Assembly (NCBI RefSeq): GCF_001282725.1
Contig: NZ_LN876587.1
Location: 534,075-598,074, forward strand
DNA: 64,000 nt
Direction: 5' to 3'
Source of the DNA: Inediibacterium massiliense
GTDB lineage: Bacteria > Bacillota > Clostridia > Peptostreptococcales > Thermotaleaceae
Both the position numbers and the translations under genes were made by a program. This document shows positions 1-64,000 of this stretch, in pieces (within the stretch, counting starts at the first letter, position 1; each line of letters begins with the position of its first letter). A model generated the notes under the pieces. That model saw only the letters and a program-made list of their open reading frames with translations. It was not told the DNA's origin and made no database searches.

Positions 1-50
1 TTTTATAATTTAAAATAAAGGTATAGATTTAGTAGAACTTGGAAAACATT

Positions 51-74
51 AAGGGTAGAATCTCTACCCTTTTC
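51..74 (+). terminator. Intrinsic terminator of the upstream gene
   Basis: A perfect 9-bp inverted repeat (AAGGGTAGA / TCTACCCTT) with a 3-nt loop is followed by a short T-run. It lies upstream of the secG promoter, so it probably ends the transcript entering from the left edge. Confidence 0.65.
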
Positions 75-148
75 TTACGGCTTTTTAAATCTATGCAAAA
101 ATCTTGTATGCGTGAAATATGCTATAAGACAGAGGGGTATAATTATTA

Positions 149-177
149 TTGATTTTAAAAAATACCTGTGTTAAAAT
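149..177 (+). promoter_or_regulatory. Predicted sigma-A promoter for secG
   Basis: TTGATT and TAAAAT are separated by 17 bp, about 30 bp ahead of the secG start. It follows the terminator at 51-74, which fits a new transcription unit beginning here. Confidence 0.5.
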
Positions 178-209
178 AGGTATGTTAATGAGACGGAGGA
201 GGTGTGAAT

Positions 210-440
210 ATGAAGACTGTATTTATGATTATACAAGTAATTGCTAGTCTTATACTAATTGGAAGTATTTTACTACAATCTGGTAAAAGTGCTGGTTTAT
301 CAGGGTCTATTGCTGGTGGAGCGGAACAGTTAATGGGGAAACAAAAGGGAAGAAGTTATGAAGGAATGTTAAGTAAAGTAACTACTGTGGGTGCAGTTAT
401 ATTTATCATTACTTCTATTATTTTAGTTAGCATTCAATAA
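210..440 (+). CDS. secG: Preprotein translocase subunit SecG
   Basis: A 76-residue membrane protein with two hydrophobic segments (about residues 4-22 and 53-74) flanking a Gly/Ser-rich loop containing LLQSGKSAGLSG. This is the standard SecG layout, and SecG assists SecYE during Sec-dependent export. I start at ATG 210 because AGGAGG at 197-202 is then 7 nt away; an in-frame GTG at 204 is too close to it. In Clostridia secG commonly precedes rnr and smpB, as it does here apart from the intervening genes. Confidence 0.93.
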   Translation: MKTVFMIIQVIASLILIGSILLQSGKSAGLSGSIAGGAEQLMGKQKGRSYEGMLSKVTTVGAVIFIITSIILVSIQ

Positions 441-479
441 TATCATAAAGTGATGGGGACACAAAGGAGGAAATAGAAA

Positions 480-2468
480 ATGAATTTTGAAATACTAGCA
501 CCTATTATAGGTGTAGTTGCATTGATTTTTGCTTATATGCTTGCAGCAAAAATCAATAAAGTAGATGTAGGGACAGAAAGAATGAAGGAAATCTCTACAT
601 ATATTTATGAGGGATCCATGGCTTTCCTATCAAGAGAATATAAGACATTAGTTATTTTTGTAATCGTTTTATTTGTAGCATTGATTTTTGGTGTTGGACT
701 AGAAACAGCAATATGTTTCTTAGTTGGAGCATGTTTCTCTGCATTAGCAGGATTCTTTGGTATGAAAGTTGCAACAAAAGCAAATGTTAGAACAGCTAAT
801 GCAGCAAGAGAAGGTGGAATGAATAAGGCATTAGGAGTAGCTTTCAGTGGTGGAGCTGTTATGGGTATGAGTGTTGTAGGACTAGGACTTTTAGGAGTAG
901 GTGTTCTATATTATATCTTTAGAGATCCAAGTATTATTACAGGATTTGGTTTAGGAGCATCCTCTATTGCATTATTTGGTCGTGTAGGTGGAGGAATTTA
1001 TACAAAAGCAGCTGACGTAGGAGCTGACTTAGTTGGTAAAGTAGAAGCAGGTATCCCAGAAGACGATCCAAGAAATCCAGCTGTTATTGCAGATAACGTA
1101 GGAGATAATGTTGGAGACGTAGCAGGTATGGGAGCTGACCTTTTTGAATCTTATGTAGGTTCTATTATATCAGTTATTACATTAGGAGTTGTAATGACAA
1201 ACATTGATCCACAAAGTGGATCTATATTCCCATTAGCATTAGCATCTTTAGGAATTATTGCATCTATCATAGGAAGTTTATTTGTTAGAGGGGATGAAAA
1301 TACAAACCCTGCAGCAGCACTTCATAGAGGAACTTATATTGCAGGAGCTATTGTAATTATAGGAACTTTCTTTTTAAGTAAGAAGATTTTTGGAGATTTA
1401 AATGCATTCTTTGCAATCATTGCAGGATTGATTGTAGGTATGGCAATTGGTAAGGTTACAGAAATCTATACTTCAGGAGATTATGCATCTGTTAAAAAAA
1501 TTGCAGATCAATCAGAAACAGGACCTGCTACAACAATTATTAGTGGTTTGGCAGTAGGTATGTATTCAACGGCTATTCCAGTTTTATTAATTGCAGTGGG
1601 TATTTTAGTAGCATATAACTTCTTTGGATTATATGGTATTGCCCTAGCAGCAGTAGGTATGTTATCTACAACAGGAATCACTGTAGCAGTAGATGCTTAT
1701 GGTCCAATCGCAGATAATGCTGGTGGTATTGCTGAAATGTGTGAATTACCAAGCGGTGTTAGAGAAATTACAGACAAACTAGATGCTGTAGGAAATACAA
1801 CAGCAGCTATTGGTAAAGGATTTGCAATCGGATCTGCTGCATTAACAGCTTTAGCATTATTTGTTTCTTATGCGCAAGTAGTAGGATTAAAATCTATTGA
1901 TATATTAGATCCATTAGTAGTAATTGGTTTATTAATCGGAGGTATGCTTCCGTTCTTATTCTCTGCTATGACTATGGAATCAGTAGGAAAAGCTGCTTTC
2001 CAAATGATAGAAGAAGTAAGAAGACAATTTAAAGATATTCCTGGAATTATGGAAGGAAAAGCAAAACCAGATTATGCAAAATGTGTGGATATCAGTACTG
2101 GGGCTGCATTAAAAGAAATGATGGTTCCTGGAATTATGGCAGTTGTAGCACCTTTAGCAGTAGGTTTACTTCTTGGAACTGCTGCATTAGGAGGATTACT
2201 TGCAGGATCATTAGTATCAGGAGTATTACTTGCTATCATGATGGCAAATGCTGGTGGAGCATGGGATAATGCTAAAAAATATGTTGAAGAAGGACATCAT
2301 GGTGGAAAAGGTAGTGAAGCACATAAAGCAGCTGTAGTTGGAGATACAGTAGGGGATCCATTCAAAGATACATCTGGTCCATCTATCAATATCTTAATCA
2401 AATTAATGACAATCGTTGCAGTTGTTTTCGCACCATTGTTCTTAAAAATAGGCGGAAAATTATTCTAA
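480..2468 (+). CDS. hppA: Membrane-bound ion-translocating pyrophosphatase (K+-dependent type)
   Basis: A 662-residue protein with about 16 hydrophobic helices. The PPi-binding motif [11 protein letters not shown] (around residue 180) is followed by Asp-rich DNVGDNVGD, and a second acidic motif ([10 protein letters not shown]) lies near the C-terminus. These are the M-PPase catalytic signatures. It hydrolyses cytosolic PPi and exports H+ or Na+. The [10 protein letters not shown] segment has Ala where K+-independent enzymes have Lys, so a K+-requiring enzyme is expected. I cannot decide between H+ and Na+ pumping by eye. It lies 39 bp after secG with a strong AGGAGG site, and a strong terminator follows, so the two genes may share a transcript. 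Confidence 0.96.
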
Positions 2469-2490
2469 GGATAAGGCTAGAAATAGTCAA

Positions 2491-2536
2491 AATAAATACC
2501 ATCTGTGATATAATACAGATGGTATTTATTTTTTTT
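2491..2536 (+). terminator. Intrinsic terminator after hppA
   Basis: A perfect 16-bp inverted repeat (AATAAATACCATCTGT and its complement) with an 8-nt loop ends in a run of eight T. Confidence 0.93.
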
Positions 2537-2547
2537 GGAGGGATAAT

Positions 2548-2856
2548 ATGGATCATATAAAGATTTTATTAAAAATGAAAGAATTTTACTTTATCATTTA
2601 TTTGATTCTTATCAATATTTATTCTTTTTTACTCACCTTTATAGATAAATATAAATCAAAAAAGGATGGATGGAGAATCAGAGAAAGAACTTTTTTTATC
2701 GTATCATTTTTTGGCGGAGCTGTAGGTGTGATGATAGGAATGAGTATATTTCGGCATAAAACTCAACATAAAAGCTTTTATATAGGGATACCATTCATTT
2801 ATTTATTACATATTGTAGGTATTTTATTTTGGTTATATAGAAAAGCCATTTCCTAG
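2548..2856 (+). CDS. DUF1294 family membrane protein
   Basis: A 102-residue protein with hydrophobic segments at about residues 13-31, 50-65 and 79-96. The pattern is DK at residue 33, RIRERTFF, then FFGGAVGVMIGM and FRHKTQHKSF, which is the DUF1294 signature (an RIPE-like motif, GG, then HKT). The biochemical role of the family is not known to me. The ATG follows GGAGGG. It lies between the hppA terminator and rnr. Confidence 0.85.
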   Translation: MDHIKILLKMKEFYFIIYLILINIYSFLLTFIDKYKSKKDGWRIRERTFFIVSFFGGAVGVMIGMSIFRHKTQHKSFYIGIPFIYLLHIVGILFWLYRKAIS

Positions 2857-2932
2857 GAAATATAAAAGTTTTAAAAATAAATGAAATGGGTAAAATAAGC
2901 ATAATTGATAAAAATAGATGGGAGGAATTTTA

Positions 2933-5050
2933 TTGAATATTAAAGATCAGATATTAGAGTTTATGAGAGAAAAAGCATATAGTCCTATGTTAGATGTAGA
3001 ACTTGCTGATGTATTTAAAATAGAATCTACAGAAATAGGAGAATTTTATACTATCTTAGATGAAATGGAAAGAGAAGGTCAAGTTATTAAAACAAAGAAG
3101 AATAGATATGCTGCACCTGAGAGAATGAATTTGATCGTAGGGAAGATTCAAATTCATGGAAGAGGATTTGGATTTATTTTATCTGAACTAGAAGGATATA
3201 AAGACATGTTTGTTTCTGCAAATGATTTAAATGGAGCTATGCATAATGATAGAGTCATTGGTAGAATTGTAAAGAAGGGAACAGATGGAAAAAATGGAGA
3301 AGCAGAAGTCATAAGGATTATTCATAGAGCCAATGATGAAATCGTAGGAACCTTTGAAAGTAGTAAGAATTTTGGATTTGTGGTTCCTGATGATCCTAGA
3401 ATTAACATGGATATATTTATCCCTAAAGCTGAAATAGGAGATGCAAAGGATGGATACAAGGTAGTGGCTAAAATTACAAAATGGCCTCAACCGAGAAGAA
3501 ATCCAGAAGGAACTATTATAGAAGTATTAGGTCACAAAAATGACATAGGGACAGATATTATTTCTGTTATCAAAAAATATAAACTTCCATTAAATTTTCC
3601 AAAAAAAGTAGAAGAAGAGGCAGCAAATATTGAAGAAATGATTTCTGAAGAAGAAATAAAAAGAAGAAGAGATTTAAGAGAAGAAAGAATTGTAACGATT
3701 GATGGAGCAGATGCAAAAGATTTGGATGATGCTGTGGGTGTGAAGATTCTTCCAAATGGAAACTATCTATTAGGAGTACACATCGCTGATGTAACTCATT
3801 ATGTAAGAGAACATAGTCCATTAGATAAGGAAGCATTAAAAAGAGCAACAAGTGTTTATTTAGTAGATCGAGTAATTCCTATGCTTCCTAAAAAGTTATC
3901 CAATGGAGTTTGTAGTTTAAATCCTAAGGTAGATCGATTAACTTTATCTGTAAATATGGAAATTGATCAAAAGGGAAATGTAGTGAAACATGAAATTTAT
4001 GAAAGTGTGATTAAAACCAGTGAGAGAATGACTTATACAGATGTATCAGATCTACTTGAAAAAGATGATGAAACATTAAAAGAAAGATATGATTATTTAC
4101 TAGAAGATTTTAAAATGATGGAGCAGTTAGCTAAAAAATTAAGAAAGAGAAGAGAAGATAGAGGCAGTATAGATTTTGATTTTGATGAATCTAAAATTAT
4201 ACTAGATGAAAAAGGTGTTCCTGTGGAAATTAGGAAAGCAGAAAGAAGAATTGCAAATAGAATTATTGAAGAGTTTATGCTTATTTGTAATGAAACTGTA
4301 GCCGAACATTTTCATTGGGCAGATATTCCATTTGTGTACAGAATTCATGAAGATCCAGATATGGAAAAAATAGAAAACTTTAACAAGTTTATTCACAATT
4401 TTGGTTATCATCTAAAGGGTGTAAACAATCAGATTCATCCACATGCACTTCAAGACTTAATCAAAAAAGTAGAAGGAAAAAAAGAAGAAAGAATTGTTAA
4501 TACTATTATGTTAAGATCTCTAAAAAAGGCTAGATATTCACCACAAAATACAGGACATTTTGGACTTGCAGCAGAGAACTATTGCCACTTTACATCTCCT
4601 ATTAGAAGATATCCAGATCTTCAGATTCATCGTATTATAAAGGAATCACTATCAGGAGATCTAAATGGAAAGAGAATTAAAAAATTAAAAGGAATTGTAG
4701 AAAATGCATCTGATATTTCTTCTGAAAGAGAAAGAATTGCTATTGAAGCAGAAAGAGAAACAGATGATTTAAAGAAAACAGAATATATGACTCATCATGT
4801 AGGAGAAATATTTGAAGGGATTATTAGCAGTGTAGTATCTTTTGGTATGTTTATAGAGCTTGAAAATACTATTGAAGGATTAGTAAGAATTAGTTCATTA
4901 GTAGATGATTATTATATTTATGATGAAGAAAATCATTTATTTAGAGGAGAAAGAACAAAGAAGACTTATCGAATAGGAGATGAAGTAAAAATAAAAGTTA
5001 CAAGAGCGGATATAGCTCAACGAGAAATTGATTTTACTCTTATTCAGTAG
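2933..5050 (+). CDS. rnr: Ribonuclease R
   Basis: About 705 residues in the RNase R order: an N-terminal winged helix (1-65), two cold-shock/OB domains, the RNB catalytic domain with its Asp cluster (DGADAKDLDDAV, around residue 255), and a C-terminal S1 domain. It degrades structured RNA 3'-5' and, with SmpB/tmRNA, non-stop mRNA in other bacteria. I choose TTG 2933: GGGAGG at 2920-2925 is then 7 nt upstream, whereas the upstream ATG at 2918 overlaps that site. smpB and ssrA lie downstream in the usual order, separated by a terminator and two other genes. Confidence 0.96.
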   Translation: MNIKDQILEFMREKAYSPMLDVELADVFKIESTEIGEFYTILDEMEREGQVIKTKKNRYAAPERMNLIVGKIQIHGRGFGFILSELEGYKDMFVSANDLNGAMHNDRVIGRIVKKGTDGKNGEAEVIRIIHRANDEIVGTFESSKNFGFVVPDDPRINMDIFIPKAEIGDAKDGYKVVAKITKWPQPRRNPEGTIIEVLGHKNDIGTDIISVIKKYKLPLNFPKKVEEEAANIEEMISEEEIKRRRDLREERIVTIDGADAKDLDDAVGVKILPNGNYLLGVHIADVTHYVREHSPLDKEALKRATSVYLVDRVIPMLPKKLSNGVCSLNPKVDRLTLSVNMEIDQKGNVVKHEIYESVIKTSERMTYTDVSDLLEKDDETLKERYDYLLEDFKMMEQLAKKLRKRREDRGSIDFDFDESKIILDEKGVPVEIRKAERRIANRIIEEFMLICNETVAEHFHWADIPFVYRIHEDPDMEKIENFNKFIHNFGYHLKGVNNQIHPHALQDLIKKVEGKKEERIVNTIMLRSLKKARYSPQNTGHFGLAAENYCHFTSPIRRYPDLQIHRIIKESLSGDLNGKRIKKLKGIVENASDISSERERIAIEAERETDDLKKTEYMTHHVGEIFEGIISSVVSFGMFIELENTIEGLVRISSLVDDYYIYDEENHLFRGERTKKTYRIGDEVKIKVTRADIAQREIDFTLIQ

Positions 5051-5057
5051 TACAATA

Positions 5058-5089
5058 AAAAAAGAAGATACATATGTATCTTCTTTTTT
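5058..5089 (+). terminator. Intrinsic terminator after rnr
   Basis: A perfect palindrome in which AAAAAAGAAGATACAT meets its complement and ends in six T. It could also work on the other strand, since it begins with six A. Confidence 0.9.
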
Positions 5090-5116
5090 AAAGAATAGCA
5101 GGAAAGGAAGATTGCA

Positions 5117-5935
5117 ATGTACAAACTAATTGTGAGTGATATGGATGGAACTTTACTTAATAGTAAAAATATAGTTTCAGAAGAAAATAAAAGAGCATTT
5201 CAAAAATTAATAGATCAAAATATTCATATAGCTATTGCTACAGGAAGAATTTATACTTCAGCAAAGGTTTATGCAAAATATTTAGATGTTGTAACACCTA
5301 TTATTGCTTGTAATGGTGCTATTGTAAAAGATCTAAAGAACGATGAGATTTTATATGAAAGTTATATGAAAAAAGAAGATGTTTTAAATGTCATAGAGAT
5401 TTGCAAAAAATATGGACTATATTATCAGTTTTATAATGAAGATACATTTTTTACAGAAAAGTTAGCTTATAGTTCTTTAAAATATTCTGAATGGAATAAA
5501 ACATTAAAAGAAGAAGATCGTGTGCGTATAGAAGTCATTCAAGATGGCTATCAGTATATTCAAAATCATGATGAAAAAATTTATAAGATGTCTTTAATGA
5601 GTGATGACCAAAATGTTTTAAGAGAAGCTAGAAAAGAATTAGAGAGTATACAGACTCTTGAAATAAGTAAATCATGGTATAATAACATTGAAGTGATGAA
5701 CAAAGGAGTTTCAAAAGGAAATGCTATTGAACAATTGGCAAAATCTTTAGGAGTAAAACAAGAAGAAATTATATCCTTTGGAGATAATGAAAATGATATT
5801 AGCATGCTTACTTATGCAGGATTAGGGGTAGCCATGGGGAATTCTGAAGAAATTGTAAAAAAAAGTGCTGATTATGTAACTTCTACAAATGATGAAGATG
5901 GGGTAGCAAAAGCTTTATATAAATTTGTTTTGTAG
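5117..5935 (+). CDS. Cof-type HAD-IIB hydrolase (sugar- or nucleotide-phosphatase)
   Basis: 272 residues. The nucleophile motif DMDGT is at residues 8-12, motif II includes the IATGR segment near residue 40, a conserved Lys (NKGVSKG) is near 200, and the acidic motif GDNENDISML is around 222. The large C2-type cap between motifs II and III places it in the Cof/HAD-IIB family. These enzymes dephosphorylate small phosphorylated metabolites in the cytosol; the substrate cannot be read from sequence. It follows the rnr terminator and appears to be its own unit. Confidence 0.9.
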   Translation: MYKLIVSDMDGTLLNSKNIVSEENKRAFQKLIDQNIHIAIATGRIYTSAKVYAKYLDVVTPIIACNGAIVKDLKNDEILYESYMKKEDVLNVIEICKKYGLYYQFYNEDTFFTEKLAYSSLKYSEWNKTLKEEDRVRIEVIQDGYQYIQNHDEKIYKMSLMSDDQNVLREARKELESIQTLEISKSWYNNIEVMNKGVSKGNAIEQLAKSLGVKQEEIISFGDNENDISMLTYAGLGVAMGNSEEIVKKSADYVTSTNDEDGVAKALYKFVL

Positions 5936-5974
5936 CATATATATGTAGAAAGAGATAAAAAAGGGGAGATTTAT

Positions 5975-6674
5975 TTGGGCATATTGTATGTCGTTCTCAT
6001 TATTTTAGTACTTCTTGTTTTTGTAGAGATTTTAGCCATTGCCTTAAAGATTACAGGACTTGAGATGGAAAAAGCAAGATTTCAAGTCATATCTATTATT
6101 ACAGGAACTGGTTTTACTACAAAGGAAGCAGAATTGATTACTCAGCATCCAACAAGAAGGAAAATTGCAGAACTTTTAATGCTCATAAGCTATGTAGGAA
6201 CAGCTACCTTAATAGGTCTTATCATGGGGATTGTCAATGCTATTACTAGAGGTGAAAGATTTTTATATGGAGTGTTAGGAATTATAGGAATTGGTTTTTT
6301 TTATATTATTTTTGTCTAGAAATAAATGGGTATTACATAAAATGGAAACTGTTATTGAAAAAAAGCTTTCTATACAAATGGAGAGAAATAAAAAATATAA
6401 AACAGTAGAAGAGGTTTTAAAACTCAATGAAGAATATGGTGTAGTAGAATTTGTACTAGAGGAAAATAACAAATTGATTCATGTGGCATTAGAAGATTCA
6501 GGACTAAAAGAAAAATATATTCAAGTACTCAATGTAGATCGAGGCTCTCATATTGTACATTTTCCAAGTAGCAAATTTGTTTTTCAAGAAGGAGACAAAG
6601 TAATTTTATATGGACAAATTGATAACATTAAAGAACTTGTATTAGAGCAAGCTAGTGAGAATCTCAATGCTTGA
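5975..6674 (+). pseudogene. TrkA_C-domain membrane protein split by a frameshift in a T8 run
   Basis: Two overlapping frames make one protein. The first (5975-6319, TTG start after GGGGAG) gives 114 residues with hydrophobic segments at about 3-23, 68-88 and 97-113 and a conserved GTGFTTKEAELITQHP stretch. The second (6291-6674) continues with a basic linker and a TrkA_C (RCK-C-like ligand-binding) domain of about 75 residues. The frames join at eight T at 6295-6302; seven T would restore one reading frame of about 232 residues. TrkA_C domains sense ligands in K+ channels and transporters; this family's function is unknown to me. It may be a real inactivation, a phase-variable tract, or a sequencing error. 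Confidence 0.8.
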
Positions 6675-6699
6675 CAGTATATATTTTTTATGTTAACAT
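6671..6699 (+). promoter_or_regulatory. Predicted sigma-A promoter for smpB-ssrA
   Basis: Consensus TTGACA and TAACAT are separated by 17 bp, about 40 bp upstream of the smpB start. The -35 overlaps the last codons of the TrkA_C gene. Confidence 0.7.
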
Positions 6700-6739
6700 T
6701 ATATTTGTATCTTAAGATCAATATAAAGTAGGTGTTTGC

Positions 6740-7207
6740 ATGGGACAAGGTAAATTAGTTGCAAATAATAAAAAAGCAAGACATGACTATTTTATTGAAG
6801 AGACTTACGAAGCTGGCATTGAATTGACAGGAACAGAAGTAAAGTCTATTCGAATGGGAAGAATCAATTTAAAAGATAGTTATGCAGAAATAGATCATGG
6901 AGAAATATTTGTCCATCATATGCATATTAGTCCTTATGAACAGGGAAATATCTACAATGTTGATCCTACAAGAACAAGAAAACTTCTTTTGCACAAAAGA
7001 GAAATCAACAAGTTATTAGGATATACAACTCAAAAGGGATTGACTTTAGTTCCTCTTAAAGTGTATATTAATTCTAGAGGACTTGTAAAATTAGAGCTTG
7101 CTGTTGCAAAAGGAAAGAAATTGTATGACAAAAGATCTGATATTGCTCAAAAAGAAGCCAATAGAAGGATTCAACAAGAGTTAAGACAAAGGCAAAAAGA
7201 GTATTAA
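6740..7207 (+). CDS. smpB: SsrA-binding protein SmpB
   Basis: 155 residues, the normal length. It has the SmpB signatures [10 protein letters not shown] near the N-terminus, [15 protein letters not shown] at about 28-42, and a basic C-terminal tail ([18 protein letters not shown]). SmpB binds tmRNA and places it in the ribosomal A site during trans-translation. The stop codon is 7 bp before the mature tmRNA sequence, so both are likely made from the promoter at 6671-6699. Confidence 0.97.
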
Positions 7208-7213
7208 TGACAT

Positions 7214-7830
7214 GGGGGCGTACAGGTCTCGACGGGGGTTTGGAGCCTGCAGTAGCGAGTGGAGGTTTTTCCTTGGGGTCCGCCTTAAAAAACTGGGGAA
7301 TTAAAGATAAACGCAAACGATAATTACGCATTAGCTGCCTAATAGCGCAGCTCGTCCTACCTAAGTTACCCACGGCTTAGACTAGGGCGTCAACCAAGTG
7401 GGGAACTGCCTTGGAGGTGTCTCGATCCAATAGCAGACTAATTGGGACTGGTCAAGAGGTTAGCCTGTCATTGGGCGAATCTTGCGACGAGAAATCAAAA
7501 CAATGACTGCACTCGGAGAATCTGTTTGTGAAGGACTTTCGGACAGGGGTTCGATTCAAAAAGAGTCGCCTTATAGTGTGAACTATAAGTGAAAATCTGG
7601 CTTAATCGGTGAAACCGTAACGTAAAGACGACGGCAATACCGAGGGGTATGTGGAGAAATCCAACAGCTCTGTATCGACTTATAGGCATCCTATAGGATG
7701 TACTAGGATAGAAGTCATAAACTATATTAAGACTTTTATAATACGCCAGAGAAGTTTTAAATATATAACTTCAAGATATAGTCAGCGCCATTGGACAACA
7801 ATGGAATATAGTGTCCCCTCGCCTCCACCA
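7214..7830 (+). ncRNA. ssrA: tmRNA, interrupted by a group I intron
   Basis: The 5' end GGGGGCG pairs over 7 bp with CGCCTCC ahead of ACCA at 7827-7830, forming the acceptor stem. The tag reading frame is at 7313-7342: GCA resume codon, then codons giving ANDNYALAA and TAA. The mature RNA would be about 359 nt, but the gene is 617 nt because the T-loop is interrupted at 7556-7813. After removal of that segment, AGGGG-TTCGATT-CCCCT forms a normal T-arm. tmRNA rescues stalled ribosomes and tags their products for proteolysis. Without splicing the T-arm and acceptor could not form, so charging by alanyl-tRNA synthetase should depend on splicing. Confidence 0.95.
7556..7813 (+). ncRNA. Group I self-splicing intron in the tmRNA T-loop
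   Basis: Removing 258 nt restores a canonical T-arm. The 5' exon ends in U (7555) and the insert ends in G (7813), as group I rules require. P1 can form between exon CGAU (7552-7555) and GUCG (7565-7568), giving the U-G pair at the splice site. The S motif AAGATATAGTC is at 7773-7783 and can pair as P7 with GACU at 7677-7680. A P9-like hairpin CCATTG/CAATGG lies at 7788-7804. There is no internal ORF. Group I introns in tmRNA genes have been reported in other clostridia, as I recall. Exact P3-P8 pairings need a covariance model. Confidence 0.9.
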
Positions 7831-7834
7831 ATAA

Positions 7835-7879
7835 AAAATAAGCATAAAATTACTAATTTAGTAATTTTATGCTTATTTT
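7835..7879. terminator. Bidirectional terminator between tmRNA and the homing-endonuclease gene
   Basis: A 22-bp palindrome with core ATAAAATTACTAATTTAGT lies 4 bp after the tmRNA 3' CCA and 1 bp after the stop of the convergent gene, with T-runs on both strands. The same core recurs at 24326-24370 and 57528-57578. Confidence 0.85.
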
Positions 7880-7880
7880 G

Positions 7881-8288
7881 TTATATAGAAACAAATCTTT
7901 TATAAAAATCTTCTTTTTGCTCAAGAAGTTCTTGTGAATATTTTCCATTTCTAGGCGTTACTTGTTTGTATTCATAAATAATCATTCTAGCTTTTAATTT
8001 CTTTTCTGGGATAATAAGATAAGGTTCTATTGCTTTTAATAAATAGATGGCATCTTCGTATTTAGCAATATAGGTATAGGAGTCTTTATGTTTTTGAGGA
8101 TTATAATTTTTTTTAGATTTAATATGTCCTACTTTAGATTTTTCTTGAATCCATTGTAATAAATTTAAAGTAGTAGAAGCAATAGTAATGCAGGGAGATG
8201 GAAATTGATTTTTGTGAAATTTAATGAGCATGATACTTCCTTCTCCATCGATAATACCAGCGATATAAGATTTTTCACAGTCCAACAT
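7881..8288 (-). CDS. LAGLIDADG-type homing endonuclease
   Basis: 135 residues with one LAGLIDADG motif near the N-terminus (YIAGIIDGEGSI, residues 8-19), including the catalytic-type acidic residue, so it would act as a homodimer. It ends with a Lys/Glu-rich tail. I start at ATG 8288, with GGAGG about 9 nt upstream; the longer TTG start overlaps that site. The gene is outside the tmRNA intron, 50 bp downstream and on the other strand, so it is free-standing rather than intron-encoded. The likely role, inferred from the neighbourhood, is cleavage of intron-less ssrA alleles to spread the intron. Confidence 0.85.
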   Translation of the reverse strand: MLDCEKSYIAGIIDGEGSIMLIKFHKNQFPSPCITIASTTLNLLQWIQEKSKVGHIKSKKNYNPQKHKDSYTYIAKYEDAIYLLKAIEPYLIIPEKKLKARMIIYEYKQVTPRNGKYSQELLEQKEDFYKRFVSI

Positions 8289-8555
8289 GCAGAAAACCTC
8301 CAAACGTATGTTCTAATATTAGTTTGATATTAATTGATTGAAAATATGTATTAGATTTATAAATATTTAATAGACTTAGTTAAGCTTTTAGTATTAGAAA
8401 AGGGGAATTGTATCATAAGTGACGGCGGTTTTTTGGAAAACAGTTTTAATTGAAATAATAGTTCGAAACTAATATACTATTACTATTAGATAAAAAGTTC
8501 AACATCTTTGGAAGGAGCATAATTTGATGAATATGTTTAAAGAAGACATTAAGTT
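8289..8555. other. Intergenic DNA with a truncated gene start
   Basis: Most of this stretch shows nothing recognisable. At 8527 an ATG with GGAAGGAG upstream begins a frame (MNMFKEDIKF...) that runs straight into the insertion-sequence remnant near 8556 and stops, so it looks like the first codons of a gene destroyed by insertion. A small palindromic AGTTCGAAACT lies at about 8461-8471, in the position of an operator for that lost gene. Confidence 0.45.
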
Positions 8556-8775
8556 TGGACTTATGTCAATAGAATAGACACAGAAAGTTTAACTATTTAT
8601 GCTACTCTCAAAGCAGCTTCATATACTGATTGAGGGGTCATATAATCAATTGAATTTATAGTGTACCAAGATTCAATATATTCAAAGATTGCTCTGCTAG
8701 CTATTTTGAAACCATAATATTTATGATGATGTATTTCTTCTTTCTTTAAAGCATAATGGAAAGATTCAATACATG
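8556..8775 (-). pseudogene. IS3-family transposase C-terminal remnant (first element)
   Basis: Read on the minus strand, this encodes about 58 residues of an IS3/IS150-type OrfB C-terminus: ESFHYALKKEEIHHHKYYGF, then FEYIESWY and DYMTPQSVYE, ending at 8597. The ESF...LK.EE segment is the region around the DDE glutamate; everything N-terminal to it is missing. The sequence from about 8556, CTTATGTCAATAGAATAGACA, resembles an IS3 terminal repeat and abuts the truncated gene start at 8527. The remnant meets a second, oppositely oriented transposase remnant near 8756-8775. Confidence 0.75.
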
Positions 8776-8964
8776 TAAAAATGAACTTATTAAGCAATAT
8801 CGTTTTGATACTGACGAGCTTCTTGATGAAGCTGTTAATGACTATGTTTACGAATGGTATAATTTTTTGAGACCACATACTCATAATCAAGGAAAGACAC
8901 CCTTTGAGGCTAGGTATGGAAATCAAAACTAGCACATAATGTTACATTTTGCTTAACCAGAACA
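8756..8964 (+). pseudogene. IS3-family transposase C-terminal remnant (second element, copy of the IS at 29319)
   Basis: The plus strand encodes MERFNTCKNEL through to FEARYGNQN and a stop at 8932, nearly identical to the OrfB C-terminus of the complete IS at 29319-30575 apart from one lost codon and a few substitutions. The match continues into the right terminal repeat (GTTACATTTTGC...AACA, ending at 8964). The rest of the element is gone. The end lies only about 10 bp before the -35 region of the cobalamin-riboswitch promoter. Confidence 0.85.
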
Positions 8965-8973
8965 ATTGACTTA

Positions 8974-9002
8974 TAGACAAACATATTAGAATCATATATA
9001 AT
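8974..9002 (+). promoter_or_regulatory. Predicted promoter of the cobalamin-riboswitch operon
   Basis: TAGACA and TATAAT are separated by 17 bp, placing transcription start about 20 bp before the riboswitch P1 stem. Confidence 0.6.
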
Positions 9003-9028
9003 TAGGAAATATGAATTGAATATTTATG

Positions 9029-9191
9029 ATACAGGTCCATAAAAGAAGTTTATGGATAATTGGGAAGATAGGTGAAAATCCTGCACGGTCCCGCCGCTGT
9101 AATAGTGGAGCTATTTATGTTTAGCCACTGCCTTAATAAGGTGGGAAGGTATAAATAGTGTTGAAGCTTAAGTCAGAAGACCTGCCTGTAT
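9029..9191 (+). promoter_or_regulatory. Cobalamin (B12) riboswitch
   Basis: P1 is formed by ATACAGG (9029-9035) and CCTGTAT (9185-9191). Between them are the conserved blocks GGTGAAAATCCTGCACGGTC, CCGCCGCTGTAA, GCCACTG, GGGAAGG and the B12 box AAGTCAGAAGACCTGCC, in the right order. Such elements shut off downstream genes when adenosyl- or methyl-cobalamin is abundant. A terminator follows at 9276-9310 and the nitrogenase-like operon begins at 9435. Confidence 0.97.
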
Positions 9192-9275
9192 TAATTTGCT
9201 AATAACTTTACGGATGATAGGGGTTGCAAAATGAAGTGTACTTGTACTATTACTATTATGATTTCATTGTAGATT

Positions 9276-9310
9276 AAAGCCACTTATCTATGAGATAAGG
9301 TGGCTTTTTT
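9276..9310 (+). terminator. Riboswitch expression-platform terminator
   Basis: AAAGCCACTTATCT pairs with AGATAAGGTGGCTTT with one bulged G, followed by six T. It sits 85 nt after the aptamer and 125 nt before the first gene, which fits transcription attenuation under high corrinoid. Confidence 0.85.
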
Positions 9311-9434
9311 GATGTTTTTAAAGAAACATTGAGATAATGTAAGTAAAGATCTATTTTATTTAATTCAGCAAAATACAAGAAGTGGTGATGTTCGTTTTAA
9401 GTTTTGCAAAATAATAAAAGAGAAGGTTGAAATT

Positions 9435-10274
9435 ATGTTAAATAATAAAACATTAAAAATTGCTTTTTACGGAAAAGGAGGAATTGGTAAGTCTACTATA
9501 GCGACTAATCTATCTGCTGCTTTTTCAAAAATTGGATTAAAGGTCTTACATATTGGTTGTGACCCAAAAGGTGATTCTACAAGGAATTTGGCAGGGCAAA
9601 AGATTCCAACAGTGATGGAAGTGATTCAAAAAAAGGGGACAAGCATAGAAGAAAAAAATATTGTGCATTATGGATTTAATAATGTTGCATGCATAGAAGC
9701 AGGTGGACCAAAGGCTGGAATGGGTTGTGCAGGTATGGGGATAACAACGATGACTGAAGAATTACATACACTAGGAATATTGAATAAGTCATGGGATATT
9801 GTTATTTATGATGTGTTAGGTGATGTTGTTTGTGGTGGATTTGCAGTCCCTATGCGTGAAAAATATGTTGATCAAGTATATATTGTATCATCCTCAGAAT
9901 TTATGTCTATATATGCTGCTAATAATATCCTAAAAAGTGTATGTAGGTTTTCAGATAAAGAAAAGAATATTTTTGGTGGACTTATTCATAATCAAAGAAC
10001 AGAGAATTCAAAAGTTCATATAATAGAAAACTTTTCAAAGAATACAAACACTAAAGTTTTGGAGAATATCCCCTACACTAATGAAATTGTTTTATCTGAA
10101 TTAATGGGAAAAACAGTCATAGAAACATTACCTGAATCAAAATCTTACGAAATTTTTATAAGATTAGCTCATGTTATCAAAAACAATAAAAATGTTAATG
10201 TACCAAGTCCTATGGATGATGATGAATTAGAGCGATTTAGAAAAGAAATGTTGCATATGGAGATAAAAAAATGA
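9435..10274 (+). CDS. Nitrogenase-iron-protein-like reductase (NifH-like, group IV type)
   Basis: 279 residues. The P-loop GKGGIGKS is at 13-20 and the switch motif GCDPKGDST at 41-49. The two cysteines that bridge the [4Fe-4S] cluster across the homodimer are both present: C98 (GMGCAGMG) and C133 ([10 protein letters not shown]), 35 residues apart as in NifH. The ADP-ribosylated Arg of nitrogenase (GCAGRG) is replaced by Met. It should be a MgATP-driven electron donor to its partner proteins. It is first in a cobalamin-riboswitch operon, with an ATGA overlap to the next gene. No nifB, nifE or nifN is seen, so N2 fixation is not implied; related systems include CfbC, BchL and MarH. Confidence 0.9.
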
Positions 10275-11077
10275 GTATCAATAATATTTCAAACACAAAT
10301 CATGGTAATGATTTTTTAAGTAAAGTTTTTTATAAAAAAAGCTGTATGGAAATTATTAATTTAGCATTGAGTATTCCTGATATATATGTTTTAGCCATAG
10401 GACCAGAATCATGCTTAAGAGTTCTCTATTTTAGAGCTTTAAGAAAGAAGCAAAATCAAAGGTTATATCTTCAGACGATGAGCCAAAATGACTTAGCATC
10501 ATCTCAGCATTTAGATGTGGCAGAGATGGCACTAAGAGAAATTATAGATCATAATGATCGAAAAGTTAAAGCTGTGATTGTTTATATTTCATGTAGTGAT
10601 ATGCTTATAGGAAGTGACTTTGACAGTATTTTAAAGTCTATACAAAGAAGCCATAGCATTCCAGTGAAACTTTTTAAAAGAGGACCACTTTCTAAAAGGC
10701 GGATAACACCAAAAGAAAGACTAAGTTTGATCTTTACAGAGATATTGGATACTTATCTTGACAATAACATTGATGGAAAAAACATCGAAAATCCCATTAT
10801 TAATATTCTTGGAGAAGAAAAATTAATTGAGCAATGTCAATTAAAAACATTGTTAAAAAATAAAGGATATTTCAAAATTCAGGAATTCATAGCGTGCAAT
10901 TCTTTTAGTGACTTTAAAAATTTAAGCAAAGCAACTTTTAGTATTGTTACTGATAAATTTGGAATCAATCTAGCTAAATATCTAAAAGAGCGTTTCAAAA
11001 TTCCCTACGCTAGTATTTCAATAGAGTGTTCTGAGCAAGAATTTAATAATGCGATTAAAAATAAGGAGGAGAGATAA
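10271..11077 (+). CDS. NifD-like nitrogenase component 1 subunit (short form)
   Basis: 268 residues, well below the roughly 450-500 of NifD. Three cysteines occupy the spacing of the NifD cluster ligands: C25 (KKSCMEI), C48 (GPESCLRV) and C108 ([12 protein letters not shown]). The last matches the CP..LIG.D signature of component-1 proteins. The C-terminal cofactor-binding domain appears much reduced. The start overlaps the NifH-like gene (ATGA) and the stop overlaps the next ATG by one base, so translation of the three genes is probably coupled. I infer it forms a heteromeric catalytic component with the next protein, fed electrons by the NifH-like protein. The substrate is unknown. Confidence 0.8.
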
Positions 11078-12285
11078 TGAATAAAATATGGAACAGTATT
11101 CCTCCTTTAACGAGTGACTATTCTGGTGTTTGTTCAATGCTATTTGAATTAAATTCATTGAATATATTGTATACTCCAAGTGGATGTATTCATCCTATTG
11201 TTGAAGTGGATGAGATTAGAAGTCCTAATGATATGTTTTTTTATAAAACTAATCTGAGCGATATTGATGTCATTATGGGTGTGGAAGATAGATTTTTAAA
11301 AGAAGTTGAATTGCTCGTTACAAATAATCCAAGGGTAGAATTTATTTCAATTATTGGAACACCAGTTTCTAATATTACAAATGTTGATTTTCAAAAAATT
11401 GCTGAAAAGCTTGAGAAAAAAACGAATAAACCTGTAATTGTTTTTGATACGAATGGATTCGAAAGCTATAATATTGGAATTTATGAAGGTTTATTACAGC
11501 TTGCTAAACGATTTTCTAAGGTGGCAGTTACGAATCCAAAACATGTGAATGTGATAGGCTATTCGCCGCTTTCCTTGGGCTATAAATATCATTTAGATGA
11601 GTTGGTGGAATCACTAGAAAACATGGGATTGAAAGTGACATTTTTTGCAGAGCGGTCTTTAAAAAGCATCACAGAGGCAACTAAAGCAGCAATTAATCTT
11701 GTGATAACACCAGAAGGAATGGGTGTTGGTGAATATTTTAAAGAAGAGTTTCAGATTCCTTTTTTAATGGATCTGCCTATAGGATTAAATGGAATATCAA
11801 GAGTATTCAGATTAATTGAAACTCAACTTAATATTGATAGATCTAGAATCGAAGAATCTATAAGCCCAGTATTGGAATTAGCGAATTCTCATAAATATCT
11901 TGATAAAAGTGTTTTAGTGATTGGAGAACCATTGACTTGCATTGGGGTTTACAAATGTTTGAGGGGAGATTTTGGAATCAGCAAAGTGAAAGCAATATCA
12001 AATTTTAATTCTACTAGAAAAGCCAGAAGGATTTACAATGAAGAGTTGTTCTCGCAAGTGATATTTGTAGAAGATGAAGAAAACATAATGAGATATATAA
12101 AGGAAGCTGATATTATCATTGCAGATCCATTATATAGAAATTTTATTAGAGAGGAGGAAAAAAAGCTTTTTATACCGTTCCCTCATATAGGTTTAAGCGG
12201 TAGAGAGTTTACAAGCATGGAATATGAATACATTGGAAAAACTGGATTTGGCTATTTTAAAAAATATCTAAATCCAAGGATTTAA
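11077..12285 (+). CDS. NifK-like nitrogenase component 1 subunit
   Basis: 402 residues of the oxidoreductase/nitrogenase component 1 fold. Cysteines at 19 (YSGVCSM) and 37 (PSGCIHP) match the first two cluster-ligand positions. The third position, expected in the segment SIIGTPVSNI (about 91-100), has no Cys. A Rossmann-like C-terminal half contains VLVIGEPL near residue 280. A cluster shared with the three-Cys NifD-like partner would have five Cys ligands, or an asymmetric cluster. It is third in the operon and 21 bp before the binding-protein gene. Genuine MoFe nitrogenase is excluded by length and missing ligands. Confidence 0.8.
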   Translation: MNKIWNSIPPLTSDYSGVCSMLFELNSLNILYTPSGCIHPIVEVDEIRSPNDMFFYKTNLSDIDVIMGVEDRFLKEVELLVTNNPRVEFISIIGTPVSNITNVDFQKIAEKLEKKTNKPVIVFDTNGFESYNIGIYEGLLQLAKRFSKVAVTNPKHVNVIGYSPLSLGYKYHLDELVESLENMGLKVTFFAERSLKSITEATKAAINLVITPEGMGVGEYFKEEFQIPFLMDLPIGLNGISRVFRLIETQLNIDRSRIEESISPVLELANSHKYLDKSVLVIGEPLTCIGVYKCLRGDFGISKVKAISNFNSTRKARRIYNEELFSQVIFVEDEENIMRYIKEADIIIADPLYRNFIREEEKKLFIPFPHIGLSGREFTSMEYEYIGKTGFGYFKKYLNPRI

Positions 12286-12306
12286 ATAAAAAAGGAGAAA
12301 TGTGAT

Positions 12307-13461
12307 ATGAAAATAAGAAACAGATTTTTGAAAAACCTGTTTGTAATAATTTTGATTGTTACTCTATTTACTTTAGGGGGATGTTCAACAGAACAAAAAA
12401 CAGGAGATGCTGAAACAGCTAATTCGTCAGATCAGAAGGTAGATGACACTGCAAATACAAATACTAACAACAATGAAGAAAAAGTAACAATAACAGATAC
12501 TACTGGTAAAGAAGTTAAATTGAAAAAAAATGTAGAAAAAATTGCGGTTGTGCCAATTCCATGGACATCTATTGTATACGCTGTAGATGGGTCTGGTGAT
12601 AGAATTGTCGGGATGCATCCTACAGCAAAAACATCTTACGAAAAGTGTATTTTAAAGACTATGGAACCTAAATTAAGTAATGCCTCTACTGATTTTGTGG
12701 GTAAAGACTTTACAATTCACATGGAAGAAAGCGGAAAACTCAAATTAGATGCTATGATTGTATGGGATTATCAGGAAAAAGAAATTGAACAATTAAAAGG
12801 CTTGGGTATTCCAGCAGTGTCTTTAAAATATGGTACTTTAGAAGATTTACAAAATGGAATGAAAGTCATCGGTAAAATGCTTGGAAAAGAAGATAAGGCG
12901 ACAAAGTTAGTTGATTATCATAAAGAAAGCATAGAATATTTTAATTCAAAAAAGAATCAAATTGAAGGTACTAAAAAACCAAGAGTCCTATATTTAAGGG
13001 ATGAGCAACTTAAAGTAGCTGGTGGTGGAGCTGTTAATACAATTCTTATTGAGATGGCTGGTGGAGAAAACGTAGCAAAAGAAGTAACTGGTCAATGGGT
13101 AAATGTGACTATGGAACAAATAATGGCGTGGAATCCGGAAGTCATTGTTATGAGCAATTTTTCTAATTTCCAACCAGAAGATTTATTGAACAATAAAATT
13201 GAAGGACAAGATTGGAGTAAGGTTGATGCAGTAAAAAATAAGAAAGTGTTGAAAGCACCTATGGGAATATATCGATGGGATGCGCCTTGTGCTGAAACAC
13301 CTCTTATGACAAAATGGATCGCTAAGCAATTACAACCAGAAGTGTTTAATGATTTCGATTTAGAAAGTGATATCAAAAGTTTTTATAATAAGTATTTAAA
13401 CTATGACTTATCTCAAGAAGAAATGGATTCAATTCTACAAAAAGAATTAAATGGTAAATAA
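12307..13461 (+). CDS. Cobalamin/siderophore/heme-type ABC transporter substrate-binding lipoprotein
   Basis: 384 residues with a lipoprotein signal peptide: positive n-region, hydrophobic core, and lipobox LGGC with C26 as the lipidated residue, then an Asn/Thr-rich linker. The rest is a class III (BtuF/FepB-type) binding protein, with ITDTTGKEVKL at the domain start and a Gly/Trp-containing second lobe. It should sit on the outer face of the membrane and deliver a metal chelate to the following permease. The ligand is not readable from sequence; the B12 riboswitch and reductase genes make a corrinoid or other tetrapyrrole a reasonable guess. A strong AAAGGAG site precedes the ATG. Confidence 0.88.
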   Translation: MKIRNRFLKNLFVIILIVTLFTLGGCSTEQKTGDAETANSSDQKVDDTANTNTNNNEEKVTITDTTGKEVKLKKNVEKIAVVPIPWTSIVYAVDGSGDRIVGMHPTAKTSYEKCILKTMEPKLSNASTDFVGKDFTIHMEESGKLKLDAMIVWDYQEKEIEQLKGLGIPAVSLKYGTLEDLQNGMKVIGKMLGKEDKATKLVDYHKESIEYFNSKKNQIEGTKKPRVLYLRDEQLKVAGGGAVNTILIEMAGGENVAKEVTGQWVNVTMEQIMAWNPEVIVMSNFSNFQPEDLLNNKIEGQDWSKVDAVKNKKVLKAPMGIYRWDAPCAETPLMTKWIAKQLQPEVFNDFDLESDIKSFYNKYLNYDLSQEEMDSILQKELNGK

Positions 13462-13467
13462 AAGGAA

Positions 13468-14502
13468 ATGATTAAATTGGATATTTTTAAGGGAAATAAT
13501 ACTACAAAATGGATTTTTATGGGCATTGCAATAATTATAACATTTTTTGTATCACTGTTTTTAGGGAGATATATTATCCCTCCAAAAACAGTATTAAATG
13601 TACTTATTAACAGTATGTTTAATATAAACATGAATACCTTTGAAATGGAATCATCCATTGTTATTGGAATTAGACTACCAAGGACTATTTTAAGTATGCT
13701 AATTGGGGCAGCTTTAGCGGTTTCAGGGGCTACATATCAAGGGTTATTTAGAAATCCTCTTGTTAGTCCAGATGTATTAGGAGTAAGTAGCGGTGCAGGA
13801 TTCGGAGCGGTTTTAGGAATTCTTTTATCGGGTATTTCTAGTACTACTTCGTTATATGCTTTTGGACTTGGAATTATCAGTGTTTTTATAACATATTTTT
13901 TCGCTAAAGCAAGAAAAGAAATTTCAATGATGTCTTTAGTTCTATCTGGTATGATTGTTTCATCAATATTTTCTGCGTTGATTTCATTAGTTAAGTATAT
14001 TGCTGATCCATATGATAAATTACCAGCTATAACGTATTGGCTGATGGGAAGCTTCTCAAAAGCTACCTTTGAAGATCTAAAACTAGTTGTTATTCCTATG
14101 ATATTGGGAATTACAGTGTTGAATCTTTTAAGATGGAGAATAAATATTTTATCTTTGGGTGATGAAGAATCCTTATCGATGGGAATAAATCCAGTGAAAA
14201 TAAGAATTGTAGCAATTGTGATGTCAACTGTACTAACAGCAGCATCAGTTACAGTTGTAGGAATTGTAGGATGGGTTGGTTTAGTTATTCCTCATATCAG
14301 TAGATTGCTTGTAGGCGTCGATCATAAAGATTTAATCCCTGCATCATGTATACTTGGAGCAATATTTTTGACAAGTGTTGATATTATAGCAAGGTCAGCG
14401 TCTAGTGTTGAGATACCAATAGGAATTATTACAGCCTTATTAGGAGCGCCATTTTTTGCATTCTTATTAAAACGTGTTAGAAAATCAAGAGGGGAATTAT
14501 AA
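13468..14502 (+). CDS. FecCD/BtuC-family ABC transporter permease
   Basis: 344 residues with about ten membrane helices. Family signatures include RLPRTILSMLIGAALAVSGA, TYQGLFRNPLVSPDVLGVSSGAG, and the coupling segment GDEESLSMGINP; the C-terminal part has GWVGLVIPHISR. It forms the homodimeric membrane channel of a type II importer. It lies 6 bp after the binding-protein gene and overlaps the ATPase gene by one base. Confidence 0.93.
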   Translation: MIKLDIFKGNNTTKWIFMGIAIIITFFVSLFLGRYIIPPKTVLNVLINSMFNINMNTFEMESSIVIGIRLPRTILSMLIGAALAVSGATYQGLFRNPLVSPDVLGVSSGAGFGAVLGILLSGISSTTSLYAFGLGIISVFITYFFAKARKEISMMSLVLSGMIVSSIFSALISLVKYIADPYDKLPAITYWLMGSFSKATFEDLKLVVIPMILGITVLNLLRWRINILSLGDEESLSMGINPVKIRIVAIVMSTVLTAASVTVVGIVGWVGLVIPHISRLLVGVDHKDLIPASCILGAIFLTSVDIIARSASSVEIPIGIITALLGAPFFAFLLKRVRKSRGEL

Positions 14503-15269
14503 TGATGGTAGAGTTAAAGAATTGTTATTATAGATACCCAGGTAAAAATATGCTTTTAGCAAACATTTCATTCTCATTAAATAAAAGTGAAATAATGACT
14601 ATCTTGGGACAAAATGGTACAGGAAAAACTACCATGTTGAAGTGTTTAACCGGCATATTAAAATGGGAAAGAGGACAGACTTTTATTAACGGTAAAAATA
14701 TTAGCTTTAGGTCGAACATCAATGAGATTGGATATGTACCGCAGGCTCATAATTTACCTTTTCCCTATACTGTAAGTGAAATGATAGCTATGGGAAGAGC
14801 TAAGCATATTGGCTTATTTTCTATGCCTTCTAAAGAAGATAAGATGAAAGTAGAAGAAACTATTGAAGAGATTGGAATACAACATATAAAAAATAGTCCA
14901 TGCACAGAGTTAAGTGGAGGACAGTTACAGCTGGTGTATATTGCAAGAGCTTTAGTAGCAAATCCAAAGGTCTTGATACTTGATGAACCAGAATCACACT
15001 TGGATTTTAAAAATCAACTAATGATATTGAAACTTGTAAAAAGATTGACGAAAGAAAAAGATTTGGCTTGTATAATAAATACTCATTATCCAGAACATGC
15101 TTTGAAAATTTCAGATAAAACGCTATTTTTAGGTACTAGCGAATATATTGTTGGAAATACAAAACAAATCATTACAGAAAAGAATATAAAAAGATTTTTT
15201 GATATTGATGCTAAAATTGTTTCGTTTATGCATGGAAATAAAAATTTAAAAACTATTGTAGCTATCTAA
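14502..15269 (+). CDS. ABC transporter ATP-binding protein (FepC/BtuD type)
   Basis: 255 residues: Walker A GQNGTGKTT near 37-45, Q-loop in YVPQAHNLPF, signature LSGGQLQLVYIARAL, Walker B VLILDEPESHLD, and a switch His in INTHYPEHA. This completes an importer with the two preceding genes. The 1-bp overlap with the permease indicates coupled translation. It ends the cobalamin-riboswitch operon. Confidence 0.93.
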   Translation: MMVELKNCYYRYPGKNMLLANISFSLNKSEIMTILGQNGTGKTTMLKCLTGILKWERGQTFINGKNISFRSNINEIGYVPQAHNLPFPYTVSEMIAMGRAKHIGLFSMPSKEDKMKVEETIEEIGIQHIKNSPCTELSGGQLQLVYIARALVANPKVLILDEPESHLDFKNQLMILKLVKRLTKEKDLACIINTHYPEHALKISDKTLFLGTSEYIVGNTKQIITEKNIKRFFDIDAKIVSFMHGNKNLKTIVAI

Positions 15270-15788
15270 TATAAATTACGTCAAATATTTAGAAAGGGTT
15301 ATCTTCAAATTTAGATTCTATTTATAAATAGTATAAAATCAGGTACGTTTAAAGTAATGGATAAGGGAGACGTAATTTTTCTTTTGCTATTGAGAAAGTT
15401 TGGGATACGACAACCATTCGTGTAAAAAACAGCCACAAGACAGTATTTTCCATAATTAAAAAATGGAGATACTTTCTTGTGGCTGTTATGACGTTAAATA
15501 AGAAAATTGTTCATTATAGACCAGTGTGATAAAAATAATTAGAAGTGATTGATAAAAAAGCCTTCATAGATGGTGATACCCATCTATGTTTGTTGAAAAT
15601 TACCTGTATGTATAAAATAATATTACAATCATTCACTAAAATTTCACTTATGGTATAGTTACGCAGACCTTCTTTTAAATTGAATTCCGGCAATGTGAAA
15701 TGGTGTGAAAGGGGACAGTTAAACATTAAGAATAATGAATGAAAACATACAAAAACTACTTTTATAAAGAAGAAAGGAGTAGTTTTTT
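15270..15788. other. Intergenic region with hairpins, no gene seen
   Basis: The stretch holds a long imperfect inverted repeat at 15428-15487 (listed separately) and a short hairpin near 15567-15588 (CATAGATGG / CCATCTATG). No intact ORF is supported. An AAGAAAGGAG site at the end serves the transposase-like remnant at 15789. Confidence 0.5.
15428..15487 (-). terminator. Long hairpin, terminator-like on the minus strand
   Basis: AACAGCCACAAGA at the left pairs with TCTTGTGGCTGTT at the right, and the inner parts (AGTAT/ATACT, CCA/TGG) extend the stem imperfectly. On the minus strand the stem is followed by T-rich sequence; on the plus strand no U-tract follows, so it is a weak terminator for the importer operon. 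Confidence 0.45.
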
Positions 15789-16022
15789 ATGCCTAGAGTA
15801 GCCCGAATAAAAAGTGAAGAAGGAATTTACCATATTATGTTTCGTAGTATAAGCGAAGCCAATTTATCTTTAGAGGATCAAGACAAGATTAAATATTTTA
15901 AGTTAATTCAAAAATATCAAAAGAAGTTTCAATTCAAGGTAGATGCTTATTGTTTAATGGATCATCATTTTAACAATAAAAAATTAGATATGATGCAAAT
16001 TTACATCGTATCTAACTTTTAA
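15789..16022 (+). pseudogene. Truncated REP-associated (Y1/TnpA-like) transposase
   Basis: The frame begins MPRVARIKSEEGIYHIMFRS, typical of IS200-like REP-associated tyrosine transposases, and reaches YCLMDHHF, the metal-binding H-x-H region near residue 60. The homologous sequence then ends and about 17 unrelated codons follow. The catalytic Tyr segment is missing, so it is inactive. The unrelated tail is an inverted repeat (TTAGATATGATG / CATCGTATCTAA, about 15984-16016). A strong AAGAAAGGAG site precedes the ATG. Confidence 0.8.
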
Positions 16023-16278
16023 AGCTAACGATACAGCCTAGTGGAATACCAAAGTAAAATATATCAGCACTTAAAACCTTGCCCTAGGATTTTATCGATT
16101 TTTTATATTTGAAATGTAAACGTTAAAAAGAAGATCTTTTAATCTTAATCTTTTTTCTTTGGATTTTTATCGCTAAACGTTTTATTTATTCTTAATCGTC
16201 TATAGATAAAATGTGCTTTGTAACCCTAAGCACAAGGGGATATATTTTTAGATTTTCGTATAATTAGCCCTGGTATGA

Positions 16279-16908
16279 TTAATCTACTTCAATAAATGTA
16301 GTCGCATTAGATTCGCTTAAAATAAAATCAACTTCAGCTAAAAACGTATCTATTTCCTCTTCAAGCTTTTTGATTGTTTTTCTAATTGATATTGGATCAA
16401 AGAGTTTATGCTCATTTAACTCTTTATATGATTTAATAAACATCTCAGCATCTTCTGTTTTCTTTTTTTCAGACATTAATTGTTGGCCTAAAAGACTTTC
16501 TAGTGTTTCTTCCATGTTTTTATTTTGTCTGATTATTTCTGATTCTGTTTTTTCAAGCTGAGATTTAAGTTCTCTTAAAAGTTCTTTTTCATAGCCGATA
16601 CTATTTTTTCTTTCAATGGCATCAGCAACGGTATATTTCTTATCAGCTATTGTAACATGTGTTTCTGCATTTGATGCTACAATTGCAGATTTGATCTTTT
16701 TTCTTCTTTCAATTAAATCTTTTATACTTTGTAATCCGGATTTTGCTTCTTTTTCTAATGTTTCTTTTTTCAAAAGCTTTGTTGTGATATCTTTTTTACC
16801 TTGAATAGCTCCAACGAAATGAATAGATCCTATTCGATCAAGTATTCTTTTATCTAGTAGCTTTAACTCTACTAAACCTCTTGTAATTGTAATTTTTGTC
16901 AATGCCAT
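16279..16908 (-). CDS. Coiled-coil protein of unknown function
   Basis: 209 residues, rich in Lys and Glu with heptad-like stretches from about 65 to 195, no signal peptide and no membrane segment. I do not recognise a catalytic motif. The N-terminus (MALTKITITRGLVELKLLDK) resembles small proteins I associate with phage or mobile DNA, but I cannot place it in a named family. A GGGGG site precedes the ATG. It stands alone between a transposase scrap and a DNA-repair-like gene in accessory DNA. Confidence 0.7.
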   Translation of the reverse strand: MALTKITITRGLVELKLLDKRILDRIGSIHFVGAIQGKKDITTKLLKKETLEKEAKSGLQSIKDLIERRKKIKSAIVASNAETHVTIADKKYTVADAIERKNSIGYEKELLRELKSQLEKTESEIIRQNKNMEETLESLLGQQLMSEKKKTEDAEMFIKSYKELNEHKLFDPISIRKTIKKLEEEIDTFLAEVDFILSESNATTFIEVD

Positions 16909-17043
16909 TGGTTTATCCCCCTAAACATTCTTAGCCATAATGCTAAAATGAATATTTTGTCATTGTATCTATTATATACTACTTATGTGTGTATGTCTTT
17001 GAAAATTATATATCAATTTGAGGATATGGATTATACCAATAAT

Positions 17044-17760
17044 CTATTTTTGTTTGCCCATTTTAGAATTTGATATTATGAATCGACCACGTTCTTTAAC
17101 AGAGACTAAAGTTTCTAATTCTTTTAGAGCGTTTTTGCCTATCCAGACTACATTTTTACTTGAACTTTCACAAAATTCATAGGCTAATATAATTGCTTTA
17201 TCGTGACAAAGAGAATCCCTTTTTCCAATTTCTCTTAATGCCCAACTAATTGCTTTTTTGACATGAGATCTACCATCCTCAGCATAAGATTTGATTAAAT
17301 CTAAATATCTATCAATTTCTTCTGTAGCAAGATTTTTATTATGTATTACTGTAGTTGCTATGAGGCAATATGAGGCTCTTTTATAATATAGTCTGCTATC
17401 ATCACACCATTGGAAAATAAGTTGTTCGTAATTGGGTATATTTATAATCAGATTTTTACATATATGGTCACACAAATCCCATGATACAACATCTTTCATA
17501 ATTCTATCAATATAAGTAAAATTAATCATGTCTATATCAGCAATTAAGACAGAAAGTAATTTTGCTTCATGGTATCCTGTTTCCCATAACTCATTAGATA
17601 GTGTTTGAGATATTCCAAGTTTTTTTGCAAGTTTTCTTATATCTGCTGTAGATACACCTATACTATTTTCTTTGGGAATCCCCATCTTAACTACATTATT
17701 TTTAAATTTATTAGAACTAATCTTATTTAGGTATGTTATAATTTCATTCTTTGTCATCAT
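17044..17760 (-). CDS. DNA alkylation repair protein, AlkD-like
   Basis: 238 residues of all-helical HEAT-like repeats. Segments VVSWDLCDH (about 90-98), YKRASYCLI (about 126-134) and AISWALREIGKR (about 170-181) match the AlkD regions carrying the Trp/Asp/Arg residues of the active cleft. AlkD glycosylases remove N3- and N7-alkylated purines without flipping the base; activity here is inferred. The ATG pair follows GGTGAG. It has no operon partners. Confidence 0.85.
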   Translation of the reverse strand: MMTKNEIITYLNKISSNKFKNNVVKMGIPKENSIGVSTADIRKLAKKLGISQTLSNELWETGYHEAKLLSVLIADIDMINFTYIDRIMKDVVSWDLCDHICKNLIINIPNYEQLIFQWCDDSRLYYKRASYCLIATTVIHNKNLATEEIDRYLDLIKSYAEDGRSHVKKAISWALREIGKRDSLCHDKAIILAYEFCESSSKNVVWIGKNALKELETLVSVKERGRFIISNSKMGKQK

Positions 17761-18152
17761 TGCTCACCTAATTCCTTTTTTAAATCCTTTGCTTTCCCCA
17801 AAAATGTTCACCCCACAAATTATAAATTACCTTATTTCTATTCTACAAGCGTGTACTAAATTGTAGAATATCTATATTGTAACATTAATTTCCATATACT
17901 GTATATCGTTAAACAAAATGATTTTCAAATAATTGTACCCATTTGAATCAGTACATATAATTACTGATACATCATGTTTTTTTCTTTGTATATGCTTATG
18001 CTCTAATGAAAAATCTCTAGTAAATTGAATATAACTCTTATAACTATCGGTACAAAGGATAGAATTATTGTTTCATGAAATGAATAGCACATAACTATGA
18101 TATACTGTATGTATAAATTATAATTGGCAATTAAAATATGGGGGAGAATAGT
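17761..18152. other. Intergenic region, nothing recognised
   Basis: About 390 bp of A/T-rich DNA between divergent genes. A TATACT at 18101-18106 could be a -10 element for the downstream GNAT, but I see no matching -35. No ORF, RNA or repeat is supported. Confidence 0.4.
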
Positions 18153-18701
18153 ATGGAAACAAAAGACTTAATCATTAGGAATTCTATATGGGATGATCTT
18201 GATATTTTCTACAAGTGGGAATTAACACCTGAGGTGAATGAATTTTTTAGTATTTCTGAAAATCAAAGCTATGAAATGGTTGTGCGTACATATATCCATG
18301 ATGATGATAATCCTAGCCAGAGACAGTATACTATAGTCCTTAAAGAGACAGGAATGCCAATAGGAAGAATTGTACTTGGAGATTTAATTGAGGGTTGGAA
18401 AGTTGAAGTGTTTAGAATTTATATTGGTGATCTAGCATTGAGAAATAAAGGCTATGGCAGGCAAGCTATGGAGGCAATTATGAAACTTTGTTTTGAAGAG
18501 TGGAATCTTGAGAGAATATATCTTGATCATTATACTGGGAATCCTGCTTCCTTCTTATATCAATCACTAGGTTTTAAGTATGAGGGCGTTTTGAGAAACA
18601 ATTGTAGAAAAAATGGAAAATTGTATGATGTTCATTTAATGTCAATGTTAAAAGATGAATATGTACAAAAATATCAACATCATAATGCAAAATGTAAATG
18701 A
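18153..18701 (+). CDS. GNAT N-acetyltransferase (RimJ/RimL type)
   Basis: 182 residues. The acetyl-CoA loop appears as RNKGYGRQAMEAI (about 103-115), preceded by a beta-strand VFRIYIGD and followed by the NPASFLYQSLGFKYEG motif typical of this group. It transfers acetyl to an amine; the substrate is unknown. I start at ATG 18153, because GGGGAG at 18141-18146 then has a proper spacing; the upstream ATG 18138 overlaps it. A terminator follows. Confidence 0.88.
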   Translation: METKDLIIRNSIWDDLDIFYKWELTPEVNEFFSISENQSYEMVVRTYIHDDDNPSQRQYTIVLKETGMPIGRIVLGDLIEGWKVEVFRIYIGDLALRNKGYGRQAMEAIMKLCFEEWNLERIYLDHYTGNPASFLYQSLGFKYEGVLRNNCRKNGKLYDVHLMSMLKDEYVQKYQHHNAKCK

Positions 18702-18711
18702 ATATGACAAT

Positions 18712-18751
18712 AAAAAGTTGCTTGCTTTGAAATGCAGTAGGCAACTTTTAT
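18712..18751 (+). terminator. Intrinsic terminator after GNAT
   Basis: AAAAGTTGC at the left pairs with GCAACTTTT at the right around an imperfect inner stem. Confidence 0.7.
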
Positions 18752-18957
18752 ATATATAGTATTATAAAAAGTGTTATCAATATTAAGTTGAAAAATTTTA
18801 ATGTGATATTTGCTACTCGTTTTGGAACTCTACGGAGTGTTTATTGAACGATCAACGAAGTTTCGATACAATTATTTTAAAGAGGAGGAATGATGAAGAA
18901 TAACAAAGTTGAATAAATATATTTTTAATTTGTCATTAGAAGGATGGGGATTCATTA

Positions 18958-19308
18958 ATGGATAAACTATCAAAAAAAGCTATGAAAGAACAGTATAAAA
19001 ACAGAGTGATCATTGGAGGAATATATTGTATTAAATGTAATGCCAATACTAATTTTTGGATTCGAGCGACAACAGACATGCAAGGTTCGAAGAATCGTTT
19101 TGTATTTTCTGTGTCTACGAATTCTTGTCCTGAAGGATGCATGATTGAAGCATGGAATCAGTTTGGGGCATCTGCTTTTTCCTTTGAAATACTTGAGGAA
19201 ATTCAAAAGAAGGAAACACAAACAGCACGTGAATTTTCAGATGATGTAAGTACTTTGCTGGAACTATGGACTGAAAAACTAGAAGACAAAAATATAAGTA
19301 ATTTATAG
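18958..19308 (+). CDS. GIY-YIG nuclease-family protein
   Basis: 116 residues. The N-terminal segment GGIYCIKCNANTNFWIRATT (about 20-39) aligns with the GIY-(10/11)-YIG motif, with FWI in place of YIG, so catalysis may be altered. The following Arg, His/Asn and Glu positions (FEILEEI near 76) fit the small stand-alone clostridial members. The substrate and role are unknown. GGATGGGG precedes the ATG. Just upstream (about 18893-18916) is an eight-codon frame with a strong AGAGGAGG site that looks like a remnant. Confidence 0.8.
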   Translation: MDKLSKKAMKEQYKNRVIIGGIYCIKCNANTNFWIRATTDMQGSKNRFVFSVSTNSCPEGCMIEAWNQFGASAFSFEILEEIQKKETQTAREFSDDVSTLLELWTEKLEDKNISNL

Positions 19309-19328
19309 AAAGAAGAAAGGACAAAAAT

Positions 19329-19763
19329 ATGATTAAACCATTAGAGAAGTCTGAAATTGAAGAAATTATGGATATCTGGTTAAAGACTAACATTACTGCT
19401 CATAGTTTTATACCAGAAAAGTATTGGATTAAAAATTATAACCTTGTTAAAGATGAATATATACCCGTTTCTAAAACTTTTGTTTATAAAGAGGATAGTA
19501 TAATTAAAGCATTTATAAGTATGATAGATCATTCATTTATTGGTGCATTATTTGTTTTAGAGGATTATCAAGGACAAGGCATAGGGAAAAAACTACTAAA
19601 CTATTGTAAATCTTTATATCCAAGTTTAGAATTAGCGGTTTATACTGAAAATGTATCTTCAGTTAATTTTTATAAACATTGTGGTTTTGTGGTGAAAAAA
19701 GAGCAACAAAATGAAGATTCAGGCTTTATGGAATATATAATGACATGGGCAAAAAAAGAATAA
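19329..19763 (+). CDS. GNAT N-acetyltransferase
   Basis: 144 residues of one GNAT domain. The acetyl-CoA loop is YQGQGIGKKLLNY (about 80-92) and the C-terminal motif is NVSSVNFYKHCGFVVKKE. It is 20 bp after the GIY-YIG gene and may share its transcript. The substrate is not predictable. A terminator-like hairpin lies about 90 bp downstream. Confidence 0.88.
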   Translation: MIKPLEKSEIEEIMDIWLKTNITAHSFIPEKYWIKNYNLVKDEYIPVSKTFVYKEDSIIKAFISMIDHSFIGALFVLEDYQGQGIGKKLLNYCKSLYPSLELAVYTENVSSVNFYKHCGFVVKKEQQNEDSGFMEYIMTWAKKE

Positions 19764-20100
19764 TCTTATAAGAATAACCGCTACAGAGTCTGAATTTGAA
19801 AAGACAACTCAAATACCTTGAAGAATTTTAACTAAAAATGCAAGTATGTTTTATGTTCCCTCAAACTTAGGTTTGGGGGAATTTTATTGTCATTAAACAG
19901 GACAATCAATCATGTAATGCTTCTATAAATTTAGTAAACATTACTAAAATATGATAAAAAATAACAAATGATTTGATTAGATGATTTATAAAGGGGTAAA
20001 AAAGAGTTGAAGGAATTAATATAGATTAATGAATTTGGATTGTTGTAATTCATTAGTTAAATACATTTATGAAATGGCTTTATTATGAGGAGGTATATGT
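19764..20100. other. Intergenic region before the acyl-CoA dehydrogenase fusion gene
   Basis: It contains a terminator at 19856-19886 (TTCCCTCAAAC / GTTTGGGGGAA then TTTTATT) and, at 20027-20055, an inverted repeat TAATGAATT / AATTCATTA that could be a regulator site. No promoter of clear quality and no ORF were seen. Confidence 0.5.
19856..19886 (+). terminator. Intrinsic terminator
   Basis: An 11-bp stem (TTCCCTCAAAC / GTTTGGGGGAA, one G-T pair) with a 4-nt loop and a following T-rich tract. It probably ends the GIY-YIG/GNAT unit. Confidence 0.75.
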
Positions 20101-22008
20101 ATGTTTTTTAAGACTACAGAACAGCATGAAAATTTGAGAATAAAAATCAGAGAGTTTGCCGAGGAGGAAGTAAAACCGATTGCATTTTTGTTAGATCAGG
20201 AAAATAAATTTCCTTCAGAAGCAATTCAAAAGTTAGCTCATATGGGTATGATGGGACTTCCATATCCAAAAAAGTACGGGGGAGCAGGTCTGGATGTAAT
20301 TAGTTATGCAATTGCCGTTGAGGAATTATCAAGAGTAGATGGTGGTACAGGTGTAATTCTTTCTGCTCATACATCTTTAGGTGCATATCCAATTGCTGCT
20401 TATGGGACAGAAGAGCAAAAACAAAAATACTTGATTCCTCTAGCAAAGGGAGAAAAAATTGGAGCATTTGGATTGACGGAGGAAAATGCTGGTAGTGACG
20501 CAGGAGGTACAGAGACTACTGCTGTTTTAGAAGGAGATTATTATATTTTAAATGGTGAAAAGATTTTTATTACCAATGCAGGTGAAGCTGATACTTATAT
20601 TATTTTTGCCGTTACTACACCCGATATAGGTACTCGTGGTATTAGTGCTTTTATTGTGGAAAAGGGATGGGAAGGATTTAGCTTTGGCAAACATTACGAC
20701 AAGATGGGCATCCGTTCTTCTGCTACTGGAGAGTTGATTTTTAACGATGTGAAAGTTCCTAAAGAAAACTTATTAGGAAAAGAAGGAGAAGGCTTTAAGA
20801 TTGCTATGTCTACATTAGATGGTGGTCGTATTGGTATTGCAGCCCAGGCTCTTGGAATCGCTCAAGGTGCTTATGAGCATGCACTAGAGTATTCAAAAGA
20901 AAGAATTCAGTTTGGTAAACCTATTTGTCAACAACAAATTATTGCATTTAAGTTGGCTGATATGGCTACAAAGCTTAGAGCAGCTAGAATGCTTATTTAT
21001 AGCGCGGCAGAGCTTAAAGAAAATCATGAGCATTATGGTATGGAATCTGCTATGGCGAAACAATATGCTTCAGACGTTTGTCTTGAGATTGTTAATGATG
21101 CTCTCCAAATATTTGGTGGAAGTGGCTATATGAAAGGTATGGAAGTTGAGCGTGCTTACAGAGATGCTAAGATTTGTACAATATATGAAGGTACAAATGA
21201 GATTCAGAGAGTAGTGATTGCTGCTAATATTATAGGTAAAATGCCTAAGAATGATAACACAGGTAAGATTTCTAGAAAAGAACCTGCTACAGGTTATCGT
21301 AAGAAAGTGATTTTCAAAGAAGGAACTCCTGAAGAAAGAGTAAATGCTCTAGTAAAAGCTCTTAAGGAAGATGGATATGATTTTACTGTTGGAATTCCTT
21401 TGGATACTCCTATTAGTAAAGCTGAAAGGGTAGTTAGTGTAGGCTTAGGCATAGGGGAAAAAGAAAATATGAAACTTATAGAAGATTTAGCAGTTCAAGC
21501 TGGTGCGGCTATAGGTTCCTCTCGTCCAGTAGCTGAAACCCTTAAATATGTACCCCTCAATCGTTATGTAGGTATGTCTGGTCAAAAGTTTAAAGGAAAT
21601 CTTTACATTGCCTGCGGGATTTCAGGTGCAGGTCAGCATTTGAAAGGTATAAAAGATGCTAGTACAATTGTTGCTATAAATATTAATCCGAATGCGAAAA
21701 TTTTTAAGAACTCAGATTATGGTATAGTTGGTGATCTAATGGAAATATTACCACTCCTTACTGCTGCTTTAGATAATGGAGAACCAAAGAAGGAGGCTCC
21801 ACCAATGAAGAAGATGAAAAGAGTAGTTCCAAAGAAAGTTGCTCCGACTTGGAAATATCATGTATGCAACGGATGTGGTTATGAATACGATCCTAGCGTA
21901 GGAGATCCAGAAGGGGAAATAATGCCAGGTACACTATTTGAAAATCTACCTGAAGAGTGGACTTGTCCTGCTTGTGGTGAAGAAAAAGACATGTTTATAG
22001 AAGTATGA
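20101..22008 (+). CDS. Acyl-CoA dehydrogenase / EtfA / rubredoxin triple fusion
   Basis: 635 residues in three parts. Residues 1 to about 385 are a butyryl-CoA-dehydrogenase-type flavoprotein, with [24 protein letters not shown], and the catalytic Glu in [10 protein letters not shown]. About 395-565 is the FAD-binding domain of electron-transfer flavoprotein alpha ([29 protein letters not shown]). About 583-633 is a rubredoxin with CNGCGY and CPACG, the four iron-ligand Cys. Electrons from acyl-CoA could pass FAD to FAD to Fe inside one chain. A flavodiiron protein gene follows 51 bp later, a likely acceptor. No EtfB partner is encoded here. The basic, Pro-rich linker before rubredoxin is about 20 residues. 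Confidence 0.95.
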
Positions 22009-22059
22009 TTCTTATAGATAAATATTATAATGTGCTTTAATGTAAAGGAGGATTTTATT

Positions 22060-23259
22060 ATGTATTGTGTTAGAAATATAACGGAAGATCTTTATTGGGT
22101 TGGTGGAAACGATCGACGTCTTGCTCTTTTTGAAAATATTCATCCTATTTCACGAGGTGTTTCTTATAACTCTTATTTACTTTTAGATGAAAAGACAGTA
22201 CTTTTTGATACGGTGGACTGGTCAATTTGTCGTCAGTTCCTTGAAAATATTAAAGGAGTTTTGGGAGATAGACCTTTAGATTATATGGTAATTAACCATA
22301 TGGAACCAGATCATGCAGCGTGTATTGAAGAAATCATTCTTCGTTATCCGAATGTAAAGATTATATGTACTCAAAAAGCTTCTATGTTTATGAATCAGTT
22401 TGGTTTTCAAATCGATAGCCAATTAATAGAAGTTAAAGAAGGCGATACGATGTCTTTTGGAAAACATAACGTTGTATTTGTGGCTGCTCCAATGGTACAC
22501 TGGCCAGAAGCTATGGTGACATATGATACTACTGATGGAGTACTATTTTCTGCGGATGCCTTCGGTTCTTTCGGTGCATTAGATGGTAAATTATTTAATG
22601 ACGAAGTGGACTTTGATCGAGATTGGATTGATGAGGCTAGAAGATATTATACAAATATTGTAGGAAAGTATGGTCCTCATGTTCAATCTCTTTTGAAGAA
22701 GGCAGGCAGTATTGATATTAAGATGATCTGTCCACTACATGGACTCGTATGGCGCAATGATTTTGAATACTTTTTAGACAAATATGATAAGTGGAGTCGT
22801 TATGAACCTGAGGAAAAGGGCGTAATGATTATTTATGGAACAATGTATGGAAATACGGAGGCCGCTGCTAATGATTTAGCAACAAGGTTGGTGAAAAAGG
22901 GAATGACTAATGTAGTCATGCATGATGTTTCAACAACGCATGTTTCCCATTTGATTTCTGAGACATTTAAATATAGTCATGTGGTTCTTGCTTCAGTAAC
23001 CTATAACTTAAATATCTATCCACCTATGTTAAATTATTTAATGGATATGAAGGCATTAAATCTTCAAAAACGTACTTTTGCTATTATAGAGAATGGATCA
23101 TGGGCTCCTCAATCTGGCAAATTGATGCGTGAGCTTTTAGATGGGATGAAAGAAATGACTATTTTAGATAGTGATCTAACAGTAAGCTCTAGTATGAAAG
23201 AAGATGATGGAGACTTAATGGATTCTATTGCGGATAGTATTATTGATTCAATGAAGTAG
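22060..23259 (+). CDS. fprA: Flavodiiron protein (FprA-type A flavoprotein)
   Basis: 399 residues. The metallo-beta-lactamase-like half carries the diiron ligands in NHMEPDHA (H-x-E-x-D-H, about 78-85), MVHWPEA, SADAFGSF and PLHGLVWR. The C-terminal half is flavodoxin-like with the FMN loop YGTMYGNTEA and SVTYNLNIYPPM. These enzymes reduce O2 to water and/or NO to N2O, taking electrons from rubredoxin. ATG 22060 follows AAAGGAGG; an upstream in-frame ATG at 22030 has no site. It lies directly after the rubredoxin fusion gene, which probably supplies its electrons. Confidence 0.96.
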   Translation: MYCVRNITEDLYWVGGNDRRLALFENIHPISRGVSYNSYLLLDEKTVLFDTVDWSICRQFLENIKGVLGDRPLDYMVINHMEPDHAACIEEIILRYPNVKIICTQKASMFMNQFGFQIDSQLIEVKEGDTMSFGKHNVVFVAAPMVHWPEAMVTYDTTDGVLFSADAFGSFGALDGKLFNDEVDFDRDWIDEARRYYTNIVGKYGPHVQSLLKKAGSIDIKMICPLHGLVWRNDFEYFLDKYDKWSRYEPEEKGVMIIYGTMYGNTEAAANDLATRLVKKGMTNVVMHDVSTTHVSHLISETFKYSHVVLASVTYNLNIYPPMLNYLMDMKALNLQKRTFAIIENGSWAPQSGKLMRELLDGMKEMTILDSDLTVSSSMKEDDGDLMDSIADSIIDSMK

Positions 23260-23280
23260 ATTTTACAAAATACAAATTTA

Positions 23281-23319
23281 GGATCAGTTCATGGATAAAA
23301 TCCATGAGCTGATCTTTTT
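23281..23319 (+). terminator. Intrinsic terminator after fprA
   Basis: GATCAGTTCATGGAT pairs with ATCCATGAGCTGATC around AAAA, followed by five T. Confidence 0.92.
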
Positions 23320-23408
23320 AAATTTTAAGAGAAAATTAAGATTTTTTTAGTGATATTTTAAGATTTATATTATATACTACTTTTATATCAAAAAGGAGGT
23401 AGCATATA

Positions 23409-23969
23409 ATGGAATGGAAGAATTTTATAAAACAATATATTAAAAATCCTAGGACTGTTGGGGCTATTGCTCCAAGTTCAAAAAAATTAGCATATAAAAT
23501 GATTGAAGATATTAATTTTTTTAATACTGCCTGTATTGTTGAGTATGGCCCTGGTACCGGAGTGTTTACGGAGAAAATATTGGAAAATAAGAAAGACGAA
23601 ACTGTATTTATAGCCATAGAATATAATAAAGATTTCTATGAAATATTAAAAAATAAGTTTAGAGATAAAAAAAATTTTATACTTATAAATGATTCAGTAG
23701 AAAATTTAAAAGAACATCTTCATCAATATAACATTGAGCAAGTAGATTATATTGTATCGGGTATTCCTTTTGCTAGTTTACCAGAGGCTATGAGTGAGAA
23801 TATATTAGCTATTACAAAAGATATTCTTAGTAGAGAAGGGAACTTTATAACTTTTCAGTATACTTTACTAAAAGAGCAACTTTTTAGAGACTATTTTAGA
23901 AATATTAAAAGAAAAAAAGTACTTATAAATCTTCCGCCAGCTTATGTATTAGAATGTCAGAAATTCTAA
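23409..23969 (+). CDS. Class I SAM-dependent methyltransferase (PmtA/phospholipid methyltransferase-like)
   Basis: 186 residues. The start NFIKQYIKNPRTVGAIAPSS followed by VEYGPGTGVFTEKIL (the SAM-binding motif, about 44-58) is typical of proteins related to KsgA and to bacterial phosphatidylethanolamine N-methyltransferase PmtA. A motif IV-like segment VDYIVSGIPFASLP is near 117-130. It could methylate a phospholipid head group or another small substrate; I cannot decide. AAAGGAGG precedes the ATG. Confidence 0.82.
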   Translation: MEWKNFIKQYIKNPRTVGAIAPSSKKLAYKMIEDINFFNTACIVEYGPGTGVFTEKILENKKDETVFIAIEYNKDFYEILKNKFRDKKNFILINDSVENLKEHLHQYNIEQVDYIVSGIPFASLPEAMSENILAITKDILSREGNFITFQYTLLKEQLFRDYFRNIKRKKVLINLPPAYVLECQKF

Positions 23970-24038
23970 TACAGGATAATGACGAACTGTATCACAAACA
24001 AGTGATACGGTTTTTTAGTTATATGGATATGAATTCTT

Positions 24039-24302
24039 ATGAGGTTTATGACTGTTTTTTTACAAAATTTAATGATGTCAGGTCTATTTATTTTATTATT
24101 CATAGGAAGAGGCAATTTGAAAGGTCAATCTAGGTACATAGCAGTTTTTAAAATGATGGGAACTTTATTAGCATCTATTGCTTTTTTTATGTATTCTAGA
24201 TCATGTTTGATCACAATTGTCTCTATAGCTATATTTATTTATGATTGGATTTATACAATTTTTATATGGAAAGTATATAGTAGGAATAGATATACGATGT
24301 AA
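24039..24302 (+). CDS. Small hydrophobic protein, unknown
   Basis: 87 residues with two or three membrane segments (about 7-21, 37-50, 56-75) and a basic tail. I do not recognise a family. The start is uncertain: ATG 24039 or ATG 24048, and neither has a strong ribosome binding site. It ends 24 bp before the palindromic element at 24326. Confidence 0.5.
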   Translation: MRFMTVFLQNLMMSGLFILLFIGRGNLKGQSRYIAVFKMMGTLLASIAFFMYSRSCLITIVSIAIFIYDWIYTIFIWKVYSRNRYTM

Positions 24303-24325
24303 TCGAATACTTTGAGTGGTATGAA

Positions 24326-24370
24326 AAAATGATCATAAAATTACTAATTTAGTAATTTTATGATCATTTT
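24326..24370. repeat. Palindromic terminator repeat, second copy
   Basis: A 22-bp perfect palindrome with the same 27-bp core as the element at 7835-7879; only the outer arms differ (GATC in place of GC), and the changes are compensatory. It would terminate transcription from both sides. Confidence 0.85.
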
Positions 24371-24372
24371 GA

Positions 24373-24405
24373 TTATATAGAAATAAATCTTTGATAAAAA
24401 AGTTC
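24373..24405 (-). pseudogene. C-terminal scar of a LAGLIDADG endonuclease gene
   Basis: On the minus strand these 33 nt read ELFYQRFISI and stop, against EDFYKRFVSI and stop at the end of the nuclease gene at 7881-8288. In both places the stop codon is immediately followed by the same palindrome. The rest of the gene is absent; in-frame stops occur just upstream. Confidence 0.65.
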
Positions 24406-24426
24406 CTCTTAACATTTATTATATAT

Positions 24427-24642
24427 TTAATCACATTTATTATGGTTACGAGAAAATGATACTATACCTATGACTAATCCAAGAATAATACCAATAGCTA
24501 TGAAGAAGTAACTTATTGGTATCAAAAAAAATGGTTCTAAAAGAGTACCATCTGGAGCTACTTCTGATCCTATGATATGATAGGTCACTAAACAACTGAT
24601 CCCTATAATCAATGATATGAAAGACAAAAGATATTTTTTCAT
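24427..24642 (-). CDS. DUF3955 family small membrane protein
   Basis: 71 residues with two hydrophobic segments (about 4-24 and 38-62) and the conserved GSEVAPDGTLLEPFFLIP stretch between them, the DUF3955 signature. The function is unknown. AAGGAGG lies 7-8 nt before the ATG. It stands alone. Confidence 0.82.
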   Translation of the reverse strand: MKKYLLSFISLIIGISCLVTYHIIGSEVAPDGTLLEPFFLIPISYFFIAIGIILGLVIGIVSFSRNHNKCD

Positions 24643-24918
24643 TAAAATTCCTCCTTTTTAAGTAAGTCAAATTTTTTATATAAAATGGTATACAATATTT
24701 AATTCTATTTGATAGTAACATGTGTTTTTTTTCATTCATATTGATTTTGATGACAGTATTCTTACATTTATGAAAGAATATTTTATACTGAGCACAAAAT
24801 ATGGAGATTTACTAGATAAAGAATGGATAGAAGACTTAATATTTTTATTAAATATACATTTTTGATATAATAAATAATAAGTCAGTAGATAGTTTCAAAC
24901 ATATAGTGGAGGTTAAAT

Positions 24919-25587
24919 ATGAAAAAAATTATGATCATAGAAGATACAGAAGCTATAAAAGAAGAGTTAAAAATATTTTTATCTAAGTATGGATATGAGG
25001 TGGATGCTCCAGATAGATTTGAAAATATAATAGAATATATATACGAAGCAGATGCTGATTTGATACTATTAGATATTAATTTGCCTGTTTTTGATGGATA
25101 CCACATATGTAGAGAAGTAAGAAAAAATTCTGATATACCTATCATCATCGTTACAAGTAGAGATAGCGAAGTAGATGAATTGATGAGCATGAACTTTGGT
25201 GCAGATGATTTTATTGTAAAACCATATAATACACAAATACTATTAGCACGTATTGCAGCAGTTTTAAAAAGAACCAGTAAAGATCAGTATAAAGACATAT
25301 TGTTGTATAAAGATATAGAATTAAATCTATCAAATAGTTGTATTACCTATAAAGGAGAAAAAGAGCAGTTAACGAAGAATGAACTAAAGATCCTTTCATA
25401 TTTGATAAAAAATAAGGGGAATATTATATCAAGAGATGTATTAATGGAATCTTTATGGAATTCAAATGTTTTTATTGATGACAATACATTATCTGTAAAT
25501 ATAACAAGATTGAGAAAAAAACTTGAACAAATAGGTGTACAAGATGTAATAGAGACAAGACGAGGATTAGGATATATCATACCATGA
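24919..25587 (+). CDS. Response regulator, BceR-like (OmpR family)
   Basis: 222 residues. The receiver domain has acidic residues near the N-terminus (EDTEA), the phospho-acceptor Asp in LLDINLPVFDGY (about 51) and Lys in IVKPYN. The C-terminal winged helix ends ETRRGLGYIIP. It pairs with the overlapping kinase gene (ATGA) and should activate the downstream ABC transporter genes on exposure to cell-wall-active peptides. Confidence 0.92.
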   Translation: MKKIMIIEDTEAIKEELKIFLSKYGYEVDAPDRFENIIEYIYEADADLILLDINLPVFDGYHICREVRKNSDIPIIIVTSRDSEVDELMSMNFGADDFIVKPYNTQILLARIAAVLKRTSKDQYKDILLYKDIELNLSNSCITYKGEKEQLTKNELKILSYLIKNKGNIISRDVLMESLWNSNVFIDDNTLSVNITRLRKKLEQIGVQDVIETRRGLGYIIP

Positions 25588-26600
25588 ATTTAAGAGATTA
25601 TTTGAAAGAAAGGTTTTTATACTTATTTATAAACTTCATAGGATTTTTTATTTTGGCTTTTATATTCTTTATATTAGATATTGAAAATAAGATAATATTT
25701 TCAATTTTTATCATATGGTTTTTCCCATTGACAAGTTATATATTCATAGAATTTATAAAGTGTAAAAAATATTATGATCATATAGATGATGTACTTCAAA
25801 GTCTTGACAAGAAGTATTTACTATCAGAAGTTATGAAAAGATCTACAAGTTTAGAAGGAAAGCTTCTTTATGAAATATTAAAAGAATGTAATAAAGCAAT
25901 GCATGAAGATGTAAATGAGTACAAAGATCTTCAATTAGAGTATAGAGAATATATAGAGGCTTGGGTTCATGAAATCAAAACACCTATTGCATCAAGTATG
26001 CTAATGATAGAAAATAATAAAAGTAAGGTTACGGATAATATCGGTCAAGAAATAAAGAAAATAGATGGGTTTGTAGAGCAGGCCTTATATTATGCACGAA
26101 GTAATGATGTGAGTAAAGACTATTTAATAAAAAAATTTAAATTAATAACAGCTATTCATAATACCATTAGAAGAAATGCTAAAGATTTTATTGCTAAAAA
26201 GATTAGTTTGGAATTAGATGATGAAATGGATATAGTTGTATATAGTGACATAAAATGGTTGCAATTTATGCTTCATCAAATTATGAACAATTCAATAAAG
26301 TATATGCAAGACAATGATTGCAAAATAAAAATATATGCTACGAGTCATAAGCAGAATGTGATATTGACAATTGAAGATAATGGAATAGGTATTTCAGAGA
26401 AGGATATTCATAGAGTTTTTGAAAAGGGATTTACAGGAGAACATGGAAGAAAGTACAATACATCTACAGGCATGGGACTATATCTTTGCAAAAAGCTTTG
26501 TCATAAGCTAGGGCTAGAAATAAATATTACATCTCAATTGGGAGTAGGAACAAAGGTACATATTGTATTTCCATTGGGGCAATTTAACTTAGAGATTTAA
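25584..26600 (+). CDS. Intramembrane-sensing histidine kinase, BceS-like
   Basis: 338 residues. Two N-terminal membrane helices (about 12-32 and 38-58) have almost no extracellular loop, the hallmark of kinases that sense through their ABC transporter. The H-box is EAWVHEIKTPIASS (His about 133); N, G1 and G2 boxes appear as NNSIKYM, EDNGIGIS and GMGLYLCKKL. It phosphorylates the preceding regulator. Signalling in BceS systems needs the BceAB transporter, whose permease gene is interrupted here. Confidence 0.93.
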   Translation: MNLRDYLKERFLYLFINFIGFFILAFIFFILDIENKIIFSIFIIWFFPLTSYIFIEFIKCKKYYDHIDDVLQSLDKKYLLSEVMKRSTSLEGKLLYEILKECNKAMHEDVNEYKDLQLEYREYIEAWVHEIKTPIASSMLMIENNKSKVTDNIGQEIKKIDGFVEQALYYARSNDVSKDYLIKKFKLITAIHNTIRRNAKDFIAKKISLELDDEMDIVVYSDIKWLQFMLHQIMNNSIKYMQDNDCKIKIYATSHKQNVILTIEDNGIGISEKDIHRVFEKGFTGEHGRKYNTSTGMGLYLCKKLCHKLGLEINITSQLGVGTKVHIVFPLGQFNLEI

Positions 26601-26634
26601 AAAAGTGTGAATTATAATATTTACACTTTTTTAT
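26599..26634 (+). terminator. Intrinsic terminator after the bceS-like gene
   Basis: AAAAAAGTGTGAA pairs with TTTACACTTTTTT around an 8-nt loop. It separates the regulator genes from the transporter genes. Confidence 0.8.
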
Positions 26635-26640
26635 TTTACA

Positions 26641-26713
26641 AAAGTTATCTTACGAAAATGTAACTTTAATGAAAGAGAATGCAATATGTAATTTTTATAT
26701 AGTAGATTATAAT
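26641..26713 (+). promoter_or_regulatory. Predicted BceR-type operator and promoter of the transporter genes
   Basis: An inverted repeat AAAGTTA...TAACTTT (26641-26667) encloses TTACGAAAATGTAA, similar in layout to BceR-class binding sites. It lies just upstream of a TATAAT at 26708-26713 that has no good -35, as expected for an activator-dependent promoter. Confidence 0.5.
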
Positions 26714-26777
26714 AACTCTATAAGCAAGCTTTTAAAAGAACAAATGAGTTGTAAATAGCGATATGGAGGAGATGAAT

Positions 26778-27545
26778 ATGAGCAATATTTTAAGCGTTGA
26801 AAAAATAGAAAAGTATTACGGAAGAAAAGGAAATGTTACTAAGGCATTAGATCATATAAGTTTTAAAGTAGATCAAGGAGAATTTGTAGGGATTATGGGG
26901 CCATCAGGGAGTGGGAAAACTACATTGCTTAATTGTATTTCAACGATTGATAACGTAACAACAGGTCAAATTATCATCAATGGGCAAAATATTACACAAT
27001 TAAAGTCTAAAAACTTAGATCAATTTAGAAGAGATGAGCTAGGGTTTATCTTTCAAGATTTTAATTTGCTAGATACTTTAATAGGATATGAAAACATTGC
27101 TTTGGCTTTAACCATACAGGAGAAAGATCCAAAGGAAATAGATGGTTTAATCAAAAAAATTTCACAGGCCCTTGAAATATCATCTGTTTTAAATAAGTAT
27201 CCCTATGAAATGTCCGGAGGAGAAAAGCAAAGAGTTGCAAGCGCTAGAGCTATGGTCACCAATCCATCCTTAATCTTAGCAGATGAACCTACAGGAGCAT
27301 TAGATTCTAAATCTGCAAGATTATTACTAGAGAGTTTTGAAAGATTAAACAAAGAATTAGATGCTACTATATTACTAGTAACCCATGATGCTTTTACTGC
27401 AAGTTATGTCCGCAGAATTCTATTTTTAAAAGATGGGAAGATTTTTAATGAAATTGTTCGAGGAAAGGATTCTAGAAAGGAATTTTTTAACAAAATTATT
27501 GAAGTAGTAACTTTTCTAGGAGGAGATATAGACCATGTATTTTAA
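26778..27545 (+). CDS. BceA-like ABC transporter ATPase (peptide-antibiotic detoxification)
   Basis: 255 residues: Walker A GPSGSGKTT, Q-loop FIFQDFNLLD, signature MSGGEKQRVASARAM, Walker B LILADEPTGALDS, and switch His THDAF. It groups with the MacB/BceA type-VII exporters. Start ATG 26778 is chosen because GGAGGAG at 26765-26771 is 6 nt away; ATGs at 26763 and 26772 overlap or touch it. It overlaps the permease gene by 11 bp. Confidence 0.93.
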   Translation: MSNILSVEKIEKYYGRKGNVTKALDHISFKVDQGEFVGIMGPSGSGKTTLLNCISTIDNVTTGQIIINGQNITQLKSKNLDQFRRDELGFIFQDFNLLDTLIGYENIALALTIQEKDPKEIDGLIKKISQALEISSVLNKYPYEMSGGEKQRVASARAMVTNPSLILADEPTGALDSKSARLLLESFERLNKELDATILLVTHDAFTASYVRRILFLKDGKIFNEIVRGKDSRKEFFNKIIEVVTFLGGDIDHVF

Positions 27546-29394
27546 ACTAGCCATGAATAATATAAAAAAGAGTTTTAAGAATTATGCCATATATTTTATA
27601 ACTCTTACATTAGCTGTATGTATATTTTATAATTTCAATTCAATAGACAATCAAGCAGCAATGGAAAATATCAATAAAGTAAAGATGTTAATGAAAGCAA
27701 TATCTTATATTTCTATATTTATTTCTATTATTTTTGGAGGATTAATGCTATATGCCAATAATGCATTAGTCAAAAAACGAAAAAAAGAGCTTGGAATTTA
27801 TGCTATCTTAGGAATGACAAAGAGAAAGGTATCCCAAATATTGATCTACGAGACTTTAATAGTAGGGGGTATGTCATTAATCATAGGGATACTTATGGGT
27901 ATTTTACTATCACAAGGTATGTCAGCTCTTACAGGTAAGTTGTTTGAATTTAATATGAGTGAGTATCAATTTATTATATCTATGAGTGCAATATATAAAA
28001 CCTGTATGTACTTTGGCATCATGTTCATGCTGGTGATGATTTTTAATAAAATAGTTGTGTCTAGACATAAATTAATTGATATGATTTATGCTTCAAAGAA
28101 AAATGAAGAGATAAAGGTCAAAAATCCTATCATTTCTGTAATTATATTTATTTTATCATTAATGGTTTTAGGAAGAGGCTATTATTTAGCATGGAAATAT
28201 TCACTTACTCCTAAAAATATAAATTTTCCAGCATCTATTTTATGGGGAAGCTTTGGGACATTATTGTTTTTCTTTGGATTGGCTGGTTTTATATTTATAG
28301 TGCTTAGAAATCGGAAACAAATATATTTTAAACAATTAAATATGTTTGTTATCAAACAGTTTGCTAGAAAGATCAATACAAATTTTATATCTATGTCAAT
28401 CATATGTCTTATGCTATTTACAACTATTAATCTATTATCATTTAGTTTAATGATGAAATATGAAACGGAAAAAATATTTAAAAATAGTATGTCCTTGGAT
28501 GCAAAAATTGAGCTTAATATAGATGAAAAGCAGGAAGTGAGAGATATTAAAGAAGCTTTAAAGAGAGTAGGGTTTAAATATAATGATTTTGAGTATGTGG
28601 TTTTAGATGATTATGTAACAAATATGAAAATAGCAACTTTACTAAATGACTATGCAAATGAAAATCTAAAAAAAGAGCTGACAGACTATCATGGAATTTT
28701 AGGGCTAAGAAAAATATCACAATATAATGAAATGAGGAAATTAAAAGGAGAGAAGCCAATAGATCTAAAAGAGAATGAGATTTTACTCCTAACAAATAAT
28801 GATGATGAAAACGAAGCAATACAGAATATAATAAAAAGTAAAAAAACAATAAATATAAATAAAAAATCCTATAGTATAAAAAACAATATAGGAATCAAAG
28901 GAATAGATAGTCGTCTGATAGCAATAGTAGATGATGATGCCACGAAAAATATGATAAAAACTTTTTCTACTATGGAGATAAAAGCAAATGAAAAAAATAA
29001 AGAGAGACTGGAAGAGCAGATTAAAGAGATAAAGACAAAGTTTAAAGATGTATCATATCATTATGACGAGCTTTTCAATCAATATGGCTTTATTATGTAT
29101 GCAGATACAAAAATGCAAATATATGATGAGGCAAAAGGGGTCATAGGAACCCTTGTGTATATAGGTATATATATAGGCTTTGTATTTCTAATAGCAAGTG
29201 CTGCAGTACTTGCCATTCAACAATTAACAGAAGCTAGTGATAGTATCAGTAGATATATTGCATTAAAAAAAATAGGTGTATCAGATGATATGATTAATAA
29301 AAGCATATTCGTTCAGGTTGTCCTGCTATACTAAAGTTGTAACACCTAACGCTAGTTTGATGTTATAATTCAAACATAGAAAAGGAGTTGCAAA

Positions 29395-29682
29395 ATGGCG
29401 AATAAAAAATATGACCCAGAATTACAAAAGAAAGTATTACGTCTTTATCTTGAAGAAGGTCGGACTGTAAAAAGCTTAACTGAAGAATATAATTTAGGGA
29501 ATGGTACATTGAGATATTGGTTAAACAAGCACCGTGAAGAATGCAAGACAAATACTGATTTAAAAGAAGAAACAGATTCTTATATTGAAATTCAAAAGCT
29601 GCGTAAACAGCTGGAAGAACTTGAAAAGGAGAATCGTTTTCTAAAAAAGGCGGCTGCATTCTTCGCGAAAGAAATCGATTAA
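29395..29682 (+). CDS. IS3-family transposase OrfA
   Basis: 95 residues with an N-terminal helix-turn-helix (DPELQKKVLRLYLEEGRTVK, then TEEYNLGNGTLRYW) and a C-terminal leucine-zipper-like coiled coil (about 60-85). OrfA binds the terminal repeats. Near its end is a canonical slippery heptamer A-AAA-AAG at 29643-29649, where ribosomes can shift -1 into orfB to make the OrfAB transposase. Confidence 0.93.
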   Translation: MANKKYDPELQKKVLRLYLEEGRTVKSLTEEYNLGNGTLRYWLNKHREECKTNTDLKEETDSYIEIQKLRKQLEELEKENRFLKKAAAFFAKEID

Positions 29683-30542
29683 AAATTTATGAATTCATAA
29701 AAAAATACTGCAATGAATTCGGTTTACGATGGCTATTATCCAAATTTAAATTATCCCCTAATGCCTATTACAATTATCTTAAAAAGAGAACACAAAAATA
29801 TTTTAAACACAAAGCTCAATTAAAAGAATTAATTGAGACAATTTATCATAGTAAAAATGGTACTGTAGGTTATCGCATGATAGCAGATTTACTTAAATTA
29901 AGTAATGTATCATGCAGTTATCCCACGATTTATAAGTATATGAAAGAGCTAAATTTAAAAGCTATAATTATGAAAAAGAAACAAAAATATATAAAAGGAA
30001 GTATTCATAAAACTTTTAAAAATCTCTTAAATCAAGATTTTACTGCTTCCAAGCGAAATGAAAAGTGGTGTACTGATTTTACCTATCTTACATTAAGCAA
30101 TGGTCAGAAGCGTTATAATTGTAGCATCATAGATCTGTATGACAGAAGTGTAGTTGCAACGTTGAACAGTAAATGGATTGATTCAAATTTAGCTATAGAT
30201 ACGTTGAAAATAGCATTAAAAAATAACCTAATCAAAAATAATTTAATTTTGCATAGTGATCAAGGAGCGCAGTTTGCTTCAAAAGAATTCGTAAAATTCT
30301 GTGAATCTAAGGGTGTCACACAAAGCATGAGCAAAGCTGGTTGTCCTTATGATAATGCAGTTATGGAACGATTTTATAATACATTTAAAAATGAACTTAT
30401 TAAACAATATCGTTTTGATACTGATCAGCTTCTCAATGAAGCTGTTAATGACTATGTTTATGAATGGTATAATTTTTCAAGACCACATTCGCATAATCAA
30501 GGAAGGACACCCTTCGAAGCTAGGTATGGAAATCAAAACTAG
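29649..30542 (+). CDS. IS3-family transposase OrfB (DDE integrase domain)
   Basis: Read from the -1 shift site, the frame gives about 297 residues: a basic N-terminal part beginning ILRERNRLKIYEFIKKYC, then the rve catalytic domain with D in CTDFTYL, D in LHSDQGAQF and E in DNAVMERFYNTFKNEL. No stop interrupts it, so the element looks functional. The first internal ATG (29877) would omit the N-terminal part; the frameshifted OrfAB product is the expected transposase. Confidence 0.93.
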   Translation, partial: GGCILRERNRLKIYEFIKKYCNEFGLRWLLSKFKLSPNAYYNYLKKRTQKYFKHKAQLKELIETIYHSKNGTVGYRMIADLLKLSNVSCSYPTIYKYMKELNLKAIIMKKKQKYIKGSIHKTFKNLLNQDFTASKRNEKWCTDFTYLTLSNGQKRYNCSIIDLYDRSVVATLNSKWIDSNLAIDTLKIALKNNLIKNNLILHSDQGAQFASKEFVKFCESKGVTQSMSKAGCPYDNAVMERFYNTFKNELIKQYRFDTDQLLNEAVNDYVYEWYNFSRPHSHNQGRTPFEARYGNQN

Positions 30543-30899
30543 CACATAATGTTACAATTTTACTTGACCAGAACAGGTTTTCATATATTTCATGTTACCC
30601 TTAGGATTAGCATGTGTACATTCTGTAGCAGCTTTACAGATTGTAAAGCGATTACAGGAAAATGGAATATTACTCCTTAATATTAAGTTTGTAACTGGGA
30701 TGATAGCAGCTATAGGGACTATAATAATCTATGGAGGATATGCTTATGCCACGTATTTAGGATATAAAAATATAGTAAGAAATAATTAAAAAATAGCAAC
30801 TTTTACAATGGTAAATAGTAATTTTGGAAATCACATGAATAATAGGAAAAATTATGTTAATATATAATCAATACAAAAGATTAGGAGTGATAAATATAA

Positions 30900-31310
30900 A
30901 TGAAAATAGCTAAAATTATGGAAAGGACTATAGCTCAATCTTTAGAATATATCGAAAAACAACTAAAAACTAATTTGATAGGTCTGGAATGGGAAATTGA
31001 GCATATGGAAGATTTAAGAACTATAGAAGGGAATAAAGTTAAAATTTATTTTGGTGTCACTTCATCTTATGGGGGAGTAAACTTACTTTCCTTTATAAGC
31101 CATGGAGGCGGATATGTTCCATACTATATTAAATTGACAGAGATGAATGATAATCAAACGCAAGTAATGGTTGCCATAACAGGCACAGAAACTGTATATG
31201 GGGATTTTGGAAATAGAAATAGTAATATTGCAGAGCAATTGTTAGAGATGTGTGAAAAAGATTGTACGCATAAATCTTTCAAAGAGAAAGTAAAAAACTT
31301 TATGAAATAA
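30900..31310 (+). CDS. Conserved-looking hypothetical protein
   Basis: 136 residues, soluble, with an N-terminal helix (about 1-22) and a beta-rich middle (KVKIYFGVTSSYGGVN, then VMVAITGTE). No motif recognised. A TAGGAGTG site lies slightly far (about 11 nt) from the ATG. It follows the broken bceB gene. Confidence 0.65.
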   Translation: MKIAKIMERTIAQSLEYIEKQLKTNLIGLEWEIEHMEDLRTIEGNKVKIYFGVTSSYGGVNLLSFISHGGGYVPYYIKLTEMNDNQTQVMVAITGTETVYGDFGNRNSNIAEQLLEMCEKDCTHKSFKEKVKNFMK

Positions 31311-31324
31311 AATGATGTGAGTAT

Positions 31325-31390
31325 ATGGTTAATATAAGTTATGAATATAGAAATGCTGAAATAGGATATAAAATAGATGAAGAAGCTTAA
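31325..31390 (+). pseudogene. Possible fragment of a GNAT acetyltransferase
   Basis: A 21-codon frame (SYEYRNAEIGYKIDEEA near its end) resembles the beta-strand segment just before the acetyl-CoA loop in RimJ-type acetyltransferases. It stops before that loop. It is too short to be certain. Confidence 0.3.
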
Positions 31391-31391
31391 T

Positions 31392-31440
31392 AAAATAATA
31401 AGAGAAACTTTGGAATAATGAAAGTTTCTCTTATTATTTT
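31392..31440. terminator. Bidirectional intrinsic terminator
   Basis: AAAATAATAAGAGAAACTTT pairs with its complement around an 8-nt loop, with A- and T-runs at the ends. It overlaps the stop codon of the minus-strand kinase gene and serves both sides. Confidence 0.88.
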
Positions 31441-32786
31441 ATCTTCAAAACTATACTACTACCGTTTTCCCAATTTTTAAAATGAATTTTCCAATGATGT
31501 ACCTTCATAATTTGCTTTACAATAAAAAGTCCAAGGCCATGAGAAGTATCATTAGGAATTTCATTAGAGAAATTTAGATTTTCTAAAATATCATCTTTAA
31601 ACCCAATTCCGTTGTCTTTAATTTCAATTAAACAACCATCATCTTTTTTTTCTAATTTAATGTAGATATCACATCCCTCTTCATTATGCTTTATACTATT
31701 TCCTATAATGTTACAAAGGGCACGTTCAAATAATCTCATATCACCATCGATCATATAATTTTGAGTTTCATTAGAAATGGAAAGTTGTAAGGTATATTTT
31801 TCATCAGATAGATTATTTAAATAATCTGCAACTACTTTTCTTATAAGTTCTGAAATATAAAAAGGTTCTATATGTAGAGGCTCCATATCATATTCAAGTT
31901 TTACAGTCAGATTCAAATCATTGATGAGTTGTTTTATTTTTTCACTTTGTGACCTTATGATACTAAATTGTTTTCTTTCTTCTTCAGAAAATTTTTCATT
32001 ATCTTCTAAGGAACTAGAATAGCCCATAATCATAGAAAGGGGAGTACGAATATCATGGGATACGCAAGTAATCCAGTTGTTACGAGCTGTATCTCTCTTT
32101 TCTATTAACTTTTCCTGTCTTAAAAGTTCCTTAGAGGTGCCATTGATATTATATGCTAGATCTTTGAATACACCTTTGGGATTAATAAAAATAGGTTTCT
32201 TTTTAGCTAGGTTATCTATGCCTTTTATAACTATACGAAGAGAAAGAAAAAAGCGAATTCCAAATAAAAATGTCAGAAGTATAGCAACTGCAAAATTTAT
32301 GATTAATGAAGCGAATAACCATTTTGCACTATCTTCCATATTTTTTTGTGGTACTTCAAGCTGCAATTTCCAAGCACTATTTTTATTATTTGCAAGGACA
32401 AAAAGCCCATTAGGATGTTTCCATACATGAACGGGATAGTCATTTAAATACCATTTACTAAAAGAAGCAATATCGGAAGAAGTATAACTTAATGGAATAG
32501 ATTTTGGCAAATTTTTACTCCAAACAACTTTTCCATCATCATCTAAAAGCATTGCCCATTTATATTTATGGTCAATCGCAAAGGAAGCTTCATCAGATAA
32601 TACAAAATTATGATTTTCTTTTATAAGTCCTTGACTAATTTCAGAGACCTTATATTTTGTATTGGCATATTGCATAGATGACGTGATCCATGCAACTAAA
32701 ACAATAAAATTAGTTAATAATAATAATACGGCAATTCCTCCTGCAGATAGTACATAGCGCATTATTATTTTCATAAAACCCTTCAT
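31434..32786 (-). CDS. Sensor histidine kinase of a lantibiotic-resistance (Cpr/Lan-type) system
   Basis: 450 residues. Helices at about 12-32 and 150-172 bracket an extracellular sensor domain of about 115 residues. The H-box is CVSHDIRTPLSMIMGYSSS; ATPase boxes are NIIGNSIKHN, IKDNGIGF and GLGLFIVKQI. I start at ATG 32786, one base after the regulator's TAA, with TTGGAG upstream; a longer frame runs into the regulator gene and is unlikely. The layout resembles C. difficile CprK and NisK-like kinases that detect antimicrobial peptides. It is divergent from the transporter it probably controls. Confidence 0.92.
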   Translation of the reverse strand: MKGFMKIIMRYVLSAGGIAVLLLLTNFIVLVAWITSSMQYANTKYKVSEISQGLIKENHNFVLSDEASFAIDHKYKWAMLLDDDGKVVWSKNLPKSIPLSYTSSDIASFSKWYLNDYPVHVWKHPNGLFVLANNKNSAWKLQLEVPQKNMEDSAKWLFASLIINFAVAILLTFLFGIRFFLSLRIVIKGIDNLAKKKPIFINPKGVFKDLAYNINGTSKELLRQEKLIEKRDTARNNWITCVSHDIRTPLSMIMGYSSSLEDNEKFSEEERKQFSIIRSQSEKIKQLINDLNLTVKLEYDMEPLHIEPFYISELIRKVVADYLNNLSDEKYTLQLSISNETQNYMIDGDMRLFERALCNIIGNSIKHNEEGCDIYIKLEKKDDGCLIEIKDNGIGFKDDILENLNFSNEIPNDTSHGLGLFIVKQIMKVHHWKIHFKNWENGSSIVLKIK

Positions 32787-32787
32787 T

Positions 32788-33507
32788 TTATTTCTCCAAT
32801 ACGAGCTTATATCCAAGGCCTCTTACTGTTAAAAGATATTTTGGATGAGAAGGCTCTGATTCTATTTTTTCTCTTAATCTACGAATATGAACCATTAATG
32901 TATTTTCATATCCAAACAAATTACCATCCCAAGCAGCTCTGCATAGAGCATCAATAGTTACAATATTTCCTTTATTAGAATATAACTTATCTAATAAAGT
33001 ATATTCTTTAGCTGTAAGGGTGAGTTCTTCTTCTTGTGTTTTTATAGTACCGCTATTTAAATCTATGAATCTATTTCCTAAATAAAAAGCAGGCTTTTTA
33101 TTTGTTTGTGTGATGTATGGAAAATAGGTTCTTTTAAGGATAATGCTAAGCCTAAGAATGAGTTCCCTAGGAAGAAATGGTTTTGTAATATAATCATCTG
33201 CTCCAAGACCCAGTCCTAATAATCTATTTTCATCTTCATCTCTAGCTGATAAAAAAAGTATAGGAAGCATAGAAGTTTCACGAAATTTTTGCATAAGAGA
33301 AAAACCATCTCCATCAGGGAGCATCACGTCTAAAATAATAATATGAGGATTGATCTTTTCAAATTGTTCTATGGCCATATGGCAATTTGATGCTATAAAT
33401 ACATTATGAAATTCTTCCTTTAATAAAATACTTTTAACCATTTCCAATAATGGAAGCTCATCATCTACTATTAATATTTTAGAGTTTTTAATATCATCCA
33501 TATTCAA
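32788..33507 (-). CDS. Response regulator of the Cpr/Lan-type system (OmpR family)
   Basis: 239 residues. Receiver with DDE at 16-18, phospho-acceptor Asp in IIILDVMLPDGDGF, LFLSARDED and Lys in ITKPFLP; the C-terminal winged helix ends LLTVRGLGYKLVLEK. It is translated just ahead of the kinase gene. The direct repeats at 33590-33610 in the divergent promoter region are its likely target. Confidence 0.93.
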   Translation of the reverse strand: MNMDDIKNSKILIVDDELPLLEMVKSILLKEEFHNVFIASNCHMAIEQFEKINPHIIILDVMLPDGDGFSLMQKFRETSMLPILFLSARDEDENRLLGLGLGADDYITKPFLPRELILRLSIILKRTYFPYITQTNKKPAFYLGNRFIDLNSGTIKTQEEELTLTAKEYTLLDKLYSNKGNIVTIDALCRAAWDGNLFGYENTLMVHIRRLREKIESEPSHPKYLLTVRGLGYKLVLEK

Positions 33508-33589
33508 CTACCTTGCCTTTCTGAGTGTATATAGTAACTGAATATATTATACATGAACATTCATTGATCAGAAATTATATTTATAATGT

Positions 33590-33645
33590 TAAGGTAAATG
33601 TAAGGTAAATTTCATTAAGATGTAATGTAGGTGTTTTATATTTTA
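33590..33645 (+). promoter_or_regulatory. Direct-repeat operator and promoter of the LanFEG-like genes
   Basis: TAAGGTAAAT occurs at 33590-33599 and again at 33601-33610, an 11-bp period typical of OmpR-family binding on one DNA face. A TATATT-type -10 lies near 33636-33642, about 40 bp before the first gene. Confidence 0.5.
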
Positions 33646-33680
33646 AGTAAATGAAAATGTATTGAAAGGAGTTTTAAAAT

Positions 33681-34595
33681 ATGGAACATATCATTATAAC
33701 AAATCATCTTTGCAAAAAATATGGAAATGTTTTTAGAGTAAAAGATGTTGATTTAAAAATACAAAAAGGTGCTGTTTATGGTTTTTTAGGTCCTAATGGT
33801 GCAGGAAAATCTACAACATTAAAAATGATTTTAGGGCTTGTTCAACCAACAAATGGTGAGATAAGTGTATTTGGTAAAACTTCAAATGATAAAAATAGAT
33901 TAGAAATTCTAAAAAATGTAGGAAGTTTGATTGAATCTCCTAGCTATTATGGACATTTAACAGGAGAAGAAAATTTAAAAGTTGTTCAAACTCTACGTAA
34001 TGTACCACAAGAAAATATAAAAAAAGTACTCAATATTGTTCGATTAGAAAATGAAAAAAATAAAAAAGTAAATCAATATTCATTGGGAATGAAACAAAGA
34101 TTAGGTCTTGCTTGTGCACTACTGAACTTTCCTAAACTTCTTATTTTGGATGAACCTACAAATGGACTTGATCCAGCTGGAATACAAGAAATGAGGGAAT
34201 TAATATGCTCTCTTCCTAAAAAATATGACATGACAGTTGTGGTATCAAGTCACTTATTAAGTGAAATTGATCAAATGGCAACTACTGTTGGAATTATTAA
34301 TCATGGAGAACTGATTTTTCAAGATAACCTTGAAGTACTTCATGAAAGAAGTCAACATAAGATTGCAATGAAAACTTTGAATAACAAGGAGGCAATAAAT
34401 ATATTCAGTAGACAAGGTATTTTTTGTGAAGAAAAGAATGACTATTTATTATTACCAAATACTTCTGATTCGTTTATTGTAAGATGTACTAAAGTTTTGT
34501 ATGAAAATCAGATTATAACCTTGCGTATAGAAGAGCGTCAGAAAAGTTTAGAAGATATTTTCTTAGAGTTAACAGGAAAGACGGTGAGTTTATGA
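33681..34595 (+). CDS. ABC transporter ATPase, lantibiotic/bacitracin immunity (LanF/BcrA type)
   Basis: 304 residues. Walker A GPNGAGKST, signature YSLGMKQRLGLACAL, Walker B LLILDEPTNGLDP, switch His in SSHLLSE, and an extra C-terminal domain of about 85 residues typical of BcrA/LanF. It energises removal of membrane-bound antimicrobial peptides with the next two proteins. It overlaps the next gene by 4 bp. AAAGGAG precedes the ATG. Confidence 0.93.
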   Translation: MEHIIITNHLCKKYGNVFRVKDVDLKIQKGAVYGFLGPNGAGKSTTLKMILGLVQPTNGEISVFGKTSNDKNRLEILKNVGSLIESPSYYGHLTGEENLKVVQTLRNVPQENIKKVLNIVRLENEKNKKVNQYSLGMKQRLGLACALLNFPKLLILDEPTNGLDPAGIQEMRELICSLPKKYDMTVVVSSHLLSEIDQMATTVGIINHGELIFQDNLEVLHERSQHKIAMKTLNNKEAINIFSRQGIFCEEKNDYLLLPNTSDSFIVRCTKVLYENQIITLRIEERQKSLEDIFLELTGKTVSL

Positions 34596-35344
34596 TTACA
34601 GCACTTTCTATGGAATTTTATAAAATACGTTGTCGTAGAATAGGACTTACTGTATTTATGATCATGGGTGTGCAGTTTATGTGGGCTTTATGGGCAATGA
34701 GAAATATGGACGCTCATAAATTATCACAAGGGTGGATGTATTGTATATATATTTTTTCACAAATTAATTGTATCATGATGCCAATTGTAGTGGCTGTTGT
34801 AGCATCGCGGTTGAGTGATATTGAGCATAAAGGATGTACTCTTAAATTACTAAAAACTATTATGCCTGATCATCAACTATTTATGGCAAAATTTTTATGT
34901 GGTACATTTTATATGATCATTACTGTGATTTTACAGATTGGAATTATGGTTTTTATGGACAATTTAAGAGGATTTACTCAAGAGTTTCCAATTGGTTATT
35001 TTTTCTACTATATATTATTTACTTTATTAACGAATTTAACTTTGTTATTGTTACAGTTTATATTTTCTTTACTATTCATCAATCAAATGATTGCATTTAT
35101 TATAGCAATTGCTGGTGCATTTTTAGGTTTATATTCATTGTTTGTTTCTGAAAATATAGCTAGATTCGTATTATGGGGTTACTATGGTTTGTTATCACCA
35201 GTGAGAATAGATTGGAATAGAAGTACCCGTATCTTAAATCTTTATTGGACGTCTATTCCATTAAGAGAATGTTTCATATTACTTGGAGTATTTGTTTTAT
35301 TATATATTATTGGAAAAAAACTTTTTATAGGGAAGGAGATTTAG
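34592..35344 (+). CDS. Lantibiotic immunity ABC permease (LanE/MutE type)
   Basis: 250 residues with six membrane helices and a conserved N-terminal cytoplasmic segment (LSMEFYKIRCRRIGL) typical of this family. It pairs with the ATPase before it and the permease after it. The ATG overlaps the ATPase stop, indicating coupled translation. Confidence 0.88.
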   Translation: MITALSMEFYKIRCRRIGLTVFMIMGVQFMWALWAMRNMDAHKLSQGWMYCIYIFSQINCIMMPIVVAVVASRLSDIEHKGCTLKLLKTIMPDHQLFMAKFLCGTFYMIITVILQIGIMVFMDNLRGFTQEFPIGYFFYYILFTLLTNLTLLLLQFIFSLLFINQMIAFIIAIAGAFLGLYSLFVSENIARFVLWGYYGLLSPVRIDWNRSTRILNLYWTSIPLRECFILLGVFVLLYIIGKKLFIGKEI

Positions 35345-35346
35345 AT

Positions 35347-36084
35347 ATGCTGGTACGAGCATTAAAAGCAGAACAATTAAAACTTCGTAACTCTCCTATA
35401 TGGATGGCATTTTTTATCATACCATTTATTTCAGCGGTTATGGGAACCTTTAACTATTTAAACAATACAGAGGTATTAAGTAAAGAATGGTATAGTCTTT
35501 GGACACAACATACATTATTTTATTGTTACTTTTGTTTTCCAGCTTTAATAGGAGTTTATTGTTCATACATATGTAGATTAGAGCATATGAATAACAATTG
35601 GAATGGTGTTATGACAATGCCAATTAAAATTAGCACTATTTATTTTTCAAAGCTTATTACAGTTATAAAAATCACATTGTGTACACAAATTCTTGTAGGA
35701 ATACTATTCTATATTTCTGGAAGAATAGTAGGGTTTCATATTCCCATGCCTAACGAATTGTTTTTATGGTTGTTATTTGGTTTTTTTGCAAGTATTGCTA
35801 TTTCGTCTCTTCAGCTTGCATTTTCACTTGTAATGCGTAGTTTTTCTATACCAATAGGGATTGCTTTGATTGGCGGTATTTTAGGTCTTGTAATTAGTGC
35901 AAAGGGATTTGGACTTTATTTTCCATATTCTTTATTTTCAATTGGAATGTGTTCAAACAATCCATCTGGGAATATGGAATATGATATGATTACTTTTATG
36001 ATTTCCTGCATTGTATTTGTAATGATATTTAGTGGATTGAGCATTTTAAAAATGAAGAGAGTAGGAAAAGATTTTTTATCTTAG
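35347..36084 (+). CDS. Lantibiotic immunity ABC permease (LanG/MutG type)
   Basis: 245 residues with six helices and the start LVRALKAEQLKLRNSPIW, matching the MutG group. I start at ATG 35347 with AAGGAG 7-8 nt upstream; the longer frame back to 35245 lies within the previous gene. It completes an F-E-G transporter. Confidence 0.88.
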   Translation: MLVRALKAEQLKLRNSPIWMAFFIIPFISAVMGTFNYLNNTEVLSKEWYSLWTQHTLFYCYFCFPALIGVYCSYICRLEHMNNNWNGVMTMPIKISTIYFSKLITVIKITLCTQILVGILFYISGRIVGFHIPMPNELFLWLLFGFFASIAISSLQLAFSLVMRSFSIPIGIALIGGILGLVISAKGFGLYFPYSLFSIGMCSNNPSGNMEYDMITFMISCIVFVMIFSGLSILKMKRVGKDFLS

Positions 36085-36177
36085 ACAAAAAATAGATTAA
36101 TAGATTTTATTAATAATAAATATTATACCCACATATAATTTATAATACTTAAGTTTAAATAATAAATGAGGGATATC

Positions 36178-37047
36178 ATGAAGGGAATTGTATTAGCAGG
36201 AGGTTTAGGAACGAGATTATATCCAATTACGAAGGTAATATCAAAACATCTGTTACCAGTATATGATAAACCGATGATATATTATCCCGTATCAGTTTTA
36301 TTGTGGGCAGGAATAAAAGAAATATTAATTATTTCAAACCCATGGGATTTACATATGTTTAAAACTTTATTAGGAGATGGGAGTCAATTAGGGGTTTCCT
36401 TTTCATTTGCGGTTCAAGAAAAGCCACGGGGGATTGCCGAAGCTTTTATAATAGGTAGAGAATTTATTGGTGAAGATAAGGTAGCTTTAATATTAGGTGA
36501 CAATATATTTTTTGGATACACATTTACAGAGATCGTTCAAAGAGCTACTCTTTTAAAGGAAGGAGCTATTATATTTGGATATTATGTCAAAAATCCCACT
36601 GATTTTGGAGTTGTTGAAATAGATTATAGAGGTCAAGGTATATCTTTAGAAGAAAAGCCGAAGAGGCCTAAATCAAATTATGCAGTGCCAGGATTATATT
36701 TTTATGATAATGAAGTAGTTCAAATTGCTCAAGATATCAAACCATCTCATAGAGGAGAACTTGAAATAACTTCTGTCAACAAAGAATATTTAAGAAGAGG
36801 AAAACTAAATGTAAAAATACTTGAAAGAGGGATAGTGTGGTTAGATGCAGGGACATATAACAGACTTATGGAAGCTTCTCATTTTGTTGAAAGTGTTCAA
36901 AAAAAGCAAGGAATTCATATTGCTTGTTTAGAAGAAATTACATATAGAATGGAATATATAGATAAAGAACAGTTACTAGAACTAGCTAAGCCTCTTTTAA
37001 AGACGGAGTATGGAAGATATTTGGTAGATATAGGAAATAGATTATAA
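36178..37047 (+). CDS. rfbA: Glucose-1-phosphate thymidylyltransferase RmlA
   Basis: 289 residues. It begins [20 protein letters not shown], with the nucleotide loop and basic residues of RmlA, and has [15 protein letters not shown] and LGDNIFFG. It makes dTDP-glucose, the first step to dTDP-rhamnose. ATG 36178 follows GAGGG; ATG 36166 overlaps the site. The other three rhamnose genes are 12 kb away at 49592-52104, so the nonulosonate genes look inserted between them. Confidence 0.96.
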
Positions 37048-37065
37048 GAAAAGAAGGAGAAAAGG

Positions 37066-37746
37066 ATGGATTTAAAAAAAATTTGTTTTATAACCTGTGT
37101 CAATGATAAACAAAAATATAAGACTGCTTTAAATTATATAAATTTAATAAAGAATGTAGAAGGTATACAGGTAGAAAAAATATGTATAGATGATGCAAGA
37201 TCTATGACAGAGGCATATAATAGGGCTATGGAAAGAACAGATGCAAAATATAAAGTATATATGCATCAAGATGTTAATATTTTAAATAAAAATTTTATAT
37301 ATGATGTGATCAATATTTTTAAGTCTAACATCAATATAGGCATGATAGGTATGGCAGGGTCTAAAATAATACCCAAAAGTGGCGTATATTCACAATCAAG
37401 ATTTAAATATGGAAATCTAATGCATATCATTTCGCCAACTGGAAAGAAAATATATTGGAAATTCGGTTATTTTAAAAATGATTATGAAAAAGTAAAATGT
37501 ATAGATGGATTAATGATGATTACCCAATATGATATTAAGTGGAGGGAAGATCTTTTTACAGGATGGCATTTTTATGATATTTCTCAGAGTATGGAGTTTA
37601 TAAAGGCTGGGTATGATGTGGTTGTTCCTAAAATGGAAAAAGTATGGTGTGTTCATAACTGTAAAAGACATGATCATCAAACATATAAAGATTATGATAA
37701 ATATAGAGAAATATTTATTGAGAGGTACATGGATTATTTAGAGTAG
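37066..37746 (+). CDS. Glycosyltransferase, StrF-domain type (GT2-like)
   Basis: 226 residues. The segments YNRAMERTDAKYKVYMHQDV (about 47-66), IGMIGMAGSK and TGWHFYDISQSMEF match the StrF-like glycosyltransferase domain, in which HQDV stands for the DxD-type site. It probably adds a sugar to a surface glycan under construction. AAGAAGGAG precedes the ATG. The acceptor is unknown. Confidence 0.8.
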   Translation: MDLKKICFITCVNDKQKYKTALNYINLIKNVEGIQVEKICIDDARSMTEAYNRAMERTDAKYKVYMHQDVNILNKNFIYDVINIFKSNINIGMIGMAGSKIIPKSGVYSQSRFKYGNLMHIISPTGKKIYWKFGYFKNDYEKVKCIDGLMMITQYDIKWREDLFTGWHFYDISQSMEFIKAGYDVVVPKMEKVWCVHNCKRHDHQTYKDYDKYREIFIERYMDYLE

Positions 37747-37821
37747 ATGATGATTAAAGAAACATGGAGATTTGTTTGTATATAATAATATAGAGTATGA
37801 ATAAACTTAGGGGGGTTCTCC

Positions 37822-38883
37822 ATGGGTCAATCATATGAAAAAAAAGTAGTATGTTTTGCATGTTTAAATGCTTACCATTTGTTCATATCTTATATTTTAT
37901 CAAATATAAGATATGAAAATGACGACAAAATACTTATCCTTTCAGGTCATTATAGTATTTTAAAAAGGGCATATAATGAAATATTATTGGAGTCTAAAAT
38001 TTGGAAGCAAGTTATTTTAATAGAAGATAATAGTATAGTGAAAAGAAGAAAACAACTAAATAAAATAAATTTCGACTCTATAGACATTATCCATTACTTT
38101 ACGTATTCATCTTATAATGTTTTATTATTTCCCTTTGTGAAAGAAAGAACAAAAATAATACTAACGGATGAGGGCGTTATGACATATATTTTTAAAGAGT
38201 GTTTAGAATGTAGGAAAATTCAAGGATGGGATATAGAAAAGGTATCGCAGGTTTTAGTTTTAGATAAAAGATTGTATATAAGCACACTGAATAAACCTGT
38301 TCAAAATATAGAATTAGAAACGTGTGTGAGGGATAAAGTAAAATTACGCTATATTTGTAAAAAATTAAATAAAATCTTTGGATATAAACATAAGCCTATA
38401 AATTCAAACGTAGTTTTTTTTGATCAACCTCTTTCAAAGACAAGAATAATAAATGAACAACAAGAGAAAAAGCTGTTATATACAGTGCTTAATAATTTCA
38501 TGAAATATAAAGTTTTAGTTAAAAAGCATCCTTCTGATTCTTATGATAAATATGGCAATATAGGTGTTAAAATTATGAATTATCAAGATATTCCATGGGA
38601 GCTAGTACTTTTAAATGAATATATAAATAATAAAGCTAATTTATATGGGAAAGTTTTTATATCATATAACTCAGCTGCGTTAATCAATACAAGAATACTT
38701 TATAATATTTTTAAAATACCATGTACATCTATTTTTATGTATAAGCTTATCAAACCATCTATACAAAAGTCTGTTTCTGATTTAGCATTTCAAAAATTTA
38801 TGTATAATTTCAAATCATATTACTCTGAATATATGTATGATATAAATTCCATAGAAGAGATCAAAGATATAATAAAGCTATAG
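37822..38883 (+). CDS. Sialyltransferase-like glycosyltransferase, paralogue A
   Basis: 353 residues, no signal peptide. VVCFACLNAYHLFISYILS opens the protein. Later motifs are TDEGVMTY (about 114-121), FFDQPLSKTR, VLVKKHPSDSYDKY and FISYNSAAL. The order D-E-G, H-P, S-x-S resembles the D/E-D-G, HP and Ser motifs of bacterial sialyl/polysialyltransferases (GT52/GT38-like). In a nonulosonate locus this suggests transfer of a CMP-activated nonulosonic acid. It is clearly related to the gene at 44870. The last codons lie inside a 30-bp inverted repeat. Confidence 0.65.
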   Translation: MGQSYEKKVVCFACLNAYHLFISYILSNIRYENDDKILILSGHYSILKRAYNEILLESKIWKQVILIEDNSIVKRRKQLNKINFDSIDIIHYFTYSSYNVLLFPFVKERTKIILTDEGVMTYIFKECLECRKIQGWDIEKVSQVLVLDKRLYISTLNKPVQNIELETCVRDKVKLRYICKKLNKIFGYKHKPINSNVVFFDQPLSKTRIINEQQEKKLLYTVLNNFMKYKVLVKKHPSDSYDKYGNIGVKIMNYQDIPWELVLLNEYINNKANLYGKVFISYNSAALINTRILYNIFKIPCTSIFMYKLIKPSIQKSVSDLAFQKFMYNFKSYYSEYMYDINSIEEIKDIIKL

Positions 38884-38924
38884 CAAAGATTTATTCTTTG
38901 CTATAGCTTTATTATATCTTTGAT
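38860..38924. repeat. Perfect 30-bp inverted repeat across a stop codon
   Basis: Bases 38860-38889 are exactly complementary to 38895-38924 with a 5-nt loop. The left arm contains the last eight codons of the preceding gene. No U-tract follows, so it is not a textbook terminator, though the RNA hairpin would be very stable. Confidence 0.9.
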
Positions 38925-39023
38925 AAAGAAAAGTTTTATGGATAATTTATGATGAACATTTCAATGTGTATTTGAGTATAAATGTATTAAAAAAAGTAAG
39001 GCTTTGCAGATGGGAGGAAAATC

Positions 39024-40004
39024 ATGGAGACAGTTTTAGTTACTGGATCAGGTGGATTTATAGGAAGTCATCTGGTAGAAGAATTAGTAGAAGAAGGATA
39101 TCAAGTAAAGGCATTTGTACATTATAACTCTTTAAATACATGGGGATGGCTAGAGACAATTCCAAAGCATAAACTAAAGGAAATAGAAATATTTACAGGA
39201 GATGTTAGAGATCCAAATGGAGTAAGAGAAGCTTTAAAAGGAGTAGATGAAGTATATCATTTGGCTGCACTGATAGGAATACCTTTTAGTTATTATTCTC
39301 CAGATTTATATGTAGATACAAATATAAAGGGAACTTTAAATATACTTCAGGCTTCGAAAAATTTAGATACAAAAAGAATTTTAATAACATCTACTTCAGA
39401 AGTATATGGAAGTGCAAAATATATACCTATAGATGAAAAACATCCTTTGCAGGGACAATCGCCATATTCAGCAACGAAAATAGGGGCAGATAAATTAGCT
39501 GAATCTTTTTATAGAAGTTTTGATATGCCTATAACAATTGTAAGACCTTTTAATACGTATGGACCAAGACAATCGGCAAGGGCTGTAATACCAACAATAA
39601 TTACCCAATTATTATCAGGAAAAAAAGAGATAAAGTTAGGTTGTATTACAACTAAAAGAGATTTTAATTATGTAAAAGATACTGTAAGAGGATTTATAGA
39701 AATAGCAAAATCAGAGGCTTCCATAGGTGAAGAAATTAATATAGCTAGTGAAAGAGAAATATCTATAAAAGAATTAGCGGATGAATTAATATCTCAAATT
39801 AATCCCAATGCAAGAATTATTTGTGAAGAAGAAAGAATAAGACCACAAAATAGTGAGGTCAATAGACTATTGGGTTCAAATGAAAAAATTAAACAGTTAA
39901 CAAACTGGAGGCCTAGATATTCACTAAGAAATGGATTGTCAGAAAGTATAGCTTGGTTAAAGAATCATTTAGATCGATATAAGGTAGATATATATAATAT
40001 TTAG
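39024..40004 (+). CDS. legB: LegB-type NAD-dependent 4,6-dehydratase
   Basis: 326 residues of the extended SDR family. The NAD loop is GSGGFIGSH (8-16), with STSEVYG and the catalytic Tyr/Lys in YSATKIGADK, then RPFNTYGPRQSARAVIP. It converts a nucleotide-activated GlcNAc to the 4-keto-6-deoxy sugar at the start of the legionaminic acid pathway. The next gene encodes the matching aminotransferase 20 bp later. GGGAGG precedes the ATG. Confidence 0.9.
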   Translation: METVLVTGSGGFIGSHLVEELVEEGYQVKAFVHYNSLNTWGWLETIPKHKLKEIEIFTGDVRDPNGVREALKGVDEVYHLAALIGIPFSYYSPDLYVDTNIKGTLNILQASKNLDTKRILITSTSEVYGSAKYIPIDEKHPLQGQSPYSATKIGADKLAESFYRSFDMPITIVRPFNTYGPRQSARAVIPTIITQLLSGKKEIKLGCITTKRDFNYVKDTVRGFIEIAKSEASIGEEINIASEREISIKELADELISQINPNARIICEEERIRPQNSEVNRLLGSNEKIKQLTNWRPRYSLRNGLSESIAWLKNHLDRYKVDIYNI

Positions 40005-40024
40005 TTGCATAAAGGAGATGAATT

Positions 40025-41203
40025 ATGGATAAAGGGATACCATTATCAGTACCTAATTTTATAGGAAAAGAGTCTGAATATGTAATGAAAGCCTTAAAGG
40101 AAGAATGGGTATCTACATCAGGCAGTTATATAAATGAATTTGAAATAAAGGTAGCAAATTATTTAAATGTTCAAAGTGCTGTAGCTTGTCAAAGTGGTAC
40201 GGCTGCTATACATCTAGCATTAAGGCTTACAGGGATCACAGTAGGGGATGAGGTAATTGTACCTACTCTTACATTTATAGCTGCAGTGAATCCAGTTAAA
40301 TATCAAGGGGGATATCCAATATTTATGGATTGTGACAATAGTTTGAATATGGATATAGAAAAATTAGATGAATTTTGTAAAAGAGAATGTTTATTGAGTA
40401 AAGATGGACTAATCAATAAAAAAACAAAAAGAGCAATAAAAGCAATCGTTGTTGTGCATATATTTGGCAATATGGCTAATATGGAAGGGATAATGGAGAT
40501 AGCCCAAAAATATAGATTAAAGGTTATAGAAGATGCTACAGAAGCTTTTGGGACTTTTTATATAAAAGGAAAATATAAGGGAAAATTTGCAGGAACCATA
40601 GGAGATTTTGGGGCATATTCATTTAATGGAAACAAGATTATAACTACTGGTGGAGGAGGTATGTTAGTAGCAAAGGATATATCTTTGTTGAAAAAGGCAA
40701 GTTACTTGTCAACTCAGGCTAAGAATGATCCACTATATTATATACATGATGAGATTGGATATAACTATAGAATGACAAATTTACAGGCTGCATTAGGAAT
40801 TGCACAACTAGAACAGATTGAAAATTTCATAAAAATAAAAAGAGAAAACTATGATACCTATAAAAATGAGATAAAAAAAATTGAAGGTTTAAGCTTATTA
40901 GATTTTAACAAGAATATAAGGTCAAACTATTGGTTTTATTCTTTAATGATAGATAAAGAAAAATATGGACTTAACAGAGATGAAATCCTAAAAAAATTGT
41001 ATAAGGAGAAGATACAAACAAGACCGATATGGGGTCTTATTCATGAACAAAAACCTTATTATGAAAATCAAAGCTACAAAATTGAAAGAGCAAAATATTA
41101 TATACAAAGAGTTTTAAATATACCATGTAGTACCGATCTTATGAAAAAAGATATTATGACAATAGTAGACATATTAAATCAGAACCATAAAAGAGGGATG
41201 TAG
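40025..41203 (+). CDS. legC: LegC-type PLP aminotransferase
   Basis: 392 residues of the DegT/DnrJ/EryC1 family. It starts IPLSVPNFIGKESEYVMKAL with EEWVSTSGSY, as LegC proteins do; the PLP Lys is in SFNGNKIITTGGGG (about residue 205). It installs the 4-amino group on the sugar made by LegB. The next gene's ATG follows its TAG directly. Confidence 0.92.
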   Translation: MDKGIPLSVPNFIGKESEYVMKALKEEWVSTSGSYINEFEIKVANYLNVQSAVACQSGTAAIHLALRLTGITVGDEVIVPTLTFIAAVNPVKYQGGYPIFMDCDNSLNMDIEKLDEFCKRECLLSKDGLINKKTKRAIKAIVVVHIFGNMANMEGIMEIAQKYRLKVIEDATEAFGTFYIKGKYKGKFAGTIGDFGAYSFNGNKIITTGGGGMLVAKDISLLKKASYLSTQAKNDPLYYIHDEIGYNYRMTNLQAALGIAQLEQIENFIKIKRENYDTYKNEIKKIEGLSLLDFNKNIRSNYWFYSLMIDKEKYGLNRDEILKKLYKEKIQTRPIWGLIHEQKPYYENQSYKIERAKYYIQRVLNIPCSTDLMKKDIMTIVDILNQNHKRGM

Positions 41204-41902
41204 ATGAATAATCCAGTTGTAATTATGGCAGGAGGAGAGGGAAAAAGACTTGAGCCTATAACAAAAGTATTGCCAAAACCTTTAATACCTATAGGAGATA
41301 TTCCTATAGCCCAGAGAATTATTAATAGATTTTTAAAGTTTGGATGTACTGACTTTTATATAACCATAAATTTTAAGAAGGATTTAATTAAAGCTTATTT
41401 TAATCATATGAAGAAAACCTATGATATCAAATATATAGAAGAGGAAAAACCATTAGGAACAGTAGGAAGTCTATATATGCTTAAAGATAAGATAAAAATT
41501 TCATTTTTTCTTAGTAACTGCGATATATTAATAGATGGAGACTATAGTGAAATGTTAGAATTTCATAAAAAAAATAAGAATAAAATAACACTTGTAGCAT
41601 GTAGCAAGATTTTAACACTTCCTTATGGAGTTATAAAGTTAGATGATAAAGGATTTGTAAAAGGAATAGCTGAAAAACCACAGTATGATTATTTGGTAAA
41701 TACAGGGATGTATATTTTGGAACCAGAAATACTTGAAGATATACCTAAAAATCAATTCTTTCACATTACGGACTTGATAAAAATATATGTTAATAGAGGA
41801 GAGCGAGTAGGAGTTTTTTCTATAAGAGAAGATGATTGGTTGGATATGGGACAGTTTAATGAGTTAAAGAATATGATGCATATGTTAGGTCTAGAAAAAT
41901 AG
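41204..41902 (+). CDS. Sugar-phosphate nucleotidyltransferase (PtmE-like)
   Basis: 232 residues of the NTP_transferase fold: IMAGGEGKRLEPITKVLPKP at the N-terminus and LSNCDILID in the middle. No CBS or acyltransferase domain is attached. In Campylobacter, PtmE makes GDP-GlcN for GDP-linked legionaminic acid synthesis; the place next to legB and legC suggests a similar supply role. The nucleotide used is inferred, not visible. Confidence 0.82.
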   Translation: MNNPVVIMAGGEGKRLEPITKVLPKPLIPIGDIPIAQRIINRFLKFGCTDFYITINFKKDLIKAYFNHMKKTYDIKYIEEEKPLGTVGSLYMLKDKIKISFFLSNCDILIDGDYSEMLEFHKKNKNKITLVACSKILTLPYGVIKLDDKGFVKGIAEKPQYDYLVNTGMYILEPEILEDIPKNQFFHITDLIKIYVNRGERVGVFSIREDDWLDMGQFNELKNMMHMLGLEK

Positions 41903-41913
41903 AGGTGAAAGAT

Positions 41914-42594
41914 ATGTATTGGAACGGTATACCAACTGTTATTTTTGGAAGTGGGGGAATATCTAAGGAAGTATTTCATTTAATTGAAGAAATAAATAGT
42001 CAATGTAAAATGAACGTGTTTGATTTTTTGGGATTTGTAGATAATGATAAAAGACAAATAGGCAAAGAGATTATAGATAGATATAAGATTGTTACCAATG
42101 ATGAAGAGTTTGAAGAATTTACAAAAGAATATCCCATATTGGGAGTAGTAATTCCTATAGGTAATCCAAAGGTGAAAAAAAACATTTATCATAAAATAAA
42201 AGATATAAAAAATATCATTTTTCCAAATATTATACATCCTAATGTAGTTCTAAATAGAAATACTATTTTTTTAGGTCAAGGTAATGTGATTACTTCAGGG
42301 GTGAAATTGACTTGTAATATAGAATTAGGAAATTTTAATTTACTCAATTTAAACTGTACTGTAGGACATGATGTAAAAATAGGAAATTTTAATATAATCA
42401 ATCCAGGTTCAAATATATCAGGAAATGTAACTATTACAGATCAGTGCTTAATAGGTACGGGTGCACAAATATTGCAAGGAATTACAATAAAAAATAATAC
42501 TACTATAGGAGCAGGAGCAGTGGTAATAAAAGATGTAAAAGAGAAGGATGTAGTAGTAGGAGTTCCTGCTAAAAGTATTATAAAAAGGTATTGA
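41914..42594 (+). CDS. Nonulosonate-pathway N-acetyltransferase (NeuD/PglD/LegH type)
   Basis: 226 residues. The N-terminal Rossmann-like PglD_N part (VIFGSGGISKEVFHL) precedes a left-handed beta-helix of hexapeptide repeats (IELGNFNLLNLNCTVGHDVK onward), with the catalytic-type His in GHDV. It should acetylate the 4-amino group. Start ATG 41914 lies 6 nt after GAGGTG; the upstream in-frame GTG is part of that site. Confidence 0.88.
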   Translation: MYWNGIPTVIFGSGGISKEVFHLIEEINSQCKMNVFDFLGFVDNDKRQIGKEIIDRYKIVTNDEEFEEFTKEYPILGVVIPIGNPKVKKNIYHKIKDIKNIIFPNIIHPNVVLNRNTIFLGQGNVITSGVKLTCNIELGNFNLLNLNCTVGHDVKIGNFNIINPGSNISGNVTITDQCLIGTGAQILQGITIKNNTTIGAGAVVIKDVKEKDVVVGVPAKSIIKRY

Positions 42595-42609
42595 AAAGAG
42601 GTTGATTTA

Positions 42610-43614
42610 ATGAATAAACAAAAAGTTTTTATAATAGCTGAAGCAGGAGTAAATCATAATGGGGATATTCATTTAGCATATAAAATGATTGATAGAGCTG
42701 TAGAGGCAGGAGCAGACGCAATAAAATTTCAAACCTATAAAGCCGAAAAGGTTATTTCTAAATATGTACAAAAAGCAGATTATCAAAAAAAAACTACAAA
42801 TGATCAAGAATCACAACTAGATATGGTAAAAAAAATAGAACTTTCTTTTGATGATTTTAAAGGCATCAAAGATTATTGTGATAAAAAGAATATAATATTT
42901 TTATCTACTCCTTTTGATATAGAAAGTATGAAATTCTTAGAATCATTAGGAATAAAAGCTTTTAAAATAGCATCTGGAGAACTTACAAATCGACCATTTT
43001 TAGAAGCTGTTGGAAAAATAAGAAAGAAAGTTATATTATCAACGGGTATGTGCACTCTTGGAGAGATAGAGGCTGCTTTAAATATTCTTACAGAAAATGG
43101 GACGAAAGATATTACGATTCTTCATTGTAATACACAATATCCAACTCCTATGCAAGATGTAAATTTAAGAGCAATGAGAACTATTAGAGAAGCATTTAAA
43201 AGGGAGGTAGGTTATTCAGATCATACTTTAGGAATAGAAATTCCAATAGCAGCAGTGGCTATGGGAGCTAAGGTCATTGAAAAGCATTTTACACTTGATA
43301 AAAATATGTATGGACCAGATCATAAAGCGAGCTTAGAACCAAATGAGTTCAAAGAAATGGTAAAGACTATTAGAAATATAGAGATGGCTTTAGGGGATGG
43401 TATTAAACATCCATCAGAATCTGAACGAAAAAATATTTGTTTAGTGAGAAAAAGTATAGTAGCAAATTGTAAGATCAAAAAAGGTGAGATCTTTTCACAA
43501 AATAATATTACTACAAAAAGACCAGGAAATGGAATATCACCAATGAGATGGTATGAAGTAGTTAATAAAATAGCAGATAGAGACTATGAAGAAGATGAGT
43601 TGATACAGATATGA
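42610..43614 (+). CDS. neuB: Nonulosonic acid synthase (NeuB/LegI)
   Basis: 334 residues. The TIM-barrel part has AEAGVNHNGD, IKFQTYKAE, STPFDIES, KIASGE, STGM, and the metal His residues in GYSDHT and EKHFT. The C-terminal SAF (antifreeze-like) domain starts at about 275. It condenses phosphoenolpyruvate with a 6-carbon N-acetylated sugar. With legB and legC nearby, di-N-acetyllegionaminic acid is more likely than Neu5Ac. The stop overlaps the start of neuC (ATGA). Confidence 0.95.
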   Translation: MNKQKVFIIAEAGVNHNGDIHLAYKMIDRAVEAGADAIKFQTYKAEKVISKYVQKADYQKKTTNDQESQLDMVKKIELSFDDFKGIKDYCDKKNIIFLSTPFDIESMKFLESLGIKAFKIASGELTNRPFLEAVGKIRKKVILSTGMCTLGEIEAALNILTENGTKDITILHCNTQYPTPMQDVNLRAMRTIREAFKREVGYSDHTLGIEIPIAAVAMGAKVIEKHFTLDKNMYGPDHKASLEPNEFKEMVKTIRNIEMALGDGIKHPSESERKNICLVRKSIVANCKIKKGEIFSQNNITTKRPGNGISPMRWYEVVNKIADRDYEEDELIQI

Positions 43615-44780
43615 AAAAAATATGTGTAGTGACAGGCACAAGAGCAGAATATGGTCTTTTAAGACCATTGATAGAAAGAATTAGAAAAGATAAAAATATA
43701 AAATTACAATTAATAGCTACAGGAATGCACTTATCACCAGAATTTGATTGTACGTATAAAGAAATCAATAAGGATGGCTATGATATTGATGAAAAAATTG
43801 AAATTTTATTGAGTTCAGATACATCTATAGGAATATCAAAATCTATGGGACTTGCAATGATAAGTTTTTCAGAAGCTTATGAAAGATTAAAGCCAGATAT
43901 TATAGTAGTACTAGGGGATAGATATGAAATATTTGCAGCAGTGAGTACTGCTTATATAGCCAAAATTCCAGTAGCACATCTATATGGAGGAGAAACTACA
44001 CAAGGGGCATTTGACGAAGGGTTTAGACATTCTATAACCAAAATGAGTTATTTACACTTTACGAGCACAAAAGAATATAGAAAAAGAGTAATACAACTTG
44101 GAGAACATCCAGATAGGGTCTTTACTGTTGGAGCAATGGGTATAGAAAATATAAAAAAATTAAAACTATTTTCAAAGGAAGAATTAGAGAAAACGATTGG
44201 ATTTAAATTTGGGAAAAGAACTGCTTTAGTCACATTTCATTCAACAACTTTAGATGAAAGTTATAATTTTCATCATATGAAAAATCTTTTAGATGCTTTA
44301 GATGAGATAGAGAACTTAAAAATTATATTTACTGGATCCAATTCAGATACAGATGGAAGAATGATGAACCAATTGATTCAGAAATATGCAAGTGAAAATA
44401 GTCATAAAGCAATTTATTTTATAAATATGGGTTACCTTAGGTATTTAAGTGCTATGAAGTATTCAGATGTAGTTGTAGGAAATTCATCTAGTGGACTTGT
44501 TGAAGCTCCTTACTTTAGTGTTCCTACTGTGAATATAGGTGATAGACAAAGAGGAAGAATACAAGGATGTAGTATTATTAATTGTAATCCTAGTAAGAAT
44601 TGTATTATAACTTCTATTCTAAAAGCATTATCGTCAAATTTTAGAAAAGAATTGATAAATAAGGATAATCCTTATGGAGATGGTAATGTTTCTGAGAAAG
44701 TAATGAATATTTTAAAAGATTATTTAAAAATGGAAATTCAAATAAAAAAATCATTTTATGATATAAAAATTTCTTTGTAG
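43611..44780 (+). CDS. neuC: Hydrolysing UDP-sugar 2-epimerase (NeuC/LegG)
   Basis: 389 residues. VTGTRAEYGLLRPLI at the N-terminus, VLGDRYEIFAA, AHLYGGE, and the C-terminal nucleotide site VVGNSSSGLVEAP match NeuC/LegG. It releases UDP and gives the 2-epimer used by NeuB. It is translationally coupled to neuB. This ends the coupled legB-neuC run; 89 bp separate it from the next gene. Confidence 0.94.
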   Translation: MKKICVVTGTRAEYGLLRPLIERIRKDKNIKLQLIATGMHLSPEFDCTYKEINKDGYDIDEKIEILLSSDTSIGISKSMGLAMISFSEAYERLKPDIIVVLGDRYEIFAAVSTAYIAKIPVAHLYGGETTQGAFDEGFRHSITKMSYLHFTSTKEYRKRVIQLGEHPDRVFTVGAMGIENIKKLKLFSKEELEKTIGFKFGKRTALVTFHSTTLDESYNFHHMKNLLDALDEIENLKIIFTGSNSDTDGRMMNQLIQKYASENSHKAIYFINMGYLRYLSAMKYSDVVVGNSSSGLVEAPYFSVPTVNIGDRQRGRIQGCSIINCNPSKNCIITSILKALSSNFRKELINKDNPYGDGNVSEKVMNILKDYLKMEIQIKKSFYDIKISL

Positions 44781-44869
44781 TAGTTGGTGTTGAACATATA
44801 TGAGTGAGATATTTTTATATTTATTAGAATAAGATATATGACAAAATTATATGTGTAGGAGGAGCGCCA

Positions 44870-46024
44870 GTGAAAAATTGTCAAGAGGAAAAAATGAGTA
44901 ATCATACAATAGAAAAGGTAGCTGGTAAAAAGGTAGTGTGCTTTGCATGTTTTACCGCACCCAATATATTTAATTCATATATATTGTCAAAGACTGTATA
45001 TAAAAATGATTATAAAGTATTAATTTTATCTGATTGGAATTGTAAAGAAATATATGAAAGAATTATTAATGGAAATTATATATGGGATAAGGTAATACTT
45101 ATGAAAGAAGCAGGAGCTAAAAGATATGATGAACGTCTTTTAGAGATTAAAAAGCAACTTATATGTTTAAATATAAAAAATGCTGATATTGTCCATTATT
45201 TTCAGATTAATCAAAATTCTTATTTGTTAACACTTTTTGATTATATTCCAAAAAAAACAAAGATTATACAGACTGTTTTTACAGCATCATCTTACTATGT
45301 CAAAGAATATTATTTATATGTCAAAAAATTATTAAAAGGGCGTAATATCAAAATTAATATAAATTATGATAGAGTATCCGAGATTTGGCTTTATGATAAG
45401 AGATTATATATAGATAGATTATTGAAAAGACCTATAAAAGAGATTAAGATTGGAGAATATTTCCGTAATAAAGCTCTATTGAAAGAATTTTGTTATGAAT
45501 TGAATATGATATTTGGGTATAAATATACTCCTATGAAATATGATGTTTTATTTTTAGATCAACCTCTTAGAAGGTTATTAGATGAAAAAACTGAAAAGAT
45601 GATTTTTAAAGAACTTTTAAATGAATTTCAAGGTATGAAAGTTACTGTAAAAAATCATCCTCGTTCTAGTTTGGAAAATAAATATAAGGATTTTCACGTA
45701 AAGGTCATTAATGAAAATAAAGTTCCATGGGAAGTTGTACTTTTAAATGAGATTAGAGCAAATAATGTACAAAACAAGGTTTTTGTATCATATTTTTCAG
45801 ACACCCTGATTACTACTCATCTTTTTTTAAGTAAATTAGGGATTAATCATTATGCTATACGATTGAGAAAGGTAATAGATCAATATAGTAAAATTCCTAT
45901 TGGAGATCCAAGATTTGAAGATTTTACTTATGTACTAAAAAAATTTTATGGTAAGGATTTTTATGATATAAGTACAGTGGATGAATTAAAAATGAGGGTA
46001 AAATGGATAAGGCAACAAAGATAA
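44870..46024 (+). CDS. Sialyltransferase-like glycosyltransferase, paralogue B
   Basis: 384 residues, clearly homologous to the product at 37822: KKVVCFACFTAPNIFNSYIL, HYFQINQNSYLL, FLDQPLRRL, VKNHPRSS, VPWEVVLLNE and FVSYFSD. The D-E-G motif of paralogue A is replaced by TVFTAS, so the catalytic base may be lost or moved. The GTG start lies 7 nt after AGGAGG. It precedes a second NeuB-like gene, suggesting one transferase per nonulosonate. Confidence 0.65.
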   Translation: MKNCQEEKMSNHTIEKVAGKKVVCFACFTAPNIFNSYILSKTVYKNDYKVLILSDWNCKEIYERIINGNYIWDKVILMKEAGAKRYDERLLEIKKQLICLNIKNADIVHYFQINQNSYLLTLFDYIPKKTKIIQTVFTASSYYVKEYYLYVKKLLKGRNIKININYDRVSEIWLYDKRLYIDRLLKRPIKEIKIGEYFRNKALLKEFCYELNMIFGYKYTPMKYDVLFLDQPLRRLLDEKTEKMIFKELLNEFQGMKVTVKNHPRSSLENKYKDFHVKVINENKVPWEVVLLNEIRANNVQNKVFVSYFSDTLITTHLFLSKLGINHYAIRLRKVIDQYSKIPIGDPRFEDFTYVLKKFYGKDFYDISTVDELKMRVKWIRQQR

Positions 46025-46052
46025 ATCCAATTTATAAAGGGGATTTTAAATT

Positions 46053-47111
46053 ATGAAACCATATATTATTGGGGAAACTGCATATCATCATGAAGGGGAT
46101 TTTGAGTATTTAAAGAAGATGATTTTAGATATAGGTGAGATGAATTTAAATGCGGTAAAATTTCATTTGTTATTTAATTTAGATAGTTACTTTCAAAAAC
46201 AACATCCCCTATATAAGCATATTGAAAAATGGATGTTTAGTCAGAAACAATGGAATGAAGCGTTTGAGATTTCTAAAGAAAATAATTTAGATGTAATTGC
46301 ATTGTGTGATGATATAGAATCTATTCAGTATATTAATAAAGAGCATAAAGATATTAAAGCTATTGAAATTCATTCATCAAGCTTAAATGAATACTATATG
46401 TTGAAGGAGGCTTTGAAGTTTGAAAATTTAATCATTTTAGGCATAGGAGGGTCAACTTTAGATGAAGTAGATTTTGCAGTTAATTTTTTAAAGAAAAATG
46501 GGAAAAAAAATATATGGCTTATGTATGGCTTTCAATCATATCCAACAAGATATGAAGATGTTAATTTATCAAAAATATTAAAGATAAGAGATTTATTTGA
46601 TGTGCCTGTAGGGTATGCAGATCACACATCTTTTGATGATAAAAACAATGTAGATATATCCGCTATAGCAGCAGCAATGGGAATTTATGTACTAGAAAAG
46701 CATTATACACCTAATATGGGCCAAAAGCGATTAGATTATCATGCGGCTGTAGGAAAAGAACAAATGAAAGCAATACAGATAAAAATGGAGCTTTATTTGA
46801 AAGTTTTTGGAGATGGTATGTTAGAGCTTAGTCAATTAGAGCGCCAATATGGAAATGTTGGCCCTATGAAAAAAGCAGTTGTTGCAAAAAGAAATATAAA
46901 AAAAGGAGAACGACTAAGTCTAGAAAATCTATGTTTTAAAAGAACAAAAAGGGAAGGCAGTATTATGCAGAAGGATTTTTTAGGGCTAATAGGCTTAGAA
47001 GCACTAGTAAATATTAAAGAAGATGAAATGATTGATTATAGTAAAGTGAAATATAAGTTTCATCAAAAATCATATTCAAATTTAACTGGAGGGTTGGAGG
47101 AAATACAATGA
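46053..47111 (+). CDS. Divergent NeuB/SpsE-family synthase
   Basis: 352 residues with the NeuB plan and a C-terminal SAF domain, but strongly changed: GETAYHHEGD for EAGVNHNGD, VKFHLLFN for IKFQTYKA, and GIGGST for STGM. Metal-type His residues survive in GYADHT and EKHYT, and the YPTRYEDVNL segment is kept. It may condense PEP with a different sugar. It is coupled (ATGA overlap) to an SpsF-like cytidylyltransferase, the same pairing as spsE-spsF in the B. subtilis spore-coat polysaccharide operon. Confidence 0.82.
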   Translation: MKPYIIGETAYHHEGDFEYLKKMILDIGEMNLNAVKFHLLFNLDSYFQKQHPLYKHIEKWMFSQKQWNEAFEISKENNLDVIALCDDIESIQYINKEHKDIKAIEIHSSSLNEYYMLKEALKFENLIILGIGGSTLDEVDFAVNFLKKNGKKNIWLMYGFQSYPTRYEDVNLSKILKIRDLFDVPVGYADHTSFDDKNNVDISAIAAAMGIYVLEKHYTPNMGQKRLDYHAAVGKEQMKAIQIKMELYLKVFGDGMLELSQLERQYGNVGPMKKAVVAKRNIKKGERLSLENLCFKRTKREGSIMQKDFLGLIGLEALVNIKEDEMIDYSKVKYKFHQKSYSNLTGGLEEIQ

Positions 47112-47908
47112 GAATAGGTTTTATAATCATAGCTAGATTAAAATCAACTAGATTACCATTTAAGGTAATTAAAGATTTAGGTGGAAAAATGGTTATTGAG
47201 AGAATTATTGACAGAGCTAAGAAAGTACAAGGAATATCAGAAATCATATTATGTACTTCCATGAATCCACAAGACAAACCATTAATAGAGATTGCTAAGA
47301 AAAATGATATTTATTATTTTAATGGAAATGATGTGGATGTTGTACAAAGATTATTAGATGCAGCTAAATTTTTTAGATTAGATTATATTGTAGGAATAAC
47401 TGCAGATGATCCATTATTTACTATAGATTATTCGAATTTAATAGTTAATGAGATAGAAAAAAATAAATATGATTATATAAAAATTAAAGGGCTTCCATTA
47501 GGATGTGCTACTTATGGTGTAAATGTAAAGACTCTTGAGACAGTGTGCAATATAAAAAATGTGATAGATACAGAAATCTGGGGAGCATTAATAGATAGGC
47601 CTGAAGTATTTAATATTAAGGAAATAGAGGTTCAAAATAAATTAAAAAGACCGGATTTAAGATTAACTTTAGATTATGAGGAAGATTATGAACTTTTTAG
47701 AATTTTATATAATAAATTACAGTACAATGATATAATCAATTTATATGATGTTGTAGATTATATAGACAAAAATCCTGAAATTAAAAAAATCAATGAGCAT
47801 TGTATACAAGCTACTTTATCTAATGAAAAATTGGATAAGATTAATAAATATTATTTAAAAAATCATGATAAAATTATGAAAATAAAAGAAGAAGTATACA
47901 AAAGCTAG
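47108..47908 (+). CDS. SpsF-like cytidylyltransferase
   Basis: 266 residues. IGFIIIARLKSTRLPFKVIK opens the nucleotidyltransferase fold, with ITADDPLF as the metal-binding segment and RLTLDYEEDYEL near residue 185, typical of SpsF/NeuA relatives. It should activate a nonulosonic acid with CMP. No canonical NeuA/LegF gene is present in the window, so this may serve both synthases. The C-terminal about 50 residues are Lys/Glu-rich and extend beyond the domain. Confidence 0.82.
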   Translation: MRIGFIIIARLKSTRLPFKVIKDLGGKMVIERIIDRAKKVQGISEIILCTSMNPQDKPLIEIAKKNDIYYFNGNDVDVVQRLLDAAKFFRLDYIVGITADDPLFTIDYSNLIVNEIEKNKYDYIKIKGLPLGCATYGVNVKTLETVCNIKNVIDTEIWGALIDRPEVFNIKEIEVQNKLKRPDLRLTLDYEEDYELFRILYNKLQYNDIINLYDVVDYIDKNPEIKKINEHCIQATLSNEKLDKINKYYLKNHDKIMKIKEEVYKS

Positions 47909-48067
47909 GGATCATATTATAATTTGTATTTGGCTTTTATCATAGAAACATTTTTATAATTATATAATGCAATGCGAATAGTTTTTGGAAATGAAGAAAG
48001 CACATCTTATATTAAAAAATAATTGATAAAAATTTATTTTAGTAATATAATAAATGAAGAATATGAG

Positions 48068-48152
48068 AATAGGTGATGGAGTTCGCCTTTAAATGCATTA
48101 ATGCTGATGACTCCTACAAGTAATATATTTTTATTGCTTGTAGGAGTTTTTT
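48068..48152 (+). promoter_or_regulatory. Fluoride riboswitch (crcB motif) with terminator
   Basis: AATAGGTGATGGAGTTCGCC followed by AAATGC...GCTGATGACTCCTAC is the crcB/fluoride aptamer, closely matching Bacillus examples as I remember them. The 3' end ACTCCTACAAG (48110-48120) pairs with CTTGTAGGAGT (48137-48147), followed by TTTTT, as an overlapping terminator. Fluoride binding favours read-through into the antiporter gene. Confidence 0.95.
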
Positions 48153-48204
48153 GTATTGTGGGAATCATATTAAAGACAATATTATAGAGAAGGGAAGATT
48201 TAAA

Positions 48205-49395
48205 ATGGCTTTAAGTTTGAGTTTGATTATTATTTTGGGGTTGATATTTAACAAAGTGTTTGAAAAAATGAAGCTTCCAGGGCTTTTAGGAATGTTGATT
48301 TTAGGCGTGACTATAGGACCTTTTGGCTTCAATTTTATTAGTGAGGATATTTTGAATATATCTTCAGATTTAAGAAAAATTGCTTTAATTGTGATTTTAT
48401 TACGTGCAGGACTCGGAATTGAAAGAGAAACTTTAAATAAGATAGGAATACCTGCTGTGAAAATGAGTTGTATTCCAGGATTGTGTGAAGGATTTACCAT
48501 TATGTTTGTGGGAAGCTATTTGTTAGGTATATCTAAAATTGAAGCTGGAATGCTTGGATTTATTATTGCTGCTGTATCTCCAGCTGTAATTGTACCTCAG
48601 ATGCTCAATTTTATAAATGATAAAAGAGGATATGATAAAGGAATTCCAACCTTAATTTTGGCAGGAGCATCTATAGATGATGTTTTTGCAATTACTTTGT
48701 TTTCTACCTTTTTAGGCTTATATGGTGGTAAAAATATAAATATTTTTTCAAAAATATTTGAAATTCCAATTTCTATTTTGTTGGGAATTTTGTTAGGATT
48801 TATAGCAGGCATTGTTATGGTATTTTTATTTAACAAGTTTCATATAAGAGATACAAAAAAAGTATTAATATTGATTGGAGTAGCAATTCTTATGACTTCC
48901 TTAGAAGATGTATTAAAAGGAATCATACCTATCGCTAGCCTTTTAGGAGTCATGACAATAGGATTTGTGATATTAGAAAAATATTCAAATGTAGGGAAGC
49001 GATTGTCTCAGAAATTAAATAAAATTTGGGTATTTGCAGAATTACTTTTATTTATTTTAGTAGGAGCTCAAGTAAATATACATGTTGCGCTACACTTTGG
49101 ACTGATAGGATTTGTCATTATTTTTATAGGATTAATTGCAAGAAGTATAGGGGTTTTTATTTCTATAAAGGGTACAAATCTAATATTAAAAGAGAAGCTG
49201 TTTTGCATTATTGCGTATGTACCAAAAGCTACTGTACAAGCAGCTATTGGAGCGGTACCTTTATCAGCAGGAGTTGATTCAGGAGAAGTGATATTGGCCA
49301 TTGCTGTTTTAGCTATTATCATTACAGCACCTTTAGGAGCTTTAGGAGTAAAATTAGCAGGAGAGAAATGGCTTACTGTAGATATAATAAAGTAA
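48205..49395 (+). CDS. Cation:proton antiporter under fluoride control
   Basis: 396 residues with about 12 membrane helices and the Na+/H+ exchanger fold: KLPGLLGMLILGVTIGP near the N-terminus, and GASIDDVFAITLFSTFL with paired Asp residues that form the ion site. ATG 48205 follows GAAGGGAAG; the frame extends upstream into the riboswitch, so the longer version is rejected. The leader suggests it helps cells survive fluoride, by direct export or by correcting pH or Na+; sequence cannot separate these. Confidence 0.92.
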   Translation: MALSLSLIIILGLIFNKVFEKMKLPGLLGMLILGVTIGPFGFNFISEDILNISSDLRKIALIVILLRAGLGIERETLNKIGIPAVKMSCIPGLCEGFTIMFVGSYLLGISKIEAGMLGFIIAAVSPAVIVPQMLNFINDKRGYDKGIPTLILAGASIDDVFAITLFSTFLGLYGGKNINIFSKIFEIPISILLGILLGFIAGIVMVFLFNKFHIRDTKKVLILIGVAILMTSLEDVLKGIIPIASLLGVMTIGFVILEKYSNVGKRLSQKLNKIWVFAELLLFILVGAQVNIHVALHFGLIGFVIIFIGLIARSIGVFISIKGTNLILKEKLFCIIAYVPKATVQAAIGAVPLSAGVDSGEVILAIAVLAIIITAPLGALGVKLAGEKWLTVDIIK

Positions 49396-49591
49396 GGGCC
49401 TTTTAAATTGAAATGTTGATAAAACAAATCATTTATATGCATCAAATTATTTTACATTTAAGCTTGTTAAAGAAATACAATCATTCATATATTTCATAAT
49501 ATAAAGCATATATTTAAAGTAGAATGAGTGCAATATTTAAAATAATTAGTATCATCTTAGTATATTGTCTTAGCAAGAAAGGATTATAAAA

Positions 49592-50488
49592 ATGAAATTA
49601 ATAATAATAGGTGCGAATAGTCAACTGGGATATACAATTTTAAAACAGTTGGATTCTAATACATGGTTTAAAAAGCATTTTTGTAGAAATGATATTCAAG
49701 TAATTAAAATATATTCAAATCAATTAGATATAACGGATAATATTTCTATTTTTAAATTTATAGATGAAGTAAAACCAGATGTTATTATAAATTGTGCTGC
49801 ATATACTAATGTAGATGAAGCAGAAACAGAATATGAAAGAGCATTTCAAGTCAATGCTATGGGACCTAGAAATTTAGCTATTTCTTGTGAAGCTGTGGGA
49901 ACAAAGCTTATTCATATTTCTACAGATTATGTTTTTGATGGTAAAGGAGTTGTATTAGATAGTAAAATAGTTCCTTATAGAGAATATGATATTCCAAATC
50001 CTATTAATGTCTATGGAAAAACAAAGTTATTAGGGGAAAACTATGTAAGGGAGTTTTGTAGTAGGTATTTTATTATACGGACATCGTGGCTTTATGGGAA
50101 ACATGGGAAAAATTTTGTTAAAGCTATTATTAAGGCAGCCAAAGCAAATGGAAAGTTACAGGTGGTTAATGATCAAGTAGGAAATCCCACAAATGCAGAG
50201 GATTTGGCAAAACATGTTCTAGAAATAAGTGCTACAAAGGAATATGGGATCTATCATTGTACAGGAAATGGGGTGGCAAGTTGGTATGATTTTGCACGTA
50301 GAATTATTGAATATACTAGAATCAAATGTATAATTGAAGCTGCTAATTCAGAGAAGTATAACACAAAAGCTAAAAGACCTGTTTATTCTTGCTTAGATAA
50401 TATGATGTTAAGAAGTACGATAGGAGATAATATGAGGAATTGGGAAGAAGCACTGTATGATTTTATAAAAAATGTTTTAAAGATTTAG
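49592..50488 (+). CDS. rfbD: dTDP-4-dehydrorhamnose reductase RmlD
   Basis: 298 residues of the SDR family: IIGANSQLG at the N-terminus, NCAAYTNVDEAE, ISTDYVFDG, and the catalytic pair in YGKTKLLGE. It reduces the 4-keto sugar to dTDP-L-rhamnose. AAGAAAGGA precedes the ATG. It is first in the order D-C-B. Confidence 0.95.
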   Translation: MKLIIIGANSQLGYTILKQLDSNTWFKKHFCRNDIQVIKIYSNQLDITDNISIFKFIDEVKPDVIINCAAYTNVDEAETEYERAFQVNAMGPRNLAISCEAVGTKLIHISTDYVFDGKGVVLDSKIVPYREYDIPNPINVYGKTKLLGENYVREFCSRYFIIRTSWLYGKHGKNFVKAIIKAAKANGKLQVVNDQVGNPTNAEDLAKHVLEISATKEYGIYHCTGNGVASWYDFARRIIEYTRIKCIIEAANSEKYNTKAKRPVYSCLDNMMLRSTIGDNMRNWEEALYDFIKNVLKI

Positions 50489-50499
50489 GAGATAGATTA

Positions 50500-51063
50500 A
50501 TGAGTAATTTTAAATTTATAAAAACAAAAATGAAAGGTCTTTATATTATAGAGCAAAATTGTTTTAATGATGCCAGGGGGTATTTTATGGAGACCTATAA
50601 TGAAAAAGCATTTAAGGAGGAAGGATTAAATATAAAATTTGTGCAAGATAATCAGTCTAAATCTAAAAAAGGGGTATTAAGGGGATTACATTTTCAAAAA
50701 CAATATCCACAAGGGAAACTAGTACGAACTATTCAAGGAAAAGTTTTTGATGTTGCAGTTGATTTAAGAAAAAATTCTTCTACATTTAAAAAGTGGTTTG
50801 GATGTGTATTGAGTGAAGAGAATAGGAAACAAATGTATATCCCTAAAGGTTTTGCACATGGATTTTTAGTATTATCAGAGAAGGCTGTATTTAATTATAA
50901 ATGTACGGATTTTTATTATCGAGAAGATGAAGGTGGGTATCGTTGGGATGATCCTACGTTTAATATTATATGGCCTATAGAGAGAATAAGGAAATTGTTG
51001 TTATCAGAAAAGGATAGAAATTATCCTCTTTTTTATGATGACGAGTTTTATTATAAGTTTTAG
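50500..51063 (+). CDS. rfbC: dTDP-4-dehydrorhamnose 3,5-epimerase RmlC
   Basis: 187 residues of the cupin-like RmlC family: FNDARGYFMETYN, the catalytic His in LRGLHFQ, KLVRTIQGKVFDVAVDLRK, and PKGFAHGF. It epimerises C3 and C5 of the 4-keto-6-deoxy sugar. It lies 11 bp after rfbD. Confidence 0.95.
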   Translation: MSNFKFIKTKMKGLYIIEQNCFNDARGYFMETYNEKAFKEEGLNIKFVQDNQSKSKKGVLRGLHFQKQYPQGKLVRTIQGKVFDVAVDLRKNSSTFKKWFGCVLSEENRKQMYIPKGFAHGFLVLSEKAVFNYKCTDFYYREDEGGYRWDDPTFNIIWPIERIRKLLLSEKDRNYPLFYDDEFYYKF

Positions 51064-51087
51064 TCCATAATAATGGGAGAGAATATA

Positions 51088-52104
51088 ATGAAAACTTATC
51101 TAATAACTGGTGGAGCGGGTTTTATTGGTTCTAACTTTATTCATTATATGTTTAAAAAATATAATGATGTTTTTATTATTAATATTGATAAGCTTACTTA
51201 TGCAGGAAGTCTTAAGAATCTGAAAGATATTAAAAAAAATGGGAAATATATATTTATCAAAGGTGATATTACTGATACAGAACTGATAAATTCTTTGTTT
51301 CAAAAGCATGATATTGATTATGTTATCAATTTTGCAGCAGAGACCCATGTAGATAGAAGTATAGAAAATCCTGTGCAATTTATCAAGACGAATATTAAAG
51401 GAACTTTTCAATTGTTAGAAGGTGCAAAAAAAGCTTGGTTAAACAAAGATGTATGGAAAAAAGGAAAGAAATTTCTTCAGGTGTCTACAGATGAAGTATA
51501 TGGATCTTTAGAAGATACAGGATATTTTTCTGAAATAACACCATTAGACCCAAGAAATCCTTATTCTGCTAGTAAAGCTTCTGCAGATATGTTAGTAAAG
51601 TCCTATTATCATACATATAAAATGCCTATCAATATTACGAGGTGTTCTAATAATTATGGACCTCGTCAATTTCCCGAAAAATTAATACCATTAATGGTTA
51701 ATAATTGCTTATATGGAAAAGATTTAACTATTTATGGAGATGGTAAAAATATTAGAGATTGGATTTATGTAGAGGATCATATTGAGGCTATCGATTTAGT
51801 AATTCATAAAGGTCAGTTAGGAGAAGTATATAATATAGGAGCAGGTAATGAAAAAACTAATATAGAGATTGTAAAAATAATTATAAATACATTGAGAAAT
51901 ATTTTGTCCAATGATGATACACGAAAAAAATTTATATGTGACAATCAAATTAAATATATTGAAGATAGAAAGGGACATGATAGGAGATATGCTCTTGATA
52001 CAACAAAGATATCTACAGAATTATATTGGAAACCGAAGATGTTATTTGATGAAGGTATTATAAATACTATAAAATGGTATTTAAATAATAATCAGATAAT
52101 ATAA
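51088..52104 (+). CDS. rfbB: dTDP-glucose 4,6-dehydratase RmlB
   Basis: 338 residues. GGAGFIGSNF binds NAD; STDEVYG and YSASKASADM hold the Ser/Thr, Asp-Glu and Tyr-Lys catalytic residues; RCSNNYGPRQFPEKLIPLM is the sugar-binding region. It turns dTDP-glucose into the 4-keto-6-deoxy sugar. ATG 51088 follows GGGAGAG; the upstream ATG 51073 overlaps that site. A strong terminator ends the locus. Confidence 0.96.
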   Translation: MKTYLITGGAGFIGSNFIHYMFKKYNDVFIINIDKLTYAGSLKNLKDIKKNGKYIFIKGDITDTELINSLFQKHDIDYVINFAAETHVDRSIENPVQFIKTNIKGTFQLLEGAKKAWLNKDVWKKGKKFLQVSTDEVYGSLEDTGYFSEITPLDPRNPYSASKASADMLVKSYYHTYKMPINITRCSNNYGPRQFPEKLIPLMVNNCLYGKDLTIYGDGKNIRDWIYVEDHIEAIDLVIHKGQLGEVYNIGAGNEKTNIEIVKIIINTLRNILSNDDTRKKFICDNQIKYIEDRKGHDRRYALDTTKISTELYWKPKMLFDEGIINTIKWYLNNNQII

Positions 52105-52127
52105 TTCAATAAAATTTACTATATGTA

Positions 52128-52171
52128 CAGATTGTTTGGTACCATTATGAGTACTAAACAATCTGATTTTT
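52128..52171 (+). terminator. Intrinsic terminator after rfbB
   Basis: CAGATTGTTT pairs with AAACAATCTG, with GTAC/GTAC extending the stem, followed by ATTTTT. It marks the end of the glycan locus. Confidence 0.88.
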
Positions 52172-52178
52172 AATACTT

Positions 52179-52574
52179 TTATTTGTGTTTGTTATTACGT
52201 ATAATAATTTGTTGTTCAATTTTATTTACAATTTCATGTACTTCAGAGGGATAGCCATGTTTTTTTCTTTGATTTCTTTTGTTTTTTCAAGTAAAAGATT
52301 AAATTTGTTAGATAAATTATGGTTTGAATCTACAAAAATATTAGAATTATTTTCATTTTTATTTAAAAAGCCATTTAAATCTTTTGCAGACATTTTTAGC
52401 ATATGCAATACACATCATTCCTATAAGAATAATAATAAAACTGCTTGTAAATATTTCTTGGATGATCTTTTTTGTTTTTTCATAAATTTTTTCTTCTTCT
52501 ATAATTCCAAGTACTTTCCATCCTGTAAGAGGATTTGTTGTATAAGTGACATAATATTTTATATTATTTTCCAC
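52179..52574 (-). pseudogene. Methyl-accepting chemotaxis protein remnant
   Basis: Minus-strand frames give YYVTYTTNPLTGWKVLGIIE, then IFTSSFIIILIGMMCIAYA, as in the end of a dCache sensor domain and the following membrane helix of MCPs. Frameshifts follow, and the end (EVHEIVNKIEQQIII) is out of frame. The long signalling domain is missing, so the gene is decayed. Confidence 0.65.
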
Positions 52575-52607
52575 TAGTGTTCAATAAATGAATATAACAT
52601 CCATTGA

Positions 52608-53150
52608 CAAATACACAAATTTACTATTAATCAAAAATACTTTATTACAAGATTAAAAGCTAATGCTGCAATAGAAGAAGTTGAAGCGCTTAATATTACT
52701 TACTCTGAAATTAATCTTTTGGACAATGGAGTAAAAATTATCTATGATAAAATTGTGTTTCTTGGTAATGAATATATAAACAAAACCAAAAAGCAGTATA
52801 GAATTATTAAAATTATTGATACCAAAGGAAAAGAATTAATCTTTGTAACAAATATTTTTAATTTATCCAGTGAAGAAATAGCCTTTCTATATAAAAAACG
52901 TTGGGAGATAGAATTATTCTTCAAATGGATTAAGCAACATTTAAAAATCAAAAAATTTATAGGTTATAGCTTAAATGCAGTAATGAATCAAATCATAACG
53001 GGTATCATTGCTTTTATCATGTTGCAATTAATTCAACAAACTACAAAGACATCCTACGGATTATTGAAAATTAAGCGTTTAATCAAACACTCCATAACTA
53101 AGTTAGTAAATACTACAACATTCAGATGGAATACTTGGCTTGGAAGTTAA
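52608..53150 (+). pseudogene. IS4-family transposase, 5'-truncated
   Basis: The frame, open from about 52608, reads FTINQKYFITRLKANAA, then ELIFVTNIFNLSSEEIAFLY and YKKRWEIELFFKWIK. The last is the Y-(2)-R-(3)-E-(6)-K signature of IS4 transposases, with the DDE glutamate. The N-terminal half with the first two Asp residues is lost at the junction with the MCP remnant. It is inactive. Confidence 0.88.
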
Positions 53151-53503
53151 CTGAGAAATAATTCCATAAAAATAATTAAGCTAACGTTTCTGCAGATAAG
53201 TGCGTCTGTTTTTAATGGAAATATATTCCTTGTAGTAAAAACAGTATAGTTCTTTAAATGAGCGCATAGAACTTATAAAAGTCAATAGTAATATTATCTA
53301 AAATTTGAACACTAGTGATTCAATATATTGTATTGAAATTTTTATGATATTCTTAAAATATGGAAAAAAATAATGGATAAAATGATCTATGTAGTGTACT
53401 CAAACAATTTAGTGCTTAAGACAAGGGAGATTGTAGCACATATGGCTGAAAGTATGAGTATATTAAAATAAAAAAGAAAAGTTTATTTAGGAGGCAATAG
53501 ATC
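53151..53503. other. Intergenic region, nothing recognised
   Basis: About 350 bp after the IS4 remnant. No ORF, hairpin or terminal repeat of clear quality. A TTTAGGAGG site at the end serves the next small gene. Confidence 0.4.
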
Positions 53504-53770
53504 ATGTCTTTTTTCAATCTTCCCCCTGATACATTTTCTATATTAGCTACACTACTTGGATTAGGAATAGCCAACGGATTAGATTTAAACCAACAAAATT
53601 CATTAGGAAATTTTATTGAACAGCTAGGACAAACTATATTGACTGTTAGTGCACAAGCCCAATCACAACAATCACAACAAGAGCAACAACAGCAAAATGA
53701 GCAGATTCAATTGCAGATTGAATATCTAAAAAAACAAATTGAATATCTTGAAAAGCAAGTAAAGAAATAA
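53504..53770 (+). CDS. Small Gln-rich coiled-coil protein
   Basis: 88 residues. The N-terminal half has a hydrophobic segment (FSILATLLGLGIANGL), the middle is Gln-rich (about 50-68), and the C-terminus is a heptad coiled coil with a repeated unit, QIEYLKK / QIEYLEK. TTAGGAGG precedes the ATG at good spacing, supporting real expression. Function unknown; a membrane- or spore-associated structural role is only a guess. Confidence 0.7.
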   Translation: MSFFNLPPDTFSILATLLGLGIANGLDLNQQNSLGNFIEQLGQTILTVSAQAQSQQSQQEQQQQNEQIQLQIEYLKKQIEYLEKQVKK

Positions 53771-53866
53771 TTTATCTTATATTTCTTCATAAATAAGAAA
53801 TAAACTAGAAAAATTCTTTTTAGTTATAAAAACCATATATTCCAAATAAGTGAGAGGTTGACGAAT

Positions 53867-56215
53867 ATGAGTAATACAAAAGAAATAAAAATATCTGTTA
53901 GAAATCTAGTTGAATTTATACTTCGTTCTGGAGACTTAGATACAAGCTTTAGAAGTATGACAAGGGCTGTAGAGGGAACAAAAGCTCATCAAAAAGTTCA
54001 AAACTCTAAAGATGAAAATTATGAAGCAGAAGTTACCCTAAAACATAAATTTGAATATAAAGATTATAGATTTTTAATAGAAGGAAGAGCAGATGGAATC
54101 ATCAAAGAAAATACTTCTATCTGTATAGATGAAATAAAATCTACTACAAAGCCCCTTGAAATGATAGATGAAAATTACAATGAAGTTCATTGGGCACAAG
54201 CAAAATGCTATGCATATATTTATGCTCTTCAAAATGAATTAGACAAGATAGATGTTCAGTTAACTTATTTTCATTTGGAGACTGAGAAAATTAAATATTT
54301 GAAAAAAAGTTTTAGCTTTATGGATTTAGAAAGTTTTTTTTATGAAATCATAGACAGGTATATGATCTTTGCAAATTTTACTTCTGATTGGGCTTATATT
54401 CGTGATTGTTCAGTAAAAGACTTAACATTTCCTTTTGAAAAGTATAGGATTGGACAAAGAAAACTTGCTATTTCAGTTTATAGAACTATTAGAGATGAGA
54501 AAAAATTATTTGTACAAGCCCCTACAGGAATAGGAAAAACCATATCTACTCTTTTTCCTACTGTAAAAGCATTTAGTGAAGGTCATACTGCAAAGATTTT
54601 TTATTTGACAGCAAAGACCATTACACGTCAAGTTGCTGAGGAGGCTTTTACAAAAATGAGGGAAAGAGGATTAAGATTTAAGACTCTAACATTAACAGCA
54701 AAGGATAAAATCTGTTTTAAGGAAGAAAGAATGTGTGAACCAGAATACTGTGAATATGCAAAAGGACATTTTGATAGAGTCAATGATGCTATTTTTCACA
54801 TACTTCAAAAGGAAGATGAATTATCAAGAAAAGTAATAGAAGAATATTCAAGAAAATATCATGTCTGTCCTTTTGAACTTTCCCTAGATTTAGCTACATG
54901 GGTGGATGCATTGATTTGTGATTATAATTATATATTTGATCCTAGAGTATATTTAAAAGGCTTATTTGAATTTTATCATAATGATTGTACTTTTTTAATA
55001 GATGAAGCACATAATTTAGTAGATAGAGCAAGAGAAATGTTTTCAGCTACTCTTTATAAACAGCCTTTTTTAGAACTGAAAAAAATATTTAAAGATCAAG
55101 AGCCTAGGATTGCAAAAGCATTAGATAAAATCAATGGATATATGTTAAAGATAAAAAAACTTTGTGAGAATCAAAATCACTATGTTCAAAAAGAAATGTT
55201 TGAGGATATATTGTATTTATTAAATAGACTCATTTCTGAAAGTGAAGAATTTTTAGCAGAAAAAAAGGGAAAGAAAGGCTACCAAGAATTATTGGAAATA
55301 TTTTTTGATTGTTTGACATTTATAAGAATCGCCGATCTTTACGATGAGAGATATGTAACTTATGTAGAGAAGGAAAATAAAGATGTGTTACTAAAAATGT
55401 TTTGTCTAGATCCTTCTTATTTATTAAGTGAAGCAATCAAGAGAGGAAAATCAGCCATATTTTTTTCAGCTACTTTAACACCTATAGAATATTTTAAGAA
55501 TATTTTAGGTGGAGATGAAAAAGATCAGACAATCATACTGCCTTCTCCATTTCATCAAGAGAATCTTTGTCTTATGATAGGAAGTAACATTTCAACTAAA
55601 TATAAAGATCGTGAAAATAGCTATGATTCTATAGCAGATTATATAAAATCAATTGCATCTAAACGAAAGGGGAATTATTTAATTTTTTTCCCATCCTATA
55701 AATATATGCAGGATGTTTATGAAATATTCCAAAGAAATTATCCTGAATATGAAACAATCATACAATCCAATACCATGAATGAAGAAGAAAGAGAAATATA
55801 TTTATCAGCATTTGAGACAAATCCTGAAAATACGTTCATTGGTTTTGCTGTAATGGGAGGAATATTTGGTGAGGGAATAGATCTAAAAGGGGACCGATTA
55901 ATAGGGGCAATTATAGTAGGGGTAGGACTTCCACAGATTTGTTTAGAGAGAAATATCATAAAAGATTATTTTAACGAAAAAAACAATAATGGATTTCATT
56001 ATTCATATACTTATCCAGGAATGAACAAAGTCTTACAAGCAGCAGGAAGGGTCATTCGTACAGAAAAGGATAAAGGGGTAGTACTTTTAATAGATGAAAG
56101 ATTTAATTATATTACTTATAAAAAAATATTTCCCAGGGAATGGAATCATAGCCTCAATATAAGATCAGAAAAAGAGATGATTAAGATATTAGAGAAGTTC
56201 TATAATGAAAATTAG
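53867..56215 (+). CDS. DinG/XPD-like Fe-S helicase with an N-terminal PD-(D/E)XK domain
   Basis: 782 residues. About 1-150 looks like a Cas4/RecB-type nuclease domain: EGRADGI, then IDEIKSTT and WAQAKCYAY, giving the D...ExK pattern. The helicase follows: Walker A APTGIGKTIST (about 220), an Fe-S cluster domain with Cys in KICFKEE, ERMCEPEYCEY and HVCPFEL, the DEAH box LIDEAHNLVD, motif III FFSATLTP, and motif VI QAAGRVIRTEKD. It probably unwinds 5'-tailed DNA or D-loops during repair, with an attached nuclease. ATG 53867 has GAGAGG upstream; the in-frame TTG at 53858 is rejected. Confidence 0.92.
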   Translation: MSNTKEIKISVRNLVEFILRSGDLDTSFRSMTRAVEGTKAHQKVQNSKDENYEAEVTLKHKFEYKDYRFLIEGRADGIIKENTSICIDEIKSTTKPLEMIDENYNEVHWAQAKCYAYIYALQNELDKIDVQLTYFHLETEKIKYLKKSFSFMDLESFFYEIIDRYMIFANFTSDWAYIRDCSVKDLTFPFEKYRIGQRKLAISVYRTIRDEKKLFVQAPTGIGKTISTLFPTVKAFSEGHTAKIFYLTAKTITRQVAEEAFTKMRERGLRFKTLTLTAKDKICFKEERMCEPEYCEYAKGHFDRVNDAIFHILQKEDELSRKVIEEYSRKYHVCPFELSLDLATWVDALICDYNYIFDPRVYLKGLFEFYHNDCTFLIDEAHNLVDRAREMFSATLYKQPFLELKKIFKDQEPRIAKALDKINGYMLKIKKLCENQNHYVQKEMFEDILYLLNRLISESEEFLAEKKGKKGYQELLEIFFDCLTFIRIADLYDERYVTYVEKENKDVLLKMFCLDPSYLLSEAIKRGKSAIFFSATLTPIEYFKNILGGDEKDQTIILPSPFHQENLCLMIGSNISTKYKDRENSYDSIADYIKSIASKRKGNYLIFFPSYKYMQDVYEIFQRNYPEYETIIQSNTMNEEEREIYLSAFETNPENTFIGFAVMGGIFGEGIDLKGDRLIGAIIVGVGLPQICLERNIIKDYFNEKNNNGFHYSYTYPGMNKVLQAAGRVIRTEKDKGVVLLIDERFNYITYKKIFPREWNHSLNIRSEKEMIKILEKFYNEN

Positions 56216-56277
56216 ACTATTGTTGTCAGTTTCTTTTTTGTTTTTAAATTTTTGTTATAATATAATAGGTGATTAAA

Positions 56278-57189
56278 ATGAAAATTAATAGACTCATGGA
56301 AATTATAATTATTTTATTAAATAGAGAAACTATAACATCCAAAGAGCTTTCAGAAAGGTTTGGAGTATCACAAAGGACAATCTATCGAGATATAGATATA
56401 TTGTCTAGTGCAGGAGTACCTGTATATATGAGTAAAGGAAGAGGGGGAGGAATTTCTCTTTTAAAGCATTATACTGTAAGCAAAGTTATTCTTTCAAATG
56501 AGGAAAGAGATCACATGATTTTAGGACTAAAAACTCTACAAGCTACAAACCACCTATCAATAGATCATACTTTAGAAAAATTAAAAAGTATTTTTGGAAA
56601 TATGAATGGATTGGATTGGTTAGAAGTTGATTTTACCCATTGGGGAAGTAAAAGAAATATGGATGAAAGATTTGAGATGATCAAAAAAGCAGTTTTAGAG
56701 CAAAAAATTTTAGAATTTCAATATGTAAATTCTAAAAATATTAAAAGGGAAAGAAGAGTAATGCCTTTTAAAATCATATTTAAAAGTAGAGCTTGGTATT
56801 TGTTAGGATTTTGTTGCGAAAAAAAATGTGGGAGAATATTTAAAATCACAAGGATGAGAGATGTAAAAATGACAAATGTATCTTTTGAAAGAAAAGAGAT
56901 TGAAAAATTTTTTGAAGGTATCAAAAACAATGATGGATTGGTTATGGTTCAATTAAAGCTTCTTTTTGATTCTAATATGCTGTATAGAATTATTGATGAA
57001 TATAGTGAAGATCAAATATTGGAACAACCCGATGGGACTTATATAATAAAAGCAGAATTTCCATATGATGAGTGGATTTATTCTCATATATTGTCTTATG
57101 GGGATCATGTAGAGGTTATTGAACCTGAGTTTGTAAAAGAAGAAATAAAGATAAGACTTAAAAATATAGTAAAAAAATATAAAATATGA
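56278..57189 (+). CDS. HTH/WYL-domain transcriptional regulator (YafY type)
   Basis: 303 residues. The N-terminal winged helix (about 1-60) contains SERFGVSQRTIYRDIDIL; the WYL domain (about 135-215) has FQYVNSKNIKRERRVMPF and WYLLGFCCEK; a C-terminal WCX extension follows. WYL domains sense small ligands or nucleic acid. The start is ATG 56278, as the upstream GTG 56269 is part of a weak TAGGTG site. The zinc-ribbon gene 64 bp downstream is a candidate target. Confidence 0.9.
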   Translation: MKINRLMEIIIILLNRETITSKELSERFGVSQRTIYRDIDILSSAGVPVYMSKGRGGGISLLKHYTVSKVILSNEERDHMILGLKTLQATNHLSIDHTLEKLKSIFGNMNGLDWLEVDFTHWGSKRNMDERFEMIKKAVLEQKILEFQYVNSKNIKRERRVMPFKIIFKSRAWYLLGFCCEKKCGRIFKITRMRDVKMTNVSFERKEIEKFFEGIKNNDGLVMVQLKLLFDSNMLYRIIDEYSEDQILEQPDGTYIIKAEFPYDEWIYSHILSYGDHVEVIEPEFVKEEIKIRLKNIVKKYKI

Positions 57190-57252
57190 CATATAGATGT
57201 CATATTTATTTTGCTATTATAGATACAAATAAGAAAAAGGAGTGTGTCTATA

Positions 57253-57519
57253 ATGAAAACAATGTATTGTCAAAGCTGTGGAATGCCTATTTTAGATGAA
57301 AAAGAAATGGGATTTAATGAGGATGGAAGCAAAAATAAGGACTATTGTGTGTATTGTTTTGGAGAAGGTAAATTTAGAGGAGATATGACAATGAATCAGA
57401 TGATTGAATTTTGTGTACCACATATGGTTAATGCACATCCTCATATGAGTGAAGAAGAGGCAAGAAGAAATTTAAAGGAATTTTTACCTACCCTGAAAAG
57501 ATGGAAAATAAGTAAATAA
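57253..57519 (+). CDS. Putative zinc-ribbon protein
   Basis: 88 residues. Two knuckles, YCQSCGMP and YCVYCFGEG, are about 25 residues apart and give four Cys ligands; a third Cys is in FCVPHMV. The C-terminal helix region (MSEEEARRNLKEFLPTLKRW) is characteristic of the putative zinc-ribbon family often found beside regulators. ATG 57253 follows AAAAAGGAG. Confidence 0.85.
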   Translation: MKTMYCQSCGMPILDEKEMGFNEDGSKNKDYCVYCFGEGKFRGDMTMNQMIEFCVPHMVNAHPHMSEEEARRNLKEFLPTLKRWKISK

Positions 57520-57527
57520 AGATTTAA

Positions 57528-57578
57528 AAAAGAATGAGCATAAAATTACTAATTTAGTGATTTTGTGCTCATTCTTTT
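57528..57578 (+). terminator. Palindromic terminator repeat, third copy
   Basis: AAAGAATGAGCATAAAATTA pairs with the right arm, which has two G-T wobbles relative to the copies at 7835 and 24326; pairing in RNA is kept. It ends in CTTTT and lies just after the zinc-ribbon gene. Confidence 0.85.
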
Positions 57579-57704
57579 AATCTTAAGGAAATCTTAAGAA
57601 TTGTATCAAGAATTTGTTAAGATTTAGATGATATTATGTCTTTAAAGAAAAATATAAAGGATGTGGTATAATATGTACAAAATTATATGTAGGGGTGATC
57701 CTTC

Positions 57705-58391
57705 TTGAACATATTAGTGTGTGACGATGATAAAGAAATACTAGATGCTATAAAAATTTATTTAAGCAATGAAGGCTATAAAATTTTTAAAGCGTCTAAT
57801 GGAATAGAAGCTTTAGAGATCATAGAAGAAAATGAAATTCATCTGATTATTATGGATATTATGATGCCTAAAATGAATGGATTAAGAGCTACCATGAAAA
57901 TCAGAGAAGATAAGAATATACCTGTTATTATGCTTTCTGCAAAATCTGAAGATACGGATAAAATAATGGGATTGAATATGGGAGCAGATGATTATATAAC
58001 CAAACCATTTAATCCATTAGAACTTATTGCAAGGGTAAAATCTCAGCTTAGAAGATATACCTCTTTAGGAAGTTTTGAAATGAGAAGTAATGTATTTCAA
58101 ACAGGAGGCCTTGAGATTGATGATGAAAGTAAGATTGTAACAGTAGATGGGGAAGAAGTAAAATTGACTCCTGTACAATACAAAATTTTAAAGCTTTTAA
58201 CTCAAAATGCAGGAAGAGTATATTCTATAGATGAAATATATGAAAAGGTGTGGAAAGAAACTGCCTTCAATCCAGAAAATACAGTAGCTGTACACATAAG
58301 AAAAATAAGAGAAAAGATTGAGATCAATCCAAAAGATCCAAAATATTTAAAGGTGGTGTGGGGGATTGGATATAAAGTGGAAAAATTATAG
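57705..58391 (+). CDS. Response regulator (OmpR/VanR-like)
   Basis: 228 residues. The receiver has CDDD at 5-8, phospho-acceptor Asp in IIMDIMMPKMNG and Lys in ITKPFNP; the winged helix ends LKVVWGIGYKVEKL. The start is TTG 57705 behind AGGGGTGATC. A TATAAT at about 57667-57672 may be its promoter. It overlaps the kinase gene by 26 bp. Confidence 0.92.
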   Translation: MNILVCDDDKEILDAIKIYLSNEGYKIFKASNGIEALEIIEENEIHLIIMDIMMPKMNGLRATMKIREDKNIPVIMLSAKSEDTDKIMGLNMGADDYITKPFNPLELIARVKSQLRRYTSLGSFEMRSNVFQTGGLEIDDESKIVTVDGEEVKLTPVQYKILKLLTQNAGRVYSIDEIYEKVWKETAFNPENTVAVHIRKIREKIEINPKDPKYLKVVWGIGYKVEKL

Positions 58392-60447
58392 TCATTCATG
58401 GATTACAAAAATTATTGTTTTTATGATAGTAATACTTTGTTTTAGTAGTGCAGTAACACTGATTTTAAATTTAATAGGTGTTAAAGAAATAGATATAGAG
58501 CTTGCTTTTGAAAACAATTACTATAGTGGAAAAGAATATAGGCGTCAATTAGAGTCTATAACTGAGGATGCTATTGAATTGATGAATGAATATAAAAGTG
58601 AAGAGTATATTTTAAGTGGTAGGACTGTTACGGAAGAAGATATAAAGACAGAAGAAGAAAATTTATATTCAGATTTTAAATATGATGAAAAACTTTATAA
58701 TTATGAGTTATCTGATGTGGAAAATTATAAAAGATTTCAGGAGATATATGTAGATAAAATTTCAAAAATAAAAGATGAATTGATTCAAAAAGATTTAGAA
58801 GAATATAAATCATGTTTAAATAGAATGGAACAAAATAAAGACTTTATATATTATTTAAGTACTTATGTAGATGATATAAAAAAAGTGTATTCCAATAGTG
58901 AAAATATAAGTAAAGAGTATTTTAAATCTCATCCTTCTTATATTATAATTGACTCATCAGAAGAAGAAATTTATCCACAAAATATTGAAAAAACAATGTA
59001 TCGTTATGGATATTTATCAATGGATGAAGTAAACCCACAAAATCAAGTCATGTATATTGCACTTAAAGAGGATTCTGCTCATGACAAAATAGAAAAGTGG
59101 AAAAAAGATAAAGCAATTGTAATGGACTATTTATATAAGATTATAGTATTTGTAATTGCTACTTTAGCTAGTTTAATTTATTTAATATGGATTATAGGGA
59201 AAGATTATTTTAAAGAAAAGGAAGTTCATTTAAACTTTGTAGACAAAATATATAATGATATCAATATAGCTATGTGTTTGTCTCTTATTATATTATGGTT
59301 TGCATTTATGCAGGGTGTATTTCATAACAACTTATACAAAATTATATTTCCAATTACTTTTTTGATAGGTACATTTGGACTTATATTGATTTTATCGTTA
59401 GCAAAACATATTAAAAATAAAACTCTTATAAAGCATACACTTACTTTTAAGGTATTATATAAGTTTTATGCATTTATAAAAGATATTTTTGATAGTGGAA
59501 GCACAGCTGTAAAGATTGTAGTGATTGTCATAGGATATCCAATTTTAGTTGGTTTAACATTTTTTATGGCTCCTATTACCATAGGAATAGGAGCTTGGGT
59601 AGCATTAAAGAAAGTAAAAGAATTTAATGCAATCAAAGAAGGTGTAGAAAAAATAAAAAATGGAGATATCCATCACACTATAGATATATCTAAAGGTGGA
59701 GAGTTTAAAACACTTGCTTCTAATATTAATAGTATTACGGAGGGATTAAATAAAGCAGTAGATAATGAATTAAAAAGTCAAAGATTAAAAACAGAATTGA
59801 TTACAAATGTATCTCATGATATTAGAACACCTCTTACTTCTATTATTACCTATGTGGATTTATTAAAAAAAGAAAAGGATCAATCTAAGAGAGAGGAATA
59901 TATAGAAATCATAGATCAAAAATCTCAAAGATTAAAGATATTGACAGATGATTTGTTTGAAGCCTCCAAAGCTTCTAGTGGGGATATGCCAGTAAATTAC
60001 GAAAAAATAGATATGACATCTTTGATTACTCAGGGGTTAGGGGAATTAAATGATAAGATAGAAGCATCTAATCTAGAATTTAAAATAAACCATCCTAAAG
60101 ATAAAGTATATGTAAAAGCAGATGGAAAATTATTATGGAGAGCTATTGAGAATCTATTATCTAATATTTTTAAATATGCTCTTAAAGGTTCTAGGGTATA
60201 TATAGATATGGAAGAGTTAAAAAATGAGGTTGTTTTAACTGTTAAAAATATATCAGCTTATGAACTAAATATTTCCTCAGATGAACTTATGGAGCGTTTT
60301 AAGAGAGGCGATGAATCAAGAACTTCTCAAGGAAGTGGACTGGGATTATCCATTGCTAAAAGTTTAGTTGATCTTCAAAGAGGAAGTTTTCGTATAGAAG
60401 TAGACGGAGATTTATTCAAAGCTATTATAAAAATGCCAAAGTATTAA
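58366..60447 (+). CDS. Sensor histidine kinase with a large membrane module
   Basis: 693 residues. One helix at about 14-36, an extracellular domain of about 200 residues rich in Glu, Lys and Tyr, then four further helices between about 250 and 425, a HAMP-like linker, the H-box NVSHDIRTPLTSIITYVDLL, and ATPase motifs ENLLSNIFKYAL and GSGLGLSIAKSL. The usual DxG box is weak (VKNISAYE). The TTG start 58366 lies inside the regulator gene behind GGGGG, so translation is coupled. The signal is unknown; the layout resembles clostridial VanS-like kinases. Confidence 0.88.
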   Translation: MDIKWKNYSHSWITKIIVFMIVILCFSSAVTLILNLIGVKEIDIELAFENNYYSGKEYRRQLESITEDAIELMNEYKSEEYILSGRTVTEEDIKTEEENLYSDFKYDEKLYNYELSDVENYKRFQEIYVDKISKIKDELIQKDLEEYKSCLNRMEQNKDFIYYLSTYVDDIKKVYSNSENISKEYFKSHPSYIIIDSSEEEIYPQNIEKTMYRYGYLSMDEVNPQNQVMYIALKEDSAHDKIEKWKKDKAIVMDYLYKIIVFVIATLASLIYLIWIIGKDYFKEKEVHLNFVDKIYNDINIAMCLSLIILWFAFMQGVFHNNLYKIIFPITFLIGTFGLILILSLAKHIKNKTLIKHTLTFKVLYKFYAFIKDIFDSGSTAVKIVVIVIGYPILVGLTFFMAPITIGIGAWVALKKVKEFNAIKEGVEKIKNGDIHHTIDISKGGEFKTLASNINSITEGLNKAVDNELKSQRLKTELITNVSHDIRTPLTSIITYVDLLKKEKDQSKREEYIEIIDQKSQRLKILTDDLFEASKASSGDMPVNYEKIDMTSLITQGLGELNDKIEASNLEFKINHPKDKVYVKADGKLLWRAIENLLSNIFKYALKGSRVYIDMEELKNEVVLTVKNISAYELNISSDELMERFKRGDESRTSQGSGLGLSIAKSLVDLQRGSFRIEVDGDLFKAIIKMPKY

Positions 60448-60460
60448 AAAATAGTTTTAG

Positions 60461-60502
60461 ATAATAATCACCAAAGGAATATCCCTTTGGTGATTTATTA
60501 TT
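60461..60502 (+). terminator. Intrinsic terminator after the kinase gene
   Basis: ATAATAATCACCAAAGG pairs with CCTTTGGTGATTTATTAT (one mismatch), with a T-rich end. Confidence 0.8.
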
Positions 60503-60560
60503 CAATATGAAAATCATTTAAAAGGGAAGGAAGAAAAATTATCCTATTGGTCAAAAAATA

Positions 60561-60711
60561 TGTTATAATGCTATATAATATATGTGCAATGGAATAAGGG
60601 ATAGACATTTAAAAGTTCCTAATTGGTGATATTAATTATCAGACCATAAGGTATAGTGTTTATAGCTATCTATAAAATGTAACACCTTAATCTAAATTAA
60701 GGTGCTTTTTT
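60561..60711 (+). promoter_or_regulatory. xpt leader with terminator (class not recognised)
   Basis: An extended -10 (TGTTATAAT, 60561-60569) is followed by about 110 nt containing a hairpin built on GGTGATATTAATTATCAGACC, then a strong terminator CACCTTAAT / ATTAAGGTG with CTTTTTT (60683-60710) about 65 nt before xpt. This looks like an attenuation leader. The purine-riboswitch core (TTTCTACC, CCGTAAA) is absent, so I do not assign a class. Confidence 0.6.
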
Positions 60712-60776
60712 ATATTATTTTTTGAGGAAAATACTTCTATAATAGGATATATTGTGAAAAGGATAAGGTGATAGAA

Positions 60777-61346
60777 ATGGAAAAATTAGAAAAAAGAATT
60801 TTAGAAGATGGACAGGCACTAAGTGAAACTGTATTAAAAGTAGATGCTTTTTTAAATCATCAAGTAGATCCTCAATTGATGTATGAAATGGGAACTTATT
60901 TTAAAAAATATTTCAATAAATATAATATTACAAAAATACTGACAATTGAAAGTTCTGGTATTGCACCTGCTGTTATGACTGCTATGCAAATGAATGTACC
61001 TATGATTATATTGAAAAAAAGCAAATCAAAAACTTTAAAGGATGATATTTATCAAACAACAATACATTCTTTTACCAAAGGAGTAGATTATGAGTTAACG
61101 CTCTCTAAAAAATATATTTTGCCAGAAGATCGAACTTTAATTATTGATGATTTTTTGGCGAATGGAGAAGCAGCATTAGGAGCTGTACGTTTAGTAGAAG
61201 AAGCAGGAGCCAAGGTTTGTGGCATTGGGATTGTTATTGAAAAATCTTTTCAACCTGGACGTAAAAAGCTAGAAGATCAGGGATATGATGTGTACTCTTT
61301 GGCTAGAGTTGCTAGATTAGATAAAAATTTAATTCAATTTGTATAA
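60777..61346 (+). CDS. xpt: Xanthine phosphoribosyltransferase
   Basis: 189 residues, the usual length. It begins [26 protein letters not shown] in the Xpt manner, and the PRPP-binding motif is [13 protein letters not shown] (about 124-136). It converts xanthine to XMP in purine salvage. ATG 60777 is chosen; the upstream GTG 60768 belongs to the AAGGTG ribosome site. Confidence 0.95.
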
Positions 61347-61499
61347 GAATAAAAAATACATTTTATAGAAATGAAATCCATAAGAACAAATAAAAGTAAA
61401 AATAGTTAATATTATGAAGAAAAGAGAAGGAAAGAACCCCTTTTGATGGGTATGCTTATATAAACATCAGTAACTCATTTAAAAGCATAAATATTCAAT

Positions 61500-61592
61500 T
61501 TGATTGAAATTGCTTACTTTGATATAATCTTCATGGTTTGGTTTGAAAACCTATTATAGACACGAAAAGGTGTTTATAACAGGTTTTTTTAG
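61500..61592 (+). promoter_or_regulatory. Promoter followed at once by a strong terminator, ahead of a GNAT gene
   Basis: TTGATT-17-TATAAT (61500-61528) is a near-consensus promoter. Only about 13 nt after the expected start, AACCTATTATAGACAC pairs with GGTGTTTATAACAGGTT (61548-61586) and ends in TTTTTTT. The GNAT start is 22 nt later. Unconditional termination would silence the gene, so conditional read-through is likely. Confidence 0.65.
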
Positions 61593-61613
61593 TTTAAGGA
61601 GGACTTTTTAATC

Positions 61614-62123
61614 ATGAATAATCATTACATAAAATTACGAAGAGAAGTTTTTAAATCAGATGCATGGAAAATTGTGGATTGGCTAAAGGACCATGAAGTA
61701 ACTCAATATTTAAATGAAAAACATAATGTAAATCAAAGTATTCAGCAGATGATTCATAGAATTAATATGCCTATTCTTACTCATTTATTTAATCAAAATG
61801 GAAGCTTTTTTATGATTACCAAAGATGAAAAAGAACCTATAGGATTTTTAAGACTTGTACCTAAAAAGGAAAATGTAGAAATAGTAGTAGTTATTGGAGA
61901 GCGAAAAGAATGGGGAAAAGGTTTAGGTACAAATGCAATTTTTGAAGGGCTTAAACAAGCATTTTTCAATTGGAGAGCAAAGGAAGTAATAGCAAAAATT
62001 AATTTTAAAAACAAACGATCCAGAAAAGCTTTTAAAAAAGTAGGTTTTACACAAGATAAAGAATTACTAAAAGAAATTCAATATTCTATTTCTATGGATG
62101 AATTTTTACAGTTTGTATCCTAA
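61614..62123 (+). CDS. GNAT N-acetyltransferase
   Basis: 169 residues. The acetyl-CoA loop is ERKEWGKGLGTNAIFEGL (about 96-113) and the last helix/strand segment is NKRSRKAFKKVGFTQDKE. The N-terminal part (WLKDHEVTQYLNEKHN) resembles RimJ/RimL-like members. The substrate is unknown. TAAGGAGG precedes the ATG. A promoter-proximal terminator lies just upstream. Confidence 0.85.
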   Translation: MNNHYIKLRREVFKSDAWKIVDWLKDHEVTQYLNEKHNVNQSIQQMIHRINMPILTHLFNQNGSFFMITKDEKEPIGFLRLVPKKENVEIVVVIGERKEWGKGLGTNAIFEGLKQAFFNWRAKEVIAKINFKNKRSRKAFKKVGFTQDKELLKEIQYSISMDEFLQFVS

Positions 62124-62172
62124 TGAGATATTTTATGCATAGGAAAAATTTGTACTTTTTTCAAAAATAGTA

Positions 62173-62201
62173 TTGACGTAATTAAGTACTTTTGTTATAA
62201 T
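62173..62201 (+). promoter_or_regulatory. Strong promoter of the SAM-riboswitch transcript
   Basis: TTGACG and TATAAT with a 17-bp spacer. A perfect 12-bp palindrome AGTTTCGAAACT lies at 62215-62226, just past the expected start site and before the first aptamer. Confidence 0.75.
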
Positions 62202-62236
62202 TCCATTAATCTTAAGTTTCGAAACTAAATAGTATA

Positions 62237-62355
62237 CTCTTATCAAGAGAGGTGGAGGGACTGGCCCAATGAAGCCCAGCAACAACTTAGACTATAAGAG
62301 ATCTAAGAAATGTGCTAAATCCTGCAGAATGTGATTTCATTCTGATAGATAAGAG
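62237..62355 (+). promoter_or_regulatory. SAM-I (S-box) riboswitch, first of a tandem pair
   Basis: P1 is CTCTTATC / GATAAGAG. Inside are AAGAGAGGTGGAGGGACTGG, CCCAATGAAGCCCAGCAAC, TGTGCTAAATCCTGCAG and TGATAGATAAG, the S-box core in order. The 3' strand AAGAGGA (62351-62357) can instead pair with TCCTCTT (62377-62383) as antiterminator. Confidence 0.97.
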
Positions 62356-62373
62356 GAGGAAGTATATATATTG

Positions 62374-62404
62374 AGTCCTCTTCTGATATCAGAAGAGGAC
62401 TTTT
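62374..62404 (+). terminator. Terminator of SAM riboswitch 1
   Basis: AGTCCTCTTCTGAT and its complement ATCAGAAGAGGACT form a perfect stem followed by TTTTG. Confidence 0.9.
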
Positions 62405-62442
62405 GTTGTTGATGCATCGACAAAATAAATTAAATAATAAAA

Positions 62443-62560
62443 TTCTTATCAAGAGAGGCGGAGGGACTGGCCCAATGAAGCCCAGCAACAACTTAGATTG
62501 TAAGAAATCTAAGAAATGTGCTAAATCCTGCAGAATGTGTTTCATTCTGATAGATAAGAA
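62443..62560 (+). promoter_or_regulatory. SAM-I (S-box) riboswitch, second of a tandem pair
   Basis: P1 is TTCTTATC / GATAAGAA. The core is nearly identical to the first copy (GAGGCGGAGGGACTGG, CCCAATGAAGCCCAGCAAC, TGTGCTAAATCCTGCAG), with changes mostly in helix tips. ATAAGAAAG (62554-62562) can pair with CTTTCTTAT (62578-62586) as antiterminator. Confidence 0.97.
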
Positions 62561-62568
62561 AGTATCTT

Positions 62569-62601
62569 AAAAAGCTGCTTTCTTATGAAGCAGCTTTTTT
62601 T
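62569..62601 (+). terminator. Terminator of SAM riboswitch 2
   Basis: AAAAAGCTGCTT pairs with AAGCAGCTTTTT around TCTTATG, followed by T. It lies about 60 bp before the PaaK-like gene. Confidence 0.93.
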
Positions 62602-62664
62602 ATGGAGTAAAAAATACGCTAAATCAATTTGAAGAATTCAAACAAATACCTAGGAGGTTGTCAA

Positions 62665-63972
62665 ATGGAAGGAAAATACTGGAATGAAGCAATTGAAACT
62701 TTAACAAGAGAAGAATTAGAAGATTATCAACTTAAAGAATTAAGAAATGAAATTAAGTTTGCCTATGAAAATTCTCCATATTATAAAGAGTCTTTTGATC
62801 AAGTAGGTGTGAAACCTGAGGATTTAAAAACTTTAGACGATTTGAGGAAATTTCCATTTGTAAATAAACAAGTAGAAAGAGAAAGGCAAAAGAAAAAGCC
62901 TATTTTAGGGGATATGTGTGCAGTTGATGAAAAAGAGATTGTATTTATGTCTACATCTAGCGGTTCTACTGGAGTTCCTACAGTAAGTCCATTTACGAAG
63001 GAAGATTTTGAACAATTCCAAGATATAGAGAGCAGGTTATTTTGGGGAGTAGGTATGAGATCAACGGATCGATATGTCCATGCATTAAATTTCTCCCTTT
63101 TTGTTGGGGGACCAGATGTAATAGGAGCACAAAATCTTGGAGCTTTATGTATTTGGGCAGGAACTCTTCCATCTGATAGACTTTTGTTTATTTTAAAAGA
63201 GTTTCAACCAACAGCAATTTGGACCACACCTTCTTATGCGTGGTATCTAGGAGAAACGGCCAAAAAACAAGGTATAGATCCAGCAAAAGATTTATCTATT
63301 CAAAAAATTATTGTAGCAGGAGAACCAGGAGGCTCTATTGATGTAACAAAAAGTGCAATAGAAAAACTTTGGGGAGCAGATGTTTTTGATTTTTATGGTA
63401 TTTCAGATATATTTGGAGCTTGTGCAGGAATGTGTGAAGCAAAAGATGGACTCCATTTGGCTGAAGACCAAATTTTATTGGAAGTATTAGATCCTATAAC
63501 ATTAAATCCTGTAGCCGATGGAGAAAGAGGCGAGATGGTACTTACTACTCTTAAAAAGAAAGCAAGACCTATGATTCGTTTTAGAACAGGAGATATTGTG
63601 ACATATACGTCTAAACCATGTATATGCGGAAGAACTCATAAAAGAATTCATGTAGTAGGAAGATTAGATGATATGTTTATTGCAGCAGGGGTGAATGTTT
63701 TTCCAAGTGATATTGAATTTATTGTAAGAAATGATAAAGATACTACAGGAGAATATAGGATCTTTGTATTTAATGAAAACCATATTACAAAATTTAGAGT
63801 GGAAATTGAAAAATCAAATAGTTCATTGATAGATAAAGAGGAAATTGCTCATAGAATTTCTAATAAAATAAAGGCACATCTTGGTGTTAGACCAAAAGTA
63901 GTTGATGTTTTAAGAGAAGGAGAACTTCCAAGGGCAACTCATAAAGCAAAGAGGTTGATTGATGAAAGATAA
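62665..63972 (+). CDS. Phenylacetate-CoA ligase-family enzyme (PaaK-like)
   Basis: 435 residues. The N-terminal segment EIKFAYENSPYYKESFD, the ATP loop STSSGSTGVPT (about 106-116), YGISDIFGAC, the FRTGDI hinge region, and a C-terminal AMP-binding_C2 domain (VGRLDDMFIAAGVNVFPSDIE) are those of PaaK-type acid:CoA ligases. It would form an acyl-CoA from an aryl or alkyl acid through an acyl-AMP. The substrate is unknown. TAGGAGG lies 7 nt before ATG 62665. Control by two SAM riboswitches points to a link with methionine or sulfur metabolism. Confidence 0.92.
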   Translation: MEGKYWNEAIETLTREELEDYQLKELRNEIKFAYENSPYYKESFDQVGVKPEDLKTLDDLRKFPFVNKQVERERQKKKPILGDMCAVDEKEIVFMSTSSGSTGVPTVSPFTKEDFEQFQDIESRLFWGVGMRSTDRYVHALNFSLFVGGPDVIGAQNLGALCIWAGTLPSDRLLFILKEFQPTAIWTTPSYAWYLGETAKKQGIDPAKDLSIQKIIVAGEPGGSIDVTKSAIEKLWGADVFDFYGISDIFGACAGMCEAKDGLHLAEDQILLEVLDPITLNPVADGERGEMVLTTLKKKARPMIRFRTGDIVTYTSKPCICGRTHKRIHVVGRLDDMFIAAGVNVFPSDIEFIVRNDKDTTGEYRIFVFNENHITKFRVEIEKSNSSLIDKEEIAHRISNKIKAHLGVRPKVVDVLREGELPRATHKAKRLIDER

Positions 63973-63983
63973 GGAGTGATTAT

Positions 63984-64000
63984 ATGCCTAAAGTAGCAAA
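63984..64000 (+). CDS. Start of a downstream gene, cut by the window edge
   Basis: ATG 63984 follows AAGGAGTG at good spacing and begins MPKVA before the window ends. It lies 11 bp after the PaaK-like gene and is probably in the same SAM-controlled operon. Five codons do not allow identification. Confidence 0.55.

Follow-up and report, generated by a model that had tools for sequence, protein, structure and literature searches.

A conserved clostridial operon linking a cobalamin riboswitch to a nitrogenase-like reductase with an eroded D subunit and an ABC importer, with a possible role in corrinoid metabolism

Results

Six tightly packed genes lie on the forward strand of the window, the whole 64-kb stretch of Inediibacterium massiliense DNA analysed here, in the order nflH, nflD, nflK, binding protein, FecCD permease and ATPase. 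The nflH gene (9435..10274) encodes a NifH-like ATP-dependent reductase of 279 aa, assigned by Pfam, NCBIfam and tree. It overlaps by 4 bp the nflD gene (10271..11077), which encodes an eroded NifD/BchN-like subunit of 268 aa, and nflD overlaps by 1 bp nflK (11077..12285), which encodes a NifK/BchB-like subunit of 402 aa; both assignments were made by Pfam, NCBIfam and alignment. After 21 bp follows the gene for a substrate-binding lipoprotein of 384 aa (12307..13461; Peripla_BP_2, by Pfam, alignment and tree) and, 6 bp further on, that for a permease of the FecCD family of 344 aa (13468..14502; Pfam, PDB match and tree), whose end overlaps by 1 bp the gene for the ATPase of 255 aa (14502..15269; ABC_tran, by Pfam). 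Every Pfam match exceeded its gathering score (Fer4_NifH 288 bits, Oxidored_nitro 53 and 118, Peripla_BP_2 80, FecCD 303, ABC_tran 113), and the Pfam scan found among the six operon proteins no radical-SAM protein, the kind that isrB encodes next to the isethionate reductase genes isrHDK. The open reading frames and domains agree with the preliminary description, which had reported overlapping gene ends followed 21 bp on by lipoprotein, permease and ATPase genes.

The operon is preceded by a cobalamin riboswitch aptamer (RF00174; 9016..9203, forward strand), which Rfam matched over all 189 model positions with 117.2 bits (E 9.6e-29) against a gathering score of 31.5. Downstream on the same strand is a putative intrinsic terminator at 9276..9310, consisting of a hairpin (9276-9307) and a U run, which probably serves an OFF switch as its expression platform. 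The hairpin folds with -15.1 kcal/mol (z -4.3) and none of 200 shuffles was equally stable; it was missed by an ungapped terminator scan because its stem contains a bulge. Comparable hairpins with a U run are also present in two related loci (L121 and L114). The earlier claim that a B12 aptamer and a terminator head the NifH-, NifD- and NifK-like genes is borne out by the full-length match and the hairpin. Just 5' of the aptamer, a pattern scan found a promoter-like site (8974..9002, forward strand; TAGACA-17-TATAAT, 11/12 matches). Since such sites are no commoner in the 64 kb (29) than in shuffles (38.8), only the position of this one is suggestive. These elements suggest that vitamin B12 turns the operon off.

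NflH, NflD and NflK belong to the nitrogenase superfamily, as they carry the PF00142 and PF00148 domains and the Fe-protein P-loop (GKGGIGKST) and both cluster-cysteine motifs are visible in the NflH translation. Against the NCBIfam equivalog models for Nif, Bch and Cfb, none of the three reached a cut-off. NflH scored highest with CfbC (318 bits, cut-off 402), followed by NifH (317, cut-off 394) and BchL (225, cut-off 345), and its best PDB match is the Fe protein of methylthio-alkane reductase. The best match of NflD is NifE with only 36 bits, while BchB and BchN gave 32 (cut-off 490) and 13 bits (cut-off 420). For NflK the best match is BchB (63, cut-off 490), with BchN at 29 (cut-off 420) and CfbD at 17 (cut-off 268).

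Operons of the same build were collected at 11 loci from about five lineages in several groups of Clostridia. This clade was labelled from its shortened D subunit, the search order and the riboswitch, and the label was fixed before trees were built. The clade is monophyletic in the trees of NflH, NflK and the binding protein, with support of 98 for NflH and 95 for NflK in quick trees, 100/99 for NflK in a careful tree built without references and long rows, and 100/100 for the binding protein in a careful tree. The permease tree does not unite the clade (three changes, at least two of them forced). Both NflH and NflK are separated from the references for BchL/B, NifH/K and Mar, the last being a Chlorohelix set judged Mar-type by its neighbours; CfbCD and Isr were not among the references, and because these are single rows with long branches, the deep placement of the clade is uncertain. 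Together with the sub-threshold scores for Nif, Bch and Cfb, this means that the preliminary description is not refuted by its first condition, placement inside a characterised clade.

An RF00174 match lies directly 5' of nflH in all 11 clade loci, and in none of 47 other nitrogenase-like clusters. The comparison set was 48 other H-containing clusters, of which 45 loci were scanned with Rfam, two were covered by an RF00174 search of the I. massiliense genome and one (L105) was left out. Binding protein, permease and ATPase genes are likewise present in 11/11 clade loci, so that the link of reductase, riboswitch and importer on which the earlier proposal depended does recur across genomes. Recurrence at 11/11 loci rules out chance adjacency of riboswitch and reductase. 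Together, these comparisons demonstrate that a predicted aptamer, then a terminator, stands 5' of genes for a putative two-component reductase and binding-protein-dependent importer, and that this arrangement is conserved.

The preliminary description had called the reductase minimal, which is truer than first stated: in the alignment NflD lacks its C-terminal part. The D subunit measures 268-272 aa in loci of the window type and 169 aa in G203, and is fused to K in eight loci; in most relatives it has about 410-470 aa. Across a 54-row alignment, D Cys48 (10412-10414), D Cys108 (10592-10594), K Cys37 (11185-11187) and K Asp14 (11116-11118) are invariant in 54/54 rows, as are K Asp45 and K Asp350. 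The same alignment contains no third conserved cysteine in D, and the third NifK cysteine position is a proline in 52/54 rows. These patterns indicate that DK probably holds one [4Fe-4S] site, without ligands for a P-cluster or cofactor. AlphaFold models, made from the window and L015 sequences only, were too poor to show a pocket (pLDDT 57 for D and 49 for K). In Foldseek the top matches of the D model were unrelated proteins, and nitrogenase and DPOR chains matched over about 150 residues at TM-scores, normalised to the query, no higher than about 0.3-0.4; these matches are given no weight.

Among PDB entries the permease matches HI1471 best, with 251 bits compared to 154 bits for BtuC, and it is also nearer to FhuB and HmuU than to BtuC. 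We take HI1471 to be the MolB protein, and HI1471/HI1472 to be a molybdate/tungstate importer. Similarly, a profile of six binding proteins matched HI1472 with 131 bits compared to 54 bits for BtuF; it also matched 4ls3 and 4ino, labelled as nickel and iron binding, and the solved structure 4ovk, which carries no functional name. The NCBIfam equivalog cut-offs for BtuFCD were not reached (BtuC models 235 against 461 and 207 against 334, BtuF 44 against 234), and an identification as BtuFCD was dropped. The clade permeases sit within a larger importer family (32 rows, support 100) that excludes the three other riboswitch-linked FecCD permeases of this genome and whose other sampled nfl-linked members lack a B12 riboswitch. 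In L015 the binding protein shares 76% identity with that of the window; in three remote clade loci it shares 46, 42 and 44%, and NflK identity there is 30, 29 and 24%. The receptor is therefore more tightly held than the enzyme.

Other riboswitch-linked operons of this genome include corrin synthesis, CbiMNQO and CobT genes (named by eye), CbiK and a CobN-type chelatase (Pfam), and other FecBCD-type importers. Additionally, in genome G029 a second copy of the precorrin-2 C20-methyltransferase gene cbiL (190.7 bits, cut-off 163.25) lies 53 bp 5' of an nflH-SBP-nflD-nflK cluster, where SBP denotes the binding protein. This binding protein is among the nearest relatives of those of the clade with weak support (89/75), and grouping it with them was not rejected (p-AU 0.27). 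The G029 NflK falls outside the clade in the K tree, and no second linkage of cbiL and nfl genes was found among the part of the collected loci that was searched, so that the link is that of one locus. CbiL itself was over its cut-off in all ten clade genomes searched (C. simiarum was left out) and in G029, and salvage of corrins is therefore not obviously needed.

The I. massiliense genome holds two more nitrogenase-like clusters outside the window. A second nitrogenase-like enzyme of this genome ends a stretch of surface-protein operons with B12 riboswitches and is followed by an ECF-type importer.

Discussion

The functions known from the nitrogenase superfamily are nitrogen fixation, the synthesis of chlorophyll and F430, and the cleavage of carbon-sulfur bonds. 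Membership of the window enzyme in Nif, Anf or Vnf nitrogenase is ruled out by the cut-offs, the conservation of only D48, D108 and K37 as cysteines, the loss of the C-terminal part of D, and the trees. Protochlorophyllide reductase (DPOR, BchLNB) is similar in that it, too, has two components and one [4Fe-4S] site, the expected ligands of which are three cysteines and one aspartate. In DPOR, however, the ligands are three cysteines of N and one aspartate of B, whereas those of the window would be two cysteines of D, one of K and probably K Asp14; NflK has a cysteine where the BchB row has an aspartate, the invariant Asp14 lying elsewhere. Furthermore the scores are far below the cut-offs, D is eroded, and no chlorophyll genes adjoin the operon. 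DPOR membership is thus ruled out by the BchL, BchN and BchB cut-offs, the ligand pattern and the trees.

CfbCD, the Ni-sirohydrochlorin a,c-diamide reductase, is a simple [4Fe-4S] enzyme, as the window enzyme probably is, and CfbC tops the NflH scores, but its D is homodimeric without a K, in contrast to the separate D and K genes, riboswitch and importer found here; NCBIfam cut-offs and ligand pattern rule it out (the trees held no CfbCD row). A published account describes DPOR and CfbCD as having only [4Fe-4S] clusters and reducing tetrapyrroles, and Mar as having a P-cluster on six cysteines and an [Fe8S9C] cluster (PMC12552129). Although NflH finds its closest PDB match in the Mar Fe protein, the six-cysteine P-cluster set is missing from NflD and NflK, and in the trees NflH and NflK are remote from the Mar-type reference. 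The missing P-cluster cysteines and the trees rule out Mar membership (the output contained no NCBIfam model for it).

The importer resembles MolBCA and BtuFCD in its FecCD-type permease, PF01497 binding protein and ABC ATPase; its permease is nearer to HI1471 than to BtuC, yet groups with other nfl-linked importers. Nitrogenase-like genes next to ABC transporters had already been described from Firmicutes and methanogens (Dos Santos et al. 2012, PMC3464626), with two conserved D cysteines and a single conserved K cysteine in one of the clades of that account. The same nflHDK-importer neighbourhood and 2 + 1 cysteines recur in many loci here. In the clusters of this type sampled here, D mostly spans about 410-470 aa and no cobalamin riboswitch stands immediately 5', as opposed to the eroded or fused D and the riboswitch in 11/11 loci of the window clade.

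We propose that the operon serves to import a substrate and reduce it, under repression by B12, a reading to which we give slightly less than an even chance. With B12 bound the transcript would terminate, and when B12 is scarce the operon would be read through. The importer would take in a bulky substrate. NflH would hydrolyse ATP and deliver electrons to one [4Fe-4S] cluster, bound on one side by Cys48 and Cys108 of the shortened D and on the other by Cys37 and probably Asp14 of K; the arrangement would be close to that of protochlorophyllide reductase. Electrons may then pass straight into a substrate docked mostly on the K side, the missing C-terminal part of D leaving the protein open, and no FeMo-type cofactor would be used. 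The proposal is favoured because the riboswitch precedes nflH in 11/11 clade loci and 0/47 others, and because 11/11 carry the importer with a receptor better kept than K. A tetrapyrrole-type substrate is favoured because the invariant Cys/Asp set points to an enzyme with [4Fe-4S] clusters only, as are the tetrapyrrole-reducing DPOR and CfbCD. Our guess is that a corrinoid, or a related tetrapyrrole of cobalt or another metal, is taken up and has to be reduced before it can join the corrinoid pool.

Taken further, this would be the first of the nitrogenase-like enzymes to be devoted to corrinoids: an ATP-driven reductase whose D has been worn down to a cluster-holding domain, acting on corrinoids or cobalt tetrapyrroles that its own importer brings in, and controlled directly by a B12 riboswitch. 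We advance this only tentatively and consider it rather doubtful as a whole. The riboswitch-linked corrin operons of the genome, the CbiL link in G029 and the setting of the second nitrogenase-like enzyme speak for corrinoids in the main proposal as well. That proposal is weakened because the importer is closer to MolB than to BtuC and has relatives without B12 control, because CbiL is present and the G029 link is single, and because NflH among solved structures is nearest to the Mar Fe protein. Thus the earlier suggestion of import and reduction under B12 scarcity remains a fair reading, given the conserved link, but its choice among corrinoid, heme or chelate is not settled by the MolB-like permease, the relatives without B12 control and the corrin genes.

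The metal-related features of the importer invite a different explanation, in which an inert chelate, for instance of Co(III) or Fe(III), is imported and the metal is freed by ATP-driven reduction. B12 control would fit scavenging of this kind because a cobalt shortage is felt as a B12 shortage, and the nearness to HI1471, FhuB and HmuU, the nickel- and iron-labelled binding-protein matches, and the riboswitch-linked CbiMNQO cobalt uptake (by eye) and chelatase genes are all consistent with it. Freeing a chelated metal, however, normally requires no such strong reductant enzyme, the other sampled nfl-linked relatives of the importer lack B12 control, and the cbiL gene of the G029 cluster points to a macrocycle; we regard metal scavenging as unlikely. 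Metal import for metallocluster assembly was suggested in the 2012 account (Dos Santos et al. 2012, PMC3464626). Here it would mean import of molybdenum or tungsten, or of a cofactor precursor, with cofactor building on a NifEN-like DK scaffold. The NifE match of NflD, although at 36 bits, and the place of HI1471 and HI1472, presumably Mo/W proteins, as the nearest and among the nearest solved relatives of permease and binding protein, respectively, agree with such a role. In contrast, a D of down to 169 aa in G203 or fused in eight loci, and only three conserved cysteines across D and K, argue against a scaffold, and B12 control is left unexplained, making this quite improbable.

It is also conceivable that the enzyme takes over from a B12-dependent one, in the manner of MetE, for example by supplying methylthiol for methionine as Mar does. 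B12 riboswitches do control B12-independent isozymes, such as metE (PMC11260477), and the Mar Fe protein is the closest solved relative of NflH. Yet NflD and NflK lack the six-cysteine P-cluster set given for Mar (PMC12552129), neither NflK nor NflH groups with the Mar-type reference, and in our judgement a FecBCD-type importer is ill-suited to small organosulfur compounds. We therefore hold a bypass to be very unlikely.

The preliminary description presented the locus as an undescribed system. The general idea is not new, as nitrogenase-like genes by ABC transporters had been noted in the passages of PMC3464626; in titles, abstract starts and selected passages (subscription papers mostly fell outside this scope), no link of nitrogenase-like genes with a cobalamin riboswitch and no earlier report of an eroded D subunit was found. 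Nor did this literature yield an assigned function for the extensive clostridial branch that adjoins ABC importers. The riboswitch names the metabolite expected to silence one sub-branch, and the open question of function therefore becomes directly testable. The eroded or fused D offers a natural test of how small a nitrogenase-type catalytic unit can be and still work: if the model is true, a large part of one catalytic subunit is dispensable while the electron relay survives. Finally, plasmid searches with NflH and NflK, outside the riboswitch tally, recovered two further clusters with importer genes, in Treponema and Sporomusa.

Results and Discussion

The operon belongs to a known but functionally unassigned kind, nitrogenase-like enzymes paired with an importer, of which it represents a new variant under riboswitch control. 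In the window a complete cobalamin aptamer (9016-9203; RF00174, 117.2 bits) is followed by a hairpin with a U run (9276-9310; -15.1 kcal/mol, z -4.3) and six same-strand genes, with a promoter-like site, a pattern match only, at the operon start (from 8974). The Pfam assignments are Fer4_NifH (nflH), Oxidored_nitro twice (nflD and nflK), Peripla_BP_2, FecCD and ABC_tran. The nflHDK genes overlap by 4 and 1 bp. In the importer part (12307-15269) the lipoprotein gene starts 21 bp after nflK and the permease gene 6 bp further on from its end, and the ATPase gene overlaps the permease gene by 1 bp. The preliminary description of aptamer, terminator hairpin, NifHDK-like genes and importer is confirmed and strengthened. 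By eye, a short frame directly 5' of the promoter-like site (~8756-8932, +) resembles an IS3-type transposase end, and an ORF directly past the tmRNA (7222-7558) carries a LAGLIDADG-like motif (7881-8303, -). Elsewhere the window contains a fluoride riboswitch (48063-48123) and a tandem pair of SAM riboswitches (62237-62560).

Distribution and riboswitch linkage

An NflK protein scan of genome contigs returned a single relative, 70% identical, in Clostridium simiarum (L015), where a cobalamin riboswitch precedes the same six genes in identical order. Further searches gave matches in 79 of 297 genomes from the same order (E 0.001), 67 of 391 from the class (1e-12), 50 of 197 from the family to which genome G203 belongs (1e-12), 16 of 67 from the order of G663 (1e-30) and 1 of 58 from the order of G320 (1e-30), for a running total of 1014 genomes that includes the own-genome searches and overlapping samples. 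Loci were taken as the best matches plus chosen others, a subset of all matches.

Eleven loci share NflH, a shortened D, K, binding protein, permease and ATPase: the window, L015, L061 (G203), L114 (G579), L121 (G663), L154 (G790), L155 (G809), L156 (G791), L157 (G803), L158 (G810) and L159 (G811). D measures 268 aa in the window, 272 aa in L015 and 169 aa in L061; in the remaining eight it is fused to the front of K, the two together spanning 526-535 aa. Outside this clade most D subunits are 410-470 aa long, and a few gene calls are longer or fused. Because eight of the loci belong to a single family, split between two genera, the count of 11 overstates independence and represents about five lineages.

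A survey of co-occurrence, proposed in the preliminary description, found the importer with nflH and a cobalamin aptamer directly 5' of nflH in 11/11 clade loci (Rfam). Aptamer scores were 117 bits in the window, 116 in L015, 72 in L061, 65 in L114, 68 in L121, 69 in L154, 68 in L155, 63 in L156, 62 in L157 and 69 in L159; that of L158 (67 bits) is partial, covering model positions 49-166. A hairpin with a U run lies between aptamer and nflH in the three loci folded (window, L121 and L114). As a control we used 48 H-containing nitrogenase-like clusters outside the clade, 47 of which (all but L105) were covered. Rfam found no cobalamin riboswitch in the loci of 45, a count that may miss a few because some control loci stop at contig ends near nflH. 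A genome-wide RF00174 search placed no riboswitch directly upstream of the own genome's two other nitrogenase-like clusters; the cluster at C12:176-180 kb lies ~10 kb downstream of a cobalamin riboswitch (C12:166467) on the same strand. A LysR-type regulator gene is divergent from the operon in nine of the 11 loci (by Pfam in L061 and L114, by eye in L121 and L154-L159), and none was seen at the equivalent place in the window and L015.

Phylogeny and relation to known families

The clade forms one side of a branch in the NflH tree (support 98), in the NflK tree with references (95), in a careful NflK tree without long rows (100/99) and in the binding-protein tree (100/100). The permease tree did not recover it as one group (3 changes); there, clade permeases fall with most other nfl-linked permeases in a group of 32 rows (100), which shuts out the three FecCD permeases encoded in further riboswitch-linked operons of the own genome. 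Outside this group lie five nfl-linked permeases: two of the own C12 cluster and those of Sporomusa, L072 and L090. This grouping ties the importer to the reductase family rather than to the cell's other B12-regulated importers, and makes B12 less likely as cargo, since the other sampled nfl-linked members are not B12-controlled. In the three remote clade loci aligned, the binding protein is 46, 42 and 44% identical to the window's, K only 30, 29 and 24%. The tighter conservation of the binding protein suggests, from sequence, one substrate common to the clade's importers.

Membership of the Nif, Bch and Cfb families was rejected, as no NCBIfam nitrogenase-type model reached its cut-off for NflH (CfbC 318 bits, cut-off 402; NifH 317, 394; BchL 225, 345), NflK (BchB 63, 490) or NflD (NifE 36, 505). 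NflK has only weak PDB matches, to BchB and nitrogenase chains. The top PDB match of NflH (9fmg_D, 233 bits) is a chain of the methylthio-alkane reductase complex (PMC12552129). Dos Santos et al. 2012 (PMC3464626) had already described nitrogenase-like genes neighbouring ABC transporter genes, but the word "riboswitch" is absent from their main text, and the literature sections consulted contained no link of nitrogenase-like genes with a cobalamin riboswitch.

The predicted metal site

Residues were counted in 54 D and 54 K sequences, 11 of the clade and 43 others. The counts leave out L079, L074, L072, L090 and the Sporomusa row, whose K subunits group on another branch, as well as a cluster of L071 and another of L093, each with a single called component-1 gene. 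Invariant residues were Cys48 and Cys108 in D and Cys37, Asp14, Asp45 and Asp350 in K. The two D cysteines align on NifD cluster cysteines, which we take to be the second and third. K Cys37 aligns on a NifK cluster cysteine, presumably the second, and on a BchB aspartate, presumably the ligand; Asp14 aligns one column past a NifK cysteine that we take to be the first. The position of the third NifK cysteine holds Pro in 52/54 rows, and K Cys19 is kept in 31/54 rows and not across the clade. This pattern of three conserved cysteines and an aspartate indicates that the metal site is likely a single [4Fe-4S] cluster held by three Cys and one Asp, and we infer that K Asp14 is the fourth ligand. 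In the portions of Dos Santos et al. (PMC3464626) consulted, one clade has the same two D cysteines and one K cysteine, and a non-Cys fourth ligand is proposed for it, as in the protochlorophyllide reductase DPOR.

Only the clade has the D motif F-[KR]-R-G-P-[LM]-x-K-R, with Arg137, Lys142 and Arg143 in 11/11 loci. We speculate that this basic patch could face a carboxylate-rich substrate.

Candidate substrates

The preliminary reading, in which the cell imports a compound and reduces it, is partly supported by the conserved link of riboswitch, reductase and importer. A tetrapyrrole or corrinoid is our first choice of substrate, with about an even chance of being correct. DPOR and CfbCD, as far as the sections consulted describe them, have [4Fe-4S] clusters only and tetrapyrrole binding sites, and reduce tetrapyrrole double bonds (PMC12552129, PMC7242693). 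In genome G029, a second copy of the precorrin-2 C20-methyltransferase CbiL (190.7 bits, cut-off 163.25) lies 53 bp 5' of nflH-SBP-nflD-nflK; the other copy (225.8 bits) is on a separate contig. The binding protein of this cluster is 45% identical to the window's and lies close to those of the clade in the tree (89/75, weak support). A comparison of own-genome cobalamin genes with the nitrogenase-like loci sampled in the searches above gave no second CbiL-nfl case.

The own genome has 18 cobalamin riboswitches. Among the operons inspected behind them, some are for corrin synthesis, CbiMNQO and CobT (named by eye); in others, two methyltransferases are accompanied by additional transporter genes, or the products are surface proteins of the SLH/DUF4430 type. 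Others encode a CbiK chelatase that looks like a lipoprotein, together with FecCD/ATPase and a binding protein bearing SLH (C14:259.5-265 kb, L083), a NEAT heme-binding protein followed by another importer (C13:307-317 kb, L080), and a 1546-aa CobN/Mg-chelatase protein with an apparent signal peptide that adjoins an ExbB-like channel (C10:186-193 kb, L082). At C12:92-181 kb (L075-L079), seven cobalamin riboswitches occur in ~75 kb among genes for very large, apparently secreted proteins, of which some bear SLH and DUF4430 domains, and this stretch ends in the genome's second nitrogenase-like enzyme, a fused H-D (739 aa) plus K, followed by an ECF-type importer (S component by Pfam, remainder by eye). 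That a single genome pairs nitrogenase-like enzymes with two unrelated kinds of importer, both times near B12 riboswitches, is suggestive of a tetrapyrrole link.

Alternatively, the system may import a metal chelate and release the metal reductively, or supply metal, a reading that the importer's closest matches keep in contention. Against a tetrapyrrole or corrinoid, the permease is nearest HI1471 (presumably MolB; 251 bits), followed by FhuB (198) and HmuU (178), with BtuC (154) coming after another hemin permease. A profile built from the binding proteins of five clade members and of G029 has its best match in 4ovk (469 bits), for which the table names no function, and places HI1472 (131 bits) ahead of BtuF (54). 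CbiL was above cut-off in all ten searched clade genomes and in G029, consistent with de novo corrin synthesis.

Other nitrogenase-like clusters

HypF/HypD/HypE-like genes, some with HydE/HydF-like genes, accompany nitrogenase-like clusters in L065, L070, L071, L091-L093, L104, L107, L111 and L120, and many of these clusters have a pair of adjacent HDK sets (gene names by eye); Dos Santos et al. 2012 (PMC3464626) noted such a Hyp association in the portions consulted. Beside the clusters of L102 (by Pfam) and L054, L067 and L172 (by eye) there is a recurring module that combines an SBP_bac_6 protein with an ABC-type ATPase and a GTPase resembling HypB/CobW. Past the operon, L114:4172-6724 and L157:10554-13317 encode an FmdE-family protein (by Pfam and by eye, respectively) and a second binding protein, to which L157 adds a second permease. 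The nfl clusters of L160 and L161 contain extra importer genes and a 254-287 aa protein that we take to resemble DUF364 (heavy-metal chelation).
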